64,000 bases of DNA from positions 1 through 64,000 of the forward strand of contig NZ_SMMU01000006.1 in the NCBI RefSeq assembly GCF_004339665.1, in the 5' to 3' direction. Position numbers and translations under genes: made by a program. The notes beneath the pieces were generated by a model that searched no databases, was not told where the DNA came from, and was given only the letters and a program-made list of their open reading frames with translations. Every line of letters starts with the position of its first letter. Position 1 is the stretch's first letter. This stretch comes from Azotobacter chroococcum. GTDB taxonomy: Bacteria > Pseudomonadota > Gammaproteobacteria > Pseudomonadales > Pseudomonadaceae. This document shows positions 1 through 64,000 of this stretch, piece by piece.

Positions 1-52
1 TTTGTATGCGGGACCATTCCCTGTCGCTCAGTCGGCTTCTGTCAGTCATGGC

Positions 53-78
53 AAAAGCCCAGTTTTAGCACTGGGCTT
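53..78 (-). terminator. Probable Rho-independent terminator, minus strand
   Basis: AAGCCCAGT (55-63) and ACTGGGCTT (70-78) form a perfect 9-bp stem with a 6-base loop. Read on the minus strand the stem runs into TTTT, so it would end a transcript arriving from the right. No minus-strand gene is seen just upstream, so a short unrecognised RNA or a bidirectional role is possible. Confidence 0.45.
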
Positions 79-467
79 GCGTCAACAGAACCTAGTTCAA
101 TAACGCTTTTTCACTTCATGAATGGTTAATTTATTTTTAAATAAAGTCTTCACATGGTTGCCTTGCTATCGATTGGCATGCAATGTGCCTCTGTTGAATG
201 GTCGATAATTTCCTGTAATATCTTGAAATACTTTTCAGGGGCTTTGGAATGCCCATTGAAGACCCCCGGAAGAAAACATTTTTTTCACAAATGAGGTGAA
301 GGCAAGCTCGTTGGAAGTGCCATGCGCGCTCTTTGGCGTGCGCAGCGTTATTTCCCGGGCAGGCAGCAAGACGCATGTCGTCAGTCTAGAGATTCTCCTT
401 AACGGGATTCGCCGGTAACGGCATCAAAGTGGATCAGGTAGAGAAATGGCTTGTCTTGACCGGACAC

Positions 468-497
468 GTCATTCGGAGGCTTTTGTTTTCGAATGAC
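468..497. promoter_or_regulatory. Inverted repeat upstream of dabA
   Basis: GTCATTCG (468-475) and CGAATGAC (490-497) are perfect 8-base arms around a 14-base centre, about 75 bases before the dabA start. The layout fits an operator or a leader hairpin for the dab-sulP genes. No LysR-type regulator (as accompanies some dab loci) is encoded inside the window, so the assignment is a guess. Confidence 0.3.
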
Positions 498-570
498 CGG
501 CAAGGCGTGGCTTTGTTCCATCTTTCTGCAGGCCATTTGAAGTATGCCGATGGCCTCTGGAGATAAATCG

Positions 571-3081
571 ATGTCCGCTAGAGCAGAAAATCCAGTGCAG
601 TCCGGTAGTTTTGATGAGACGGCTGTATTGCACGAGCTTGAACATTATCTTCCGAAACAAGCTCCCTTGAAGGATTTCGTTCACCACAATACCTTGCATG
701 CATTTCAGGATTCGAAGTTTCACGACGCGGCGCGCAATGCCTCGGGTATCTTCGGATACAGCGTGTCTTTGAAGTTGGATAAATACCGCCGCCTTTATCT
801 CGAGGGAGAAATAAATCCGGACATCCTGGATGGAATAATTGCCGCGCGCAAAGGCGCTCAGTTCGAACTCTGGAAGAACAAGGTCATTGGGGAAAGCTTC
901 GCCCCGCCGCCGCTACCCCGCATCGGTTCCGTGCGGGCGAACTGGAAGAAGATCCAGCGGATCGACCTGGATTCGCTGGTGCATCCGCTGCTGTTCCGCA
1001 TCCTCTGCAGCTATCTCGACCAGGGCATCTCGGTATGGACCTTCCCCTCCAGCGGCGAGGGGTTCCTGAGCGCCATCCGCGAGCTGGAGCGCCACAGCTT
1101 CACCAGCTTCTTCCGCCGCGAGCGGGCACGTGCGCTGCTGCTCGAACAGGACTGCTCCATCGCGGATCTGCTGAAGATCCTGGTGCGCGACGAGGCGCTG
1201 TTCGAGCACTACCTGTTCGACCAGCAGTTCGCCCATCCGGGCTGGTCGGGCATGGTCACGGTGATCGAGGCGCAGCCCGGCACCCTGATCGACAGCCGCA
1301 GGATCACCCTGCGCGAGCTGATCGTCTTCGAGTTGCTCCTCGAGATCGACGCGCTCGACGAGCATTTCGACAAGCGCTGGAGCCCGCTGGTGGCGGAGCT
1401 GGCCGGCGAGCCGCCGGCCATTCTCGCGGACGTGCCGAAGACCGAGCTGCACGAGGTCCTGGCGATCTGGCAGGAAGCGCTGGAGTGGAGCTTCTACGAT
1501 CCCGTGCTGAGCGCCATCCAGCGCCAGCCCACGGAAGGATCGCTGCCGCAGCAAAAGAGCTTCCAGGGCCTGTTCTGCATCGACGACCGCATCTGCTCGT
1601 TTCGCCGGCACATCGAAAGCCTCGATCCGCACTGCGAAACCTACGGGACGCCGGGCTTCTTCGGGGTGGAGTTCTACTTCAAGCCGGAGAACGCCAAGTC
1701 CTACACCAAGGTCTGTCCGGGACCGATCGAGCCCAAATACCTGATCAAGGAAACCGGCAGCCAGGACAGGCGCAAGGCCGAGCCGCACTTCAGCAAGCAC
1801 TCCCATGACCTCTTCGGCGGCTGGGTGATTTCGCAGACCCTCGGCTTCTGGTCGGCCGTCAAGCTTTTCGACAACATCTTCAAGCCCTCGGCGAGCCCCC
1901 TCGGCGCCTCGTCCTTCCGGCACATGGATCGTACGTCCAGCCTGAGCATCCTGAATCGCTCGGCGGACGACCGCGAGGACGGCCTGCAGATCGGCTTCAC
2001 CCTCGAGGAGATGGCCCAGCGCGCGGAGAACCTGCTGGGCAGCATCGGCCTGACCCGCGATTTCGCGCCCATCGTCTACGTGTTCGGGCACGGGGCGAGC
2101 AACACCAACAACCCGCACTACGCCGCCTACGACTGTGGTGCCTGCTCGGGCCGGCCGGGGTCGGTGAACGCGCGGGTGATCTGCTTCATGCTCAACCATC
2201 CGGAGGTGCGGCGGATACTGGCCGGCAAGGGGATCGAGATTCCCGAAGGCACGCAGTTCGTCGGCGCGCTGCACGACACCACCCGCGACGAAATTGCCTT
2301 CTACGACGAATCTTCGCTCAGCCCCGACAACCACGCCCGGCACCAGGCCAATACGGCGGTCTTCGACAAGGCCCTGGCGCTCAACGCCAAGGAGCGCTCG
2401 CGCCGCTTCGCGCTGACCGATAGCCAGCAGCCGCCGGAGCGGGTCCACGAGGCGGTCAAGGCGCGTTCCGTATCGCTGTTCGAGCCGCGTCCCGAGCTGA
2501 ACCACGCGACCAACGCGCTGTGCATCGTCGGACGCCGGGCCTTGAGCCGCAAGCTGTTCCTCGACCGGCGCTCGTTCCTCAACTCCTACGACTACCGCAT
2601 CGACCCGGACGGCAAGTTCCTGCTCGGCATCCTGCGCGCTGCGGCGCCGGTCTGCGGCGGCATCAACCTGGAATACTTCTTCTCCCACGTGGACAACCAG
2701 AAGCTGGGGGCGGGCAGCAAGCTGCCGCACAACGTGATGGGCCTGATCGGCGTGGCCAACGGCAACGACGGCGACCTGCGCCCCGGCCTGCCGAGCCAGA
2801 TGATCGAGGTGCACCACCCGGTGCGGATGATGATCGTCGTCGAGCAGTTCCCCGAGGTGGTCTTGAACACCATCCAGCAGCAGCCGGCCACCTGGGAATG
2901 GTTCGCCAACGAATGGCTGAACCTCACGGTCGTCCATCCCGAGAGCCATGAGCTGTTTCGCTTCAAGGACGGCAGCTTCGCGCCGTATCGCCCGCTGACC
3001 GAGCGGATCGAGGCTGCTACCGATCTCGAGAAACTCTTCGAAACCCAGGCGGACAACCTGCCTGTTCTCGCGTTGAGCTAG
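571..3081 (+). CDS. dabA: DabA-type inorganic carbon transporter subunit (DUF2309)
   Basis: The 836-residue protein belongs to the DUF2309/DabA family, the cytoplasmic carbonic-anhydrase-like subunit of a two-part pump that converts CO2 to bicarbonate vectorially. The four expected zinc-site residues can be placed: Cys336 and Asp338 in a CIDDR motif, His507 in FGHG and Cys522 in DCGAC, with the same 15-residue His-Cys spacing as in characterised DabA. The start at 571 is preferred over an in-frame ATG at 544 because GGAG sits 8 bases before it. dabB follows after 9 bases. The first ~300 bases are AT-richer than the rest. There are no membrane helices, as expected; DabB supplies the membrane part. 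Confidence 0.88.
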   Translation: MSARAENPVQSGSFDETAVLHELEHYLPKQAPLKDFVHHNTLHAFQDSKFHDAARNASGIFGYSVSLKLDKYRRLYLEGEINPDILDGIIAARKGAQFELWKNKVIGESFAPPPLPRIGSVRANWKKIQRIDLDSLVHPLLFRILCSYLDQGISVWTFPSSGEGFLSAIRELERHSFTSFFRRERARALLLEQDCSIADLLKILVRDEALFEHYLFDQQFAHPGWSGMVTVIEAQPGTLIDSRRITLRELIVFELLLEIDALDEHFDKRWSPLVAELAGEPPAILADVPKTELHEVLAIWQEALEWSFYDPVLSAIQRQPTEGSLPQQKSFQGLFCIDDRICSFRRHIESLDPHCETYGTPGFFGVEFYFKPENAKSYTKVCPGPIEPKYLIKETGSQDRRKAEPHFSKHSHDLFGGWVISQTLGFWSAVKLFDNIFKPSASPLGASSFRHMDRTSSLSILNRSADDREDGLQIGFTLEEMAQRAENLLGSIGLTRDFAPIVYVFGHGASNTNNPHYAAYDCGACSGRPGSVNARVICFMLNHPEVRRILAGKGIEIPEGTQFVGALHDTTRDEIAFYDESSLSPDNHARHQANTAVFDKALALNAKERSRRFALTDSQQPPERVHEAVKARSVSLFEPRPELNHATNALCIVGRRALSRKLFLDRRSFLNSYDYRIDPDGKFLLGILRAAAPVCGGINLEYFFSHVDNQKLGAGSKLPHNVMGLIGVANGNDGDLRPGLPSQMIEVHHPVRMMIVVEQFPEVVLNTIQQQPATWEWFANEWLNLTVVHPESHELFRFKDGSFAPYRPLTERIEAATDLEKLFETQADNLPVLALS

Positions 3082-3090
3082 GGAGCTGCC

Positions 3091-4959
3091 ATGGCCGCCA
3101 TACTGCAGATCTTCATCTTTCTACCGCTGCTCGGGTTTCTGATCAGCCTGACCCATCCGGAACGGGACGAGACGCGGATTTCCCGCACCGCCCTCATCAC
3201 GGTCGGCGCTCATCTGGCCGGCTTCAACCTGTTTTTGCTGTATTGGGCGTTCCGCGGCTTTCCCACCCTGGAGCTGAAGGATTTCGTGCTGTTCCAGACA
3301 GAAAGCTACGAGTTCTACATCGACTTCCTGTTCGACCGGATCACCGCGACCTACATGTTCGTCGGCGCCTTCCTGACCTTCATGGTGCTGCTCTACAGCC
3401 GTCACTACATGCACCGCGAGGCGGGCTACAAGCGCTTCTTCAGCACGGTGCTGTTCTTCTATGCCGGCTACAACATGGTGGTTTTCTCCGGAAACATGGA
3501 AACCATGTTCACCGGCTGGGAAATGCTGGGGATCACCTCGTTCCTGCTGATCGCCTTCTACCGGGACCGCTACCTGCCGGTGAAGAACGCGGTCAAGGTG
3601 TTCTCCATCTACCGGATCGGCGATGTCGGCCTGCTGCTGGCCATGTGGATGATGCATAACCTCTTCCACGAGAACGTCAGCTTCCACATGCTCGAAGACC
3701 AGGCCTTCGTGCTCGAACACCTGCAGCCGCATGCCTTCGTTGGCGTCGTCATCGGGTTGATGATCCTGGTGGCCGCCGCCGCCAAGTCGGCGCAGCTGCC
3801 GTTCTCCAGCTGGTTGCCGCGGGCCATGGAGGGACCGACGCCATCGAGCGCGATCTTCTACGGCTCCCTGTCGGTGCACATCGGGGTCTTCCTGCTGCTG
3901 CGCACCGCGCCGCTCTGGCGTGATCAGCTGTTCGTCTGCCTGGTCATCGGCCTTCTGGGCTTTACCACCAGCGTCGTCGCGACGGTGATCGCCCGCTCGC
4001 AATCGGCGATCAAGAGCCAGATCGCCTATGCCTCCATCGCCCAAATCGGCCTGATCTTCATCGAGATCGCCGCCGGCTTCGACACCCTGGCCCTGGTGCA
4101 CTTCGCCGGGAACGCCTTCCTGCGCACCTATCAGCTGCTGGTTTCGCCGTCGGTGGTGACCTATCTGATCCGCGAGCAGTTCTACAACTTCGTGCCGCGG
4201 GAACACCATGCCAGATGGGTGCTGCCCAAGAAGTTCGTGTATTCCCTCTATATGCTTTCGGTGCGGGAATTCGATCTGGATGCCTTCATGTACCGCAAGT
4301 TGTGGAATCCCATGAAGAGCTTGGGGCGGCGTTTGAACTTTCTGACCTTCTGGCGGGCCGTCGGTATTTTCGTGCCGGTCTATCTGCTGGGTTTGTTTGG
4401 GGTCTATAACCGTGAAGTATTGCCTGTCGCGGTCACGGAAGTGCTGCCGGTGATCTTCGCGTCGATGGCGGCAGTATTGGTGCTCAAGTCCTTTACCGAG
4501 CGCAAGCGCGCCCGCATGACCTGGCTGCTGGCGATCATGACGCACTTCTGGATCGCCCTGGCCACGTCTTTCAATGCCAACTTCGACTTCAGCGAAAGTT
4601 ATATCTACCTGAGCGGCGTCGCCCTGGCGGGGATCGTCGGATTTCTGTGCCTGCGGCGACTCAAGCATTTCGAAGGCGATATCGATCTCGACCGCTTTCA
4701 TGGCCATTCCCGCCAGCATCCGAAGATCGCTTTCGTATTCCTGCTCTGTTGTCTGTGCGCCACCGGTTTTCCGATCAGTCCCACGTTCATCGGCGAAGAC
4801 CTGATGTTCGCGCATATCAAGGAAGGGCAGGTCGGTCTGGCCTTTTTGACCAGCTTCAGTTTCGTCCTGGTCGGTCTGTCGATCATCCGCATTTATGCGC
4901 GGGTATTTCTCGGGCCGCATGCCAAGTCGGTCTATGAGGTGGCGTACAAGTCTTCCTGA
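3091..4959 (+). CDS. dabB: DabB-type membrane subunit (NuoL/MrpA-like, PF00361)
   Basis: A 622-residue polytopic protein of the proton-conducting NADH-dehydrogenase-L family. The central block has the family's conserved charged helix region (GWEMLGITSFLLIAFY and, further on, AKSAQLPFSSWLPRAMEGPTP in the antiporter-fold core). Next to dabA, and without other Nuo or Mrp subunits, it is best read as DabB, which couples proton flow to DabA. A GGGAG ribosome site lies 5 bases before the ATG. It is somewhat longer than typical DabB, with extra helices toward the C-terminus. The last third is less GC-rich than the middle. An orphan Nuo/Mrp-like antiporter is the alternative, but the partner gene makes DabB likely. 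Confidence 0.83.
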   Translation: MAAILQIFIFLPLLGFLISLTHPERDETRISRTALITVGAHLAGFNLFLLYWAFRGFPTLELKDFVLFQTESYEFYIDFLFDRITATYMFVGAFLTFMVLLYSRHYMHREAGYKRFFSTVLFFYAGYNMVVFSGNMETMFTGWEMLGITSFLLIAFYRDRYLPVKNAVKVFSIYRIGDVGLLLAMWMMHNLFHENVSFHMLEDQAFVLEHLQPHAFVGVVIGLMILVAAAAKSAQLPFSSWLPRAMEGPTPSSAIFYGSLSVHIGVFLLLRTAPLWRDQLFVCLVIGLLGFTTSVVATVIARSQSAIKSQIAYASIAQIGLIFIEIAAGFDTLALVHFAGNAFLRTYQLLVSPSVVTYLIREQFYNFVPREHHARWVLPKKFVYSLYMLSVREFDLDAFMYRKLWNPMKSLGRRLNFLTFWRAVGIFVPVYLLGLFGVYNREVLPVAVTEVLPVIFASMAAVLVLKSFTERKRARMTWLLAIMTHFWIALATSFNANFDFSESYIYLSGVALAGIVGFLCLRRLKHFEGDIDLDRFHGHSRQHPKIAFVFLLCCLCATGFPISPTFIGEDLMFAHIKEGQVGLAFLTSFSFVLVGLSIIRIYARVFLGPHAKSVYEVAYKSS

Positions 4960-5037
4960 TTCGTTGAAAAGTTTGGCGAGAGATATCCATCACGAGCATT
5001 TGAAAGTGCCTGTAAATATCCAAGGAGTCATTGCCTT

Positions 5038-6636
5038 ATGAAAGCGTGTGCAATTCCAGAAGACGGCCTGAAAGGCCTCAAGCAAAATTGGCGCAGCGAT
5101 GTGGTATCGGGATTCCTGGTATTCCTGCTGGCGCTTCCCTTGAGTCTCGGCATCGCCAAGGCCAGCGAATTCCCGCCGGCCATGGGCGTGTTGACCGCCA
5201 TGATCGGCGGCCTGTTCGTCAGTCTGTTCGCCGGCTCGCGGCTCACCATCAAGGGACCGGCCGCCGGCCTGATCACCATCTGCGCCGGTGCCGTCGTCGA
5301 GTTCGGCGGTGGCGCCGAGGGCTGGCACCTGGCGCTCGGGGCGATCTTCGTGGCGGCCGTGCTGCAGATGCTGTTCGGCTTCCTGCGCTTCGGCGCCCTG
5401 AGCGACTTCTTCCCGCACTCGGTGGTGCACGGCATGCTGGCGGCGATCGGCCTGATCATCTTCGCCAAGCAGATCCACGTGCTGCTCGGCATCGATCCGG
5501 CCACCCTCAAGGGACTCGAGCTGGTCGAGTTGTTCGAGCGGATTCCTGCCTCGATCATGCACGCCGATTCCCACGTGGCCCTGGTGGGGGTCGTCAGCCT
5601 GGCGATCATCTTCGGCATGCCCTTGCTGAAGATTCCGGGTCTGAAGAAGGTTCCCGCGCCGATGCTGGTCCTGCTGGTGGCCGTGCCCATGGCCCTGATC
5701 ATGGATTTCAGGCACACCGAGCCGGTGTTCGACATGGTGACCATCGGCAGCTTCTGGTCCAACGTCGGGCTGAACGTGGACTTTTCCCTGATCGGCACCG
5801 CGGTGTTCTGGAAGTACGTGCTGATGTTCCTCTTCATCGGCAGCCTGGAGTCCCTGCTGACGGTCAAGGCCGTCGATGGACTGGACCCCTGGAAGCGGGC
5901 GTCGAATTTCAACCAGGACCTGGTCGCAGTGGGCGCGGGTAACGCCCTGTCCGGGCTGCTGGGCGGCCTGCCGATGATTTCCGAGGTGGCGCGCAGCTCG
6001 GCTAACGTCAGCTTCGGCGCCCGCAGCCGCTGGAGCAACTTCTTCCACGGCCTGTGCCTGTTCATCGCCATGCTGCTGTTCATCCCGGTCATCGAGATGA
6101 TCCCCAATGCGGCCCTGGCGGCGCTGCTGATCGCCGTGGGCTACCGGCTGGCCTCGCCCCATGAGTTCTTCAAGGTCTACCGCATCGGCGCCGAGCAGTT
6201 GGTCATCTTCGTCGTGACCGTGCTGGTGACGCTGTCCACCGACCTGCTGATCGGCGTCGGGGCCGGCATCGCCACGGAGCTGGCGTTCAACCTGGCGCAC
6301 CGGGTGCCGTTCGGCAACTTCTTCAAGGCCCGCTACGCGCGCTCCCGGCAGGCCGGCGAACAGCGGATCACGGTCGGCGGGGCGGCGATCTTCTCCAATC
6401 TGCTGGGCTTCAAGAAGCTGTTCAGCCAGATCGACCGCAGCACCAGGGTGACCCTGGATTTCTCCGAGGCCCATCTGGTGGACCACACCTTCATGGAGTT
6501 CCTGAGCCACCTCAGGGAGGAGTTCGAACATGCCGGCGGGGCGCTGATCGTCACCGGCTTCGAGCGCTTCAAGCCGTTCTCGGACCATCCGCTGGCGGCC
6601 CGCAAGCGCCTGCCCGGCAATGTCCAGCTGGCCTGA
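5038..6636 (+). CDS. SulP-family anion transporter with STAS domain
   Basis: A 532-residue SulP/SLC26 permease. The N-terminal half starts with the typical GFLVFLLALPLSLGIAKASE helix and carries the GSRLTIKGPAAGLI segment. A STAS domain occupies about residues 440-520 (VTLDFSEAHLVDHTFMEFL). AAGGAG lies 10 bases before the ATG. Only 78 bases separate it from dabB, and all three genes face the same way, so co-transcription is likely. SulP members carry bicarbonate, sulfate or dicarboxylates. Neighbouring dabAB favours bicarbonate by inference; sulfate remains possible. No carbonic anhydrase gene is nearby. Confidence 0.8.
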   Translation: MKACAIPEDGLKGLKQNWRSDVVSGFLVFLLALPLSLGIAKASEFPPAMGVLTAMIGGLFVSLFAGSRLTIKGPAAGLITICAGAVVEFGGGAEGWHLALGAIFVAAVLQMLFGFLRFGALSDFFPHSVVHGMLAAIGLIIFAKQIHVLLGIDPATLKGLELVELFERIPASIMHADSHVALVGVVSLAIIFGMPLLKIPGLKKVPAPMLVLLVAVPMALIMDFRHTEPVFDMVTIGSFWSNVGLNVDFSLIGTAVFWKYVLMFLFIGSLESLLTVKAVDGLDPWKRASNFNQDLVAVGAGNALSGLLGGLPMISEVARSSANVSFGARSRWSNFFHGLCLFIAMLLFIPVIEMIPNAALAALLIAVGYRLASPHEFFKVYRIGAEQLVIFVVTVLVTLSTDLLIGVGAGIATELAFNLAHRVPFGNFFKARYARSRQAGEQRITVGGAAIFSNLLGFKKLFSQIDRSTRVTLDFSEAHLVDHTFMEFLSHLREEFEHAGGALIVTGFERFKPFSDHPLAARKRLPGNVQLA

Positions 6637-7054
6637 GCGGGCCTTTCTGCCGGCGCTGAAGGCGCTCTGCGCCTCGCCCGGCCACGACTGCTGATCCATC
6701 GGCCAGGGATGGCCTTTTCCCTATCTGTTGCTGCATGCGGCAGCTTTCCCAACGCCCTCCCGGCGCCGTGCTGGCTTTTTCATGGCAACGCCTTCCGGTG
6801 CCGATGCGTGCGCGCTCGAGGAAACTCCAGGGCGTTCCGCTCGGTCTACCCCGGTGTTCCCTGGTTCGCGGCAGCGCCCGGGCAGGCCGTTCGTTCGGCT
6901 TGGTCGGGAGGCGATTTCCTGACGCTGAAACGGGCACAGACTATCTTTTTGCTACAGCACTGCGGTTTTCATGGCGGGACCGCTTGTGGGTGGGCGGGGC
7001 GTCCCGCCGCAGCCGCGGCGGTTCGCTCCGAAAGCCTTCGGACGGAGGAAGCTT
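6637..7054. other. Intergenic region, sulP to glycosyltransferase
   Basis: A 418-base stretch without an acceptable gene. It holds a probable terminator at 6701-6718. Several open frames cross it but none has a good ribosome site or a recognisable product. A promoter for the next operon should lie in its right half; no clear -35/-10 pair is seen. Confidence 0.5.
6701..6718 (+). terminator. Probable terminator of dabA-dabB-sulP
   Basis: GGCCA (6701-6705) and TGGCC (6710-6714) form a short GC-rich stem with a GGGA loop, followed directly by TTTT. The stem is only 5 bp, so efficiency is uncertain, but its position 65 bases after the sulP stop fits. Confidence 0.4.
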
Positions 7055-8170
7055 GTGCACATTGCCGATATGACCATGTTCTATGCCCCCGCCAGCGGTG
7101 GCGTGCGCACCTATCTGGAGGCCAAGCACCGTCGCCTGCGGCTGTACTCCGGGGTGCGTCACAGCGTGCTGGTGCCTGGTGCCGGTTACCGCGAGCAGGC
7201 CGGCGTCTACGAGGTGCCTTCGCCGCTGCTGCCGTTCGGCAACGGCTATCGCTTTCCCCTGCGCCGCGCGCCCTGGCGCCAGCAGCTGCAGCGCCTGCAG
7301 CCCGACCTGATCGAGGTCGGCGATCCCTATCTGACCGCCTGGGCGGCGCTGGATGCCGGCCGGCGTCTGGACATCCCGGTGATCGGCTTCTACCACTCGG
7401 ACCTGCCGCGGCTGGCGACCAAGCGTGTCGGCGCCTGGTGCGGCGGCCGGGTGAACGACTACGTGGCATACCTCTACGGCCAGTTCGACCGGGTGCTGGC
7501 GCCCAGCCGGATCATGGCGGAGAAACTCTTGCGCCTGGGCGTGCAGGACGTGTTCGTGCAGCCCCTGGGGGTCGATCTGGAGGTCTTCCAGCCGGCGCGG
7601 CGCGATCCGGGCCTCAAGCGCGAGCTGGGTCTTGCCGAGGAGGCCCGGCTGCTGGTCTTCGCCGGCCGCGGGGCGCGCGAGAAGAACCTGCACATTCTGC
7701 TGGAGACCGTCCGGCGCCTCGGGCCGCCTTACCATCTGCTGCTGGTCGGCGCCGACATGCCGCGGCGGGTGCCGGACAACGTCACGGTGATCAACCAGTT
7801 CCAGCCGGCCGCCGCGGTGGCCCGGCTGATGGCCAGCAGCGACGTGCTGCTGCACGCCGGCGACCAGGAAACCTTCGGCCTGGTGGTGCTGGAGGCGATG
7901 GCCTGCGGCATTCCGGTGATCGCCGCGCGTGCCGGGGCATTGGCCGAGATCGTGCCGTTCAGCGCCGGCCGCCTGTGTCGGCCCAATGACGCGCGGGCCA
8001 TGGCCGCGACCGTGCGCGAGCTGTTCGAGGGCGATGTCGCGCGGCTGGGACGTCAGGCGCGTCAGCACGTCGAGGCCCACCATGCCTGGGATGCCGTGGT
8101 CGCCGGCCTGCTTGCCCATTACCATGCCGTGCTGGGCACGGCCGAGCTGCCGGTCGCCGTGAATGTCTGA
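7055..8170 (+). CDS. GT4-family glycosyltransferase
   Basis: A 371-residue GT-B fold glycosyltransferase of family 4. The C-terminal half carries the nucleotide-sugar site: FAGRGAREKNLHILLE near residue 210 and EAMACGIPVIAARAGALAE near residue 290, with the E-x7-E signature. The N-terminal acceptor domain starts with a glycine-rich SGGVRTYLEAK loop. The start is taken at GTG 7055 because GGAGG lies 6 bases before it; an in-frame upstream ATG (6971) has no ribosome site. The 3' end overlaps the next gene by 8 bases. Together with the two genes after it, a lipid- or cell-surface-linked sugar product is likely, but the substrate cannot be read from the sequence. Confidence 0.82.
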   Translation: MHIADMTMFYAPASGGVRTYLEAKHRRLRLYSGVRHSVLVPGAGYREQAGVYEVPSPLLPFGNGYRFPLRRAPWRQQLQRLQPDLIEVGDPYLTAWAALDAGRRLDIPVIGFYHSDLPRLATKRVGAWCGGRVNDYVAYLYGQFDRVLAPSRIMAEKLLRLGVQDVFVQPLGVDLEVFQPARRDPGLKRELGLAEEARLLVFAGRGAREKNLHILLETVRRLGPPYHLLLVGADMPRRVPDNVTVINQFQPAAAVARLMASSDVLLHAGDQETFGLVVLEAMACGIPVIAARAGALAEIVPFSAGRLCRPNDARAMAATVRELFEGDVARLGRQARQHVEAHHAWDAVVAGLLAHYHAVLGTAELPVAVNV

Positions 8171-8930
8171 ACGCCATCTGTTGCTGGTATTGCACGATGT
8201 CGCCCCGCAAACCTGGGCCGACTATCAGCGTTTCGTCGAGATGGTGGATGCCCTGGGCAATGTGCCCGTCACCTGGCTGGTGGTGCCGGATTTCCATCGC
8301 CGCCAGCCGCTGACGGCCCACGCCGAGCTGTGCCGGCAGCTCGATGCACGGCTGGCGCGCGGCGACGAGCTGGCCCTGCACGGCTACCACCACGACGACG
8401 ACGCACCGCCGCCGCGCACGCCGCGGGACTGGCTGATGCGCCGCGTCTATACCCGCGAAGGCGAGTTCTACCGGCTCGACCAGGCGCAGGCGCGGCAGCG
8501 TCTGGAGCAGGGCATGGAGGTGTTCCGCCGCTGTGGCTGGCCGCTGCACGGCTTCGTTCCCCCCGCCTGGCTGATGAGCGAGGGCACCCGCCTGGCCCTG
8601 CGGGAAACCCCGCTGCGCTATACCAGCGACCTGCGCCATCTCTACCGGTTGCCGGATTTCCAGGCCATCGACGCCCCCGGCCTGACCTGGAGCGCCCGCA
8701 GCCGCTGGCGCCGCGGGCTGTCCCGGCTGGTCTGCGCGGGGCTCGCCGCCTGTCATCGGCGGGCGCCGCTGCTGCGCCTGGGGCTGCATCCGGTGGACAT
8801 GCGCCACGACTTCTCCCGCCGCTACTGGGTGGAGCTGCTCGTGCGCCTGCTGGAGGAGGGGCGCCAGCCGCTGACCAAGATCGGCTGGCTGAATCGGCAG
8901 TCGCCGCAGCTGCCGGGTGCTGGCGCATGA
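8163..8930 (+). CDS. DUF2334 / polysaccharide-deacetylase-like protein
   Basis: A 255-residue protein of the DUF2334 family, related to NodB-type carbohydrate deacetylases. The family signatures are LLVLHDVAP at the N-terminus (metal-binding Asp), ELALHGYHHDD near residue 75 (metal-binding His pair) and a late LGLHPVDMRH motif. It has no signal peptide, so it acts in the cytoplasm or at the inner membrane face. Its start overlaps the glycosyltransferase stop by 8 bases and its stop overlaps the next start (ATGA), so the three proteins are translationally coupled. It may remove an acyl group from the product of the preceding glycosyltransferase; that role is inferred. Confidence 0.72.
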   Translation: MSERHLLLVLHDVAPQTWADYQRFVEMVDALGNVPVTWLVVPDFHRRQPLTAHAELCRQLDARLARGDELALHGYHHDDDAPPPRTPRDWLMRRVYTREGEFYRLDQAQARQRLEQGMEVFRRCGWPLHGFVPPAWLMSEGTRLALRETPLRYTSDLRHLYRLPDFQAIDAPGLTWSARSRWRRGLSRLVCAGLAACHRRAPLLRLGLHPVDMRHDFSRRYWVELLVRLLEEGRQPLTKIGWLNRQSPQLPGAGA

Positions 8931-9919
8931 GCCGTGGTCTGTGGCTGCTGCTGGGCGGTCTGCTGGCCGCACTGCTGATTCCCCTGCTGCTCGGCGGCAG
9001 CGGGCTGTGGCGGCAGCTGCAGAGCTTTCCGGCCAACCTGCTGCTGGCCATGCTCGGCATCATCGTGATCTGCTGGAATCTCAACGCGCTGCGCCTGCGT
9101 CTGCTGCTGCCCGGCTACCGGCTTCATCAGAAGGACGCTCTGGGCATCATCATGGCCACCGAGTTTGCCATCTGCGCGACGCCGGGCGGCGCCGGTGGTC
9201 CCTTGACCCTGATGGCGCTGCTGATGCGCCGCGGGGTGTCGGCGGCGCAGGGCACCGCCACCTATGCGGTGGAGCAGCTCACCGACCTGCTGGTGTTCGC
9301 CTGCGCGCTGCTCGGCATCCTGGTCTATGCCCTGTCCCATGCCCTGAGCCCGCACCTCGCCTGGCTGCTTGGCGCCAGTGCCAGCCTGTTGCTCGGGGTG
9401 TTTGTCCTGCTGTTCCTGCTCGGCCGCTTCCATCGCCAGATGTTCCGTCTCAACGGCCGGCTGCTGCAGCGCCTGGGGGTGAGTGTGCGCCGACGGCTGC
9501 AGTATGCCCGCAAGGTGATGCGCTTTCGCAATGCCCTGCGCCAGAGCCTGAGCCTGCCGCGCCCGGTGCTGCTCGGGGTGTTCCTGCTCAGCGTCGCGCA
9601 CTGGGTGCTGCGCTACAGCGTGCTCTACCTGACCCTGCGCGGCCTGGGCAGCGAGCTGTCCTGGGCCTGGACCTTCCTGGTGCAGATGCTGGCGCTCAGC
9701 GCCGGACAGGCCAGCCTGCTGCCGGGCGGGGCCGGCGGGGCGGAGCTGGCCTCGGCGGCGTTGCTCGCCCCGCTGGTCGGCAAGTCGACCAGCGGGGCGG
9801 CGATCCTGATCTGGCGCGCCGTCACCTACTACTTCTATCTGATCGCCGGTGCGCCGGTGTTCCTGCACCTGGCGGGGCGGCCGCTGCTGCGACGGCTGGT
9901 GCGCTATCGGCAGTCCTGA
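8927..9919 (+). CDS. UPF0104 / LPG-synthase-like integral membrane protein
   Basis: A 330-residue protein with about eight hydrophobic helices, belonging to the lysylphosphatidylglycerol synthase transmembrane/UPF0104 (YbhN-like) family. Visible family features are ICATPGGAGGPLTLMALLMRR near residue 85 and ASLLPGGAGGAELASAALL near residue 265. It lacks the soluble aminoacyl-transfer domain of MprF, so it is the membrane module alone, which in other proteins moves or modifies lipids. The start is the ATG of an ATGA overlap with the deacetylase gene. It closes the three-gene operon; a lipid-linked sugar flippase or modifying role is an inference. Confidence 0.7.
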   Translation: MSRGLWLLLGGLLAALLIPLLLGGSGLWRQLQSFPANLLLAMLGIIVICWNLNALRLRLLLPGYRLHQKDALGIIMATEFAICATPGGAGGPLTLMALLMRRGVSAAQGTATYAVEQLTDLLVFACALLGILVYALSHALSPHLAWLLGASASLLLGVFVLLFLLGRFHRQMFRLNGRLLQRLGVSVRRRLQYARKVMRFRNALRQSLSLPRPVLLGVFLLSVAHWVLRYSVLYLTLRGLGSELSWAWTFLVQMLALSAGQASLLPGGAGGAELASAALLAPLVGKSTSGAAILIWRAVTYYFYLIAGAPVFLHLAGRPLLRRLVRYRQS

Positions 9920-9932
9920 GCGGGCGTGCCGA

Positions 9933-10124
9933 CTATTGCTTCTTGCCAATCTTGATATGCCGGCTGGGCGGCGTGGCGGTCTGGCCGCTGACGCCATTGG
10001 CGATCTGCCGAATCTCGCCGCCGCCCCGGAGAAAGGCGGAAACCAGGGCGTCTAGGGATTCATGGGTTTCCTGAGCCGGTTCCGGCTTGGCCTTCCGATT
10101 CGATCCTGCAACCCGCGTGATCAT
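9933..10124 (-). CDS. Small hypothetical protein, weakly SutA-like
   Basis: A 63-residue basic protein of unknown function. The start at 10124 is chosen because GAGGAG lies 8-9 bases before it; a longer frame from 10157 lacks this. The centre reads SLDALVSAFLRGGGEIRQI, which resembles the AMEEFLARGGKVQEI segment of the RNA-polymerase-binding regulator SutA of Pseudomonas, but the acidic N-terminus of SutA is absent. It lies downstream of and in the same direction as the cold-shock gene, beyond that gene's terminator, and converges on the UPF0104 gene. Confidence 0.6.
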   Translation of the reverse strand: MITRVAGSNRKAKPEPAQETHESLDALVSAFLRGGGEIRQIANGVSGQTATPPSRHIKIGKKQ

Positions 10125-10161
10125 GCTGGTTTCTCCTCTGGCAGGGTGGATGCCCAAAATG

Positions 10162-10186
10162 AAAAAACCGGCCCGAAGGCCGGTTT
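10162..10186 (-). terminator. Rho-independent terminator of the cold-shock gene
   Basis: AAACCGGCC (10165-10173) and GGCCGGTTT (10178-10186) form a perfect 9-bp stem with a 4-base loop. On the minus strand the stem is followed by TTTTTT. It lies 19 bases after the cold-shock stop codon. Confidence 0.85.
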
Positions 10187-10204
10187 CCTGGACAGCGCAG
10201 GCGA

Positions 10205-10414
10205 TTAGACGACCTGTACTTCGTCCGCTTGCATGCCTTTCTGGCCTTTCACTGCCACGAAGGAAACCTGCTGGCCTTCCTGGAGGCTCTTGAAGCCGGT
10301 GCTCTGGATGGAGCGGTAGTGAACGAACAGGTCGGGGCCGCTTTCCGGAGTAATGAAGCCGAAGCCTTTTTCATCGTTGAACCATTTGACGGTGCCGGTT
10401 TGACGATTGGACAT
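10205..10414 (-). CDS. CspA-family cold-shock protein
   Basis: A 69-residue single cold-shock domain protein that binds single-stranded RNA and DNA and melts RNA secondary structure. RNP1 (KGFGFI, residues 16-21) and RNP2 (LFVHY, residues 29-33) are visible; the usual Phe at the end of RNP2 is Tyr here. The ATG at 10414 is chosen from the conserved [12 protein letters not shown] start and an AAGGAG 8 bases before it; the frame is open further upstream without sense. A perfect terminator follows. The long AT-richer stretch ahead of it is the probable cold-shock leader. Confidence 0.93.
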
Positions 10415-10732
10415 GAGTTGTCTCCTTGGACAAAGTTGAAAGCTGGGCCTTTGGGCCCGGGCGTTGACTGAGTGCAAAGAGCAGTCGAAAAAGGATCGGA
10501 CAGCAGTTACGCAGATCGTTTCGCGGTGACGCATGCAACACAGTGAAGCCACTTTACTCCCTCGACGCTGGATCACCTAGTCTTTTCTCCACCACTCGAT
10601 GGATGGGCGCCGCAGGCGTCGACGGTGCAGGGCAAAAGCTGCCCTGGATCAAGCGGTCGCCGATGGATTTTCCGCTATGGTTAGAAGAAGCGATACGCGC
10701 TTCCCACAAACGCAACAGAGGAGGAAGGAAAG
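10415..10732. other. Divergent intergenic region, csp to DUF2789 gene
   Basis: A 318-base gap between two divergent genes. On the minus side it should contain the cold-shock leader and promoter; csp leaders are usually over 100 bases. No clear sigma-70 pair is visible. The right end carries a strong purine-rich ribosome site for the DUF2789 gene. Confidence 0.5.
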
Positions 10733-10969
10733 ATGGAAATGCCCATCCACAAGCTGTCCACGCTGTTCGATCAGTTGGGGCTGAAGTCCGATCCGGCCAG
10801 CATCGATGCCTTCATCGGCAGCCACATGCTGCCCAACGGGATCAAGGTGTCCGAGGCACCCTTCTGGTCACCCTCCCAGGCGGCCTTGCTGAAGGAGGAA
10901 CTGCTCGATGACGCCGACTGGGCGCCGATCGTCGACGAACTCAACGAGCGCCTGCATCCCCGGCACTGA
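10733..10969 (+). CDS. DUF2789 domain-containing protein
   Basis: A 78-residue protein of the DUF2789 family, found mainly in Pseudomonas-type bacteria and without known function. Recognisable features are HKLSTLFDQLGLKSDP near the start, the central APFWSPSQAALLKEEL and DDADWAPIVDELNERL at the end. GAGGAGGAAGGA lies just before the ATG. A second in-frame ATG two codons later (10739) is possible. It precedes the universal stress protein gene by 54 bases and may share its transcript. Confidence 0.82.
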   Translation: MEMPIHKLSTLFDQLGLKSDPASIDAFIGSHMLPNGIKVSEAPFWSPSQAALLKEELLDDADWAPIVDELNERLHPRH

Positions 10970-11023
10970 GCGGGGTTCGCCGCTGCGCCAGGCCCCGCGG
11001 GGCCTTTCCGTCCACCAGGCACA

Positions 11024-11467
11024 ATGAGTGTGCAGGCCATGAAGAAAGTACTTGTTCCGTTCGATGGTTCCGAAAGCGCCAAGCGCGCCTTGCTTTACCT
11101 TGTGGAGTTCGTGAAGCAGGTGCCGGATCTGGAGGTCCATCTGCTGAACGTGCAGGGGCATCCGATCATGTACGGCGACTATGTCGCCGGTCCCATGCTG
11201 GAGACCCTGGTCAACGCGGCCCGCGAGCATGGGCGCAAGATCAATGCGAAGGGGCTCGAACTCCTGCGGGCACATGGCCTCGAGGCCAGCGCCCACGAGG
11301 AACTGGGCGAGACGGTGGGAGAGATCGCCAAGGCGGTCAGCCTGTTCGGCTGCGACACCGTGGTTATGGGCACCCGGGGAATGAGCAACTTCTCCAACCT
11401 GGTCATGGGCTCGGTCGCCACCCGTGTGGTGCATGAGGTGACGGTGCCCGTGCTGCTCGTCAAGTAA
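11024..11467 (+). CDS. Universal stress protein, UspA family
   Basis: A 147-residue single-domain universal stress protein. The N-terminus KKVLVPFDGSESAKRALL is the family's first strand and Asp-containing nucleotide loop. The C-terminal MGTRGMSNFSNLVMGSVATRVV matches the G-x2-G-x9-G-S ATP-binding loop, so this is likely an ATP-binding member. The start could also be the ATG at 11039, five codons later; neither has a strong ribosome site. It is cytoplasmic and probably follows the DUF2789 gene on one transcript. It converges on the membrane-protein gene to its right. Confidence 0.85.
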   Translation: MSVQAMKKVLVPFDGSESAKRALLYLVEFVKQVPDLEVHLLNVQGHPIMYGDYVAGPMLETLVNAAREHGRKINAKGLELLRAHGLEASAHEELGETVGEIAKAVSLFGCDTVVMGTRGMSNFSNLVMGSVATRVVHEVTVPVLLVK

Positions 11468-11524
11468 GCCGGAGCGCGTCGGGCCGCAGGGGAGGGGATT
11501 TCCTTTCCCCGTTGCCCGGAGCCG

Positions 11525-12079
11525 TCAGAGCCTGTTCCTGAAGCGGTGCCATTTCTTCTCCCCGTTCATGATCCAGTGCGGCATGGCGGCGCCGGTTCCG
11601 GCGATTTCCAGTTTCGGGTGGTGGCTGACGACCTGCTCCAGCAGCGGCTCCTGGGCCGGCTCCACATCCACGAAGAACACATGCTTGCCCTGACGCAGCT
11701 TGTCCTGCAGGGGGCGGAAGGCGCGGTTGCTCTTCTGGAAGCCGAAGAAGCCGCCCTCCCAGATACTGAAGCCGAACAGCACCAGGGCCAGGAAGATGAA
11801 GGGTATCCAGCCGACGCGGGTTTGCGTCCAGCCGCCGAAGTAGGCGACGACCAGCACCAGGGCGGCCAGTGCCAGGCCGATGTACAGGCCGCGCGTGCCG
11901 GCGTCGACCACGTTGGTCTTCATCATCGAGGGTACGCTGTGCAGGCGATGCCGTTCGAGCTCGGCATCCTGCTCGCTCAGCACATGGATCTGCTCGGTAT
12001 CGATGCCTTTGGCTTCGAGTTCCTGCTCGACCCGTTCCAGATCGTCCAGATCGTCGCTGACGTAGTAGTGCCGGTTCAT
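11525..12079 (-). CDS. Hypothetical two-helix membrane protein
   Basis: A 184-residue protein I do not assign to a named function. The start at 12079 is preferred to 12097 because GGAGGTG lies 6 bases before it. The first ~60 residues are soluble and resemble a small regulatory fold (HYYVSDDLDDLERVEQELE, with IHVLSEQDAELERHRLH). Two hydrophobic helices follow (about residues 66-83 and 91-110), then a glycine-rich turn (WEGGFFGFQKSNRAF) and a soluble tail with HVFFVDVEPAQEPLLEQVV. Related Pseudomonas proteins carry a vague NAD/FAD label that nothing here supports. Probably an inner-membrane protein. Confidence 0.72.
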   Translation of the reverse strand: MNRHYYVSDDLDDLERVEQELEAKGIDTEQIHVLSEQDAELERHRLHSVPSMMKTNVVDAGTRGLYIGLALAALVLVVAYFGGWTQTRVGWIPFIFLALVLFGFSIWEGGFFGFQKSNRAFRPLQDKLRQGKHVFFVDVEPAQEPLLEQVVSHHPKLEIAGTGAAMPHWIMNGEKKWHRFRNRL

Positions 12080-12301
12080 GTTCACCTCCCGTTGCATTGC
12101 ATATAAGGTTCCGGCGAATGGTCGATCGAGACCCGCGGCAGCGGCGCCGGGGCCGGGGATGACCCCCCTTGGAGTCTAGCAGCAGGGCTTTGGCGGGTTG
12201 CCGGCGGGCACCGGGCGTGCCCGGGCGGCGGACGAGAGGTCGGGACGGACGGCAACCGCCGCGGGCGCTGCGAGCAGGCGCGGCGGTTGCGGCAGCGGGG
12301 T

Positions 12302-12649
12302 TCAGTCCTGCTTGCCCTTGAGCAGGTCGCCGAGGTTGGCGAAGGCCTTGAAGGTGGTCTTCGGCCCCAGGTCGGCGCCGGGACGGGGAGCGGTCTGGTA
12401 CTGGCTGTCGGTATAGCGCGAATGCTCGTTGTCGTGGCAGTACAGGCAGAGCAGTTCCCAGTTCGAGCCGTCCTCGGGATTGTTGTCGTGGTTGTGGTCC
12501 TTGTGGTGGACCGTCAGCTCGCTGAGGCGCTTGCCGGAAAACTCCCGGGCGCAACGGCCGCAGACCCAGGGGTACATCTTCAGGGCCTTTTCCCGGTAAC
12601 CCTGTTCGCGCTGGGCATAGGGAATGTTGCTCTTGTTGTTCGTGCTCAT
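12302..12649 (-). CDS. yajD: YajD-family HNH nuclease
   Basis: A 115-residue HNH endonuclease-fold protein. Two zinc-binding Cys pairs (CGRC and CLYC) flank the catalytic core HHKDHNHDNNPEDGSNWELL, whose first His is the general base of the family. The length and the N-terminal PYAQREQGYREKALKMYPWVC match YajD of Enterobacteria and Pseudomonas, whose cellular role is not known. The ribosome site is weak. It stands alone between a convergent and a divergent neighbour. Confidence 0.85.
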   Translation of the reverse strand: MSTNNKSNIPYAQREQGYREKALKMYPWVCGRCAREFSGKRLSELTVHHKDHNHDNNPEDGSNWELLCLYCHDNEHSRYTDSQYQTAPRPGADLGPKTTFKAFANLGDLLKGKQD

Positions 12650-12858
12650 GGTGGCTTGCCTGACTGCTGGTTCCGATCATGGGGTGGAGGAAAGATCTGT
12701 TCGCCGAGACTACGGGTATCCGGGCCTGCGCGGCAACCGTGCGGTTGTCCGCAGGAATGGCGGGTGCTTCACCATGCCGCTGTTGGCCTCTCGCCAGCTG
12801 AATGAGTTAGCTTGCTAAGATCCTGTCGGTCCTTTGCTTTGTCGCTTTCGGGGTGCCC

Positions 12859-16934
<4,076 letters not shown>

Positions 16935-16935
<1 letters not shown>

Positions 16936-17199
16936 GGCCTGTCGACGTTTGGGCGTAGGCCGCGACGGCGGCCCGTTTGGCGCAGAACAAGGAACGAGGA
17001 GAGAAGTTTGGTCATTCCAAATGAACGACGAGCGACGCCGTGCTGCGCCAAACGGGCCCCGTCCCTGCGGGTTGCGCGGCAAATGCCGCCATGCGGCGTT
17101 GCGGGTCTTGGCAAGGGAATGACCATTGCCGGCGCCCCGCGCCTTGCCTGGCGGCATTTGCCGCGGCAACGCGGCTCATGCCCAAACGTCGACAGGCCC
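16935..17199. mobile_element. 265-bp MITE with perfect 20-bp terminal repeats
   Basis: The ends GGGCCTGTCGACGTTTGGGC (16935-16954) and its exact complement (17180-17199) are perfect 20-bp inverted repeats flanked by TA on both sides (16933-16934, 17200-17201), as left by IS630/Tc1-mariner transposition. Inside are more perfect inverted pairs: 16 bp (16970-16985 with 17043-17058), 8 bp (17011-17018 with 17116-17123) and 15 bp (17076-17090 with 17150-17164). There is no transposase; open frames across it are accidental. It is therefore a non-autonomous element able to fold into a multi-stem RNA. It sits exactly between the helicase stop and the kinase start. Confidence 0.88.
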
Positions 17200-17205
17200 T
17201 AGGCC

Positions 17206-18990
17206 GTGGCGTTTCTCTCCGCCCGCCGGCGCATGCTGCTGGTCGTCCTGGCGATCCTCGCCGGGCTGCTCGCCAGCGTCTGGCTGGCCGGGCGCTACGC
17301 CGAGCGGCGCCACTGGAGCGAGACCGCCGTCGAGGCCCGCGGCCAGCTGGAGCTGTACGCCCAGTCGCTGCGCATCCTCGTCGAGCGCTTTCGCGCATTG
17401 CCGGCGATCCTTGCCTTGGACAGCGAGATCCAGTCGCTGCTGCGCGACGCCGCCGATCCGCTGGCGCGCGAGCGGCTCAGCCGGCGCCTGCAGCGTCTCA
17501 ATCGGGAGGCGGGAGCCGGGGTGATCTTCGTGCTCGACCTGCAGGGCAAGGCCATCGCCGCCAGCAACTGGCAGGAGCCGGGCAAGTTCGTCGGCGGCAA
17601 CTATGCCTTCCGCCCGTATTTCCAGGGCGCCCTGCGCGAGGGCAGTGCCCGCTACTTCAGCGTCGGCGTGACCACCGGGGTGCCCGGCTATTTCCTCTCC
17701 CGGGCGGTGCGCGACGCCGATGGCCGCATCCTCGGCGTGCTGGCGCTCAAGCTGGTGATGGAGGACCTGCAGCGCGACTGGGCGCGGCAGACGGGCATCC
17801 TGCTGGTGACCGACCAGCACGAGGTGGCCATCCTCGCCAGCCGGCCGGCCTGGCGTTTCCGCACCCTGCAGGGGCTGTCGCCAGAGTTGCGCGCCCGTCT
17901 GGTCGATACCCGTCGCTATGGCGACCGGCAGCTGCAGCCCCTGGCGGTGCGATCGCTGCGTCAGCTCGACGGCGACGCCGAGCTGCTGGGCATCGACGGC
18001 CCGGATGGCCGGCGCGACTACCTGCGCCTGCGCCAGCCGCTGGCCGACGAGGGCTGGACCCTGCAGCTGCTGCGCGAGGCGCGCGTGCCGGGCGGCGCGG
18101 TGCGCGGCTACGGCCTGGCGGCGGCCGGCATCTGGCTGGCGCTGGCGTTCCTCTTCCTGTTCCTCGGCCAGCGGCAGAAAAACCGCCGCCTGCTGCTGCG
18201 CCGCCGGGCCGAGCTGGAGCGGCTGGTCGAGGAGCGCACCGCGGCGCTGCGCCAGGCCCAGGACGAGCTGGTGCAGGCGGCGAAGATGGCCGCCCTCGGG
18301 CAGATGTCGGCGGCCCTGGCCCACGAGATCAACCAGCCCCTGACCGCCATGCGCATGCAGCTCGGCAGCCTCGGCCTGCTGCTGGCGAAGAACGATTCGG
18401 CGGCGATGCGCACCTGCCTGGAGCGCATCGACGGCCTGCTCACCCGCATGGCGGCGCTCACCGGGCACCTCAAGACCTTCGCCCGCGACACCCCCGGCGG
18501 TCTGCGCGAGCGCCTGGCGCTGGACACCGTCGTCGACCATGCGCTGCTTCTGCTGGAGGCGCGCATCCGCCAGGACGCCGTGCAGGTGCTGCGCCGGCGC
18601 GCGCCGCAGGCCTGGGTTGAGGGCAACGCGATCCGCCTCGAGCAGGTGCTGGTCAACCTCTTGCACAACGCCCTGGATGCTATGGCCGGACGCGAGCGCC
18701 GCGTGCTGCGCATCGCGCTGCGCCGCGACGGCGGCGACTGGCTGCTGAGCGTCGCCGACAGCGGCGGCGGCATCGCCGCCGAGCACCTGCCGCGGGTCTT
18801 CGAGCCGTTCTTCACCACCAAGCCGGTGGGCGAGGGGCTTGGCCTGGGACTGGCGGTGTCCTACGGCATCGTCCGCGAGTCGGGCGGCCAGCTGGAGGTG
18901 CGCAACGCCGGTGACGGGGCGCAGTTCGTCATCCGGCTGCCGGCAGCCTTGCCGCCGGATACACTGCAGCCCAGTCCGCAGGAGCCGTGA
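17206..18990 (+). CDS. DctB/MifS-type sensor histidine kinase
   Basis: A 594-residue membrane sensor kinase. A first helix (residues ~8-28) and a second (~303-325) bracket a periplasmic double-PDC sensor with the dicarboxylate-type segment GGNYAFRPYFQGALREG near residue 126. A coiled linker follows, then the dimerisation domain with phospho-acceptor His373 in LAHEINQPL and the ATPase domain with NLLHNALDAM, DSGGGI and GEGLGLGLAVSYGIV. The start is GTG 17206, six bases from the right MITE end; ATG 17233 is an alternative. The partner regulator begins one base after its stop. A role in sensing C4 or C5 dicarboxylates is inferred from the family and from the transporters downstream. Confidence 0.85.
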   Translation: MAFLSARRRMLLVVLAILAGLLASVWLAGRYAERRHWSETAVEARGQLELYAQSLRILVERFRALPAILALDSEIQSLLRDAADPLARERLSRRLQRLNREAGAGVIFVLDLQGKAIAASNWQEPGKFVGGNYAFRPYFQGALREGSARYFSVGVTTGVPGYFLSRAVRDADGRILGVLALKLVMEDLQRDWARQTGILLVTDQHEVAILASRPAWRFRTLQGLSPELRARLVDTRRYGDRQLQPLAVRSLRQLDGDAELLGIDGPDGRRDYLRLRQPLADEGWTLQLLREARVPGGAVRGYGLAAAGIWLALAFLFLFLGQRQKNRRLLLRRRAELERLVEERTAALRQAQDELVQAAKMAALGQMSAALAHEINQPLTAMRMQLGSLGLLLAKNDSAAMRTCLERIDGLLTRMAALTGHLKTFARDTPGGLRERLALDTVVDHALLLLEARIRQDAVQVLRRRAPQAWVEGNAIRLEQVLVNLLHNALDAMAGRERRVLRIALRRDGGDWLLSVADSGGGIAAEHLPRVFEPFFTTKPVGEGLGLGLAVSYGIVRESGGQLEVRNAGDGAQFVIRLPAALPPDTLQPSPQEP

Positions 18991-18991
18991 A

Positions 18992-20326
18992 ATGCAGCAG
19001 ATTCTCTTCATCGACGACGAAGCGCCGATCCGCGAGGCGGTGCAGCAGTGGCTGGAGCTGTCCGGCCTTTCGGTGCGCACCTGCGCCCGCGCCGAGGAGG
19101 CGCTGGCGCTGCTCGACGCCGACTTCCCCGGCGTGGTGGTCAGCGATGTGCGGATGCCCGGCATGGACGGCCTGGCCCTGCTCGAACGTCTCAAGGCGCT
19201 GGATGCCGAGCTGCCGGTGATCATGGTCACCGGGCATGGCGACGTGCCCATGGCGGTGGCGGCGATGCAGCAGGATGCCTACGACTTCATCGAGAAACCC
19301 TTCACCCCCGAGCGTCTGCTCGGCAGCCTGCAGCGCGCCCTCGACAAGCGCCGGCTGGTCTGCGAGAACCGCGCGCTGCGCCGCCAGGTGACGCAGCAGG
19401 GGCGCATCGAGAGCCGCCTGCTCGGCGTGTCGCCGGCGATCCAGCAACTGCGCCGGCAGATCCTCGAACTGGCCGACACCGCGGTCAACGTGCTGATCCG
19501 CGGCGAGACCGGCAGCGGCAAGGAATGCGTGGCGCGCTGCCTGCACGCCTTCGGTCCGCGCGCCGACAAAGCCTTCGTCGCGCTCAACTGCGCGGCGATT
19601 CCCGAGCAGCTGTTCGAGAGCGAGCTGTTCGGCCACGAGAGCGGCGCCTTCACCGGCGCCCAGGGCAAGCGCATCGGCAAGATCGAGCATGCCGCCGGCG
19701 GCACCCTGTTTCTCGACGAGGTGGAGAGCCTGCCGCTGGCGCAACAGGCCAAGCTGTTGCGCGTGCTGCAGGAGAAGAGTCTGGAGCGCCTCGGCTCCAA
19801 CCGCAGCATCGCCGTCGACCTGCGGGTGATCGGCGCGGTCAAGCCGGACCTCGCCGCCGAGGTGCGCGCCGGGCGCTTTCGCGAGGACCTGCTGTACCGC
19901 CTCAACGTCGCCGAGCTGCACATTCCGCCGCTGCGCGAGCGGCGCGAGGACATTCCCCTGCTGTTCGAGCACTTTGCCCACGCCGCGGCCGAGCGCCATG
20001 GCCGCGAGCCGCGCCCGCTCGGCTCCGCCGAACTGGCACGGCTGCTGGCCCACGACTGGCCGGGCAACGTGCGCGAACTGGCCAACGCCGCCGAACGTCA
20101 CGCCCTCGGTCTGGGCGGCGGCGCCGGTGCGGCGGCACCGCAGTCGCTCGCCGCGCAGCTGGAGACCTTCGAGGCGCAGTGTCTGCGCCAGGCCCTGCAG
20201 CAGTGTCGCGGCAACATCGCCGAGGTCATGGAGCTGCTGCAGCTGCCGCGGCGCACCCTCAACGAGAAGATGCAGCGCCACGGACTGACGCGCAGCGAGT
20301 TCCTGCCGGGCGACGATCAGGACTGA
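18992..20326 (+). CDS. DctD/MifR-type sigma-54 response regulator
   Basis: A 444-residue NtrC-family regulator. The receiver domain has the acidic pocket DDE at residues 8-10, phospho-acceptor Asp52 in SDVRMPGMDG, and Lys near residue 102 (EKPFTPERL). The AAA domain has Walker A GETGSGKE, the sigma-54 contact loop GAFTGA near residue 220 and Walker B GTLFLDEVE. A FIS-type helix-turn-helix ends the protein (NIAEVMELLQLPRRTLNEKM). GCAGGAGCC in the kinase gene's last codons is its ribosome site. It most likely binds the palindromes at 20333-20384 and 22019-22069 and activates the -24/-12 promoters behind them. Confidence 0.88.
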   Translation: MQQILFIDDEAPIREAVQQWLELSGLSVRTCARAEEALALLDADFPGVVVSDVRMPGMDGLALLERLKALDAELPVIMVTGHGDVPMAVAAMQQDAYDFIEKPFTPERLLGSLQRALDKRRLVCENRALRRQVTQQGRIESRLLGVSPAIQQLRRQILELADTAVNVLIRGETGSGKECVARCLHAFGPRADKAFVALNCAAIPEQLFESELFGHESGAFTGAQGKRIGKIEHAAGGTLFLDEVESLPLAQQAKLLRVLQEKSLERLGSNRSIAVDLRVIGAVKPDLAAEVRAGRFREDLLYRLNVAELHIPPLRERREDIPLLFEHFAHAAAERHGREPRPLGSAELARLLAHDWPGNVRELANAAERHALGLGGGAGAAAPQSLAAQLETFEAQCLRQALQQCRGNIAEVMELLQLPRRTLNEKMQRHGLTRSEFLPGDDQD

Positions 20327-20332
20327 GCAGCC

Positions 20333-20384
20333 GTCGGCGGATTCTTGCCGATTTGCCCGCCGGCGTCGGCGGCAGTCTGCCGAC
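20333..20384. promoter_or_regulatory. Tandem activator sites (UAS) for the MFS gene
   Basis: Two copies of GTCGGC-N8-GCCGAY lie at 20333-20352 and 20365-20384, 32 bases apart (about three helical turns), centred roughly 120 and 88 bases before the predicted start of transcription. The same motif and spacing recur before the TAXI gene. They are the likely binding sites of the adjacent sigma-54 activator. Confidence 0.65.
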
Positions 20385-20434
20385 CGCCGCCGGCCATTCT
20401 GTCGCAAAGCCGCAATCCAGAGCCTTCCCGTGTC

Positions 20435-20451
20435 TTGGCCTGGTTCCTGCT
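20435..20451 (+). promoter_or_regulatory. Sigma-54 (-24/-12) promoter of the MFS gene
   Basis: TTGGCCTGGTTCCTGCT has GG and GC separated by exactly 10 bases, as sigma-54 requires, though the CAC of the -24 box is replaced by CCT. The block just upstream (GCAATCCAGAGC) is shared with the stronger promoter at 22121. The leader would be about 115 bases. Confidence 0.55.
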
Positions 20452-20576
20452 AAAGCATCCTCCGTTGCCCTGGCACCCGGCGTGACGACTGTCCGCTCCG
20501 CTGTCCAGAGGCTCCTTGCCGGCTGCGCGGCGACTGCCGCGCAGCAAGGAACTCCCAGAAGAAACGGAGAAATACA

Positions 20577-21947
20577 ATGACAATCCCCAGCAGTCCCGAC
20601 CTGTGCGTCCCTGCAAACCTTGCCGCCGACCGCCCCGACGAAACCCCGCGCATGACCGCTCGGGATACCGAGTACACGGCTGCCGAGCGCCGCCAGCGGA
20701 TCTTCGCCATCGTCGGCGCCTCCTCCGGCAACCTGGTGGAGTGGTTCGACTTCTACGTCTACGCCTTCTGCGCCATCTACTTCGCCCCGGCCTTCTTCCC
20801 CTCGGACGATCCCACCGTCCAACTGCTCAACACTGCCGGGGTGTTCGCCGCCGGCTTCCTGATGCGCCCGATCGGCGGCTGGCTGTTCGGCCGGATCGCC
20901 GACAAGCACGGCCGCAAGACCTCGATGCTGATCTCGGTGCTGATGATGTGCGCCGGTTCGCTGGTCATCGCCTTCCTGCCGACCTACGAGAGCATCGGCG
21001 TGGCCGCGCCGGTCCTGCTGCTGCTCTGCCGCCTGTTCCAGGGCCTGTCGGTCGGCGGCGAATACGGCACCACCGCGACCTACATGAGCGAGGTGGCGCT
21101 CAAGGGCAAGCGCGGCTTCTACTCCTCGTTCCAGTACGTCACCCTGATCGGCGGCCAGTTGCTGGCGGTGCTGGTGGTGGTGATTCTGCAGCAGTTGCTC
21201 AGCACCGATGAGCTGAAGGCCTGGGGCTGGCGCATACCGTTCGTGATCGGCGCCATCGCCGCGGTGATCGCCCTGTTGCTGCGCCGTTCCCTGGAGGAAA
21301 CCACCACTGCGGAAACCCGTGCCAGCAAGGAGGCGGGCAGCATGGCCGGCCTGTTCAAGCACCACAAGGCCGCCTTCATCACCGTGCTCGGCTACACCGC
21401 CGGCGGCTCGCTGATGTTCTACACCTTCACCACCTACATGCAGAAATACCTGGTCAACTCGGTGGGCATGGACGCCAAGACCGCCAGCGGCATCATGACC
21501 TTCGCGCTGTTCTGCTACATGCTGATGCAGCCGCTGTTCGGCTCCCTGTCCGACCGCATCGGCCGGCGCGCCTCGATGCTCTCGTTCGCCGCCCTGGGCA
21601 CCCTCTGCACCCTGCCGATCCTGATGACCCTCAAGACTGCTGGCAGCCCCGTGCTAGCCTGCCTGCTGATCATCCTGGGCATGGCTATCATCAGCTTCTA
21701 TACCTCGATCGGTGGCATCGTGAAGGCCGAGATGTTCCCGCCGGAGGTGCGCGCGCTGGGCGTCGGCCTGTCCTATGCCATCGCCAACGCCATGTTCGGC
21801 GGCACCGCCGAATACGTGGCGCTGGGCCTGAAGTCCATCGGCCATGAGGAAGTCTTCTACTGGTACGTGACGGGCATGCTGGCGATCGCCTTCTGCTTCA
21901 GCCTGCGCCTGCCGAAGCAGGCGGCCTACCTGCACCACGACCGCTGA
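20577..21947 (+). CDS. KgtP-like MFS dicarboxylate/alpha-ketoglutarate permease
   Basis: A 456-residue transporter of the metabolite:proton symporter branch of the major facilitator superfamily. Visible marks are [14 protein letters not shown] in helix 1, the loop-2 motif [30 protein letters not shown] in helix 5 and the second-half repeat [13 protein letters not shown]. About 12 helices are expected. The closest known type is the alpha-ketoglutarate permease KgtP. GGAG lies 7 bases before the ATG. It has its own sigma-54 promoter and upstream sites, and follows the two-component pair, so induction by its own substrate through that pair is likely. In P. aeruginosa MifSR controls an alpha-ketoglutarate MFS carrier in the same manner. 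Confidence 0.83.
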
Positions 21948-21960
21948 CCGTCGTCCTCCC

Positions 21961-21980
21961 GCCCGCCGGTCCCGGCGGGC
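21961..21980 (+). terminator. Probable terminator of the MFS gene
   Basis: GCCCGCCGG (21961-21969) and CCGGCGGGC (21972-21980) form a very GC-rich stem 13 bases after the stop codon, followed by GTTCCGATCCTTT. The T-tract is weak, so termination may be partial or Rho-assisted. Confidence 0.5.
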
Positions 21981-22018
21981 GTTCCGATCCTTTCCGCTCC
22001 CGTCTTCCGGGATGGTGC

Positions 22019-22069
22019 GTCGGCGGATTTTTGCCGACGGCTGTTCCTGCTCGGCAAAATCCGCTTACC
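22019..22069. promoter_or_regulatory. Activator sites (UAS) for the TAXI TRAP genes
   Basis: A perfect GTCGGC-N8-GCCGAC palindrome lies at 22019-22038. A second, degenerate site begins at 22050 (CTCGGC, with a poor right half). Their centres are about 118 and 88 bases before the predicted transcription start, the same geometry as at the MFS promoter. Confidence 0.65.
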
Positions 22070-22120
22070 ATCCTCCGGCCTTCCGGCGCAAACCCGCATT
22101 CCAGAGCTATCGGGTGCTGG

Positions 22121-22135
22121 TGGCACTATGGTTGC
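22121..22135 (+). promoter_or_regulatory. Sigma-54 (-24/-12) promoter of the TAXI TRAP operon
   Basis: TGGCAC-TATGG-TTGC matches the sigma-54 consensus in every key position. It is preceded by GCATTCCAGAGC, also found before the MFS promoter. The rest of the 348-base gap 21948-22295 holds the terminator, the activator sites and a leader of about 150 bases; no gene is seen in it. Confidence 0.8.
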
Positions 22136-22295
22136 GGTATGCTGGTGAGGTTATGCCGGCCGAGTCCAAGAACAGCGTCAAGGCGAGTTCCCATCCTCCT
22201 CATGCCCGTTGTTCCCGTCAGCCGTATAGCTCCTGCCTCTCGCCGTCTGCAGGCGGCGAACGCAGTATCCATGGAAGAAATCTGGAGAATAAAAA

Positions 22296-23252
22296 ATGAA
22301 ACTGAGCAAGCATTTTAGCCTGTTCGCCGCTGCCGCGGCCTTCACTGCCAGCACCGCGGTCCTGGCCGCGCCCACCTTCATCAACATCCTCACCGGGGGC
22401 ACCAGCGGGGTCTACTACCCGGTCGGCGTCGCCCTGTCGCAGCTGTACGGCAAGAACATCGAGGGCGCCAAGACCTCGGTGCAGGCGACCAAGGCCTCGG
22501 TGGAGAACCTCAACCTGCTGCAGGCCGGTCGCGGCGAGCTGGCCTTCGCTCTCGGCGACTCGGTGGCCGACGCCTGGAACGGGGTGGAGGATGCCGGCTT
22601 CAAGGCACCGTTGAAGAGCCTGCGGGCCATCGCCGGCACCTACCACAACTACATCCAGGTGGTCGCCAGCGCCGATTCCGGCATCAAGACCCTGGCCGAC
22701 CTCAAGGGCAAGCGCATCTCGGTCGGCGCGCCGAAGTCCGGCACCGAGCTGAACGCCCGGGCCATCTTCAAGGCCGCCGGGATGACCTACGAGGACCTGG
22801 GCAAGGTGGAGTTCCTGCCCTATGCCGAATCGGTGGAGCTGATCAAGAACCGCCAGCTCGACGCCACCTTGCAGTCCTCGGGCCTGGGCATGGCGGCGAT
22901 CCGCGACCTGGCGACCACCATGCCGGTGACCTTCGTCGCCATTCCTGCCGAGGTGGTGGCGAAGATCGGCAGCCCGGCCTACCAGGCCGGCGTGATTCCG
23001 GCCGGCACCTACGAGGGGCAGACCGCCGACGTACCCACCGTGGCCATCACCAACATCCTAGTCAGCCACGCCAAGGTGTCCGACGAGGTCGCCTACCAGA
23101 TGACCAAACTGATGTTCGACAACCTGCCGGCCCTGGGCAACGCCCACTCCGCGGCCAAGGACATCAAGCTGGAAAACGCCACCAGCAACCTGCCGATCCC
23201 GCTGCACCCCGGTGCCGAGCGCTTCTACAGGGAAGCCGGCGTGCTGAAGTAA
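22296..23252 (+). CDS. TAXI-family TRAP transporter substrate-binding protein
   Basis: A 318-residue periplasmic binding protein of the TAXI class. A signal peptide of about 25 residues ends at VLAAP. The mature start FINILTGGTSGVYYPVGVAL is the family hallmark, and SVGAPKSGTELNARAIFKAAG near residue 145 lines the cleft. GGAG lies 10 bases before the ATG. The fused permease and DUF1850 genes follow, giving a complete TAXI system. TAXI proteins bind organic acids such as glutamate and alpha-ketoglutarate. Shared control with a KgtP-like carrier favours a C5 dicarboxylate here, which is an inference. Confidence 0.88.
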   Translation: MKLSKHFSLFAAAAAFTASTAVLAAPTFINILTGGTSGVYYPVGVALSQLYGKNIEGAKTSVQATKASVENLNLLQAGRGELAFALGDSVADAWNGVEDAGFKAPLKSLRAIAGTYHNYIQVVASADSGIKTLADLKGKRISVGAPKSGTELNARAIFKAAGMTYEDLGKVEFLPYAESVELIKNRQLDATLQSSGLGMAAIRDLATTMPVTFVAIPAEVVAKIGSPAYQAGVIPAGTYEGQTADVPTVAITNILVSHAKVSDEVAYQMTKLMFDNLPALGNAHSAAKDIKLENATSNLPIPLHPGAERFYREAGVLK

Positions 23253-23373
23253 GCCGTCCGGTTTGCGGCGGCGGCGCTCCGGCGCGGCCCGCCGCACCTG
23301 CCGGTGGGGCCTGTGCGTGCAGGTTCTGCCGGTGGCTCTCGTCCTCTTCCCGATTTTCGTCCCGAGGTGTCCC

Positions 23374-25394
<2,021 letters not shown>

Positions 25395-25398
<4 letters not shown>

Positions 25399-25778
25399 TC
25401 GGCCTGTGCCTGGGGCTGGCCGGCGCGGTATGGGCACAGCTGCCCGTGCCGGCCTTCACCCTGGCCTGGAGCCACACGATCGAGAAGATCCGCTGGGAGG
25501 AGGACTACCGCGTTACCGCAGAGGGTTTGTTGCTCGGCGAGGCGCGGGTCAGGGGCAGCGGCGCCGGCATGGAGATCCCGGACGGCGCCGTGCTGCACGA
25601 CGGCAGCTGGCACTACCGGCGCCAGCTGCCGCCGCTGCAGCCCCTGCGCCTGGGGCGCACGCCCGAGGCGGGGGACTACCAATTGTGCCTCGATGGCGCC
25701 TGCCATGCCCTGGCCGAATGGCTCGGCCCGCCGCGGGCGGAGCGACCGGCGGTCGAGCTGTGGAGCTGCGTGCAGTGA
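25395..25778 (+). CDS. DUF1850 domain-containing protein
   Basis: A 127-residue protein of the DUF1850 family, which regularly accompanies TAXI TRAP permeases and has no settled role. The hallmark WSHTIEKIRWEEDYRV is near residue 25, followed by GAGMEIPDGAVLHDGSWHYRR and a Cys-containing YQLCLDGACHALAEWLG at the end. The N-terminus is hydrophobic (GLCLGLAGAVWAQ) and may be a signal peptide. The GTG start overlaps the permease stop by 4 bases, so translation is coupled. Confidence 0.8.
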
Positions 25779-25800
25779 CCTGACCGTCGTCGGGGCAGGC

Positions 25801-25830
25801 GGTGGAAAATCGCTGCGCGAGTTTTCCACC
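25801..25830. repeat. Intergenic hairpin repeat, copy 1 of 3
   Basis: GGTGGAAAA (25801-25809) and TTTTCCACC (25822-25830) form a perfect 9-bp stem. Near-identical stems occur at 28306-28337 and 54056-54083. Here it lies between convergent genes (DUF1850 and the haemoglobin gene) and could also act as a terminator. Confidence 0.75.
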
Positions 25831-25922
25831 CTACGGCTACGGCAAGCCTTCAGGTGTCGGCTTCCGCAGGGTGGGTAATGGCGCAGCCTTACCCACCGAT
25901 GGAGACTGTGAAGGTTTCGCCC

Positions 25923-26318
25923 TCAATCCGAGGTTGCGCGGTTGCGCAGGTGGTCGGCGAAGGCGTAGATCGGCGCCTTGATCAGCCCCTTGGCCGTCTC
26001 GCTGGCGCCGATGTCGTCCAGTGCCTTGTTCAGGCAGAGCATCCACTGGTCGCGCTCCTTCGGGCCGATGGCGAAGGGCTGGTGCGCCGGGCCCATGGCC
26101 ACGGTGCCGTATTTCTCCAGGTACAGCTTCGGACCGCCGAGCCAGCCGGAGAGGTACTCGAAGAGCTTCTCGCGCACCGGACCGGTGTCCGCGCCGTGCA
26201 TGCGGCGGATGGTCTCCGCCTCGGGCAGGCGCTCCATGTTGTCGTAGAAGGCGTTGCACAGCCGGCGCACACCTTCCGCGCCGCCGAGCAGTTGATAGGG
26301 GGTGAGGACGTTGATCAT
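25923..26318 (-). CDS. Group II truncated haemoglobin
   Basis: A 131-residue truncated globin of group II. The proximal haem ligand is His79 (GPAHQPF), Tyr25 is at B10 and Trp92 at G8, the two residues that mark group II. The segment FEYLSGWLGGPKLYLEKYG is typical. These proteins bind O2, NO or other small ligands in the cytoplasm. The start at 26318 has GGAG 8 bases upstream; the very long open frame extending left of it on this strand is a GC-rich artefact. It lies 83 bases downstream of the AAA ATPase gene in the same direction, so co-transcription is likely. Confidence 0.88.
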   Translation of the reverse strand: MINVLTPYQLLGGAEGVRRLCNAFYDNMERLPEAETIRRMHGADTGPVREKLFEYLSGWLGGPKLYLEKYGTVAMGPAHQPFAIGPKERDQWMLCLNKALDDIGASETAKGLIKAPIYAFADHLRNRATSD

Positions 26319-26401
26319 GCAGAACGCTCCGTGGATTTTCCGATTGCCGCCCTGCTGCCGGCCGGCAGCAGGGTGGCCTTGACCTGAATTACGGACTCCG
26401 T

Positions 26402-28105
26402 TCAGGCGTGCCTGCCCATGTCCATGCCGCGGAAGATGCTGCAGCGCTCGAACACCGCCAGGCCCGGTTCCACCGACTTGTGGTGGCAGTACTTGGCCAC
26501 CAGCTTGGCCAGGCCCTTGATGTCGCGGCCGCTGGCGTCCGGGAAGAGGGCAGCTAGGCGCTCGCAGAGTTCGGGGGCGACGCTCAGGCCGAACTGCTCG
26601 GTCATCACCTGCCAGATCCGCCGGCGATCCTCCAGGCCGGGCGGGTGGTACTTGATCAGCGCGATGCAGCGCGACACCACCGCCTCGTCGATGTCGTCGA
26701 CCCGGTTGGTGGTGAGGAACAGCAGGCCGTTGAAGTACTCCAGCACGCGCAGGAACACGCCGACCACCGCGTTGGCGGTGATGTTGTCGTCGCGCCGCTT
26801 GATGTATACGTCGGCCTCGTCGATCAGCATCACCGCGCCCCAGCGCTGGGCGCGGGTCAGGGTGGCCTTGAGGGTCTTTTCCATCTCCGCGACGTTCAGG
26901 CCGAGCTGGCCGGAGTGCACGCGGTACAGCGGGCGCTTGATGATCTCCGAGTAGACCTCGGCGGTCAGCGTCTTGCCCACCCCGGGCGGGCCGGCGCAGA
27001 GCACCGTGGTGCCGCCGGACTTGCCCTCGACGATGTCGTCCATCAGCACGTCCATCTCGGCGGTGAGGATGTCGATCAGGTCGGTCTGCTCCGGCGGCAG
27101 GATCAGCTTGTCCTTGAGTTCCGGCTGGTAGACGTAGGGCTGCATGTCGTCGACGTGCACCCACAGGTGGTGGTGCAGGTCGAGGTGGAACATCAGGATG
27201 TAGCCATGCACCGGCAGCTCGGCGAACACTCCCTCGGGGATGTCGCTGCGCACCGCTTCGGTGGCCTTCTCCACGCGCTCGTCGTACTTCACGCTGCGTC
27301 CGGCCTTGCGCAGGTACTTGCCGAGCACGTCGCCGCTGGCGTCGAGCACCAGTGCGCGGTCCTTGAGGATCTCCTCGTCGTTGACCAGCCGCGCGCTGCC
27401 GCCGGAGGAGGAGAGCACCACCCGTTCCTTGCGGGTCCAGTCGGTGTTGCGGTGGGTGGCGGTCGGGTCCTCGGCGAAGATCCCGGTGCCGCTCGCTGCG
27501 AACTGCCGGCCGTAGTCGGCGCGGTGCTCGAAGAAGCGCGCCGTGGAGTGGTCGTAGGCGGCGATCAGCTCCGGGGTTTCGCGGAGGAAGCCCTTGGCGA
27601 TGAGGATTTCCGCGATGGTCCGGCCGAGGATGTCGCGCTCGAGGATGGTCAGGGTCTGCGAGGTGACCCGCGCCATGGAGTTGGCCTTCAGCTCGATCAG
27701 GATGCGCCCGCTTTCCTCCTCGCCCGGCGGGGTGAAGTCGATGCGCGACACCAGGTAGGCGAGCGGCTTGCCGGCCATGTTGATCTTGAACAGCCAGCCG
27801 CGGAGCGCGCCGCGGATCAGGAACTCGGCGACCGCCGGGACCATTCGCTCTAGGTCGCGCTCGCCGTAGCGCTCGCCGCCGTCGCTGACCGCCCGGCGCA
27901 GGGTGGCGATCTGCGCCGCGCGCAGCTCCATGCTCGGCCCTGCGGCGAGGTACAGCCGGTGCAGGTGGTCGAGCTGCGCCAGCGTCAGCTGCTCGAAGAC
28001 CACTTCGGCCCGGTTGCCGAATTTCAGTTGATGGGTCAGCGCCGACAGCTCGGGGAATGTGCTGACCAACGCCTCGACGTAGGGTCGATCGATGAGAAGT
28101 TTCAT
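26402..28105 (-). CDS. AAA ATPase of unknown role
   Basis: A 567-residue AAA protein. The C-terminal half is the ATPase: Walker A GPPGVGKT near residue 370, Walker B VMLIDEADVY near residue 422, a sensor-1 TTNRVDD and arginine-finger-like SRCIALIKY after it. The first ~340 residues are not recognised; they include an Arg-rich helical part and an acidic/hydrophobic segment with FHLDLHHHLWVHVDDM. The start at 28105 (MKLLIDRPY) has AAGG about 11 bases upstream; an upstream ATG at 28159 lacks any. No peptidase domain or membrane helix is seen, so a remodelling or chaperone role is the broadest safe reading. It precedes the haemoglobin gene. Confidence 0.75.
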   Translation of the reverse strand: MKLLIDRPYVEALVSTFPELSALTHQLKFGNRAEVVFEQLTLAQLDHLHRLYLAAGPSMELRAAQIATLRRAVSDGGERYGERDLERMVPAVAEFLIRGALRGWLFKINMAGKPLAYLVSRIDFTPPGEEESGRILIELKANSMARVTSQTLTILERDILGRTIAEILIAKGFLRETPELIAAYDHSTARFFEHRADYGRQFAASGTGIFAEDPTATHRNTDWTRKERVVLSSSGGSARLVNDEEILKDRALVLDASGDVLGKYLRKAGRSVKYDERVEKATEAVRSDIPEGVFAELPVHGYILMFHLDLHHHLWVHVDDMQPYVYQPELKDKLILPPEQTDLIDILTAEMDVLMDDIVEGKSGGTTVLCAGPPGVGKTLTAEVYSEIIKRPLYRVHSGQLGLNVAEMEKTLKATLTRAQRWGAVMLIDEADVYIKRRDDNITANAVVGVFLRVLEYFNGLLFLTTNRVDDIDEAVVSRCIALIKYHPPGLEDRRRIWQVMTEQFGLSVAPELCERLAALFPDASGRDIKGLAKLVAKYCHHKSVEPGLAVFERCSIFRGMDMGRHA

Positions 28106-28305
28106 GCCGGTCCAGCCTTGGTAACCACGGAGAAAGCCTTCCAGCAAGCTCCATGCCACTGAATAAGTCGTTGATTCTACAAGGGCGTTTCCGGTTTTCT
28201 GTACGCTTCTCTACATAGCGGACGAGGTCTGTTGTGGCGGAGGGGACAAACCGCGGGGCGGGATTCCGTGCCTCCGGTTGGGGAACGCGTCTGCGCGGAG
28301 AGGGG

Positions 28306-28337
28306 CGGGTGGAAAACGCCGAACGGTTTTCCACCCG
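28306..28337. repeat. Intergenic hairpin repeat, copy 2 of 3
   Basis: CGGGTGGAAAAC (28306-28317) and GTTTTCCACCCG (28326-28337) form a perfect 12-bp stem with an 8-base loop, the best preserved copy. It lies between the sbp stop and the AAA gene start. Confidence 0.75.
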
Positions 28338-28360
28338 GGGGACGGCGAGGGGGCAGGGGT

Positions 28361-29359
28361 TCAGCGGCCGCCGTAGACCTGGTCGAACACGCCGCCGTCG
28401 TTGAAGTGGGTCTTCTGGATGGTCGGCCAGTCGCCGAAGGTCTTCACCACGTTGAGCAGCTCGACCCTGGGGAAGCGGTCGGCGAACTCGGCGAGAATCG
28501 TCGGGTTGCGCGGACGCAGGTAGTTGTTGGCGGCGATGCGCTGGCCCTCGTCGGACCACAGGTACTTCAGGTAGGCCTCGGCCTCCTTGCGGGTCCCCTT
28601 CCTGTCGACCACCTTGTCGACCACCGTCACCGGCGGCTCGGCTTCGGCGGAAACGCTGGGATAGACCACCTCGAAGCCGCCGCGACCGAATTCGCGGGCG
28701 ATCATTTCCGCCTCGTTCTCGAAGGTCACCAGCACGTCGCCGATCTGGTTCTGCATGAAGGTGGTGGTGGCGGCGCGGCCGCCGGTGTCGAGCACCGGGG
28801 CCTGCTTGAACAGCTTGCCGACGAAGTCGCGGGCGGCCTGTTCGTCGCCGCCGTTCTTCAGCACGTAGCTCCAGGCCGAGAGGTAGGTGTAGCGGCCGTT
28901 GCCCGAGGTCTTGGGATTGGGCACCACCACCTGCACGCCGTCCTTGAGCAGGTCGGGCCAGTCCTTGAGCTGTTTCGGGTTGCCCTTGCGAACGATGAAC
29001 ACGGTCGCCGAGGTGAAGGGCGCGCTGTTGTCCGGCAGGCGCTCGGCCCAGTTCTCCGGAATCAGCTTGCCGTGTTCGTGCAGAGCGTTGATGTCGGTGG
29101 CCATGTTCATGGTGATGACGTCGGCCGGCAGGCCGTCGATCACCGCGCGCGCCTGCTTGCTGGAGCCGCCGTGGGACATCTGGATCTGCAGCGGCGGGTT
29201 GCCTTCGGCCTGCCAGTGCTTCTGGAAGGCCGGGTTGTATTCCTTGTAGAAGTCGCGCATCACGTCGTAGGAGACGTTGAGCAGGGGGGCCGCCTGGCTG
29301 GCGACGGAGGCCAGGGCCACGCCGGCCGCCAGCAGGGAAGAGGTCAGCAGTCGCTTCAT
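28361..29359 (-). CDS. sbp: Sulfate-binding periplasmic protein
   Basis: A 332-residue ABC-transporter binding protein of the Sbp/CysP family. The signal peptide ends near ASQAAPLL. Typical segments are NVSYDVMRDFYKEYNPAF, MSHGGSSKQARAVIDG (anion-binding loop), NPKTSGNGRYTYLSAW and YLRPRNP near the end. It binds sulfate or thiosulfate for import. The membrane and ATPase genes of the sulfate transporter are not in the window, so it stands alone, divergent from the alkanesulfonate operon. Joint induction under sulfate limitation, probably through CysB, is expected from what is known of Pseudomonas. Confidence 0.9.
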   Translation of the reverse strand: MKRLLTSSLLAAGVALASVASQAAPLLNVSYDVMRDFYKEYNPAFQKHWQAEGNPPLQIQMSHGGSSKQARAVIDGLPADVITMNMATDINALHEHGKLIPENWAERLPDNSAPFTSATVFIVRKGNPKQLKDWPDLLKDGVQVVVPNPKTSGNGRYTYLSAWSYVLKNGGDEQAARDFVGKLFKQAPVLDTGGRAATTTFMQNQIGDVLVTFENEAEMIAREFGRGGFEVVYPSVSAEAEPPVTVVDKVVDRKGTRKEAEAYLKYLWSDEGQRIAANNYLRPRNPTILAEFADRFPRVELLNVVKTFGDWPTIQKTHFNDGGVFDQVYGGR

Positions 29360-29574
29360 GGAGACGATCCAAGGTTGTCGGACGTAGAGAGTGCAGAACT
29401 ATAGAAGACTCTTTCTTATTCCATAAAAGAATATTTAGTTACTTGAATATTCCGCAACAGGAACCTTCTTTTTATTATTTTTGGTTATTAATAAATTAAT
29501 ATTTATTCTTTTTGTTTTATTTTCGTCCTGCTCATAGTGGCCTCCCGTTCAGGACTAGACTGCAGGAGCAGACC
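29360..29574. promoter_or_regulatory. AT-rich divergent control region sbp / lsfA-ssu
   Basis: This 215-base gap is strikingly AT-rich, notably 29400-29530, in a GC-rich chromosome. It should hold divergent promoters for sbp and lsfA and binding sites for sulfur regulators such as CysB. I see no site clear enough to place precisely. Confidence 0.55.
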
Positions 29575-30213
29575 ATGAGCATCCGTCTCGGCGACATCGC
29601 CCCCGACTTCGAACAGGATTCCAGCACCGGCCGCATCCGTTTCCACGAGTGGCTGGGCGACAGCTGGGGAGTCCTGTTTTCCCACCCGGCCGACTTCACC
29701 CCGGTGTGCACCACCGAACTGGGCTTCACCGCCAGGCTCAAGGACGAGTTCGCCAGGCGCAACGTCAAGGCCATCGCGCTCTCGGTGGACCCGGTGGACT
29801 CCCACCTGAAGTGGATCGGCGACATCGAGGAAACCCAGGACGTCCAGGTCAACTTCCCGATCCTCGCCGATGCCGATCGCAAGGTCTCCGGGCTCTACGA
29901 CCTGATCCATCCGAACGCCAGCGACACCCTGACCGTGCGTTCGCTGTTCATCGTCGACCCGAACAGGAAGGTGCGGCTGATCATCACCTATCCGGCGAGC
30001 ACCGGGCGCAACTTCCATGAGATCCTGCGGGTGATCGACTCGCTGCAGCTGACCGACCACTACAAGGTCGCCACCCCGGCCAACTGGCAGGACGGCGAGG
30101 AAGTGGTGATCGTGCCCTCGCTGCAGGACCCTGACGAGCTCAAGCAGCGCTTCCCGAAAGGTTTCCGTGCGGTGAAACCCTATCTGCGCCTGACCCCGCA
30201 ACCGAACCGCTAA
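29575..30213 (+). CDS. lsfA: LsfA-type 1-Cys peroxiredoxin
   Basis: A 212-residue peroxiredoxin of the Prx6 class. The peroxidatic Cys45 lies in [12 protein letters not shown]; the second resolving Cys of 2-Cys enzymes is absent. The long C-terminal arm ([18 protein letters not shown] and [11 protein letters not shown]) is typical of Prx6. The start at 29575 has AGGAG 7 bases upstream. In Pseudomonas lsfA is a sulfate-starvation gene; here it heads the ssu operon, with ssuE 10 bases later. It reduces peroxides in the cytoplasm, plausibly those arising from flavin chemistry of the SsuE/SsuD pair. Confidence 0.92.
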
Positions 30214-30223
30214 GGAGACGAGC

Positions 30224-30817
30224 ATGCACGTTGTCCTGTTGTCCGGCAGTCCCTCGCAACGCTCGCGTGGCGAGCTGCTGCTGGACTACGCCCGCGACTA
30301 CCTGGAGCGCCGGGGGATCGCGGTGTCGCTGATCCGGGTGCGCGACTTCGCCGCCGAGGAACTGCTCCACGCCCGCTTCGACAGCGCCGCGGTGCGCGAC
30401 CTGCAGGCCGCGGTCGGCCTGGCCGACGGCCTGATCGTTGCGACCCCGGTGTACAAGGCATCCTTCTCCGGCGCGTTGAAGGTGCTGCTCGATCTGCTGC
30501 CCGAACGGGTGCTGAGCGACAAGGTGGTGCTGCCGGTGGTCAGCGGCGGCAGTCCGGCCCATCTGCTGGCGGTGGATTACGCCCTCAAGCCGGTGCTCTC
30601 GGCGCTCAAGGCCCAGGAGGTGCTGACCGGGGTGTTCGCCGTGGATGCGCAGATCGCCTATCCCGAGGGCGAGCAGCCGGCGCGCTTCGCCGACGAGCTG
30701 GTCGAGCGGCTCGACGAGTCCCTCGACGATCTGCTCGCCGCGCTGATCCGCCGCAGCGGGTCCCTGGAAGTTCGCCTGCCCCACGACCGGTCGGAACACG
30801 TCCGCCGGAGTCTCTGA
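30224..30817 (+). CDS. ssuE: NAD(P)H-dependent FMN reductase
   Basis: A 197-residue flavodoxin-fold reductase that gives reduced FMN to the monooxygenase SsuD. The flavin phosphate loop [16 protein letters not shown] is at the N-terminus and [21 protein letters not shown] near residue 70 is the classical isoalloxazine-side motif. AAGGAG lies 6-7 bases before the ATG. It follows lsfA by 10 bases. A 97-base gap with two small hairpins (around 30827-30842 and 30859-30872) separates it from ssuA and may tune expression between the parts of the operon. Confidence 0.93.
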
Positions 30818-30914
30818 TTTCCTCAGCCGCTGTCAGCAGCGGAACCCCCGCCTTACTGGCCCGTCAACGGGCGAGCAGGTCGCACACCCAGTCAATGCGA
30901 AGGAGCGGTCGCCC

Positions 30915-31877
30915 ATGCGCGCCATCACTTTGCGTCGAAGTCTGGCTGCCCTGTTCGCGGCAGCCGTTTCCTTCGGCGCCATCACCCAGGCACAGGCCGA
31001 GACCCTGCGGATCGGCTATCAGAAGTACGGAACCCTGGTGCTGCTCAAGGCCAAGGGCACGCTCGAGAAGCGCCTGGCGGCCCAGGGCATCGAGGTGCAG
31101 TGGACCGAGTTCCCCGGCGGCCCGCAGCTGCTGGAGGGCCTGAACGTCGGCTCCGTCGATTTCGGCGTGACCGGCGAAACCCCGCCGGTGTTCGCCCAGG
31201 CCGCCGGCGCCGACCTGCGCTATGTCGCCTTCGAGCCGCCGGCTCCGCTGGGCGAGGCGATCCTGGTACCCCAGGATTCGCCGATCAGGAGCGTCGCCGA
31301 ACTCAAGGGCAAGAAGGTCGCCCTGAACAAGGGCTCCAACGTCCACTACCTGCTGGTCCGCGCCCTGGAAGAGGCGGGCCTGGGCATCCGGGACATCACC
31401 CCGGTGTACCTGCCGCCGGCCGACGGCCGCGCCGCCTTCGAGGGTGGCCGGGTGGACGCCTGGGTGATCTGGGACCCCTTCCAGTCCGCCGCCGAGAAGC
31501 AGCTGGCGGCGCGCACCCTGCGCAACGGCCAGGGCATCGTCGACAACCATCAGTTCTATCTGGCCAGCGGAGCCTACGTCGGCAAGCACCCGCAGGTGAT
31601 CGAGGCGCTGATCGAGGAAGTGCGCAGCGTCGGCGAGGATTCCAGGGCCGATCCGCAGAAGGTCACCGCGCAGGTCGCGCCGCTGATCGGCCTGTCCCCG
31701 GAAATCACCCACCAGGCGGTGGTGCGCCAGGGCTACGGCGCGCAGCCGCTCACCCCGGCGGTGGTCGCGGCACAGCAGAAGATCGCCGACACCTTCGCCG
31801 AGCTGAAGCTGATTCCCAAGCGCCTGAGCATCGAGGACGTGGTCTGGACGCCGCCGGCCAAGCTGGCCCGGCAGTAG
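30915..31877 (+). CDS. ssuA: Aliphatic sulfonate ABC transporter binding protein
   Basis: A 320-residue periplasmic binding protein. The signal peptide ends at AQA before ETLRIGYQ. Typical SsuA segments are [35 protein letters not shown], and [22 protein letters not shown]. It captures alkanesulfonates for SsuBC. AAGGAG lies 10 bases before the ATG. ssuD follows after 52 bases. Confidence 0.93.
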
Positions 31878-31929
31878 TTCACCGGCGTTCGCCCGCACTC
31901 CCAAGCCCCCATCGAAAGGAGATCACTCC

Positions 31930-33078
31930 ATGAGTCTGAATGTTTTCTGGTTTCTGCCCACCCACGGCGACGGCCACTACCTGGGCACCGCCGAGGGCGC
32001 CCGCGCCGTCGACCACGCCTACCTGCAGCAGATCGCCCAGGCCGCCGACCGCCTCGGTTTCGGTGGCGTGCTGATTCCCACCGGGCGTTCCTGCGAGGAC
32101 TCCTGGCTGGTCGCCGCCTCGCTGATTCCGGTCACCCAGCGCCTGAAGTTCCTCGTCGCCCTGCGCCCGGGGATCATTTCGCCGACCGTGGCGGCACGCC
32201 AGGCGGCGACCCTCGACCGGCTGTCCGGCGGTCGTGCGCTGTTCAACCTGGTGACCGGCGGCGACCCGGAGGAACTGGCCGGCGAGGGCCTGCACCTCTC
32301 CCACGCCGAACGCTACGAGGCGGCCGCCGAATTCACCCGCATCTGGCGTGGCGTGCTGTCCGGCGAGACCGTCGACCTGAAGGGCAAGCACATCTGGGTC
32401 GAGGGCGCCAGGCTGCTCTATCCACCGCTCCAGCAGCCCCATCCGCCGCTGTACTTCGGCGGCTCCTCGGAAGCCGCCCACGAGCTGGCCGCCGAGCAGG
32501 TCGACCTCTACCTGACCTGGGGCGAGCCGCCGGCCGCAGTGGCCGAGAAGATCGCCGACGTGCGCGCCCGCGCCGCCCGCCACGGGCGCACGGTGCGCTT
32601 CGGCATCCGCCTGCACGTGATCGTCCGCGAAACCAGCGAGGAGGCCTGGGCGGCCGCCGACCGCCTGATCAGTCACCTGGACGACGAGACCATCGCCAAG
32701 GCCCAGGCCTCGCTGGCACGCTTCGACTCGGTCGGCCAGCAGCGCATGGCTGCCCTGCACGGCGGCAGCAAGGACAATCTGGAGGTGTCGCCGAACCTCT
32801 GGGCCGGCGTCGGCCTGGTGCGTGGCGGGGCCGGCACCGCGCTGGTCGGCGACGGCCCGACCGTGGCGGCGCGGATCAAGGAATACGCCGATCTCGGCAT
32901 CGACACCTTCGTGCTCTCCGGCTACCCGCACCTGGAGGAGTCCTACCGGGTCGCCGAGCTGCTCTTCCCGCATCTGGAGCTGGAGCGCCCGGCCAGGGCG
33001 GAAGGGCGCAGCTACGTCAGCCCGTTCGGCGAGGTGGTGGCCAACGACATCCTGCCCAGGGCGGCGGCTGCCAGTTGA
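31930..33078 (+). CDS. ssuD: FMNH2-dependent alkanesulfonate monooxygenase
   Basis: A 382-residue TIM-barrel flavin monooxygenase of the bacterial luciferase family. It splits alkanesulfonates into aldehyde and sulfite with reduced FMN from SsuE and O2. Recognisable parts are [17 protein letters not shown] at the start, [14 protein letters not shown] (active-site Cys region), [23 protein letters not shown] and [23 protein letters not shown] lies 8 bases before the ATG. The product sulfite feeds cysteine synthesis. It is separated from ssuC by a repeat-bearing gap. Confidence 0.95.
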
Positions 33079-33094
33079 TTCGTAGGGAGCTGAT

Positions 33095-33179
33095 CGTGCC
33101 CACGCTCCTGCGTGGGCACGCTGCCCCCACTGGACGCCGAGCGTCCACGTCGCGGGTTCCCACGCAGGAGCGTGGCAAC
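33095..33179. repeat. REP/BIME-like cluster of three hairpins
   Basis: Three stems lie in a row between ssuD and ssuC: CGTGCCCACGC/GCGTGGGCACG (33095-33120), TGGACGC/GCGTCCA (33131-33147) and GTTCCCACGC/GCGTGGCAAC (33156-33179). The outer two have the same stem core in opposite orientation (loops TCCT and AGGA), as in bacterial interspersed mosaic elements. It may affect mRNA stability between ssuD and ssuCB. Confidence 0.75.
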
Positions 33180-33240
33180 CATCGTGAAAGCGCTGCGTGC
33201 ACTTTCCAGCCTACGGACCGCAAGACTCAAGAGATTGAAA

Positions 33241-34035
33241 ATGAGTACAACCCATATCAACCGGCTGGCCGAGCGCCTCTCGCCCTGGGCGCTGCCGCTG
33301 GCGCTGCTCGGGCTGTGGCAGGGCGCGGTGGCCAGCGGGCTGCTTTCCACGCGTATCCTGCCGGCACCGAGTGCGGTGCTGGAGGCCGGCTGGAACCTGC
33401 TCGCCAGCGGCGATCTCTGGCAACACCTGGCGATCAGCGGCTGGCGGGCGAGCATCGGCTTCGCCATCGGCGGCGGCCTCGGCCTGCTGCTCGGTTTCGT
33501 CACCGGCCTGTCGAAGTGGGGCGAGCGCCTGCTCGACAGCTCGGTGCAGATGGTGCGCAACGTACCGCACCTGGCGCTGATCCCGCTGGTGATCCTCTGG
33601 TTCGGCATCGACGAGGCGGCGAAGATCTTCCTGGTCGCCCTCGGCACCTTGTTTCCCATCTATCTGAATACCTACCACGGCATCCGCAACGTCGACGCCG
33701 GCCTGGTGGAGATGGCGCGCAGCTACGGCCTGTCCGGGTTCGCCCTGTTCCGCCAGGTGATCCTGCCCGGCGCGCTGCCGTCGATCCTGGTCGGCGTGCG
33801 CTTCGCCCTCGGCTTCATGTGGCTGACGCTGATCGTCGCGGAAACCATTTCCGCCAGCTCCGGCATCGGCTATCTGGCGATGAACGCCCGCGAATTCCTG
33901 CAGACCGACGTGGTGGTGCTGGCGATCCTGCTTTATGCCGTGCTCGGCAAGCTGGCCGACGTGGCGGCGCGCACCCTGGAGCGCCTGTGGCTGCGCTGGC
34001 ATCCGGCCTATCAGGCCAAGGCAGGTGCCCGATGA
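33241..34035 (+). CDS. ssuC: Aliphatic sulfonate ABC transporter permease
   Basis: A 264-residue inner-membrane permease with about six helices. The EAA loop is visible as [35 protein letters not shown]. The start at 33241 ([16 protein letters not shown]) agrees with SsuC proteins; the open frame extends upstream through the repeat cluster but without sense. The ribosome site is weak. Its stop overlaps the ssuB start. Confidence 0.92.
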
Positions 34036-34832
34036 GCGCCCTGCACACGCTGAAGAACGGTATTCCGCTGGCGCTCGAAGGCCTCCACAAGGCGTTCGGC
34101 GAGCGCCAGGTGCTGCAGGCGATCGACCTGCACATCCCGGCCGGGCAGTTCGTCGCGGTGGTTGGCCGCAGCGGTTGCGGCAAGAGCACCCTGCTGCGCC
34201 TGCTGGCCGGGCTGGATGCGCCCACTGGCGGCGCGCTGCTGGCCGGCCAGGTGCCGCTGGCACAGGTGCGCGAGGACACCCGGCTGATGTTCCAGGACGC
34301 GCGCCTGCTGCCCTGGAAACGGGTGATCGACAACGTCGGTCTCGGCCTGTCCGGCGACTGGCGTCCCCGCGCCGAGGAGGCCCTGGCTGCGGTGGGGCTG
34401 GCCGAGCGCGCCGGGGAGTGGCCGGCGGCGCTGTCCGGCGGGCAGAAGCAGCGCGTGGCCCTGGCGCGGGCGCTGATCCACCGCCCGCGCCTGCTGCTGC
34501 TCGACGAGCCGCTGGGCGCGCTGGACGCGCTGACCCGCATCGAGATGCAGCAACTGATCGAGCGGCTCTGGCAGCAGCATGGCTTCACCGTGCTGCTGGT
34601 CACCCACGATGTCAGCGAAGCGGTCGCCGTCGCCGACCGGGTGATCCTGATCGAGGAGGGGCGCATCGGCCTGGATCTGCCGATCGACTTGCCGCGCCCA
34701 CGCAACCGCGGTTCGGCACGTCTCGCCGCGCTGGAGGCGGAGGTTCTCGAGCGGGTGCTCGCACCGGCCGGGTCCCTAGCCGCTCGCGAGCCTCCGGCGG
34801 CCCGCGCCAGCTGGCAGGGTAGCGCGTCCTGA
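34032..34832 (+). CDS. ssuB: Aliphatic sulfonate ABC transporter ATPase
   Basis: A 266-residue ABC ATPase that powers SsuAC. Walker [10 protein letters not shown] near residue 44, Q-loop [12 protein letters not shown], signature [15 protein letters not shown] and Walker [13 protein letters not shown] are all present. The start ATG overlaps the ssuC stop (ATGA). The small molybdopterin-binding-like gene ssuF that ends the operon in P. putida is missing; tRNA genes follow instead. Confidence 0.93.
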
Positions 34833-34886
34833 ACCGCCGTGTCCGGTAAGTAGTTGTTCTACTGGCAAAAAAAATCGAAAAATCTG

Positions 34887-34915
34887 TTGACAGGGGTTTG
34901 GAGCGGTCCTAATAT
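34887..34915 (+). promoter_or_regulatory. Sigma-70 promoter of the tRNA cluster
   Basis: TTGACA (34887-34892) and TAATAT (34910-34915) are separated by 17 bases. The GC-rich stretch GCGCCCC after the -10 box fits a stringently controlled stable-RNA promoter. The first tRNA begins 19 bases later. Confidence 0.85.
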
Positions 34916-34933
34916 GCGCCCCGTCCTCGAGAC

Positions 34934-35009
<76 letters not shown>

Positions 35010-35066
35010 CTCTCGATTCGAGAGTGGCCACGTCAGTCAGCTTGACTGATCGGTTTTGAAGGTTTC

Positions 35067-35142
35067 GTCCCCTTCGTCTAGTGGCCTAGGACACCGCCCT
35101 TTCACGGCGGTAACAGGGGTTCGAGTCCCCTAGGGGACGCCA
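35067..35142 (+). tRNA. tRNA-Glu (TTC)
   Basis: 76 bases with encoded CCA. Acceptor arms GTCCCCT/AGGGGAC pair perfectly. The anticodon loop CTTTCAC on a CCGCC/GGCGG stem gives TTC. The T arm is AGGGGTTCGAGTCCCCT. First of two identical copies. Confidence 0.97.
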
Positions 35143-35192
35143 TTTCCAGCGACAGCGCCTTGGCGCTGTCTACGTCGAGAGACGCTAAATCC

Positions 35193-35268
<76 letters not shown>

Positions 35269-35317
35269 ATTCCACGCGAGGTCGGCGCGTATCGCCGGCT
35301 TTGTCATCGAAGGTTTC

Positions 35318-35393
35318 GTCCCCTTCGTCTAGTGGCCTAGGACACCGCCCTTTCACGGCGGTAACAGGGGTTCGAGTCCCCTAGGGGACGCCA
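35318..35393 (+). tRNA. tRNA-Glu (TTC), second copy
   Basis: Identical to the copy at 35067. The 6 bases just before both Glu genes (GGTTTC) and a little beyond are also identical, so the duplication took in flanking sequence. Confidence 0.97.
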
Positions 35394-35414
35394 GTTCTAC
35401 CCTCCATTGGGTTC

Positions 35415-35444
35415 AAAGGGTCGCCTGTATAGGTGACCCTTTTT
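35415..35444 (+). terminator. Rho-independent terminator of the tRNA cluster
   Basis: AAAGGGTC and GACCCTTT flank a smaller CGCCT/AGGTG-type stem and a short loop; the 3' side runs into TTTTT. It lies 21 bases after the last tRNA. Confidence 0.85.
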
Positions 35445-35554
35445 GTTTATCACGTTCTCCAACTCCGTTTCCGACCGGATCCCCTGCTGCTTGAATCAAG
35501 CCTGGCGGCAGGGGAGAGTTGCTTGGCGTCCGTGCTGATGCGCGATTCAGGCGA

Positions 35555-36076
35555 TCACTTGATGACGCCGCAGGCCACCCGAGCTCCGCCACCGCCCAGC
35601 GGCGCGGGGCTGTCGGCATGGTTGTCGCTACCGGCATGCACCATCAGGGCATGACCCTTGAGTGCCGCCAGGTCCTTCAGGCGCGGTGCCAGCACCGGTT
35701 GCGTGGCCTTGCCGTCGGCGCCCACGTAGAGGGCCGGCAGGTCGCCCAGGTGGCCGTCTCCCCAGGGCTGGCCATGCTTTGCGGTATTCTGCGGATCCCA
35801 GTGGCCGCCGGCGGCGCCGGCAGCGACCTTCTGGCCGTCCTTTTCCGCGACGGCGCAGCTGCCCGAGGCGTGGACGTGGAAGCCATGAATGCCGGGTTGC
35901 AGTCCCTCGAGGTTGGGGGTGAAGACCAGGCCGTGTTCGTTCTGCTCGATGCTGACGGTGCCGAGCGCTGCGCCGATGCCGTCGCCGCTCACCGCGTCGA
36001 GCGTGACGCTGAGCGGCGCGGCCTGCAGGGGCAGTGCGCAGCTGGCGGCCAGTGCTGCAATCAGCCATTTCTTCAT
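35555..36076 (-). CDS. sodC: Periplasmic Cu/Zn superoxide dismutase
   Basis: A 173-residue exported Cu/Zn superoxide dismutase. The signal peptide ends near LQAAPL. Metal ligands are visible: His67 and His69 in [10 protein letters not shown], His92 (GGHWDP), His101, His109 and Asp112 (GHLGDLP), and a late His in [11 protein letters not shown]. The conserved disulfide Cys residues are in SGSC and ARVACGVIK. The start at 36076 has AAGGAG 7 bases upstream; the 7-codon upstream ATG is not used. It removes superoxide in the periplasm. Confidence 0.93.
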
Positions 36077-36213
36077 GGGTTTCTCCTTGTTGTGCATGCA
36101 AAAGGGCGTTCGTGCCCTGGATGCGGCCAGCTTGGCGTAGGCTTGCTGGCACGGTGGTTATGCTGGACCCTGGTGGGTCGGGCGGTCAATGATGTGGGCG
36201 GGCGAGGCAGGCA

Positions 36214-37053
36214 GTGAGCGACATGGCAAGCATGGGTCCGGTGCAGGTCATTGCGGTGACCAGTGGCAAGGGCGGGGTGGGCAAGAGTGTGGCGGCGGTG
36301 AATCTGGCGCTGGCGCTGGCCGGGCTCGGGCGGCGGGTGATGCTGCTCGATGGCGATCTGGCGATGGGGAATGTCGACGTGCTGCTCGGTCTTGGCGCCG
36401 AGCGCACCCTGGTCGACGTCTTCGCTGGAGACTGTGGGCTGGAAGATATAGTGCTGGCGGGGCCGGGCGGTATCCGTGTGGTGCCTGCGGCCTCCGGCAT
36501 GTGCAGCATGGCGCGTCTCTCCGCCCGGCAGCAGGCCGGGCTGATCCATGACTTCGGGCGGCTCGCCGACCAGCTCGACGTGCTGGTGGTGGACACCGCT
36601 TCCGGCATCGACGATTCGACGGTCGGCTTCGTGCGGGCGGCGCGGGAAGTGCTCGTGGTGCTCTGCGACGAGCCGGCGTCGATCGCCGATGCCTACGCGT
36701 TGATCAGGCTGCTCAATCGCGACTGCGGGGTGACTCGCTTCCGGATCCTCGCCAACATGGTGGCGGGACCTCGCGAGGGGCGCGAGTTGTTCGCCAAGCT
36801 GCTCCGGCTGACCGAGCAGTTCCTCGCCGCAACCCTGCAGTACGTCGGTGCCGTGCCCTGGGACGACAGCCTTCGCCGGGCGGTGCAGCGGCAGACGGCG
36901 GTCTGCGAGGCGTTTCCCCGCTCGAAGAGCGCGCTGGCCTTCCGGGCGATCGCCGAGAAGGTCGATGGCTGGCCGTTGCCGGCCAACCCGCGGGGGCATG
37001 TGGAGTTCTTCGTCGAGCATCTGATTCGCACGGCGCAGGCGAAGTCGGCGTAG
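36214..37053 (+). CDS. fleN: FleN/FlhG-type MinD-like ATPase, orphan
   Basis: A 279-residue ParA/MinD ATPase. The deviant Walker A TSGKGGVGKS lies near residue 16, LLDGDLAMGNVDVLLGL near residue 45 and VVDTASGIDDSTVGFVRAA near residue 128. The C-terminus (AFPRSKSALAFRAIAEKVD, LPANPRGHVEFFVEHL) agrees closely with Pseudomonas FleN, which sets flagellar number with FleQ. The usual neighbours flhF, fliA and cheYZAB are absent; ccmA follows instead. Some positions differ from typical FleN (Gly for Ala in the DGD motif, Ser for Thr in the P-loop), so its role may be relaxed. Start is GTG 36214; ATG 36223 is possible. Confidence 0.82.
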   Translation: MSDMASMGPVQVIAVTSGKGGVGKSVAAVNLALALAGLGRRVMLLDGDLAMGNVDVLLGLGAERTLVDVFAGDCGLEDIVLAGPGGIRVVPAASGMCSMARLSARQQAGLIHDFGRLADQLDVLVVDTASGIDDSTVGFVRAAREVLVVLCDEPASIADAYALIRLLNRDCGVTRFRILANMVAGPREGRELFAKLLRLTEQFLAATLQYVGAVPWDDSLRRAVQRQTAVCEAFPRSKSALAFRAIAEKVDGWPLPANPRGHVEFFVEHLIRTAQAKSA

Positions 37054-37120
37054 GGCGCCCCCGGCGGGCGGCTTTCCCTGATGCTCCCGGCCGAGGCGGC
37101 GGCGCGGCGAAAATAGCCCC

Positions 37121-37148
37121 TTCGGCCAGTGGGTTCGGCATGTATAAT
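37121..37148 (+). promoter_or_regulatory. Probable sigma-70 promoter of the ccm operon
   Basis: TATAAT (37143-37148) is a perfect -10 box preceded by TG. A weak -35 (TTCGGC, 37121-37126) lies 16 bases upstream. It sits between fleN and ccmA. Confidence 0.6.
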
Positions 37149-37221
37149 GCGGGCCCGCCCGGATTGACGCATGCCGCGCTCAGACCGGTATTGCCGTGTT
37201 GAGGTCGATGGTAAGCCTATT

Positions 37222-37857
37222 GTGACCAGCCCCTTTCTCGAAGCCTTGGCGCTCGCCTGCGAGCGGGACTGGCGCATGCTGTTCGAGCGGCTCGACCTGG
37301 CGCTGGTTCCCGGCGACATGCTGCAGGTGGTCGGGCCCAACGGCAGCGGCAAGACCAGCCTGCTGCGCCTGCTGGCCGGCCTGATGCAACCCACGGCCGG
37401 AGAGGTGCGCCTGCAGGGGCGCAGTCTGCGCGGTCAGCGTGCCGAGCTGGCGCGCAACCTGCTCTGGATCGGCCATGCCGCCGGCATCAAGGGGCTGCTG
37501 ACCGCCGAGGAGAACCTCGCCTGGCTCTGCGCCCTGCATCGTCCTGCCGGACGCGAGGCGATCTGGCAGGCGCTGGCGGCAGTCGGCCTGCGCGGCTTCG
37601 AGGATGTGCCCTGCCATACCCTGTCGGCCGGCCAGCAGCGCCGCGTGGCGCTCGCCCGCCTGCATCTGGAGGCGGCGCCGCTGTGGATCCTCGACGAGCC
37701 CTTCACCGCCCTCGACCGCCAGGGCGTGGCCCAGCTGGAGCGGCATCTGCAGGGGCACTGCGAGCGTGGCGGGATGGTCGTGCTGACCACCCATCACCGC
37801 CTGGAGATCAGGCCGGCGACTTTCCGCGAGCTGGATCTGGAGCGGCACGCCGCATGA
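37222..37857 (+). CDS. ccmA: Cytochrome c biogenesis ABC ATPase CcmA
   Basis: A 211-residue ABC ATPase of the haem-handling CcmABCD complex; its ATP hydrolysis releases holo-CcmE. Walker [10 protein letters not shown], signature [14 protein letters not shown] and Walker [13 protein letters not shown] are present. The start is taken at GTG 37222 ([17 protein letters not shown]) by agreement with Pseudomonas CcmA; an ATG at 37171 in the same frame would add 17 residues that are not typical. The stop overlaps the ccmB start (ATGA). It opens a nine-gene operon with overlapping stop and start codons at most junctions. Confidence 0.9.
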
Positions 37858-38525
37858 GCAGTGTGTTCGCCCTCCTGCTGGCCCGCGAGTCGCGGCTGCT
37901 GTTCCGCCGGCCGGCCGAACTGGTCAATCCGCTGGTGTTCTTCGCCATCGTCATCGCCCTGTTCCCGCTTGCCGTGGGGCCCGAGTCGCAGCTCTTGCAG
38001 ACGCTCTCGCCCGGGCTGATCTGGGTGGCGGCGCTGCTCGCCGTGCTGCTCTCGCTCGATGGGCTGTTCCGCAGCGACTTCGAGGACGGCTCCCTGGAGC
38101 AATGGGTGGTGGCGCCGCAGCCGCTGCCGCTGCTGGTGCTCGCCAAGGTGCTGGCGCACTGGTTGTTCTCCGGGCTGGCGCTGGTCCTGCTGGCGCCGCT
38201 GCTGGCCCTGATGCTGGGGTTGCCGGCCCGCTGCCTGCCGGTGCTGCTGCTCTCGCTGCTGCTCGGCACCCCGATTCTGAGCCTGCTCGGAGCCGTCGGC
38301 GCAGCGCTGATCGTGGGCCTCAAGCGTGGCGGCCTGCTGCTGCCGCTGTTGATCCTGCCGCTGTACATCCCCGTGCTGATTCTCGGCAGCGGGGCGTTGC
38401 AGGCGGCACTGCAGGGACTGCCGGCGACCGGCCACCTGCTGTGGCTGGCCAGCCTGGCCATGCTGGCCGTGACCCTGCTGCCCTTTGCGATCGCCGCCGG
38501 TCTGAGCATCAGCGTCGGCGAGTGA
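37854..38525 (+). CDS. ccmB: Haem exporter permease CcmB
   Basis: A 223-residue inner-membrane protein with about six helices. Typical segments are [20 protein letters not shown], a periplasmic [13 protein letters not shown] and [23 protein letters not shown]. It pairs with CcmA in the ABC unit that frees haem-loaded CcmE from CcmC. ATGA overlap with ccmA. A 90-base gap precedes ccmC, the widest in the operon. Confidence 0.92.
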
Positions 38526-38615
38526 GTGATCCGCCCGAAAGGCCGGATCGAGCGGTTACGGAACGACCGAAGCGGGCCGGGCGTATCCGGTCCCCTGAGA
38601 ATGTGAGTGGTCTCG

Positions 38616-39368
38616 ATGAATTGGACATGGTTTCACAAGCTGGGTTCGCCCAAGTGGTTCTATGAAATCAGCGGCCGCTGGTTGCCCTGGTTCGCCGTGG
38701 CCGCCGCGCTGCTGCTCGGCGTCGGCCTGGTCTGGGGACTGGCCTTCGCGCCGCCGGACTACCAGCAGGGCAACAGCTTCCGCATCATCTACATCCATGT
38801 GCCGGTGGCCTTCCTCGCCCAGTCCTGCTATGTGCTGCTGGCGGTGGCCGGGCTGGTCGGGCTGGTCTGGCGCATGAAGCTGGCCGACATCGCCCTGCAG
38901 TGCGCGGCACCCATCGGCGCCTGGATGACCTTCATCGCCCTGGTCACCGGCGCCATCTGGGGCAAGCCGACCTGGGGCACCTGGTGGATCTGGGATGCCC
39001 GGCTGACCTCAATGCTGATCCTGCTGTTCCTCTATTTCGGCATCATCGCCCTCGGCCAGGCGATCGCCAACCGCGACAGCGCCGCCAAGGCCTGCGCGGT
39101 GCTGGCGATCGTCGGGGTGGTCAACATCCCGATCATCAAGTACTCGGTCGAATGGTGGAACTCGCTGCACCAGCCGGCCACCTTCACCCTGACCGAGAAG
39201 CCGGCGATGCCCATGGAGATGTGGCTGCCGATGCTGGTCATGGTGCTTGGCATCTACTGCTTCTTCGCCGCCGTGCTGCTGCTGCGCATGCGCCTCGAGG
39301 TGCTCAGGCGCGAGGCGCGCAGCAGCTGGGCCAAATCCGAGATCAAGGCTCTCGTGGGGGCAGCATGA
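38616..39368 (+). CDS. ccmC: Haem lyase partner CcmC
   Basis: A 250-residue six-helix membrane protein that loads haem onto CcmE. The haem-binding tryptophan-rich loop is visible as [17 protein letters not shown]; the two external His ligands lie in [12 protein letters not shown] and [11 protein letters not shown]. The start at ATG 38616 is preferred to the in-frame GTG 38607. The stop overlaps ccmD. Confidence 0.93.
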
Positions 39369-39541
39369 GTTTTTCCTCGTTCGCCGAATTCGTCGCCATG
39401 GGCAACCATGGCCTCTATGTGTGGTCGGCCTATGGCATCAGCTTGGCGGTGCTGGTCATCAATGTCGCCGGGCCGCTGCTGGCGCGCCGGCGCTATCTGC
39501 AAGAAGAGGCGCGTCGCCTGCGCCGGGAGGAGTCGAAGTGA
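39365..39541 (+). CDS. ccmD: Small haem-exporter subunit CcmD
   Basis: A 58-residue protein with one central helix ([24 protein letters not shown]) and a basic C-terminal tail, typical of CcmD, which helps release CcmE. ATGA overlap with ccmC; its stop overlaps the GTG of ccmE. Confidence 0.9.
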
Positions 39542-40005
39542 ACCCTGTGCGCAAGAAACGGCTGTTCATCGTGCTGGCGATCCTCGCCGGCGTGGGCATC
39601 GCCGTGGCGCTGGCCCTGTCCGCCCTGCAGCAGAACATCAACCTGTTCTACACCCCCAGCCAGATCGCCGCAGGCGAGGCGCCGCAGGGTATGCGGATCC
39701 GTGCCGGCGGCCTGGTGGAGCAGGGCTCGGTGCAGCGCGATGCGGACTCGCTGGCGGTGTCCTTCCGGGTCACCGACGGCGCCGAGACGGTGACCGTCCG
39801 CTACCAGGGCATCCTGCCGGACCTGTTCCGCGAGGGGCAGGGCATCGTTGCGCTGGGGCGGGTCGATGGCGACGGCGCACTGCAGGCCGACGAGGTGCTG
39901 GCCAAGCACGACGAGAACTACATGCCGCCGGAAGTCAGCCAGGCGCTGGAGAAGAGCGGCATGCTCAAGCACTACGAGGGCGGCAAGCCGGGGGGCGCGC
40001 AATGA
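39538..40005 (+). CDS. ccmE: Haem chaperone CcmE
   Basis: A 155-residue periplasmic haem chaperone with an N-terminal membrane anchor ([19 protein letters not shown]). The covalent haem ligand is His124 and the axial Tyr128 follows in [13 protein letters not shown]. The start is GTG 39538 overlapping the ccmD stop (GTGA). It passes haem from CcmC to CcmF. Confidence 0.93.
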
Positions 40006-41975
40006 TTCCCGAACTCGGCCACCTGGGGATGATCCTCGCCCTGTGCCTCGCGCTGGTGCAGGGCACTCTGCCGTTGATCGGCGCCTGGCGCGGCGACCGT
40101 CTGTGGATGAACCTGGCCGTGCCGGCCGCCTGGGGCCAGTTCGCCTTCCTGCTGTTCGCCTTCCTCTGCCTGACCCAGGCCTTCCTGGTCGACGACTTCT
40201 CGGTCGCCTACGTGGCTGGCAACTCCAACAGCGCCTTGCCCTGGTATTACAAGTTCAGCGCCGTGTGGGGCGCCCACGAGGGCTCGCTGCTGCTCTGGGC
40301 GCTGATCCTGTCCGCCTGGACCTTCGCCGTGTCGATCTTCTCCCGGCAGCTGCCGGAGGAGATGCTGGCCCGCGTGCTGGGCGTGATGGGGCTGATCAGC
40401 GTCGGCTTCCTGCTGTTCCTGATCGTCACCTCCAACCCCTTCGCGCGCCTCTTGCCGCAGTCGCCGGCGAATGGACGCGATCTCAACCCGCTGCTCCAGG
40501 ACTTCGGTCTGATCGTCCATCCGCCGATGCTCTACATGGGCTATGTCGGCTTCTCGGTGGCCTTCGCTTTCGCCATCGCCGCGCTGCTCGGCGGCCGCCT
40601 GGACGCCGCCTGGGCACGCTGGTCGCGGCCCTGGACGCTGGTTGCCTGGGCCTTCCTCGGCATCGGCATCGTGCTCGGCTCCTGGTGGGCCTACTACGAG
40701 CTGGGCTGGGGCGGCTGGTGGTTCTGGGACCCGGTGGAGAACGCCTCCTTCATGCCCTGGCTGGTCGGCACCGCGCTGCTCCACTCGCTGGCGGTGACGG
40801 AGAAGCGCGGGGTGTTCAAGAGCTGGACGGTGCTCCTGGCCATCGCCGCCTTCTCGCTGAGCCTGCTCGGCACCTTCCTGGTGCGCTCCGGCGTGCTGAC
40901 CTCGGTGCATGCCTTCGCCAACGACCCGGAGCGCGGGGTATTCATCCTCGGCTTCCTGCTGCTGGTGGTCGGCAGCTCGCTGACCCTGTTCGCCCTCCGT
41001 GCGCCGGTGGTCAAGAGCCAGGTCGGCTTTGCCCTCTGGTCGCGGGAGACCCTGTTCTTGGTGAACAACCTGCTGCTGGTGGTGGCGACCTCGACCATCC
41101 TCCTCGGCACCCTCTATCCGCTGCTCTTGGATGCGCTGTCCGGCGCCAAGCTGTCGGTCGGCCCGCCGTACTTCAACGCGCTGTTCCTGCCGCTGATGGG
41201 CCTCCTGATGCTGAGCCTCGCGGTGGGCGTGCTGGCGCGCTGGAAGGACACGCCGCTGCAATGGCTGGCCGGCATGCTCGCGCCGGTGCTGCTGGCCAGC
41301 GTGGCGCTGGCCCTGCTGGCCGCCTTCGCCCTCGGCGATTTCGCCTGGGCGGTGCTGGCGACTGCTTTCCTGGCCGCCTGGGTGGTCCTCGCCGGGGGCC
41401 GCGACCTGTTCGACAAGACCCGCCACAAGGGCCTGCTCAAGGGCCTGCGCAGCCTCTCGCCGAGCTACTGGGGCATGCAGCTGTCCCACGTGGGGATCGC
41501 CGTCTGCGCCCTGGGCATCGTCCTGAGCAGCCAGGAAAGCGCCGAGCGCGACCTGCGCATGGCGCCGGGCGATGCGGTGGAGCTGGGCGGCTACCGCTTC
41601 GTCTTCGAGGGCACCCGGCATCACGAGGGTCCCAACTTCGTCGCCGACCGGGCCAGCGTCCGCGTCTTCGACGGCGATGACGAGGTGGCCGTGCTGCACC
41701 CGGAGAAGCGTCTCTACACCGTGCAGCGGATGCCGATGACCGAGGCCGGCATCGACGCCGGTTTCACCCGCGATCTCTACGTCGCCCTCGGCGAGCCGCT
41801 GGAAAACGGCGCCTGGGCGGTCCGCCTGCATATCAAGCCGTTCGTCCGCTGGATCTGGCTGGGGGGCCTGATGATGGCCTTCGGCGCAGCGCTGGCGGCC
41901 TGCGACCGGCGTTATCGGGTCAAGGTCAAGACCCGCGTGCGCGAGGCCCTGGGCCTGGCCGGACAAGGAGCCTGA
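40002..41975 (+). CDS. ccmF: Cytochrome c haem lyase subunit CcmF
   Basis: A 657-residue polytopic protein that attaches haem to apocytochromes with CcmH and CcmI. The tryptophan-rich motif is visible as [20 protein letters not shown] near residue 240. Other family parts are [12 protein letters not shown] near residue 87 and [14 protein letters not shown] near residue 170. ATGA overlap with ccmE. Length is normal for the family. Confidence 0.94.
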
Positions 41976-41977
41976 AG

Positions 41978-42508
41978 GTGAAACGAGCGATATTCCTGTT
42001 GCCGCTGGTGCTCTTCCTGGGCATCGCGGCCTTCCTCTATCGCGGCCTGTTCCTCGATCCCGCCGAGCTGCCCTCGGCGTTGATCGGCAAGCCGTTCCCG
42101 GCGTTCTCCCTGCCCGCCGTGGAGCAGCCGGAGCGCACCCTCGGCGTCGCCGATCTCCAGGGCCGGCCGGCGCTGGTCAACGTCTGGGCGACCTGGTGCG
42201 TGTCGTGCAAGGTCGAGCATCCGGTGCTCAACGAACTGGCCCGGCGCGGCGTGAACATCGTCGGCGTCAACTACAAGGACGACAACGCCAGCGCGCTGAA
42301 ATGGCTGAAGGAGTTCCACAACCCCTACCAGTTGAACATCCGCGACGAGCAGGGCAGCCTCGGCCTGGACCTGGGCGTCTACGGCGCGCCGGAAACCTTC
42401 CTCATCGACAGGCACGGCATCATCCGCCATAAGTTCGTCGGGGTGATCGACGAGCGGGTCTGGCGCGAGCAGCTTGCCGCGCGCTACCAGGAGCTGCTGG
42501 ACGAATGA
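41978..42508 (+). CDS. ccmG: Thiol:disulfide interchange protein CcmG/DsbE
   Basis: A 176-residue membrane-anchored periplasmic thioredoxin. The redox motif is WCVSC (Cys74, Cys77), with cis-Pro region [12 protein letters not shown]. It reduces the haem-binding cysteines of apocytochrome c. The start is GTG 41978 with AAGGAG 7 bases upstream, 2 bases after the ccmF stop. Confidence 0.93.
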
Positions 42509-42978
42509 GAGCCTTGATCCGCGCTGCACTGCTCGGCCTGGCGCTGAGCATGACTGCCCATGCCGCCATCGACACCTACGAATTCAAGAGCGACGCCGAG
42601 CGCGAGCGCTACCGCGGCCTGATCGAGGAGCTGCGCTGTCCGAAGTGCCAGAACCAGAACATCGCCGACTCCGACGCGCCCATCGCCATGGACCTGCGCC
42701 GGGAGATCTACCGGATGCTCGGCGAAGGGCAGAGCGACGAGCAGATCGTCGACTACCTGGTGGCCCGCTACGGCGACTTCGTCCGCTACAAGCCGCCGCT
42801 CGACGCCCGGACGATGCTGCTCTGGTACGGCCCGGCGGGCCTGCTGGCGATCGGTTTCGGCGTGCTGGCGATGATTCTCGTCCGGCGTCGGCGCAGTGTC
42901 GCCACTTCCGCGTCGAACACCCTTTCCCCGGCCGAGCGCGAGCGCCTTGCCACCCTGCTGGACAAAAAAGACCCATGA
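42505..42978 (+). CDS. ccmH: Cytochrome c maturation thioredox protein CcmH
   Basis: A 157-residue protein with a signal peptide (to AHAA), the redox motif LRCPKCQNQ (Cys45, Cys48) and one C-terminal helix ([21 protein letters not shown]). It works with CcmG on apocytochrome cysteines and joins CcmFI. ATGA overlaps on both sides. Confidence 0.93.
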
Positions 42979-44192
42979 TCGACTTCTGGATCGCCGCCGG
43001 CCTGCTGCTGCTGCTGGCCCTGGCCTTTCTGCTGCTTCCCGTGGTGCGCGGCCGCCGCGTCCAGGCTGAGGAGGACCGCACCGCGCTCAACGTGGCGCTC
43101 TATGAGGAGCGTCTGGCCGAGCTGGAGGCGCAGCGCGCGGCCGGCACCCTGGATGCCGGGCAACTGGAGGACGGCCGCGCCGAGGCGGCCCGCGAGCTGC
43201 TGGCCGATACGGCGGACGGCGAGGGACAGCGTCGCGCCTCGCTGGGCAAGGCCGTGCCGATGGCGGTGGCGCTGCTGGTGCCGCTGCTCGGCTACGGCCT
43301 GTACCTGCACTGGGGCGCCAGCGACAAGCTCGATCTGGCCCGCCAGTTCGACGAACAGCCGAAGACCCTCGAGGAGATGACTGCCCGTCTGGAGGAGGCA
43401 GTCAAGGTCCAGCCGGACTCCGCCGAGGGCTGGTATTTCCTCGGCCGCACCTACATGGCCCAGGAGCGTCCGGTCGATGCCGTGCGGGCTTTCGAGCAGG
43501 CCGCCCGGCTGGCCCAGCGGCCGCCGGAGATCCTCGGTCAGTGGGCCCAGGCGCTGTATTTCGCCGAAGGCAAGCGCTGGAATCCGCAGATGCAGGCATT
43601 GACCGATGAGGCGCTGGCCGCTGACCCGGCCGAAGTCACCAGCCTCGGCCTGCTGGGCATCGCCGCCTTCGAGGAGCGCCGCTTCGCCGATGCCGCCGGC
43701 TACTGGGAGCGCCTGGTGGCGATCCTGCCCGAGGGCGATCCGTCGCGGGCGGCCATCGTCGGCGGCATCGCCCGCGCCCGCGAGCAGGCCGGCATGCCGG
43801 AAAGCGCGCCAGCGACGGCCAGTCAGGTCGAGCTGAAGGTCAGCGTCGCCCTGGCGCCGGAGCTGGCCGGCAAGGTGCAGCCGGACGACAGCGTATTCGT
43901 CTTCGCCCGTGCCGTTTCCGGTCCGCCGATGCCGCTGGCGGTCGAGCGCCTGCGTGTGGCCGACCTGCCGGCGCAGGTCGCCCTGAGCGACGCCGATGCG
44001 ATGATGCCGCAGCTCAGGTTGTCGAACTTCGCCGAGGTGCAGCTGGTCGCCCGGGTCTCGCGGGCCGGAAATCCCACCGCGGGCGACTGGGTCGGCCAGC
44101 TCGATGCGGTGAACGCCAAGGCATCGGGCGAATACGCCCTGACCATCGATCGAGCCGACGCGCCCTCAGGGCGCGTCCCCGGAGAGGACTGA
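42975..44192 (+). CDS. ccmI: Apocytochrome chaperone CcmI
   Basis: A 405-residue protein that holds apocytochrome c for the CcmFHI haem ligation complex. Two membrane helices (about residues 4-24 and 95-112) are followed by a TPR-type region ([30 protein letters not shown] and repeats to about residue 280) and a C-terminal beta-rich domain. The ATG overlaps the ccmH stop. Confidence 0.9.
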
Positions 44193-44671
44193 TGAAGATC
44201 CGTTCCCCGTTCCCGGCGAGGTCCGCCGGGCTGCCGCGCCACCTGCGTCCGTTCGGCATGCTCGGCCTGACCCTGCTGCTGGTCGCCTGTGCCCATCAGG
44301 ATTACGACCATCCACCCGAGCCGCGTCCGGCGCCGACCCAGCGTCCTCCCGTGCAGCGGCCGCCGGCGCAGGTTCCGAGGCAGCCGAGCCAGACGATCAA
44401 GGCCCTGCCTTCCTCCCCCAAGGCTGCCAGTCCGCAGCAGAGCCGGGGCGGCAACCATCCGCGCTACGCGCCGCCGCCGGATGTCGACGCCTACTGGGAC
44501 AACAGCCTGGGGGTCTACGTGGTGAAGGGCCGGCCGCTGTACTACCGGGAGCGCCTGTACTACCGCTGGAACGACGGCTGGTACAGCTCCGGGCGGCCGA
44601 ACGGACCCTGGGAGACGGTCGAGGGGCCGAGCGTGCCGCCGGGGCTGCGCAGCCGCCATCCGGCGCGCTGA
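44192..44671 (+). CDS. Proline-rich outer-membrane lipoprotein, hypothetical
   Basis: A 159-residue protein with a hydrophobic stretch ending in the lipobox LLVAC (Cys near residue 33), so a lipoprotein. The next ~70 residues are Pro/Gln/Arg-rich and likely disordered. The end is a compact aromatic block (PLYYRERLYYRWNDGWY, then RPNGPWETV) seen in small secreted domains. It shares one base with the ccmI stop (TGATG) and so is read with the ccm operon. Whether it takes part in cytochrome c maturation is unknown. The N-terminus before the lipobox is long and Arg-rich, so a later start is possible. Confidence 0.7.
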   Translation: MKIRSPFPARSAGLPRHLRPFGMLGLTLLLVACAHQDYDHPPEPRPAPTQRPPVQRPPAQVPRQPSQTIKALPSSPKAASPQQSRGGNHPRYAPPPDVDAYWDNSLGVYVVKGRPLYYRERLYYRWNDGWYSSGRPNGPWETVEGPSVPPGLRSRHPAR

Positions 44672-44682
44672 GCGGCCGGGCG

Positions 44683-45540
44683 TCAGCCGTGCAGCTCCTC
44701 CTCGCTGGCCTCCGGTACGGATTCCGGGCGGTGGGGAAACAAGGCATTGCCGCAACGGCTGCAATAGGCGGCATCGGGCTCGTGGACGCCCTTTTCGCAG
44801 GTCGGGCAAGTCTGGTGCAGCCGCTCCGGCTGCATCGCGCTGGCCAGTTCGGCGGTGAAGATCCCGGTGGGCACGGCGATCACCGAGTAGCCGGTGATCA
44901 TCACCAGGGTGGCCATGGCCTGGCCCAGCGGGGTCTTCGGCGTAATGTCGCCGTAGCCGACCGTGGTCATGGTCACCACCGCCCAGTAGATGCTGGCGGG
45001 AATGCTGGTGAAGCCATGCTCCGGTCCTTCGATCACATACATCAGGGTGCCGAAGACGATCACCAGGGTGGTCACGCTGAACAGGAAGACGATGATCTTC
45101 TGCCGGCTGCCGCGCAGCGCGACGAGCAGGAAGTTCGCCTGGCTCAGATAGGGCAAGAGCTTCAGCACGCGGAACACCCGCAGCATGCGCATGACCCGGA
45201 TAATCAGCAGGTACTGCGCCTCGGGAAACAGCAGGGCGAGGACGGCCGGCAGCACGGCCAGCAGGTCGACGGCGCCGTAGAAGCTGAAGATGTAGCGTGA
45301 CGGCCTGGGGTGGATGGCGATGCGCAGGAGGTATTCGGCGGCGAAGAGCATCGTGAAGCTCCATTCCAGGGCGTAGAACAGTTCGCCGTAGTGGTCGTAG
45401 CTCTGCACGCTGTCGAGCATCACCACCACCAGGCTGGCGAAGATGGCCAGCAGCAGCGCGATATCGAACTGCCGGCCGGCCGGCGTGTCGCTGAAGAAGA
45501 CGATGATGTAGAGGCGCTCGCGCCAGCTGTTCTTGTCCAT
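44683..45540 (-). CDS. Voltage-gated-type potassium channel
   Basis: A 285-residue six-helix ion channel. The selectivity filter is TMTTVGYGD (TVGYGD at 193-198). A positively charged S4-like helix (RVMRMLRVFRVLKLL, residues 115-129) marks the voltage-sensor type. After the pore a zinc-ribbon-like tail carries CPTC and CSRCG. The start at 45540 has GAGGTGG upstream; the longer frame to 45618 is not supported. It converges on the lipoprotein gene and diverges from moaA. The physiological trigger cannot be told. Confidence 0.87.
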   Translation of the reverse strand: MDKNSWRERLYIIVFFSDTPAGRQFDIALLLAIFASLVVVMLDSVQSYDHYGELFYALEWSFTMLFAAEYLLRIAIHPRPSRYIFSFYGAVDLLAVLPAVLALLFPEAQYLLIIRVMRMLRVFRVLKLLPYLSQANFLLVALRGSRQKIIVFLFSVTTLVIVFGTLMYVIEGPEHGFTSIPASIYWAVVTMTTVGYGDITPKTPLGQAMATLVMITGYSVIAVPTGIFTAELASAMQPERLHQTCPTCEKGVHEPDAAYCSRCGNALFPHRPESVPEASEEELHG

Positions 45541-45725
45541 GTGCCACCTCGTTCGCTGCGCCTGTCCGCCGGACTGGCCGGTTGGCGCACATCCTGCTTT
45601 CATTGTGCAAAGGGTCAATGATGGCTGACATCGCCGGCCCCGATCATAACCGGCTCGAGGATGCGAGCGATCCGGCCTGGTCCCGCGGAGCGGTGCAATA
45701 CAGGCCGGTGAGAGTGAACTACGCC

Positions 45726-46721
45726 ATGTCCAATGCCGAACTGGTCGATCCCTTCGGACGCCGCATCACCTACCTGCGCCTGTCGGTGACCGATCGCTGC
45801 GATTTCCGCTGCACCTACTGCATGAGCGAGAACATGGTGTTCGCCCCGCGCGAGCAGATCCTCAGCCTGGAGGAGCTCTACGACGTGGCGGACGCCTTCA
45901 TCGGCCTCGGCGTCAGGCGCATCCGCATCACCGGCGGCGAGCCGCTGGTGCGCAGGGGCCTGCTCGGCCTGCTGGAGCGCCTGGGCGCGCGCCCGGAGCT
46001 GGAAGACCTGGCCATGACCACCAACGGCTCGCAGCTGCCGTTCATGGCCGGCGACCTGCGCGCGGCCGGGGTCCGGCGCCTCAACATCAGCCTCGACTCG
46101 CTGCGCCCCGAGCGCTTCGCCGCCTTCACCCGCCGCGACAAGCTCGACCAGGTCCTTGCCGGCATCGAGGCGGCCCGTGCCGCGGGCTTCGCGCGGCTCA
46201 AGCTGAACAGTGTGATACAGAAGGGCCGCAACGACGACGAGGTGCTCGAGCTGGTCGAGTTCGCCGTGGCGCGCGGCCTGGACATCAGCTTCATCGAGGA
46301 GATGCCGCTCGGCGGCATCTCCAGCCACAGGCGCAGCGAGACCCTCTGCTCCAGCGACGAGGTGCGCCGGCGCATCGAGGAACGCTTCACCCTGGTGCGC
46401 AGCAGCCACGTCAGCGGCGGCCCCTCGCGCTACTGGCAGGTGGTCGGCAGCCAGACTCAGGTCGGCTTCATCTCGCCGCACAGCCACAACTTCTGTGGCG
46501 CCTGCAACCGCGTGCGGGTCACCGCCGAGGGCAAGCTGGTGCTCTGTCTCGGCCACGAGGGTGCGCTCGACCTGAAGACCCTGATGCGCACCCATCCCGG
46601 CGACTCCGAACGGCTGCGCCAGGCCCTGGTCGACGCCCTGCAGCTCAAGCCCGAGCGCCATCACTTCGAGGCCGACGCCCAGGTGCAGGTAGTGCGCTTC
46701 ATGAGCATGACCGGAGGTTGA
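45726..46721 (+). CDS. moaA: GTP 3',8-cyclase MoaA
   Basis: A 331-residue radical SAM enzyme for the first step of molybdenum cofactor synthesis (GTP to cyclic pyranopterin precursor). The SAM cluster ligands are Cys25, Cys29 and Cys32 (DRCDFRCTYC). The second cluster has FCGACN and a later Cys in LVLCLG. The protein ends in the required Gly-Gly. The start ATG 45726 is chosen from homology; the frame is open from 45582. No other moa gene is adjacent, so this looks like one of two moaA copies as in P. aeruginosa. Confidence 0.92.
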   Translation: MSNAELVDPFGRRITYLRLSVTDRCDFRCTYCMSENMVFAPREQILSLEELYDVADAFIGLGVRRIRITGGEPLVRRGLLGLLERLGARPELEDLAMTTNGSQLPFMAGDLRAAGVRRLNISLDSLRPERFAAFTRRDKLDQVLAGIEAARAAGFARLKLNSVIQKGRNDDEVLELVEFAVARGLDISFIEEMPLGGISSHRRSETLCSSDEVRRRIEERFTLVRSSHVSGGPSRYWQVVGSQTQVGFISPHSHNFCGACNRVRVTAEGKLVLCLGHEGALDLKTLMRTHPGDSERLRQALVDALQLKPERHHFEADAQVQVVRFMSMTGG

Positions 46722-46932
46722 GCGAAAGGGGCGCATGCCCGCTCTGTCTGCACCAGGATAGTGCTTCCTGCGACCTTGGTCGCGCGACGTCGGCGCTGCC
46801 CGGGCAGGCCCCTGTGCTAGACTTCGCGCCCTGCACGCACCCGACGAACCCCAACTCCAGCCATGATCCCGCCGGCTCCCGACCGCTTCCTCTTCACGCC
46901 CCCTGCCAGACACGGCCTGCCCGAGACCTGCC

Positions 46933-49900
46933 ATGCGCCTTAAGAGCATCAAGCTGGCCGGTTTCAAGTCCTTCGTCGACCCCACCACGGCAAGCTTCCC
47001 GAGCAACATGGCGGCGGTGGTGGGTCCCAACGGCTGCGGCAAGTCCAACATCATCGATGCCGTCCGCTGGGTGATGGGCGAGAGCTCGGCGAAGAACCTT
47101 CGCGGCGAGTCGATGACCGACGTCATCTTCAACGGCTCGAACAGCCGCAAGCCGGTGACCCAGGCTTCCATCGAGCTGATTTTCGACAACAGCGACGGCA
47201 GCCTCACCGGCGAATATGCCGGCTATGCGGAAATCTCCATTCGCCGACGGGTGACCCGCGACGGGCAGAGCGCCTACTTCCTCAATGGGGTGAAGTGCCG
47301 CCGCCGCGACATCACCGACATCTTCCTCGGCACCGGCCTGGGGCCGCGCAGCTACTCGATCATCGAGCAGGGCATGATTTCCCGGCTGATCGAGGCCCGT
47401 CCCGAGGATCTGCGCAACTTCATCGAGGAAGCCGCCGGCATCTCCAAGTACAAGGAGCGCCGTCGCGAGACCGAGAACCGCATCCGCCGCACCGAGGAGA
47501 ACCTGGCGCGCCTCTCCGACCTGCGCGAGGAACTGGAGCGCCAGCTCGAGCGCCTGCAGCGCCAGGCCCAGGCCGCCGAGAAGTACCAGGAATGCAAGGC
47601 CGAGGAGCGCCGCCTCAAGGCCCAGCTCGCCGCCCTGCGCTGGCGGGCGCTGAACGAGCAGGTCGGCCAGCGCGAGCAGGTCATCGGCGACCAGGAGGTC
47701 GCCCTCGAGGCGCTGATCGCCGAGCAGCGCAATGCCGACGCCGGCATCGAGCGCCTGCGCGACGAGCACCACGGACTCGCCGAGCGCTTCCAGCAGGTGC
47801 AGGGCCGCTTCTATTCGCTGGGCGCCGACATCGGCCGGGTCGAGCAGAGCATCCAGCACGGCCAGCAGCGTCTGCGCCAGTTGCAGAACGATCTGCAGGA
47901 GGCGGAGAAGAACCGTCAGGAAACCGCCGCCCACCTCGACCAGGACCGCCGCCTGCTGGCCGAGCTCGACGAGGAGCTGGCCATGCTCGAGCCCGAGCGG
48001 GAAGTCGCCGCGGCTGCTGCCGAGGAGAGTGCCGCCCGCCTGGAAGAGGCGGAGTCCTCCATGCAGGCTTGGCAGGAGCAGTGGGACGGCTTCCACCAGC
48101 ACTCCTCGGAAGCGCGGCGCAGCGCCGAGGTGCAGCAGGCGCACATCCAGCAGCTGGAGCAGAGCCTCGAGCGCCTGCTGGAGCGCGAGCGCCGCCTCGG
48201 TGACGAGCGCGCCCAGCTGGCGGACGACCCGCAGGAGGCCGGCATCGCCGAGCTGGCCGAGCAGCTGGCGCTCGGCGAGCTGACCCAGGAAGAGCTGGGC
48301 GCCGCCGAGGCGGCCCTGGGCGAAACCCTCGAGCGGCTGCGCGGCGAGCTGCAGCAGGCGACCCAGGAACAGCAGCAGGTCCAGGGCGAGCTGCAGCGCC
48401 TGAACGGACGGATCGCCTCCCTGGAGGCCCTGCAGCAGGCGGCGCTGGACCCCGGCCAGGGGGTCGCCGAATGGCTGCGCGGGCAGCGCCTGGAGGATCG
48501 TCCGCGGCTGGCCGAGGGGCTGCGGGTGACGCCCGGCTGGGAGCTGGCGGTGGAAACCGTGCTCGGCGCCGATCTGCAGGCGCCGCTCGTGGAGGACTTC
48601 GCCGGTCTTGACCTGGACGCCTTCGCCCAGGGCGAGCTGCACCTGCTCGCCCCGGCGCCGGGCGCCACCTGTCTGGCCGGCAGCCTGCTCGACAAGGTCG
48701 AGGGCGGCGCCGACCTGGCGCCCTGGCTGGGCCGGGTGATGACGGTGGAGCACCTCGCCGAGGCCCTGCAGCGGCGGCCCTCCCTGAGCGAGGGCGAAAG
48801 TCTGATCAGCCGCGACGGCTACTGGCTCGGCCGCCACTTCCTGCGCGTGCGCCGGGCCAGCGACGCCGAATCCGGGCTGCTCGCCCGTGGCCAGGAGCTG
48901 GAGCGCCTGCAGGCCGGGCGCGACGAACTCGAGGCGCGCCTGGCCGAACTGGAGGCGCGCCTGCTCGCCATGAACGAGGCGCGCTGCCAGCAGGAGGAGA
49001 GCCGTGAGGGGCTGCGCCGGCGTCTGCAGAAGGAGGCCCGCCAGCAGGGCGAGCTGAAGGCCCGGCTGTCGGCCCTGCAGGCGCGGGCCGAACAGCTGCT
49101 GCTGCGCCGTCGCCGCTTCGACGAGGAACTCGCCGAGCTGGGCGAGCAGCGCGCCCTGGAGATCGAGCAGCTGGGCGAGTGCCGCCTGAAGCTGCAGGAT
49201 GCGCTGGATGCCATGGCCGCGGACAACGAGCGCCGCGAGCAGCTGCTGGCCGGCCGCGACGCCCTGCGCGAGGGCCTCGAGCGCCTGCGCCAGGAGGCCC
49301 GCTCGCACAAGGACCAGGCGCACCAGCTGGCCGTGCGGCTCGGCTCGCTGCAGGCCCGCGGCGATTCCACCCGGCAGTCCCTGGAGCGCCTCGAACGGCA
49401 GTTCGAGCGCGCCCGGGAGCGTCGCGAGCAGCTCGGCCTGGATCTGGAGGAGGGCGCGGCGCCGCTGGAGGAGCTGCGCATGAAGCTCGAGGAGCTGCTC
49501 GAGCGACGGCTGGCCGTCGAGGAGGAGCTGCGCCAGGCCGGCCTGGCCCTGGAGGACGCCGAGCGCGGGCTGCGCGAGGTGGAGAAGCGCCGCGGCCAGG
49601 CCGAGCAGCAGGCCCAGCTGCTGCGCGGCCAGCTGGAGCAGCAGCGCCTCGAGTGGCAGGCCCTCAGCGTGCGGCGCAAGGCTCTGCAGGAGCAGTTGCA
49701 GGAGGATGGCCAGGCCCTCCACGAGCTGCTCGGCACGCTCCCCGCCGAGGCCCGCGAGGCGGACTGCGAGGCGGAGCTGGAGCGCGTCGCGGCGCGCATC
49801 CAGCGCCTCGGCGCGATCAACCTGGCGGCCATCGACGAATACCGCCAGCAGTCCGAGCGCAAGCAGTATCTGGATGCGCAGAACGCCGACCTGGTGGAAG

Positions 49901-50421
49901 CCCTGGAAACCCTGGAAAACGTCATCCGCAAGATCGACCGGGAAACCCGCAACCGCTTCAAGGACACCTTCGAACAGATCAATGCCGGCCTGCAGGCGCT
50001 GTTCCCGAAAGTTTTCGGCGGGGGCCACGCCTATCTGGAACTTACCGGCGAGGATCTACTCGATACCGGGGTAGCCATCATGGCGCGCCCGCCGGGCAAG
50101 AAGAACAGCACCATCCATCTGCTCTCCGGCGGCGAGAAGGCGCTGACCGCGCTGGCGCTGGTGTTCGCCATCTTCCAGCTCAACCCGGCGCCGTTCTGCA
50201 TGCTCGACGAGGTGGACGCGCCGCTGGACGATGCCAACGTCGGGCGCTACGCCAGGCTGGTCAAGGAAATGTCGGAAAAGGTGCAGTTCATCTATATCAC
50301 CCACAACAAGATCGCCATGGAGATGGCCGACCAGTTGATGGGCGTGACCATGCACGAGCCGGGCTGTTCGCGTCTGGTGGCGGTGGACGTGGAGGAGGCA
50401 GTGGCGCTGGCGGGCCTCTGA
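46933..50421 (+). CDS. smc: Chromosome segregation ATPase SMC
   Basis: A 1162-residue SMC protein. The head halves are at both ends: Walker A GPNGCGKS (residues 31-38) and, near the C-terminus, signature LLSGGEKALTALAL and Walker B CMLDEVDAPLDD. Long coiled coils rich in Glu, Leu, Arg and Gln run in between, interrupted by a hinge near residues 510-660. It compacts and separates chromosomes with ScpA and ScpB, which are not in the window. The ribosome site is weak. smc-zipA-ligA is a conserved order in Pseudomonas. Confidence 0.95.
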   Translation: MRLKSIKLAGFKSFVDPTTASFPSNMAAVVGPNGCGKSNIIDAVRWVMGESSAKNLRGESMTDVIFNGSNSRKPVTQASIELIFDNSDGSLTGEYAGYAEISIRRRVTRDGQSAYFLNGVKCRRRDITDIFLGTGLGPRSYSIIEQGMISRLIEARPEDLRNFIEEAAGISKYKERRRETENRIRRTEENLARLSDLREELERQLERLQRQAQAAEKYQECKAEERRLKAQLAALRWRALNEQVGQREQVIGDQEVALEALIAEQRNADAGIERLRDEHHGLAERFQQVQGRFYSLGADIGRVEQSIQHGQQRLRQLQNDLQEAEKNRQETAAHLDQDRRLLAELDEELAMLEPEREVAAAAAEESAARLEEAESSMQAWQEQWDGFHQHSSEARRSAEVQQAHIQQLEQSLERLLERERRLGDERAQLADDPQEAGIAELAEQLALGELTQEELGAAEAALGETLERLRGELQQATQEQQQVQGELQRLNGRIASLEALQQAALDPGQGVAEWLRGQRLEDRPRLAEGLRVTPGWELAVETVLGADLQAPLVEDFAGLDLDAFAQGELHLLAPAPGATCLAGSLLDKVEGGADLAPWLGRVMTVEHLAEALQRRPSLSEGESLISRDGYWLGRHFLRVRRASDAESGLLARGQELERLQAGRDELEARLAELEARLLAMNEARCQQEESREGLRRRLQKEARQQGELKARLSALQARAEQLLLRRRRFDEELAELGEQRALEIEQLGECRLKLQDALDAMAADNERREQLLAGRDALREGLERLRQEARSHKDQAHQLAVRLGSLQARGDSTRQSLERLERQFERARERREQLGLDLEEGAAPLEELRMKLEELLERRLAVEEELRQAGLALEDAERGLREVEKRRGQAEQQAQLLRGQLEQQRLEWQALSVRRKALQEQLQEDGQALHELLGTLPAEAREADCEAELERVAARIQRLGAINLAAIDEYRQQSERKQYLDAQNADLVEALETLENVIRKIDRETRNRFKDTFEQINAGLQALFPKVFGGGHAYLELTGEDLLDTGVAIMARPPGKKNSTIHLLSGGEKALTALALVFAIFQLNPAPFCMLDEVDAPLDDANVGRYARLVKEMSEKVQFIYITHNKIAMEMADQLMGVTMHEPGCSRLVAVDVEEAVALAGL

Positions 50422-50483
50422 GGCGAATGTATTGCAGGATCTTCCCTCTCACGGGAATGCGGCGGCCGGCGGTACAATCCACG

Positions 50484-50583
50484 GATAGGGCATGCTAGCT
50501 TAATGGGCAATTTTCGGTACGCGTGGAAAACACTGCAGAACATGCAGTCGCCACGTTTGTGGAAGGGTGGGACGCCCTTTTTT
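50484..50583 (+). ncRNA. Candidate small RNA or attenuator leader, smc-zipA
   Basis: A possible -10 box TACAAT (50473-50478, weak -35) precedes a structured stretch: CGTGG/CCACG (50522-50526, 50551-50555) encloses ACTGCA/TGCAGT (50532-50537, 50543-50548). A second stem AAGGGT/GCCCTT (50563-50568, 50574-50579) runs into T6 and is a good Rho-independent terminator. It ends 52 bases before zipA. It could be a ~100-nt RNA, an attenuator for zipA, or simply the smc terminator. Confidence 0.45.
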
Positions 50584-50635
50584 GTACGGGATAGGAAGTC
50601 CTTTTTGTCAAATCAGTTCAGGGGTTGTGGATTTC

Positions 50636-54002
<3,367 letters not shown>

Positions 54003-54055
54003 GCGCTTTCTCGTGAAGACGTAGGGCGGGTTTCACCCGTACGCAGCTGAGTGGG

Positions 54056-54083
54056 GTGGAAAACCGCGCAGCGTTTTCCACCA
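54056..54083. repeat. Intergenic hairpin repeat, copy 3 of 3
   Basis: GGTGGAAAAC (54056-54065) and GTTTTCCACC (54074-54083) form a perfect 10-bp stem, between the convergent ligA and rapA genes. The same family as at 25801 and 28306. Confidence 0.75.
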
Positions 54084-54111
54084 TGGGCACGCCAATGGCG
54101 GGCGCGCGGCC

Positions 54112-56961
54112 TCAGCCGGCCACCATCACGCGGATCGCCTCCAGGCGCAGGGCGGCCTTGTCGAGCATGGCCAGGCCGTCCTCGCGCTGCTGGCGCAAGG
54201 CTTCCAGTTCGCTGTCGCGCACGCTCGGGTTGACCGCCTGGAGCGCGCTCAGGCGGGCCAGTTCCTCGTCGAGGCTGGCTTTGAGGCGCTGCCGGGCCTC
54301 GGTGACGCGTTCGGCATGGCGCGGCGCGATCTTGGCCTCGGCGGCGTTGATCTGCCTGGCCAGCACGTCGCGCTGGGCCTGCACGAACTTGTTGGCGCTG
54401 CCGCGCGGCACGCTTTCCAGCTGGTCGTTGAGGGTGTCGAAGGCGACCTTCGGCGCCAGGTCGTTGCCGTTGGGGTCGAGCAGGCAGCGCAGTGCCAGCG
54501 GCGGCAGGAAGCGGCCGAGCTGCAGGGCGCGCGGTGCCACCACCTCGCTGACGTAGAGCAGTTCGAGCAGCACGGTGCCGGGCTTGAGCGCCTTGTTCTT
54601 GATCAGCGCCACCGCGGTGTTGCCCATCGAGCCGGCCAGCACCAGGTCCATGCCGCCCTGCACCATGGGATGTTCCCAGGTGAGGAACTGCATGTCCTCG
54701 CGGGCCAGGGCCTGGTTGCGGTCGTAGGTGACGGTCGCCGCCTCGTCGCTGCCCAGCGGGAAGCTGGCGTCGAGCATCTTCTCGCTGGGACGCAGGATCA
54801 GCGCGTTCTCCGAATGGTCCTCGCTGTCGATGCCGAAGGCGTTGAACAGCTCTTCCATGTAGATCGGCAGGGCGTACTGGTCGTCCTGTTCCTCGATGGC
54901 CTCGACCAGTGCATCGCCCTCGCCGCCGCCGCGGGAGTTGAGTTCCAGCAGGCGGTCGCGGCCGGCATGCAGCTCGCTTTCCAGACGTTCGCGTTCGGCG
55001 CAGGCCGCATCCAGCAGGTCCTGCCACTCGCCATCGTCGCCGCCTTCCAGCAGCGGCAGCAGGTGCGGGCCGAACTGGTGGTGCAGGGCGTTGCCGGTGG
55101 GGCAGGTGGCGAGGAAGGCGTTCAGCGCCTGGTGGTACCACTGGAACAGCCGCTCCTGGGCGCTGTTCTCCAGATAGGGCACGTGCAGCTGGATGCTGTG
55201 CTTCTGGCCGATGCGATCAAGGCGGCCGATGCGCTGTTCGAGCAGGTCCGGGTGGGCCGGCAGGTCGAACATCACCAGATGGTGGGCGAACTGGAAGTTG
55301 CGCCCCTCGCTGCCGATTTCCGAGCAGATCAGCACCTGGGCGCCAAACTCCTCGTCGGCGAAGTAGGCCGCCGCGCGGTCGCGCTCGAGGATGCTCATGC
55401 CCTCGTGGAACACCGTGGCCGGAATGCCGGAGCGCACCCGCAGGGCGTCCTCCAGGTCCAGTGCGGTCTCGGCATGGGCGCAGATCACCAGCACCTTGAC
55501 CTTCTTGAGCATCTTCAGGGTGTCGATCAACCACTCGACCCGCGGGTCGAGGCGCCACCAGCGGTTCTCGTCGCCGCCATCCTCCTGCTGGGCCTGGTAG
55601 CTCACCTCCGGATACAGGTCGGCGTGCTCGCCGACCGGCAGCTCCAGATACTCGTCCGGGCTCGGCAGCGGGTAGGGGTGCAGCTGGCGCTCGGGGAAGC
55701 CCTGCACTGCGGCGCGGGTGTTGCGGAACAGTACGCGGCCGGTGCCGTGGCGGTCGAGCAGCTCGCGGGTCAGGCGCGCGCTGGCCTGGATGTCGCCGTC
55801 GCTGACCGCGGCGAGCAGCGCCTCGCCCTCGGCGCCGAGGAAGCCGTGGATGACCGCGTGGGCCTGCTCGGAGAGGCGGCCCTGGTCGAGCAGCTCCTGC
55901 ACCGCCTCGGCCACCGGACGGTAGTTGGCGCTCTCGGCGCGGAAGGCCTCGAGGTCGTGGAAGCGGTCGGGGTCGAGCAGGCGCAGGCGGGCGAAGTGGC
56001 TCTCCTGGCCGAGCTGTTCGGGGGTGGCGGTGAGCAGCAGCACGCCGGGAATGACCTGGGCGAGCTGTTCGACCAGCGCGTATTCGGCGCTCGGCTGCTC
56101 CGGGTGCCAGACCAGGTGGTGCGCCTCGTCCACCACCAGAAGGTCCCAGCCGGCGGCGAAGGCGGCGTCCTGGGCGTGCCCGGCGGTGGTCAGCCATTCC
56201 AGGGAGACCAGCGTCAGCTGGGTGTCCTCGAAGGGGTTGCTGGCGTCGCTGGCGGCGAAGCGCTCGGCGTCGTACAGCGCCACCTCCAGGTTGAAGCGCC
56301 GGCGCATCTCCACCAGCCACTGGTGCTGGAGGTTCTCCGGAACCAGGATCAGCACCCGGCCGGCGCGGCCGGAGAGCAGCTGGCGATGGATGACCAGGCC
56401 GGCCTCGATGGTCTTGCCGAGGCCCACCTCGTCGGCCAGCAGCACGCGCGGGGCGACGCGGTCGGCGACCTCGCGGGCGATGTGCAGCTGGTGGGCGATC
56501 GGCTGGGTGCGGGCGCCGGACAGCCCCCAGAGCGAGGACTGCAGCAGGCGGCTGCGGTGTTCCAGGGTGTGGTAGCGCAGGCCGAACCAGGACAGCGGAT
56601 CGATCTGCCCGGCGAACAGGCGGTCGCTGGCCAGACGGAACTGGATGAAGTTGGACAGCTGGGTTTCCGGCAGGCTGCGGCCCTGATTCTGTTCGTCGAG
56701 GCCGTGGTAGATGAGCAGGCCGTCGTGGTCCTCGACCTCGCGGACGGTCATCTTCCAGCCGTCGAAGTGGGTGATCTCGTCACCCGGGGCGAAGCGCACG
56801 CGGGTCAGGGGCGCATTGCGCTGGGCGTACTGGCGGGTTTCGCCGGTGGCCGGATAGAGCACTGTGAGCAGCCGGCCATCCGCGGTGAGAATGGTTCCGA
56901 GCCCGAGTTCCGCCTCGCTGTCGCTGATCCAGCGCTGCCCCGGTTGATATTGCTGCACCAT
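54112..56961 (-). CDS. rapA: RNA polymerase-associated helicase RapA/HepA
   Basis: A 949-residue Swi2/Snf2 protein that recycles stalled RNA polymerase. The tandem N-terminal Tudor-like region starts with [20 protein letters not shown]. Motor motifs are [14 protein letters not shown] (Walker A) and [10 protein letters not shown] (DEAH), [19 protein letters not shown] and [10 protein letters not shown]. The C-terminus is the RapA-specific region. GGAG lies 7 bases before the ATG; upstream frame to 57117 is unsupported. It diverges from alkB, as in P. aeruginosa. Confidence 0.94.
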
Positions 56962-57115
56962 GCCTGTCTCCGCTGTAAAAAGGCCGGTATGGTAACGGAA
57001 TGCCCTGGGTAGATCGACGTCAACAGCCCCCTGGAGAAAGCGTAGTCCTCGCTGCTCGGCTTGCCTGTGCCGGTCGGTGTAGCATGGGCCTTCCCCGTTT
57101 GCCGCTCTCCGTGCC

Positions 57116-57712
57116 ATGCCGCTGTTCGACGCCGTTCCCCTCGACCTGCCCGATGCCGAACTGCATTACCTGCCCGATTGGCTGGACGGCGCCAGCGCCG
57201 ACCGCTGGCTGGCTTTCCTGCTGGCGGAGACGCCTTGGGAGCAGCCGCAGGTGCGCTTGTACGGGCGCCTTTATCCGGTGCCGCGCCAGGTCGCCTGGTA
57301 TGGCGATGCCGCCTATCGTTACTCCGGGCTGACCCACCGGCCGCTGCCCTGGACACCGCTTCTGGCGGAGATCCGCGCAGCCGTCGAGGCGCTCGTCGGC
57401 CAGCCGCTGAACGGCGTGCTGCTCAACCATTACCGTGATGGCCGGGACTCCATGGGCTGGCACAGCGACGACGAGGCCGAACTGGGGCGCGATCCGCTGA
57501 TCGTTTCGCTCAGCCTGGGCGGCGCGCGGCGCTTCGACCTGCGCCGGATCGGCCAGAGCCGCATCGCCCATTCGCTGCTGCTCGAGCACGGCTCCCTGCT
57601 GGTCATGGCCGGCGCGACACAGCATCATTGGCAGCATCGGGTGGCGAAGACGCGCAGGTTCTGCGCGCCACGCCTGAATCTGACCTTCCGCCAGGTGCAT
57701 CCGCAGCCATGA
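57116..57712 (+). CDS. AlkB-type 2-oxoglutarate/Fe(II) dioxygenase
   Basis: A 198-residue AlkB-fold enzyme that repairs alkylated bases by oxidation. Fe(II) ligands are His116, Asp118 (WHSDDE) and His174 (HHWQHRV); Arg187 near RLNLTFR binds 2-oxoglutarate. [15 protein letters not shown] is typical of the short bacterial ALKBH2/3-like type. Its stop overlaps the next start (ATGA). The location beside rapA matches Pseudomonas. Confidence 0.88.
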
Positions 57713-57876
57713 GCTCCGACGACAAACTGATCGACTTCAGCAGCGAGCGCAGCAAGCGCATCCACGACCTGCACGAGAAACGCCTGAACGACGTGCGCCA
57801 GGCCTTCGCCGAGGCCCTGCCGCTGCCGCAGGGGAAAAAGAAGAAGCCGGCCGGCAAGCCGAAGAAGAAGCGCTGA
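57709..57876 (+). CDS. Small basic hypothetical protein
   Basis: A 55-residue protein with an acidic start ([32 protein letters not shown]) predicted as one helix and a very basic tail (GKKKKPAGKPKKKR). It overlaps the alkB stop by 4 bases and is found with alkB in other Pseudomonas, so a role with nucleic acids is possible. I know no function. Confidence 0.7.
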   Translation: MSSDDKLIDFSSERSKRIHDLHEKRLNDVRQAFAEALPLPQGKKKKPAGKPKKKR

Positions 57877-58003
57877 GTCTCGCCGGAGATCCTGCGTGCC
57901 CGGCGCTCCGTGCGCCGCCATGAGGATGCGCGGAGCAAGACGCGGTTTCCGCCAGACGACCGGCTCTTTTAGAATCGCGGCATTTTCCGCCTGGATGCTG
58001 AAC

Positions 58004-58780
58004 ATGGCTGGCAGTCAAATCGAACGCGCGTTGAGTCTTCTGGAAAGCCTGACCGCCGATCCCGGCGGCATCTCCCTGCAGAGCCTGGCCGACCAGTTGC
58101 ACATCCCCAAGAGCGCCACCCACCGCATGCTCGCCGACCTGATCCGCCTGGGCTACGTGCGCCAGGACCCGCAGACCAGCCGCTACCAGCTGTCCACCAA
58201 GCTGGTGGCGCTGGGCTTCCGCTACCTGGCCAACAGCGGCGCGGACGTGGTCCAGCCGATCCTCGACCGCCTGGCCGAGGAAACCGGTGAACTGGTGCGC
58301 CTGGGGGTGATCGACGGCGAGCGCCTGACCTGGATCGCCAAGTCCCAGGGCGCCCGCGGCGGGCTGCGCTACGACCCGGACATGGGCCGCGACGCGCCGC
58401 TGTCCTCCACCGCCTCCGGGCATGCCTGGCTGGCCAGCATGAGCGATGCGGAGGCCCTGGCCCGGGTCGCCCGGCAGACGCCGGTCGATCCGGCCGAGCT
58501 GGGCCCCAGCGCGCCGCGCAGCGAGGCCGCGCTGCTCGAACGTCTGCGCCTGGCACGGGAGCACGGCTATGCCTGGGTGGTGGAGAGTTCCGCCGTCGGC
58601 ACCGCGGCCATGGCGGCCATCGTTCGTCACCCGCGCAATCACCACGCCATCGGCGTGCTCAGCCTCGCCGGTCCCAGTGCCCGCCTCGGCGAAGCGCGCA
58701 TACACCAGCTGGCACCGCGCCTGCTGGCGGCCAGCGAAGAGCTGTCCGACGCCAGTCAGGCGTCCGAGCTGTTCTCCTGA
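58004..58780 (+). CDS. IclR-family transcriptional regulator
   Basis: A 258-residue IclR-type regulator. The winged helix-turn-helix is residues ~5-65 (QIERALSLLESLTADPGGISLQSLADQLHIPKSATHRML). The ligand-binding domain follows, with YDPDMGRDAPLSSTASGHAWLA near residue 120. The start ATG 58004 is close to an alternative at 57995. It lies upstream of and in the same direction as the isomerase gene, 309 bases apart, and is a candidate regulator of that gene. Confidence 0.85.
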   Translation: MAGSQIERALSLLESLTADPGGISLQSLADQLHIPKSATHRMLADLIRLGYVRQDPQTSRYQLSTKLVALGFRYLANSGADVVQPILDRLAEETGELVRLGVIDGERLTWIAKSQGARGGLRYDPDMGRDAPLSSTASGHAWLASMSDAEALARVARQTPVDPAELGPSAPRSEAALLERLRLAREHGYAWVVESSAVGTAAMAAIVRHPRNHHAIGVLSLAGPSARLGEARIHQLAPRLLAASEELSDASQASELFS

Positions 58781-59089
58781 TCCGTCCCTGCTGAGTCCCG
58801 TCTGTCTCAATCCGATTGCACTGTCGAGTCGGGGCCGCCTGCTTTCCATCGTCAATCATGGCTGTGCGCTGAGCGCACGGCTTCGTACGTCGCGTCTTGC
58901 GATAAAGTGGAATATGGTTCTAGATTTCGCTTGGTCGGTGGACTCCGGCTCCCCGGGCCGCTTTCCTCCCATGACGGCAAGAGGGTGCAGCCTTGACCTG
59001 GCCGCTTCGTGTCGCCCCCGTCGGCGTCATGGGCGGCCGGCAGGCGCGCCTGCTCGCTCTACGATTTCCGCCCCCTGAAGAGACCCGCC
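58781..59089. other. Intergenic region, iclR-like gene to isomerase gene
   Basis: A 309-base gap without a gene. It contains an imperfect palindrome at 58908-58922 and a GATAAAGT stretch that could serve as a -10 box. The right part is GC-rich with no clear feature. Confidence 0.45.
58908..58922. promoter_or_regulatory. Possible IclR-type operator
   Basis: TGGAAT-ATG-GTTCTA has partial dyad symmetry (4 of 6 positions) and the TGGAA/TTCyA form common for IclR-family operators. It lies between the regulator and the gene it may control. Confidence 0.3.
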
Positions 59090-59905
59090 ATGAGCGAACG
59101 CATTCTTTCCCTGGCCGCCCTGACCGTGCTCGAACTGTCCCCGCCCGAGATGGTGGAGGTGGCCGCCCGCGCCGGCTACAGCCATGTCGGCCTGCGCCTG
59201 GTGCCGGCCACTGCCGAGGAGCACCACTTCCCGCTGGTGGCCGACGCCGGGCTGCGCCGGCAGACCTTGGCGCGCCTGCGCGATACCGGCATCCGGGTGC
59301 TCGACGTGGAGATCCTGCGCCTGAGGCCGGAGACCCGCGTCGCCGACTTCGAACCGATCCTCGCCGCCGGCGCCGAGCTGGGCGCCAGCGAGCTGCTGGT
59401 GGCCGGCAACGATCCCGACGAGGCGCGGCAGACCGACAACTTCGCCGCCCTGTGCGACCTGGCAGCCGGCTTCGGCCTCAACCCGCACCTGGAGTTCATG
59501 CCCTGGACCGACGCCCGTGATCTGAGCCAAGCCATGCGCATCGTCGAGAATGCCGGACGGGCCAACGGCTGCGTGCTGGTCGATGCCTTCCATTTCGACC
59601 GCTCCGCCTCGCGCCTGGAGGATCTGGCCCGGCTCGATCCGGCACACATCCATTACGCCCAGCTGTGCGACGTGGCCGGGCCGCGCCCGGACGACATGGA
59701 CGAGATCCTGCGCCAGGCGCGTAACGAGCGGCGTTTCCCCGGTGACGGCGATTGCGACCTGCCCGGCCTGCTGCGTGCCCTGCCGGCGAACCTGCCGCTC
59801 AGTCTGGAAATCCCCACCCGCCAGTTGCTCGAACAGGGCGTCAGCGCCCTCGAACGCGCCCGGATCGCCATCGACAAGACCCGCACCTTGCTGTTGCAAA
59901 TTTGA
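59090..59905 (+). CDS. TIM-barrel sugar phosphate isomerase/epimerase
   Basis: A 271-residue protein of the AP-endonuclease-2/xylose-isomerase-like fold. Family parts are ELSPPEMVEVAARAGYSHVGLRL, FEPILAAGAELGASELLVAGND and NPHLEFMPWTDARD, with a metal-site Glu/His set (LEFMPW, DAFHF, YAQLCD). The start at 59090 has GAAGAG upstream; the frame is open further without support. The substrate is not known. The IclR gene upstream suggests a catabolic enzyme for a carbohydrate or aromatic acid. Confidence 0.75.
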   Translation: MSERILSLAALTVLELSPPEMVEVAARAGYSHVGLRLVPATAEEHHFPLVADAGLRRQTLARLRDTGIRVLDVEILRLRPETRVADFEPILAAGAELGASELLVAGNDPDEARQTDNFAALCDLAAGFGLNPHLEFMPWTDARDLSQAMRIVENAGRANGCVLVDAFHFDRSASRLEDLARLDPAHIHYAQLCDVAGPRPDDMDEILRQARNERRFPGDGDCDLPGLLRALPANLPLSLEIPTRQLLEQGVSALERARIAIDKTRTLLLQI

Positions 59906-59910
59906 AACTA

Positions 59911-59935
59911 TGCCCCTGCCGTGAGGGCAGGGGCA
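59911..59935 (+). terminator. Terminator after the isomerase gene
   Basis: TGCCCCTGCC (59911-59920) and GGCAGGGGCA (59926-59935) form a perfect 10-bp stem with a 5-base loop, 5 bases after the stop. The tail is TGGCCTTTCC, so the U-tract is weak. Confidence 0.6.
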
Positions 59936-60265
59936 TGGCCTTTCCGTAATGGGTGGCATGGTATTACGCCATATATTCACCCTGTTGTCGGTGAGTCATT
60001 TCATCATGCAATCAGTTCGCCCTGCAGTTCGCATGTTAAAAGCAACGGCCAATCACGGCCGAAATTTTTCACGGACTGCACCGCTGCCATTGCGGATGAA
60101 CTTTTTATTGCTGCAAGTCCATCCCCATATTTCCTTGCGAGTTTTGCGTGTTTTCTTCCGAGGTCCCTGCAGGCGCCGAAACCCGCGCCATCCGCGACCT
60201 CCCGCCGCACCTCGATTGATCCATGTCAGTCCTTCGGTATGCGCTCCTGAAGTCGGCGGCCAATA
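59936..60265. other. Non-coding stretch before the ccoM promoter
   Basis: About 330 bases of lower GC with no convincing gene on either strand. Short open frames cross it but lack ribosome sites. It may be left over from a rearrangement; nothing recognisable is present. Confidence 0.5.
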
Positions 60266-60279
60266 TTGATCACGGTCAA
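60266..60279. promoter_or_regulatory. Anr/FNR box
   Basis: TTGAT-CACG-GTCAA matches the TTGAT-N4-ATCAA consensus in 9 of 10 positions. Its centre is about 41 bases before a plausible start of transcription near 60314 (weak -10 at 60302-60307), the spacing of an activated class II promoter. It would raise ccoM expression when oxygen is low. Confidence 0.75.
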
Positions 60280-60350
60280 TTTTTCCGGCCGCCGGTGCAG
60301 TTACCTTGAGTCCATCGAAGAGACAACCAGCGAAGAAGAAGGAGCCAACC

Positions 60351-60461
60351 ATGTTTATCGATGAAGTGGTGCTGGCCGGAATTGGAGTGGTGGGATTAAT
60401 GTTCGTCTTCGCTGGCGGAATCGGTTATTTCATCTGGAAGGACTCCCAGAACCAGAAGTAG
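60351..60461 (+). CDS. ccoM: cbb3-type cytochrome oxidase small subunit CcoM
   Basis: A 36-residue single-helix membrane protein. Its start MFIDEVVLAGIGVVGLM and end GYFIWKDSQNQK match CcoM of Pseudomonas stutzeri, a small subunit that stabilises the cbb3 oxidase. AAGGAG lies 7 bases before the ATG. The Anr box upstream fits a microaerobic respiratory gene. The main ccoNOQP genes are not in the window, as is usual for ccoM. A perfect terminator follows. Short proteins like this are easily missed in annotation. Confidence 0.88.
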   Translation: MFIDEVVLAGIGVVGLMFVFAGGIGYFIWKDSQNQK

Positions 60462-60499
60462 GAAAAGTCCTTCAGATCCAGAGCACGCAAGGCACTTTC

Positions 60500-60525
60500 G
60501 GGCGACGTTGTCGCCCTTTTTTTTT
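60500..60525 (+). terminator. Rho-independent terminator of ccoM
   Basis: GGGCGAC (60500-60506) and GTCGCCC (60510-60516) form a 7-bp stem with a GTT loop, followed by nine T. Confidence 0.95.
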
Positions 60526-60635
60526 GCCTGTTTTTTGGGTTTTGCTGGTTGTGCGAGGGAGACTCGCAGCCATGCTCCTTGTTTTGCCCTTTGCAGGGTG
60601 TCATTCCTTTTCATTAATAATTTTGGCCAGAGCTT

Positions 60636-62126
60636 TCACCGGCTTTGCTGGCGGTGATCTTGCTGGATGATCAATGCCCTGTCGAGGTCGTCTATAACCC
60701 CTTGTATCCAGAAGCGGGGCTGCAGATGAGACTCGAAGGTTTGGCTGTATCCTTCGGTTTGCATGGTCAGAGCGGGTAGATCGCGAAATACGATGCCAGC
60801 CAGAAATACCGCTGCCAAAGTCTGGGCCAGTAGCCAGCCACGACGGAGTATCGAAGAACTGGTGGCGGGCGCTGAGGCTGCCGGATGTAGTCCGAGCAGC
60901 CAGCCGGCGATGATCGCCAGCCAGAGTTCCACATTCGGCATCACCAGGATGCCGTCGACCATGGCCAGCGTCAGCACAGTTGCGATGCCACCAGCCAGAC
61001 AAACCCGCAGCGTATCGGTTGGATCACGGGAGTCGGTTGTCTTGCGCAGCATGCGAAAGGTGGCGCGGGCCGCAAGAAATACCAGAGCGATGACGATGAT
61101 GGCGACGGGAATGCCCCATTCCGAGGCTATCTGAAGAATCGCCTGGTGCGGATGCGCCGCCACCACGTTGAAGTGTGCGGAGAAATGCATCGGGCCGACC
61201 CCCAGCCAGGGCTTTTGCTGGATCATTTCCAGCGCCAGCGGCCAGAGAATGTCGCGGCTGGAAAGCGAGGTATGCAGGCGGTTGGCGGCATGCTCGGTCA
61301 CCTCGACCCCCAGCCATGCCGGTATGGCCGACAGCATCAGCAGATAGACCAGCAGCCCTAGGGCGGCGGAGCGCAGCTGCAGCATGCTCCAGCGCCGTCC
61401 CGCCGTTCCTGACAGGCTCAGCCAGATCATGGCGACGGCCATGCCCAATGCCAAGCCCCGGGCGGCGCTGGTGATGGCCAGCGTCCAGCCCAGCGCGGCA
61501 ATGACCGAAACCAGCAGCTTTTCCCTACGGGAGGTTTCGTCCCGCAGCAGAGGCCAAACGATTACAGGGAGTGCCAGGGCAAGGAACTGGGCGAGAAAGC
61601 GCGGATTGGAAAAGCCCCAGAGCAGCTTGTAGGCGTTGAGAGTGCCGGTATGGGTGACTTGCCAGTAGTAGAGGAAGAAATACAGAGCCAGAAAGCAACT
61701 AATCATCAGAGTCAGAGTGCCCAGCAATGCTTGGTCCAGGGCGGGGCCGAGCCGTCGCCGGGACGCAGCTACGGTTCCACCCAGAGCCAGACTGAGAATG
61801 GCCAGGCCGAACTCGGCCAGTGCCCAGTCGGTATGTTGCGCCAGCAGGGCCGAGGTCAACCCTGCCAGCAGTACGGCAGCCAGGCAGTTACGCGGGCCTG
61901 TTCCCAGCAGAGGTGAGTTCGACGTCTGGCTCCTGAGGCTCAGGACGCCTGCCAGTACGCAGAGGCAGAACACCAGAACCTGGCCGATCCGCTGCTGGTT
62001 GTGCCAATAGCCTGGCAGCCAGGGCATCAGTGGCAGCGTCGCCGTCACCAGCAAAAGAGCGGGGACCAAGGCGTTGTGGAGCAGTGTATGGGGCGTGCGG
62101 ATCTCCACAGCAGTCTGAGAGGTCAT
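60636..62126 (-). CDS. O-antigen ligase-like membrane protein (Wzy_C)
   Basis: A 496-residue polytopic protein with about 12 helices. The Wzy_C-type periplasmic loop is visible around residues 285-335: SSRDILWPLALEMIQQKPWLGVGPMHFSAHF followed by AHPHQAILQIASEWGIPVA. Such proteins are O-antigen ligases, polymerases or pilin/protein O-oligosaccharyltransferases (PglL/PilO type). The next gene on the other strand is a Flp pilin, so a glycosylation role is possible, but this is inference; no other polysaccharide gene is near. The ribosome site is not strong. The C-terminal tail is soluble. Confidence 0.8.
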   Translation of the reverse strand: MTSQTAVEIRTPHTLLHNALVPALLLVTATLPLMPWLPGYWHNQQRIGQVLVFCLCVLAGVLSLRSQTSNSPLLGTGPRNCLAAVLLAGLTSALLAQHTDWALAEFGLAILSLALGGTVAASRRRLGPALDQALLGTLTLMISCFLALYFFLYYWQVTHTGTLNAYKLLWGFSNPRFLAQFLALALPVIVWPLLRDETSRREKLLVSVIAALGWTLAITSAARGLALGMAVAMIWLSLSGTAGRRWSMLQLRSAALGLLVYLLMLSAIPAWLGVEVTEHAANRLHTSLSSRDILWPLALEMIQQKPWLGVGPMHFSAHFNVVAAHPHQAILQIASEWGIPVAIIVIALVFLAARATFRMLRKTTDSRDPTDTLRVCLAGGIATVLTLAMVDGILVMPNVELWLAIIAGWLLGLHPAASAPATSSSILRRGWLLAQTLAAVFLAGIVFRDLPALTMQTEGYSQTFESHLQPRFWIQGVIDDLDRALIIQQDHRQQSR

Positions 62127-62439
62127 TTTCCTGTCCTTCCGTCTTCCCGGCTTGCCCTCGGGATGCTGGCAATTTGTCGTGAGCCTTGCAGACCTTTACT
62201 CGGAGGGCAATCGGATGAGAGGCCGCTCGTTGAGCGGGGAAAAGGCCGCCAATTCCTGTCCACATCCCATGGTTACAGGGCCTGCCGGGGTGGGAGCGTT
62301 CCCGATGATGGCAAAAAAATGCTAGCACTTCGCAAAAATCTCCTAACCTCAATTCAGGCCTTATGACTAATCTGCCATCAAGGCGGTGCACGGAGCCCGC
62401 TCGATCCTGGAACGAAACTCGAAAGAGGTGAGCAAAATT
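62127..62439. other. Divergent intergenic region, ligase to flp
   Basis: A 313-base gap between divergent genes. It should contain both promoters. TGGCAAAAAAATGC near 62312 looks like a -24/-12 box but the spacing between GG and GC is 9 instead of 10. The AT-rich 62315-62380 stretch is the likely flp promoter region. Confidence 0.45.
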
Positions 62440-62622
62440 ATGAATCTGCAAGCAATCAAGACTTCGGTAATGAAGTTCATCAAGGACGAAGAAGGTCTGA
62501 CCATTGTGGAGTATGCAGTGGCGGGGGGGTTGATTACTCTTGGTGTAGTGCTTGCTTTCACAAACTTGGGAACCGCTGTCAGTAATGAACTTGGCCGTAT
62601 AACTGCAGTTATCAATAGCTAG
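62440..62622 (+). CDS. flp: Flp-family type IVb pilin
   Basis: A 60-residue prepilin. The leader ends at Gly19 with cleavage before LTIVEYAVAGG; Glu and Tyr (GLTIVEY) are the Flp hallmark and the next 20 residues form the hydrophobic stem (AVAGGLITLGVVLAFTNLG). The start at 62440 has GAGGTG 9 bases upstream. The sequence is AT-richer than the chromosome core. The prepilin peptidase gene follows by 114 bases, so they form the front of a Tad/Flp pilus locus. Confidence 0.9.
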   Translation: MNLQAIKTSVMKFIKDEEGLTIVEYAVAGGLITLGVVLAFTNLGTAVSNELGRITAVINS

Positions 62623-62736
62623 TCGCTAGTCGACAGTTCCTGAAGGGTCAATTCTTGGGTGAGGCCGTTATGCGTTAAATTTGTTTGCCAAGCCCAAGAA
62701 ATACCTCGTCAGATTTGTCTTGTAAGGGTTGCAGTA

Positions 62737-63255
62737 ATGTCTTCAGATAATCTGTTGATCGTTGTTGTGCTGCTGGCTCTTTTGGGTTGTGCGGTGGTAG
62801 TCGATGTTTGCCGTCACCGCATTCCTAATTCTCTTGTGCTGATTGGCATGGTGTTAAGTCTGCTTTGTCAATTTTCGCTGACTGGTATGAATGGCTTGAT
62901 TAGTTGTTGGTTGGGAGTGTTGGTCGGCTTTGGGCTGTTTCTGCCTTTCTACTCGCTCGGTGGCATGGCTGCGGGTGATGTGAAGCTTATGGCTATGGCT
63001 GGGGGATTTCTTGGGCCCATGGCAACGATTTTTGCAGTAGCTTTGACCTTGATAGTGGGCACTATATTCGGTCTGTCAACTCTGCTCTACAAGAAGCAAC
63101 TGTTTCGCTTGGTACAACGTTATTGGGCCATGGCCAGTCTGCGCACTTATATAGCGCCGCAGGCCGACGATGCCGCCCGTCAGCGTTTCCCCTATGCGAT
63201 CGCAATTTTCACCGGAGTGCTGATCAGTCTTTTCTGGCAACCCTTCGGCCCGTAG
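62737..63255 (+). CDS. A24 prepilin peptidase (CpaA/TadV type)
   Basis: A 172-residue short prepilin peptidase without the methylase domain, as in Tad loci. The catalytic Asp residues are in VVDVCRHRIPNSLV and AAGDVKLMA. Six helices are predicted. The start at 62737 has AAGGG upstream; the frame is open from 62659 without support. It probably cleaves the preceding Flp pilin. AT-rich codon use like flp. Confidence 0.85.
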   Translation: MSSDNLLIVVVLLALLGCAVVVDVCRHRIPNSLVLIGMVLSLLCQFSLTGMNGLISCWLGVLVGFGLFLPFYSLGGMAAGDVKLMAMAGGFLGPMATIFAVALTLIVGTIFGLSTLLYKKQLFRLVQRYWAMASLRTYIAPQADDAARQRFPYAIAIFTGVLISLFWQPFGP

Positions 63256-63272
63256 TCAGGGAGTGAGCCATC

Positions 63273-64000
63273 ATGTTGTTGGCGAGTGAGAATAAAGCCG
63301 CTCAGGACGAGCGCGATCCTGTCCGCAATCTTGCTCCGCAACCGCGCACTGTCGCGGAAACCGGGCTGGCGGAGAATTTCCTGGCTGACCTGCTCTGCAA
63401 GCATCTGCACGATGCCGGCGTGCTGGATATGCCGCGGCTGGTGCAGCGCCTGGCACTGACCGGTCCTGTGCTGGAGGAGCTATTGGCCTTCCTGCGCAAG
63501 GAGGGGCGTGTCGAGGTGCTGGGGCAGGGCGGTGGTCAGGGTCTGCGCTATGGCCTGACCGAGCGCGGTCGCGCCTCGGCCAAGGATGCCCTGTTGCGCA
63601 GCGGCTATATCGGCCCGGCGCCCTTTCCAGTGGAGCGCTATCGTGAGCTGCTCAAGGCGCAGTCGGTGCACGGCTGCCAAGTCAATGCAGACAACCTGCG
63701 CGAGGCCTTCACGGGCACCGTGATGCGCGACGGGCTGCTCGACCAGCTCGGCCCGGCGATGAATTCCGGGCGGGCGATCATGATCTATGGGCCACCCGGC
63801 ACCGGCAAGACCTATATCAGCCAGCGGCTGATCCGCCTGCTCCGCGAGGCGATCTGGATTCCCCATGCCATCGCCATCAACGAGGCGGTAGTGGAGATCT
63901 TCGATCCCCAGCTGCATCAGCCGCTTGCCCAGGGTGAGCCGCGCACCCTGCGCCTCGACGAGGGCGTCGACCGCCGCCTGGTGCAGTGCCGCCGGCCGAT
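63273..64000 (+). CDS. AAA ATPase, Flp-locus associated, truncated by window
   Basis: The frame runs from ATG 63273 with AGGGAG 9 bases upstream to the window end without a stop, 242 complete codons. The first ~135 residues resemble a winged-helix-like region (LLAFLRKEGRVEVLGQGGGQGLRYGLTERGR). The ATPase starts near residue 155 with Walker A YGPPGTGKTYISQRLI near residue 174. The later motifs lie beyond the window. Similar ATPases occur in Flp pilus gene clusters of Pseudomonas-type bacteria; the role is not established. It follows the peptidase gene by 17 bases. Confidence 0.8.
   Translation, partial: MLLASENKAAQDERDPVRNLAPQPRTVAETGLAENFLADLLCKHLHDAGVLDMPRLVQRLALTGPVLEELLAFLRKEGRVEVLGQGGGQGLRYGLTERGRASAKDALLRSGYIGPAPFPVERYRELLKAQSVHGCQVNADNLREAFTGTVMRDGLLDQLGPAMNSGRAIMIYGPPGTGKTYISQRLIRLLREAIWIPHAIAINEAVVEIFDPQLHQPLAQGEPRTLRLDEGVDRRLVQCRRP

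Follow-up and report, generated by a model that had tools for sequence, protein, structure and literature searches.

Results

A 265-bp insertion at a helicase–kinase junction

The window, i.e., the whole stretch of 64,000 nucleotides of Azotobacter chroococcum DNA that we analyzed, carries the gene of an SNF2-family helicase, then that of a sensor histidine kinase and, after the latter, a sigma-54-dependent response regulator. The first two of these genes are separated by a short non-autonomous element, and the features of the junction are as follows:

12853–16935, + strand: SNF2-family helicase gene (PF00176, E 2e-62; PF00271)
16933–16934: TA of the target on the left side, which also supplies T and A of the helicase stop TAG (the empty sites of three relatives have their stop TAG here)
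16935–17199, + strand: whole non-autonomous element, 265 bp (covariance model R1, 284.9 bits, E 2.4e-81; further copies)
16935–16954, + strand: left terminal inverted repeat, 20 bp (outer 16 bp shared, apart from base 9, with the 857-bp IS5-family element of genome G029)
16970–17058: arm 1 (stem 16970–16988/17040–17058; its apical part is conserved across genera)
17063–17071: central small hairpin CCC-TGC-GGG, inside the most conserved inner stretch (GNA triloop on the opposite strand)
17075–17165: arm 2 (stem 17075–17094/17146–17165 and an apical part)
17180–17199, − strand: perfect 20-bp terminal inverted repeat on the right (base 9 altered as in the left repeat)
17200–17201: right TA, the target duplication (from comparison with the empty sites in three relatives)
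17206–18990, + strand: sensor histidine kinase gene with GTG start (HATPase_c, HisKA, dCache_1)

An earlier note on this DNA had described 265 bp with perfect 20-bp terminal inverted repeats and flanking TA, inserted between two genes with both reading frames kept, and all of this is present: The helicase stop TAG is made up of the left TA plus the G with which the element begins, the GTG of the kinase is intact about 270 bp behind it, and taking away the element with one TA leaves 3 nt between stop and start, just as had been stated. The comparison of this junction in relatives, which the note had proposed as a check, was made by looking for the kinase-start region in 19 genomes including the strain's own and judging likely starts by frame. 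All 3 other same-genus genomes drawn (G001; G002, A. beijerinckii DSM 378; G003, Azotobacter vinelandii CA) have the junction without the element, with 4, 4, and 9 nt, respectively, from the stop to the likely start. Because these genomes lack it at the junction, the element was inserted in this lineage, to which the insertion is private among the four genomes compared.

The insertion restored the helicase stop, kept the frame of the kinase, and pushed the kinase start about 270 bp off; in view of the original stop–start spacing, it probably ended a translational coupling of helicase and kinase. No promoter-like or terminator-like site was found at the junction. Targeting of stop codons as a habit of the family was considered and set aside: Some 10 to 12 of 57 listed elements, short forms and one probable orthologous pair counted, have a coding-like frame (codon-position G+C judged by eye) that ends at the element's TAG, and chance would give around half of that by a rough estimate. 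Elsewhere in the window, the PhrS small RNA family is matched over its full length (60314–60525, + strand, 145 bits), and there are four tandem tRNA genes (34934–35390, + strand) that form two alternating pairs with identical scores.

Anatomy and fold of the element

At 265 bp and with perfect 20-bp ends, the element has the build of a MITE and is not long enough for a transposase gene, and the open frames over it all enter or leave across its sides. Its 20-base end gave two matches at up to 3 mismatches, both of them perfect, where shuffled sequences let expect 0.03. The nested inverted repeats reported earlier were recovered as pairs of 19 and 20 nt (95%) and of 10 nt (90%) within the 265 bp. 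Judged by eye, arm 2 resembles arm 1 in an inverted, diverged form, and the two apical parts likewise have the look of one module present in inverted, diverged copies. A kissing interaction of the apical loops GGTCATTCC and GGAATGACC was also tried and dropped, as loop co-variation judged by eye was poor and each sequence fits better as a local hairpin.

Folded as RNA, the element reaches −182.8 kcal/mol, compared to −120.2 ± 5.3 for its shuffles (z −11.8), and the opposite strand folded as DNA gives a z of −13.2; in both cases, none of 200 shuffles was equal. The strong folding that the earlier note had seen, and had suggested to compare with shuffled sequences, is therefore real, but its emphasis on folded RNA is doubtful because the changes in the stems look like the upkeep of DNA (see below). 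No Rfam family matched at the element at the gathering threshold, nor at E up to 1 at the four loci where this was allowed.

A large family with a common middle

Searching the strain's own genome for copies, as had also been suggested, returned 36 BLAST matches, counting the window copy itself and opposite-strand matches. Ten copies are near full length including the window copy, to which the other nine are 91–97% identical, in agreement with the earlier view of a non-autonomous inserted element in multiple copies. Several of the 99 contigs of this 4.86-Mb assembly terminate within a copy. BLAST matches were obtained in 24 of the 95 genomes of a search among relatives (own genome counted), and many of them align solely at positions 24–243 so that the middle is common and the ends are not; these middle-only matches come mostly from other genera and in some cases from Azotobacter. 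A 20-base degenerate pattern of the end occurs with 0 mismatches in 28 of 148 family genomes (own genome counted), and its backward control in 0 of 148.

For a wider view we built the covariance model R1 from 25 members (alignment A1). At E ≤ 1e-5 it matched, of the 369 genomes examined from this class, 107 (own genome counted) from 84 of 272 genera, with a best E below 1e-20 in at least 86 of the 107 by a count of the matches listed; the E-values of this model are rough, and weak matches were lost because the filters are strict. Inside the window, the next best non-overlapping place for the model has an E of 0.33. Among 299 genomes drawn from the phylum, 80 match, and the matches listed include at least 54 from beyond the class, of which at least 41 fall within one family. 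A 37-base apical pattern (34 bases specified) was found in at least 107 stretches of named genomes, with hosts such as Thiodiazotropha, Alcanivorax, Nitrococcus, Pseudomonas, Stutzerimonas, and Methylobacillus; 80 of these 107 loci were searched for our member counts, and the other 27 as well as one viral and two plasmid loci, searched separately, are uncounted. BLAST of the window copy against phage and E. coli collections gave no match, four plasmid records were matched, and the apical pattern matched one IMG/VR contig.

After removal of duplicates (L193/L283 and L200/L245) from 98 wide members, 96 distinct ones remained, of which 79 are 264–268 bp and 81 are 260–270 bp long, with ends placed by a model that rewards pairing. 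Several single loci deserve mention. On a plasmid of P. aeruginosa PA83, a member (L382:2501–2765) lies between the genes of an acyl-CoA dehydrogenase and a CoA-transferase, 7 bp past the stop of the former and without an entry in the plasmid's feature table. The IMG/VR contig, which is classed as viral and possibly a provirus, holds a full member (L326:931–1195, 285.8 bits), and another one (L309:3719–3984, 210.8 bits) resides in Methylobacillus arboreus, a methylotroph outside the groups that gave most named matches. Two members stand back to back in G123 (L123:1221–1781) with a single TA between them and with different ends, GCCGTTT and GACGTTT. Finally, four loci (L034, L044, L110, and L115) are derivatives of 49–64 bp that are hardly more than two arms, lack the hairpins, and keep the TA on one or both sides.

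Conserved parts and target site

Conservation along the element was averaged by column over 107 rows, i.e., the members of 255–270 bp plus A1 with identical ones removed. It is highest in the outer 9 bp (90–91%) and the center (83%), followed by the apical parts (73–77%), the stems (60–67%), and the arms (52–54%), a profile with which a factor reading the apical parts is possible. The central triloop was found in 93 of 96 members examined and is TNC in 60 and GNA in 20, which is partly a choice of strand because, in many members, either strand fits the model. Unusual stability is a trait of GNA triloops in DNA as well as of UNCG loops in RNA, so the triloop does not choose between DNA and RNA.

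Among the 81 distinct full-length wide members, TA flanks both sides in 43, one side in 30, and neither in 8, against a nearby TA background of 5% (taken from 83 of the 98 members, those of 260–270 bp with two duplicates still included); in a first set with short forms, TA was on both sides in 44 of 57. The target reads YTAR: 48 of 57 wide members have a pyrimidine just outside the left TA, and 53 of 59 have a purine just outside the right one.

The palindrome seems to be kept as DNA

In alignment A1, 96.5% of cells are paired in the three-armed structure, which was itself derived from A1. Cells in which both partners have changed number 262 compared to 59 in shuffles (0 of 500 shuffles reach this value), and slid structures score far lower. 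Nearly all stem changes are Watson–Crick, and summing the covariation table over helices 1, 2, 4, and 8 gives 220 two-sided versus 13 one-sided changes. As a control, we treated RNase P RNA from 25 genomes, largely those of A1 and the wide set, with the same alignment and folding; at a mean identity of 0.83, this RNA has diverged less than the elements, which are at 0.73. The wobble share of standard cells is 4.36% in the elements and 11.65% in RNase P. The residual cells differ more clearly: G-T and A-C are left over 17 and 17 times in the main stems of the elements, compared to 291 and 9 times in RNase P. Because these leftovers are equal, unlike in RNase P, the palindrome seems to be maintained as DNA. 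Over all helices of the element, there are 91 G-T and 27 A-C cells, and helices 3, 5, and 9 hold 56 of the G-T next to 10 A-C, an excess that may partly come from predicting the structure under RNA rules. The fold has no preference for a strand (12 of 25).

Agreement between the two arms is likewise closer within than between elements. In the strain's own genome, using 8 of the 10 near-full copies (two that do not align as exactly 265 bp were omitted), the arms differ by 0.375 of 20 bases within an element and by 1.625 between elements (permutation p 0.0013). For the 81 distinct wide members, the mismatches are 0.40 of 16 within and 4.67 of 16 between, a figure biased towards agreement because the model that sets the ends rewards pairing. 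The window copy has its change at base 9 in both arms, and the other seven own copies compared lack it; copying from arm to arm would be the simplest cause of this shared change.

IS5-family elements as candidate partners

Where relatives have complete elements with such ends, these encode IS5-family transposases, so the partner type found by searching for the ends and for IS5-type transposase is IS5 and not IS630, and the earlier assignment to the IS630/mariner type is not supported. An 857-bp element of G029 with ends GGGCCTGTTGACGTTT has an open ORF and TA at every readable flank. It is whole at four contig ends, which means at least two copies because a single copy may appear at two contig ends. 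The members usual in the window's genome share its outer 16 bp, from which the window copy departs at base 9 in both arms. In G002, a fragment at the end of a contig starts with the G029-type end and has about 81% translated identity to this element over 142 codons. G029 itself, the holder of a complete partner, has no member by BLAST.

A. vinelandii (G003) shows the tip TAGGGYCTGTT in pairs about 830–845 bp apart. Its end type GGGYCTGTTAACWCTA belongs to six complete copies of 827 bp (831 bp including both TA), another insertion sequence of 845 bp also has a tip pair, and a further copy of the G003 insertion sequence has a single recognized end (L185). Both insertion sequences carry IS5-family transposases (PF13340, PF01609, NF033580), the first with an apparent frameshift at a run of eight A, and the window's own genome has members bearing GGGYCTGTTAACWCTA-like ends, as does G003. 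In G005, the end type GGGTCTGTTCCCGTTT is found on an insertion sequence and on a member, of which one arm agrees fully and the other save for one base. A search of 18 genomes for the transposase family put NF033580 above the cut-off in G029, G003, and G005.

In the strain's own 99-contig assembly, no complete insertion sequence with these ends was found; there are only fragments of the transposase family, none of them above the cut-off, and a pattern search gave no inward-facing pair of ends 0.7–2.5 kb apart. Expected tip pairs were recognized at only 6 of 30 transposase loci. In one place of this genome (G000:C26:6713–7017; L012, L179), a partial member adjoins a fragment of an IS5-family transposase gene.

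One body with several ends

The ends of members keep GGGYCTGTT or something near it, and the next bases vary by subfamily, with the arms of any one element staying perfectly or nearly complementary. Three end types, GACGTTT, AACACTA, and CCCGTTT, were each found on IS5-family elements as well as on members, and an insertion sequence in G001 starts with GGTTCTGTTGACG, near the GACGTTT type. Among 29 further member-bearing genomes, 14 match the transposase family and 15 are without a match at E ≤ 0.001. The fit between insertion sequence and member varies: In G304, their ends differ at 1 of 16 bases; the end of the G352 insertion sequence has three differences from the G352 member and one from the member of G459, a genome of the same genus; and in G457, G503, and G160, the IS5 ends do not fit the one member read in each. 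Two members (L209 in G396 and L217 in G477) have quite different tips, GAATCTCTGATTAATT and ACCTCCGCAAAACCTC, and lack TA where the model places their ends; these possibly belong to other transposase groups, or their ends are misplaced.

The insertion sequences are themselves diverse, since the AACACTA group shares with the others only short translated stretches of about 30–48% identity. Comparing the 220-bp core of the family with nine insertion sequences gave no significant similarity (best E 0.004, over a stretch of 18 bases), so the core is not a simple deletion product of these nine. Taken at the level of sequence, this is a large family with a 265-bp three-armed body that is palindromic at the DNA level and with ends that in several cases resemble those of different IS5 lineages.

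Weighing the explanations

We consider it very likely that the element is a MITE moved by IS5-family transposases that recognize the end GGGYCTGTTGACGTTT and insert at TA (YTAR), and that it combines a palindromic body with ends differing between subfamilies. One end would be exchanged or mutated first and the other arm then copied from the changed arm, by template switching at a hairpin or cruciform or by conversion between the arms. Such arm copying would explain why the same private change is found in both arms of the window copy, and an exchange of ends would allow the element to pass from one transposase to another. The TA flanks of the window element are typical of the IS630/mariner family, and a MITE of the same anatomy could be moved by an IS630 transposase; we see hardly any chance of this in light of the complete IS5-family elements in relatives, which were searched by their ends and by IS5-type transposase, and of the YTAR target in wide members. 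It is just as improbable that we deal with a single-strand DNA element moved by a HUH, REP/RAYT-like transposase with IS5-like tips by coincidence. Conserved hairpins, conserved apical parts, and a GNA-type triloop would suit such an element, but the tips and TA match complete IS5-family elements exactly or nearly in G003, G005, G029, G304, and G352, and the derivatives reduced nearly to their arms retain TA on one or both sides.

A structured RNA maintained for regulation, in leaders or at intergenic positions, for which spreading would be secondary, has more in its favor and is nonetheless quite unlikely. The fold is very strong with covariation above shuffles, the apical parts and the center are conserved, the center would, as RNA, read as a UNCG loop on one strand, and helices 3, 5, and 9 have their excess of G-T. 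Against this stand the equal G-T and A-C leftovers of the main stems, so different from RNase P, the few one-sided changes, a fold that is equal on either strand with both orientations scoring nearly alike at many loci, and the lack of an Rfam family matching the element. Once the G-T and A-C leftovers had been compared, a riboswitch or sRNA was no longer our preferred reading. Less improbable than any of these, and still unlikely in our view, is an origin of the subfamilies by separate deletions, each from its own insertion sequence, that came to share a common middle through recombination between elements in a cell. Partners for such recombination exist, because different end types occur together in one genome; however, no significant homology links the middle with the insertion sequences compared, and recombination with another copy would not readily give the private change in both arms of the window copy. 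The explanation of choice remains the IS5-moved MITE, with arm copying and an exchange of ends as its proposed mode of change. An extension of it that we entertain only tentatively would see these elements as phylum-wide passengers, i.e., an exact-palindrome body that is maintained by arm copying and refits its ends to the resident IS5 transposase, with a conserved factor that reads the conserved apical parts and the central triloop hairpin as folded single-stranded or cruciform DNA and favors movement or survival; this factor would perhaps act at replication forks.

Discussion

REP/RAYT systems are defined by a hairpin with a tag tetranucleotide and a HUH transposase, and the usual picture of a MITE is that of a deletion derivative of one insertion sequence, confined to one host group. 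The closest relatives of our element in kind are IS5-family MITEs of bacteria and archaea, for example, those of archaea tabulated in PMC3852290, which are likewise short, geneless, multicopy, and equipped with terminal inverted repeats shared with IS5. In contrast to them, the body is here conserved across genera and beyond the class, the ends are like different IS5 lineages, the length is nearly fixed at about 265 bp, and the body is not homologous to the insertion sequences compared. Correia elements and other TA-flanked IS630-type MITEs (see the review PMC10969869) also use a TA target, are folded, and lie between genes, but differ in their end sequence and partner transposase, which here is IS5. 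The REP/BIME sequences with RAYT transposases of Pseudomonas (PMC2718517) are similarly palindromic, intergenic, and of high copy number, whereas our element is much longer and has IS5-type ends and a TA target. The TIMEs of Pseudomonas, which derive from Tn3, are non-autonomous pseudomonad elements moved in trans as well (PMC4133298), though with Tn3-family rather than IS5 ends. Our end and apical sequence strings were not found in the open-access literature, and no account of such a family was recognized among the papers listed there by topic, which include PMC4465626 and PMC4853749; subscription papers and ISfinder lay outside this scope so that a prior name is possible.

At the level of the locus, the message is modest: a helicase gene and a sensor kinase gene were set apart by an insertion. 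At the level of the family, a conserved middle without an Rfam match raises the question of what reads this middle. One conserved body has here been met with ends like those of several IS5 lineages, in many families, beyond one class, and on plasmids too. If its ends have truly been exchanged, this would be a direct route for a transposon parasite to switch its helper.
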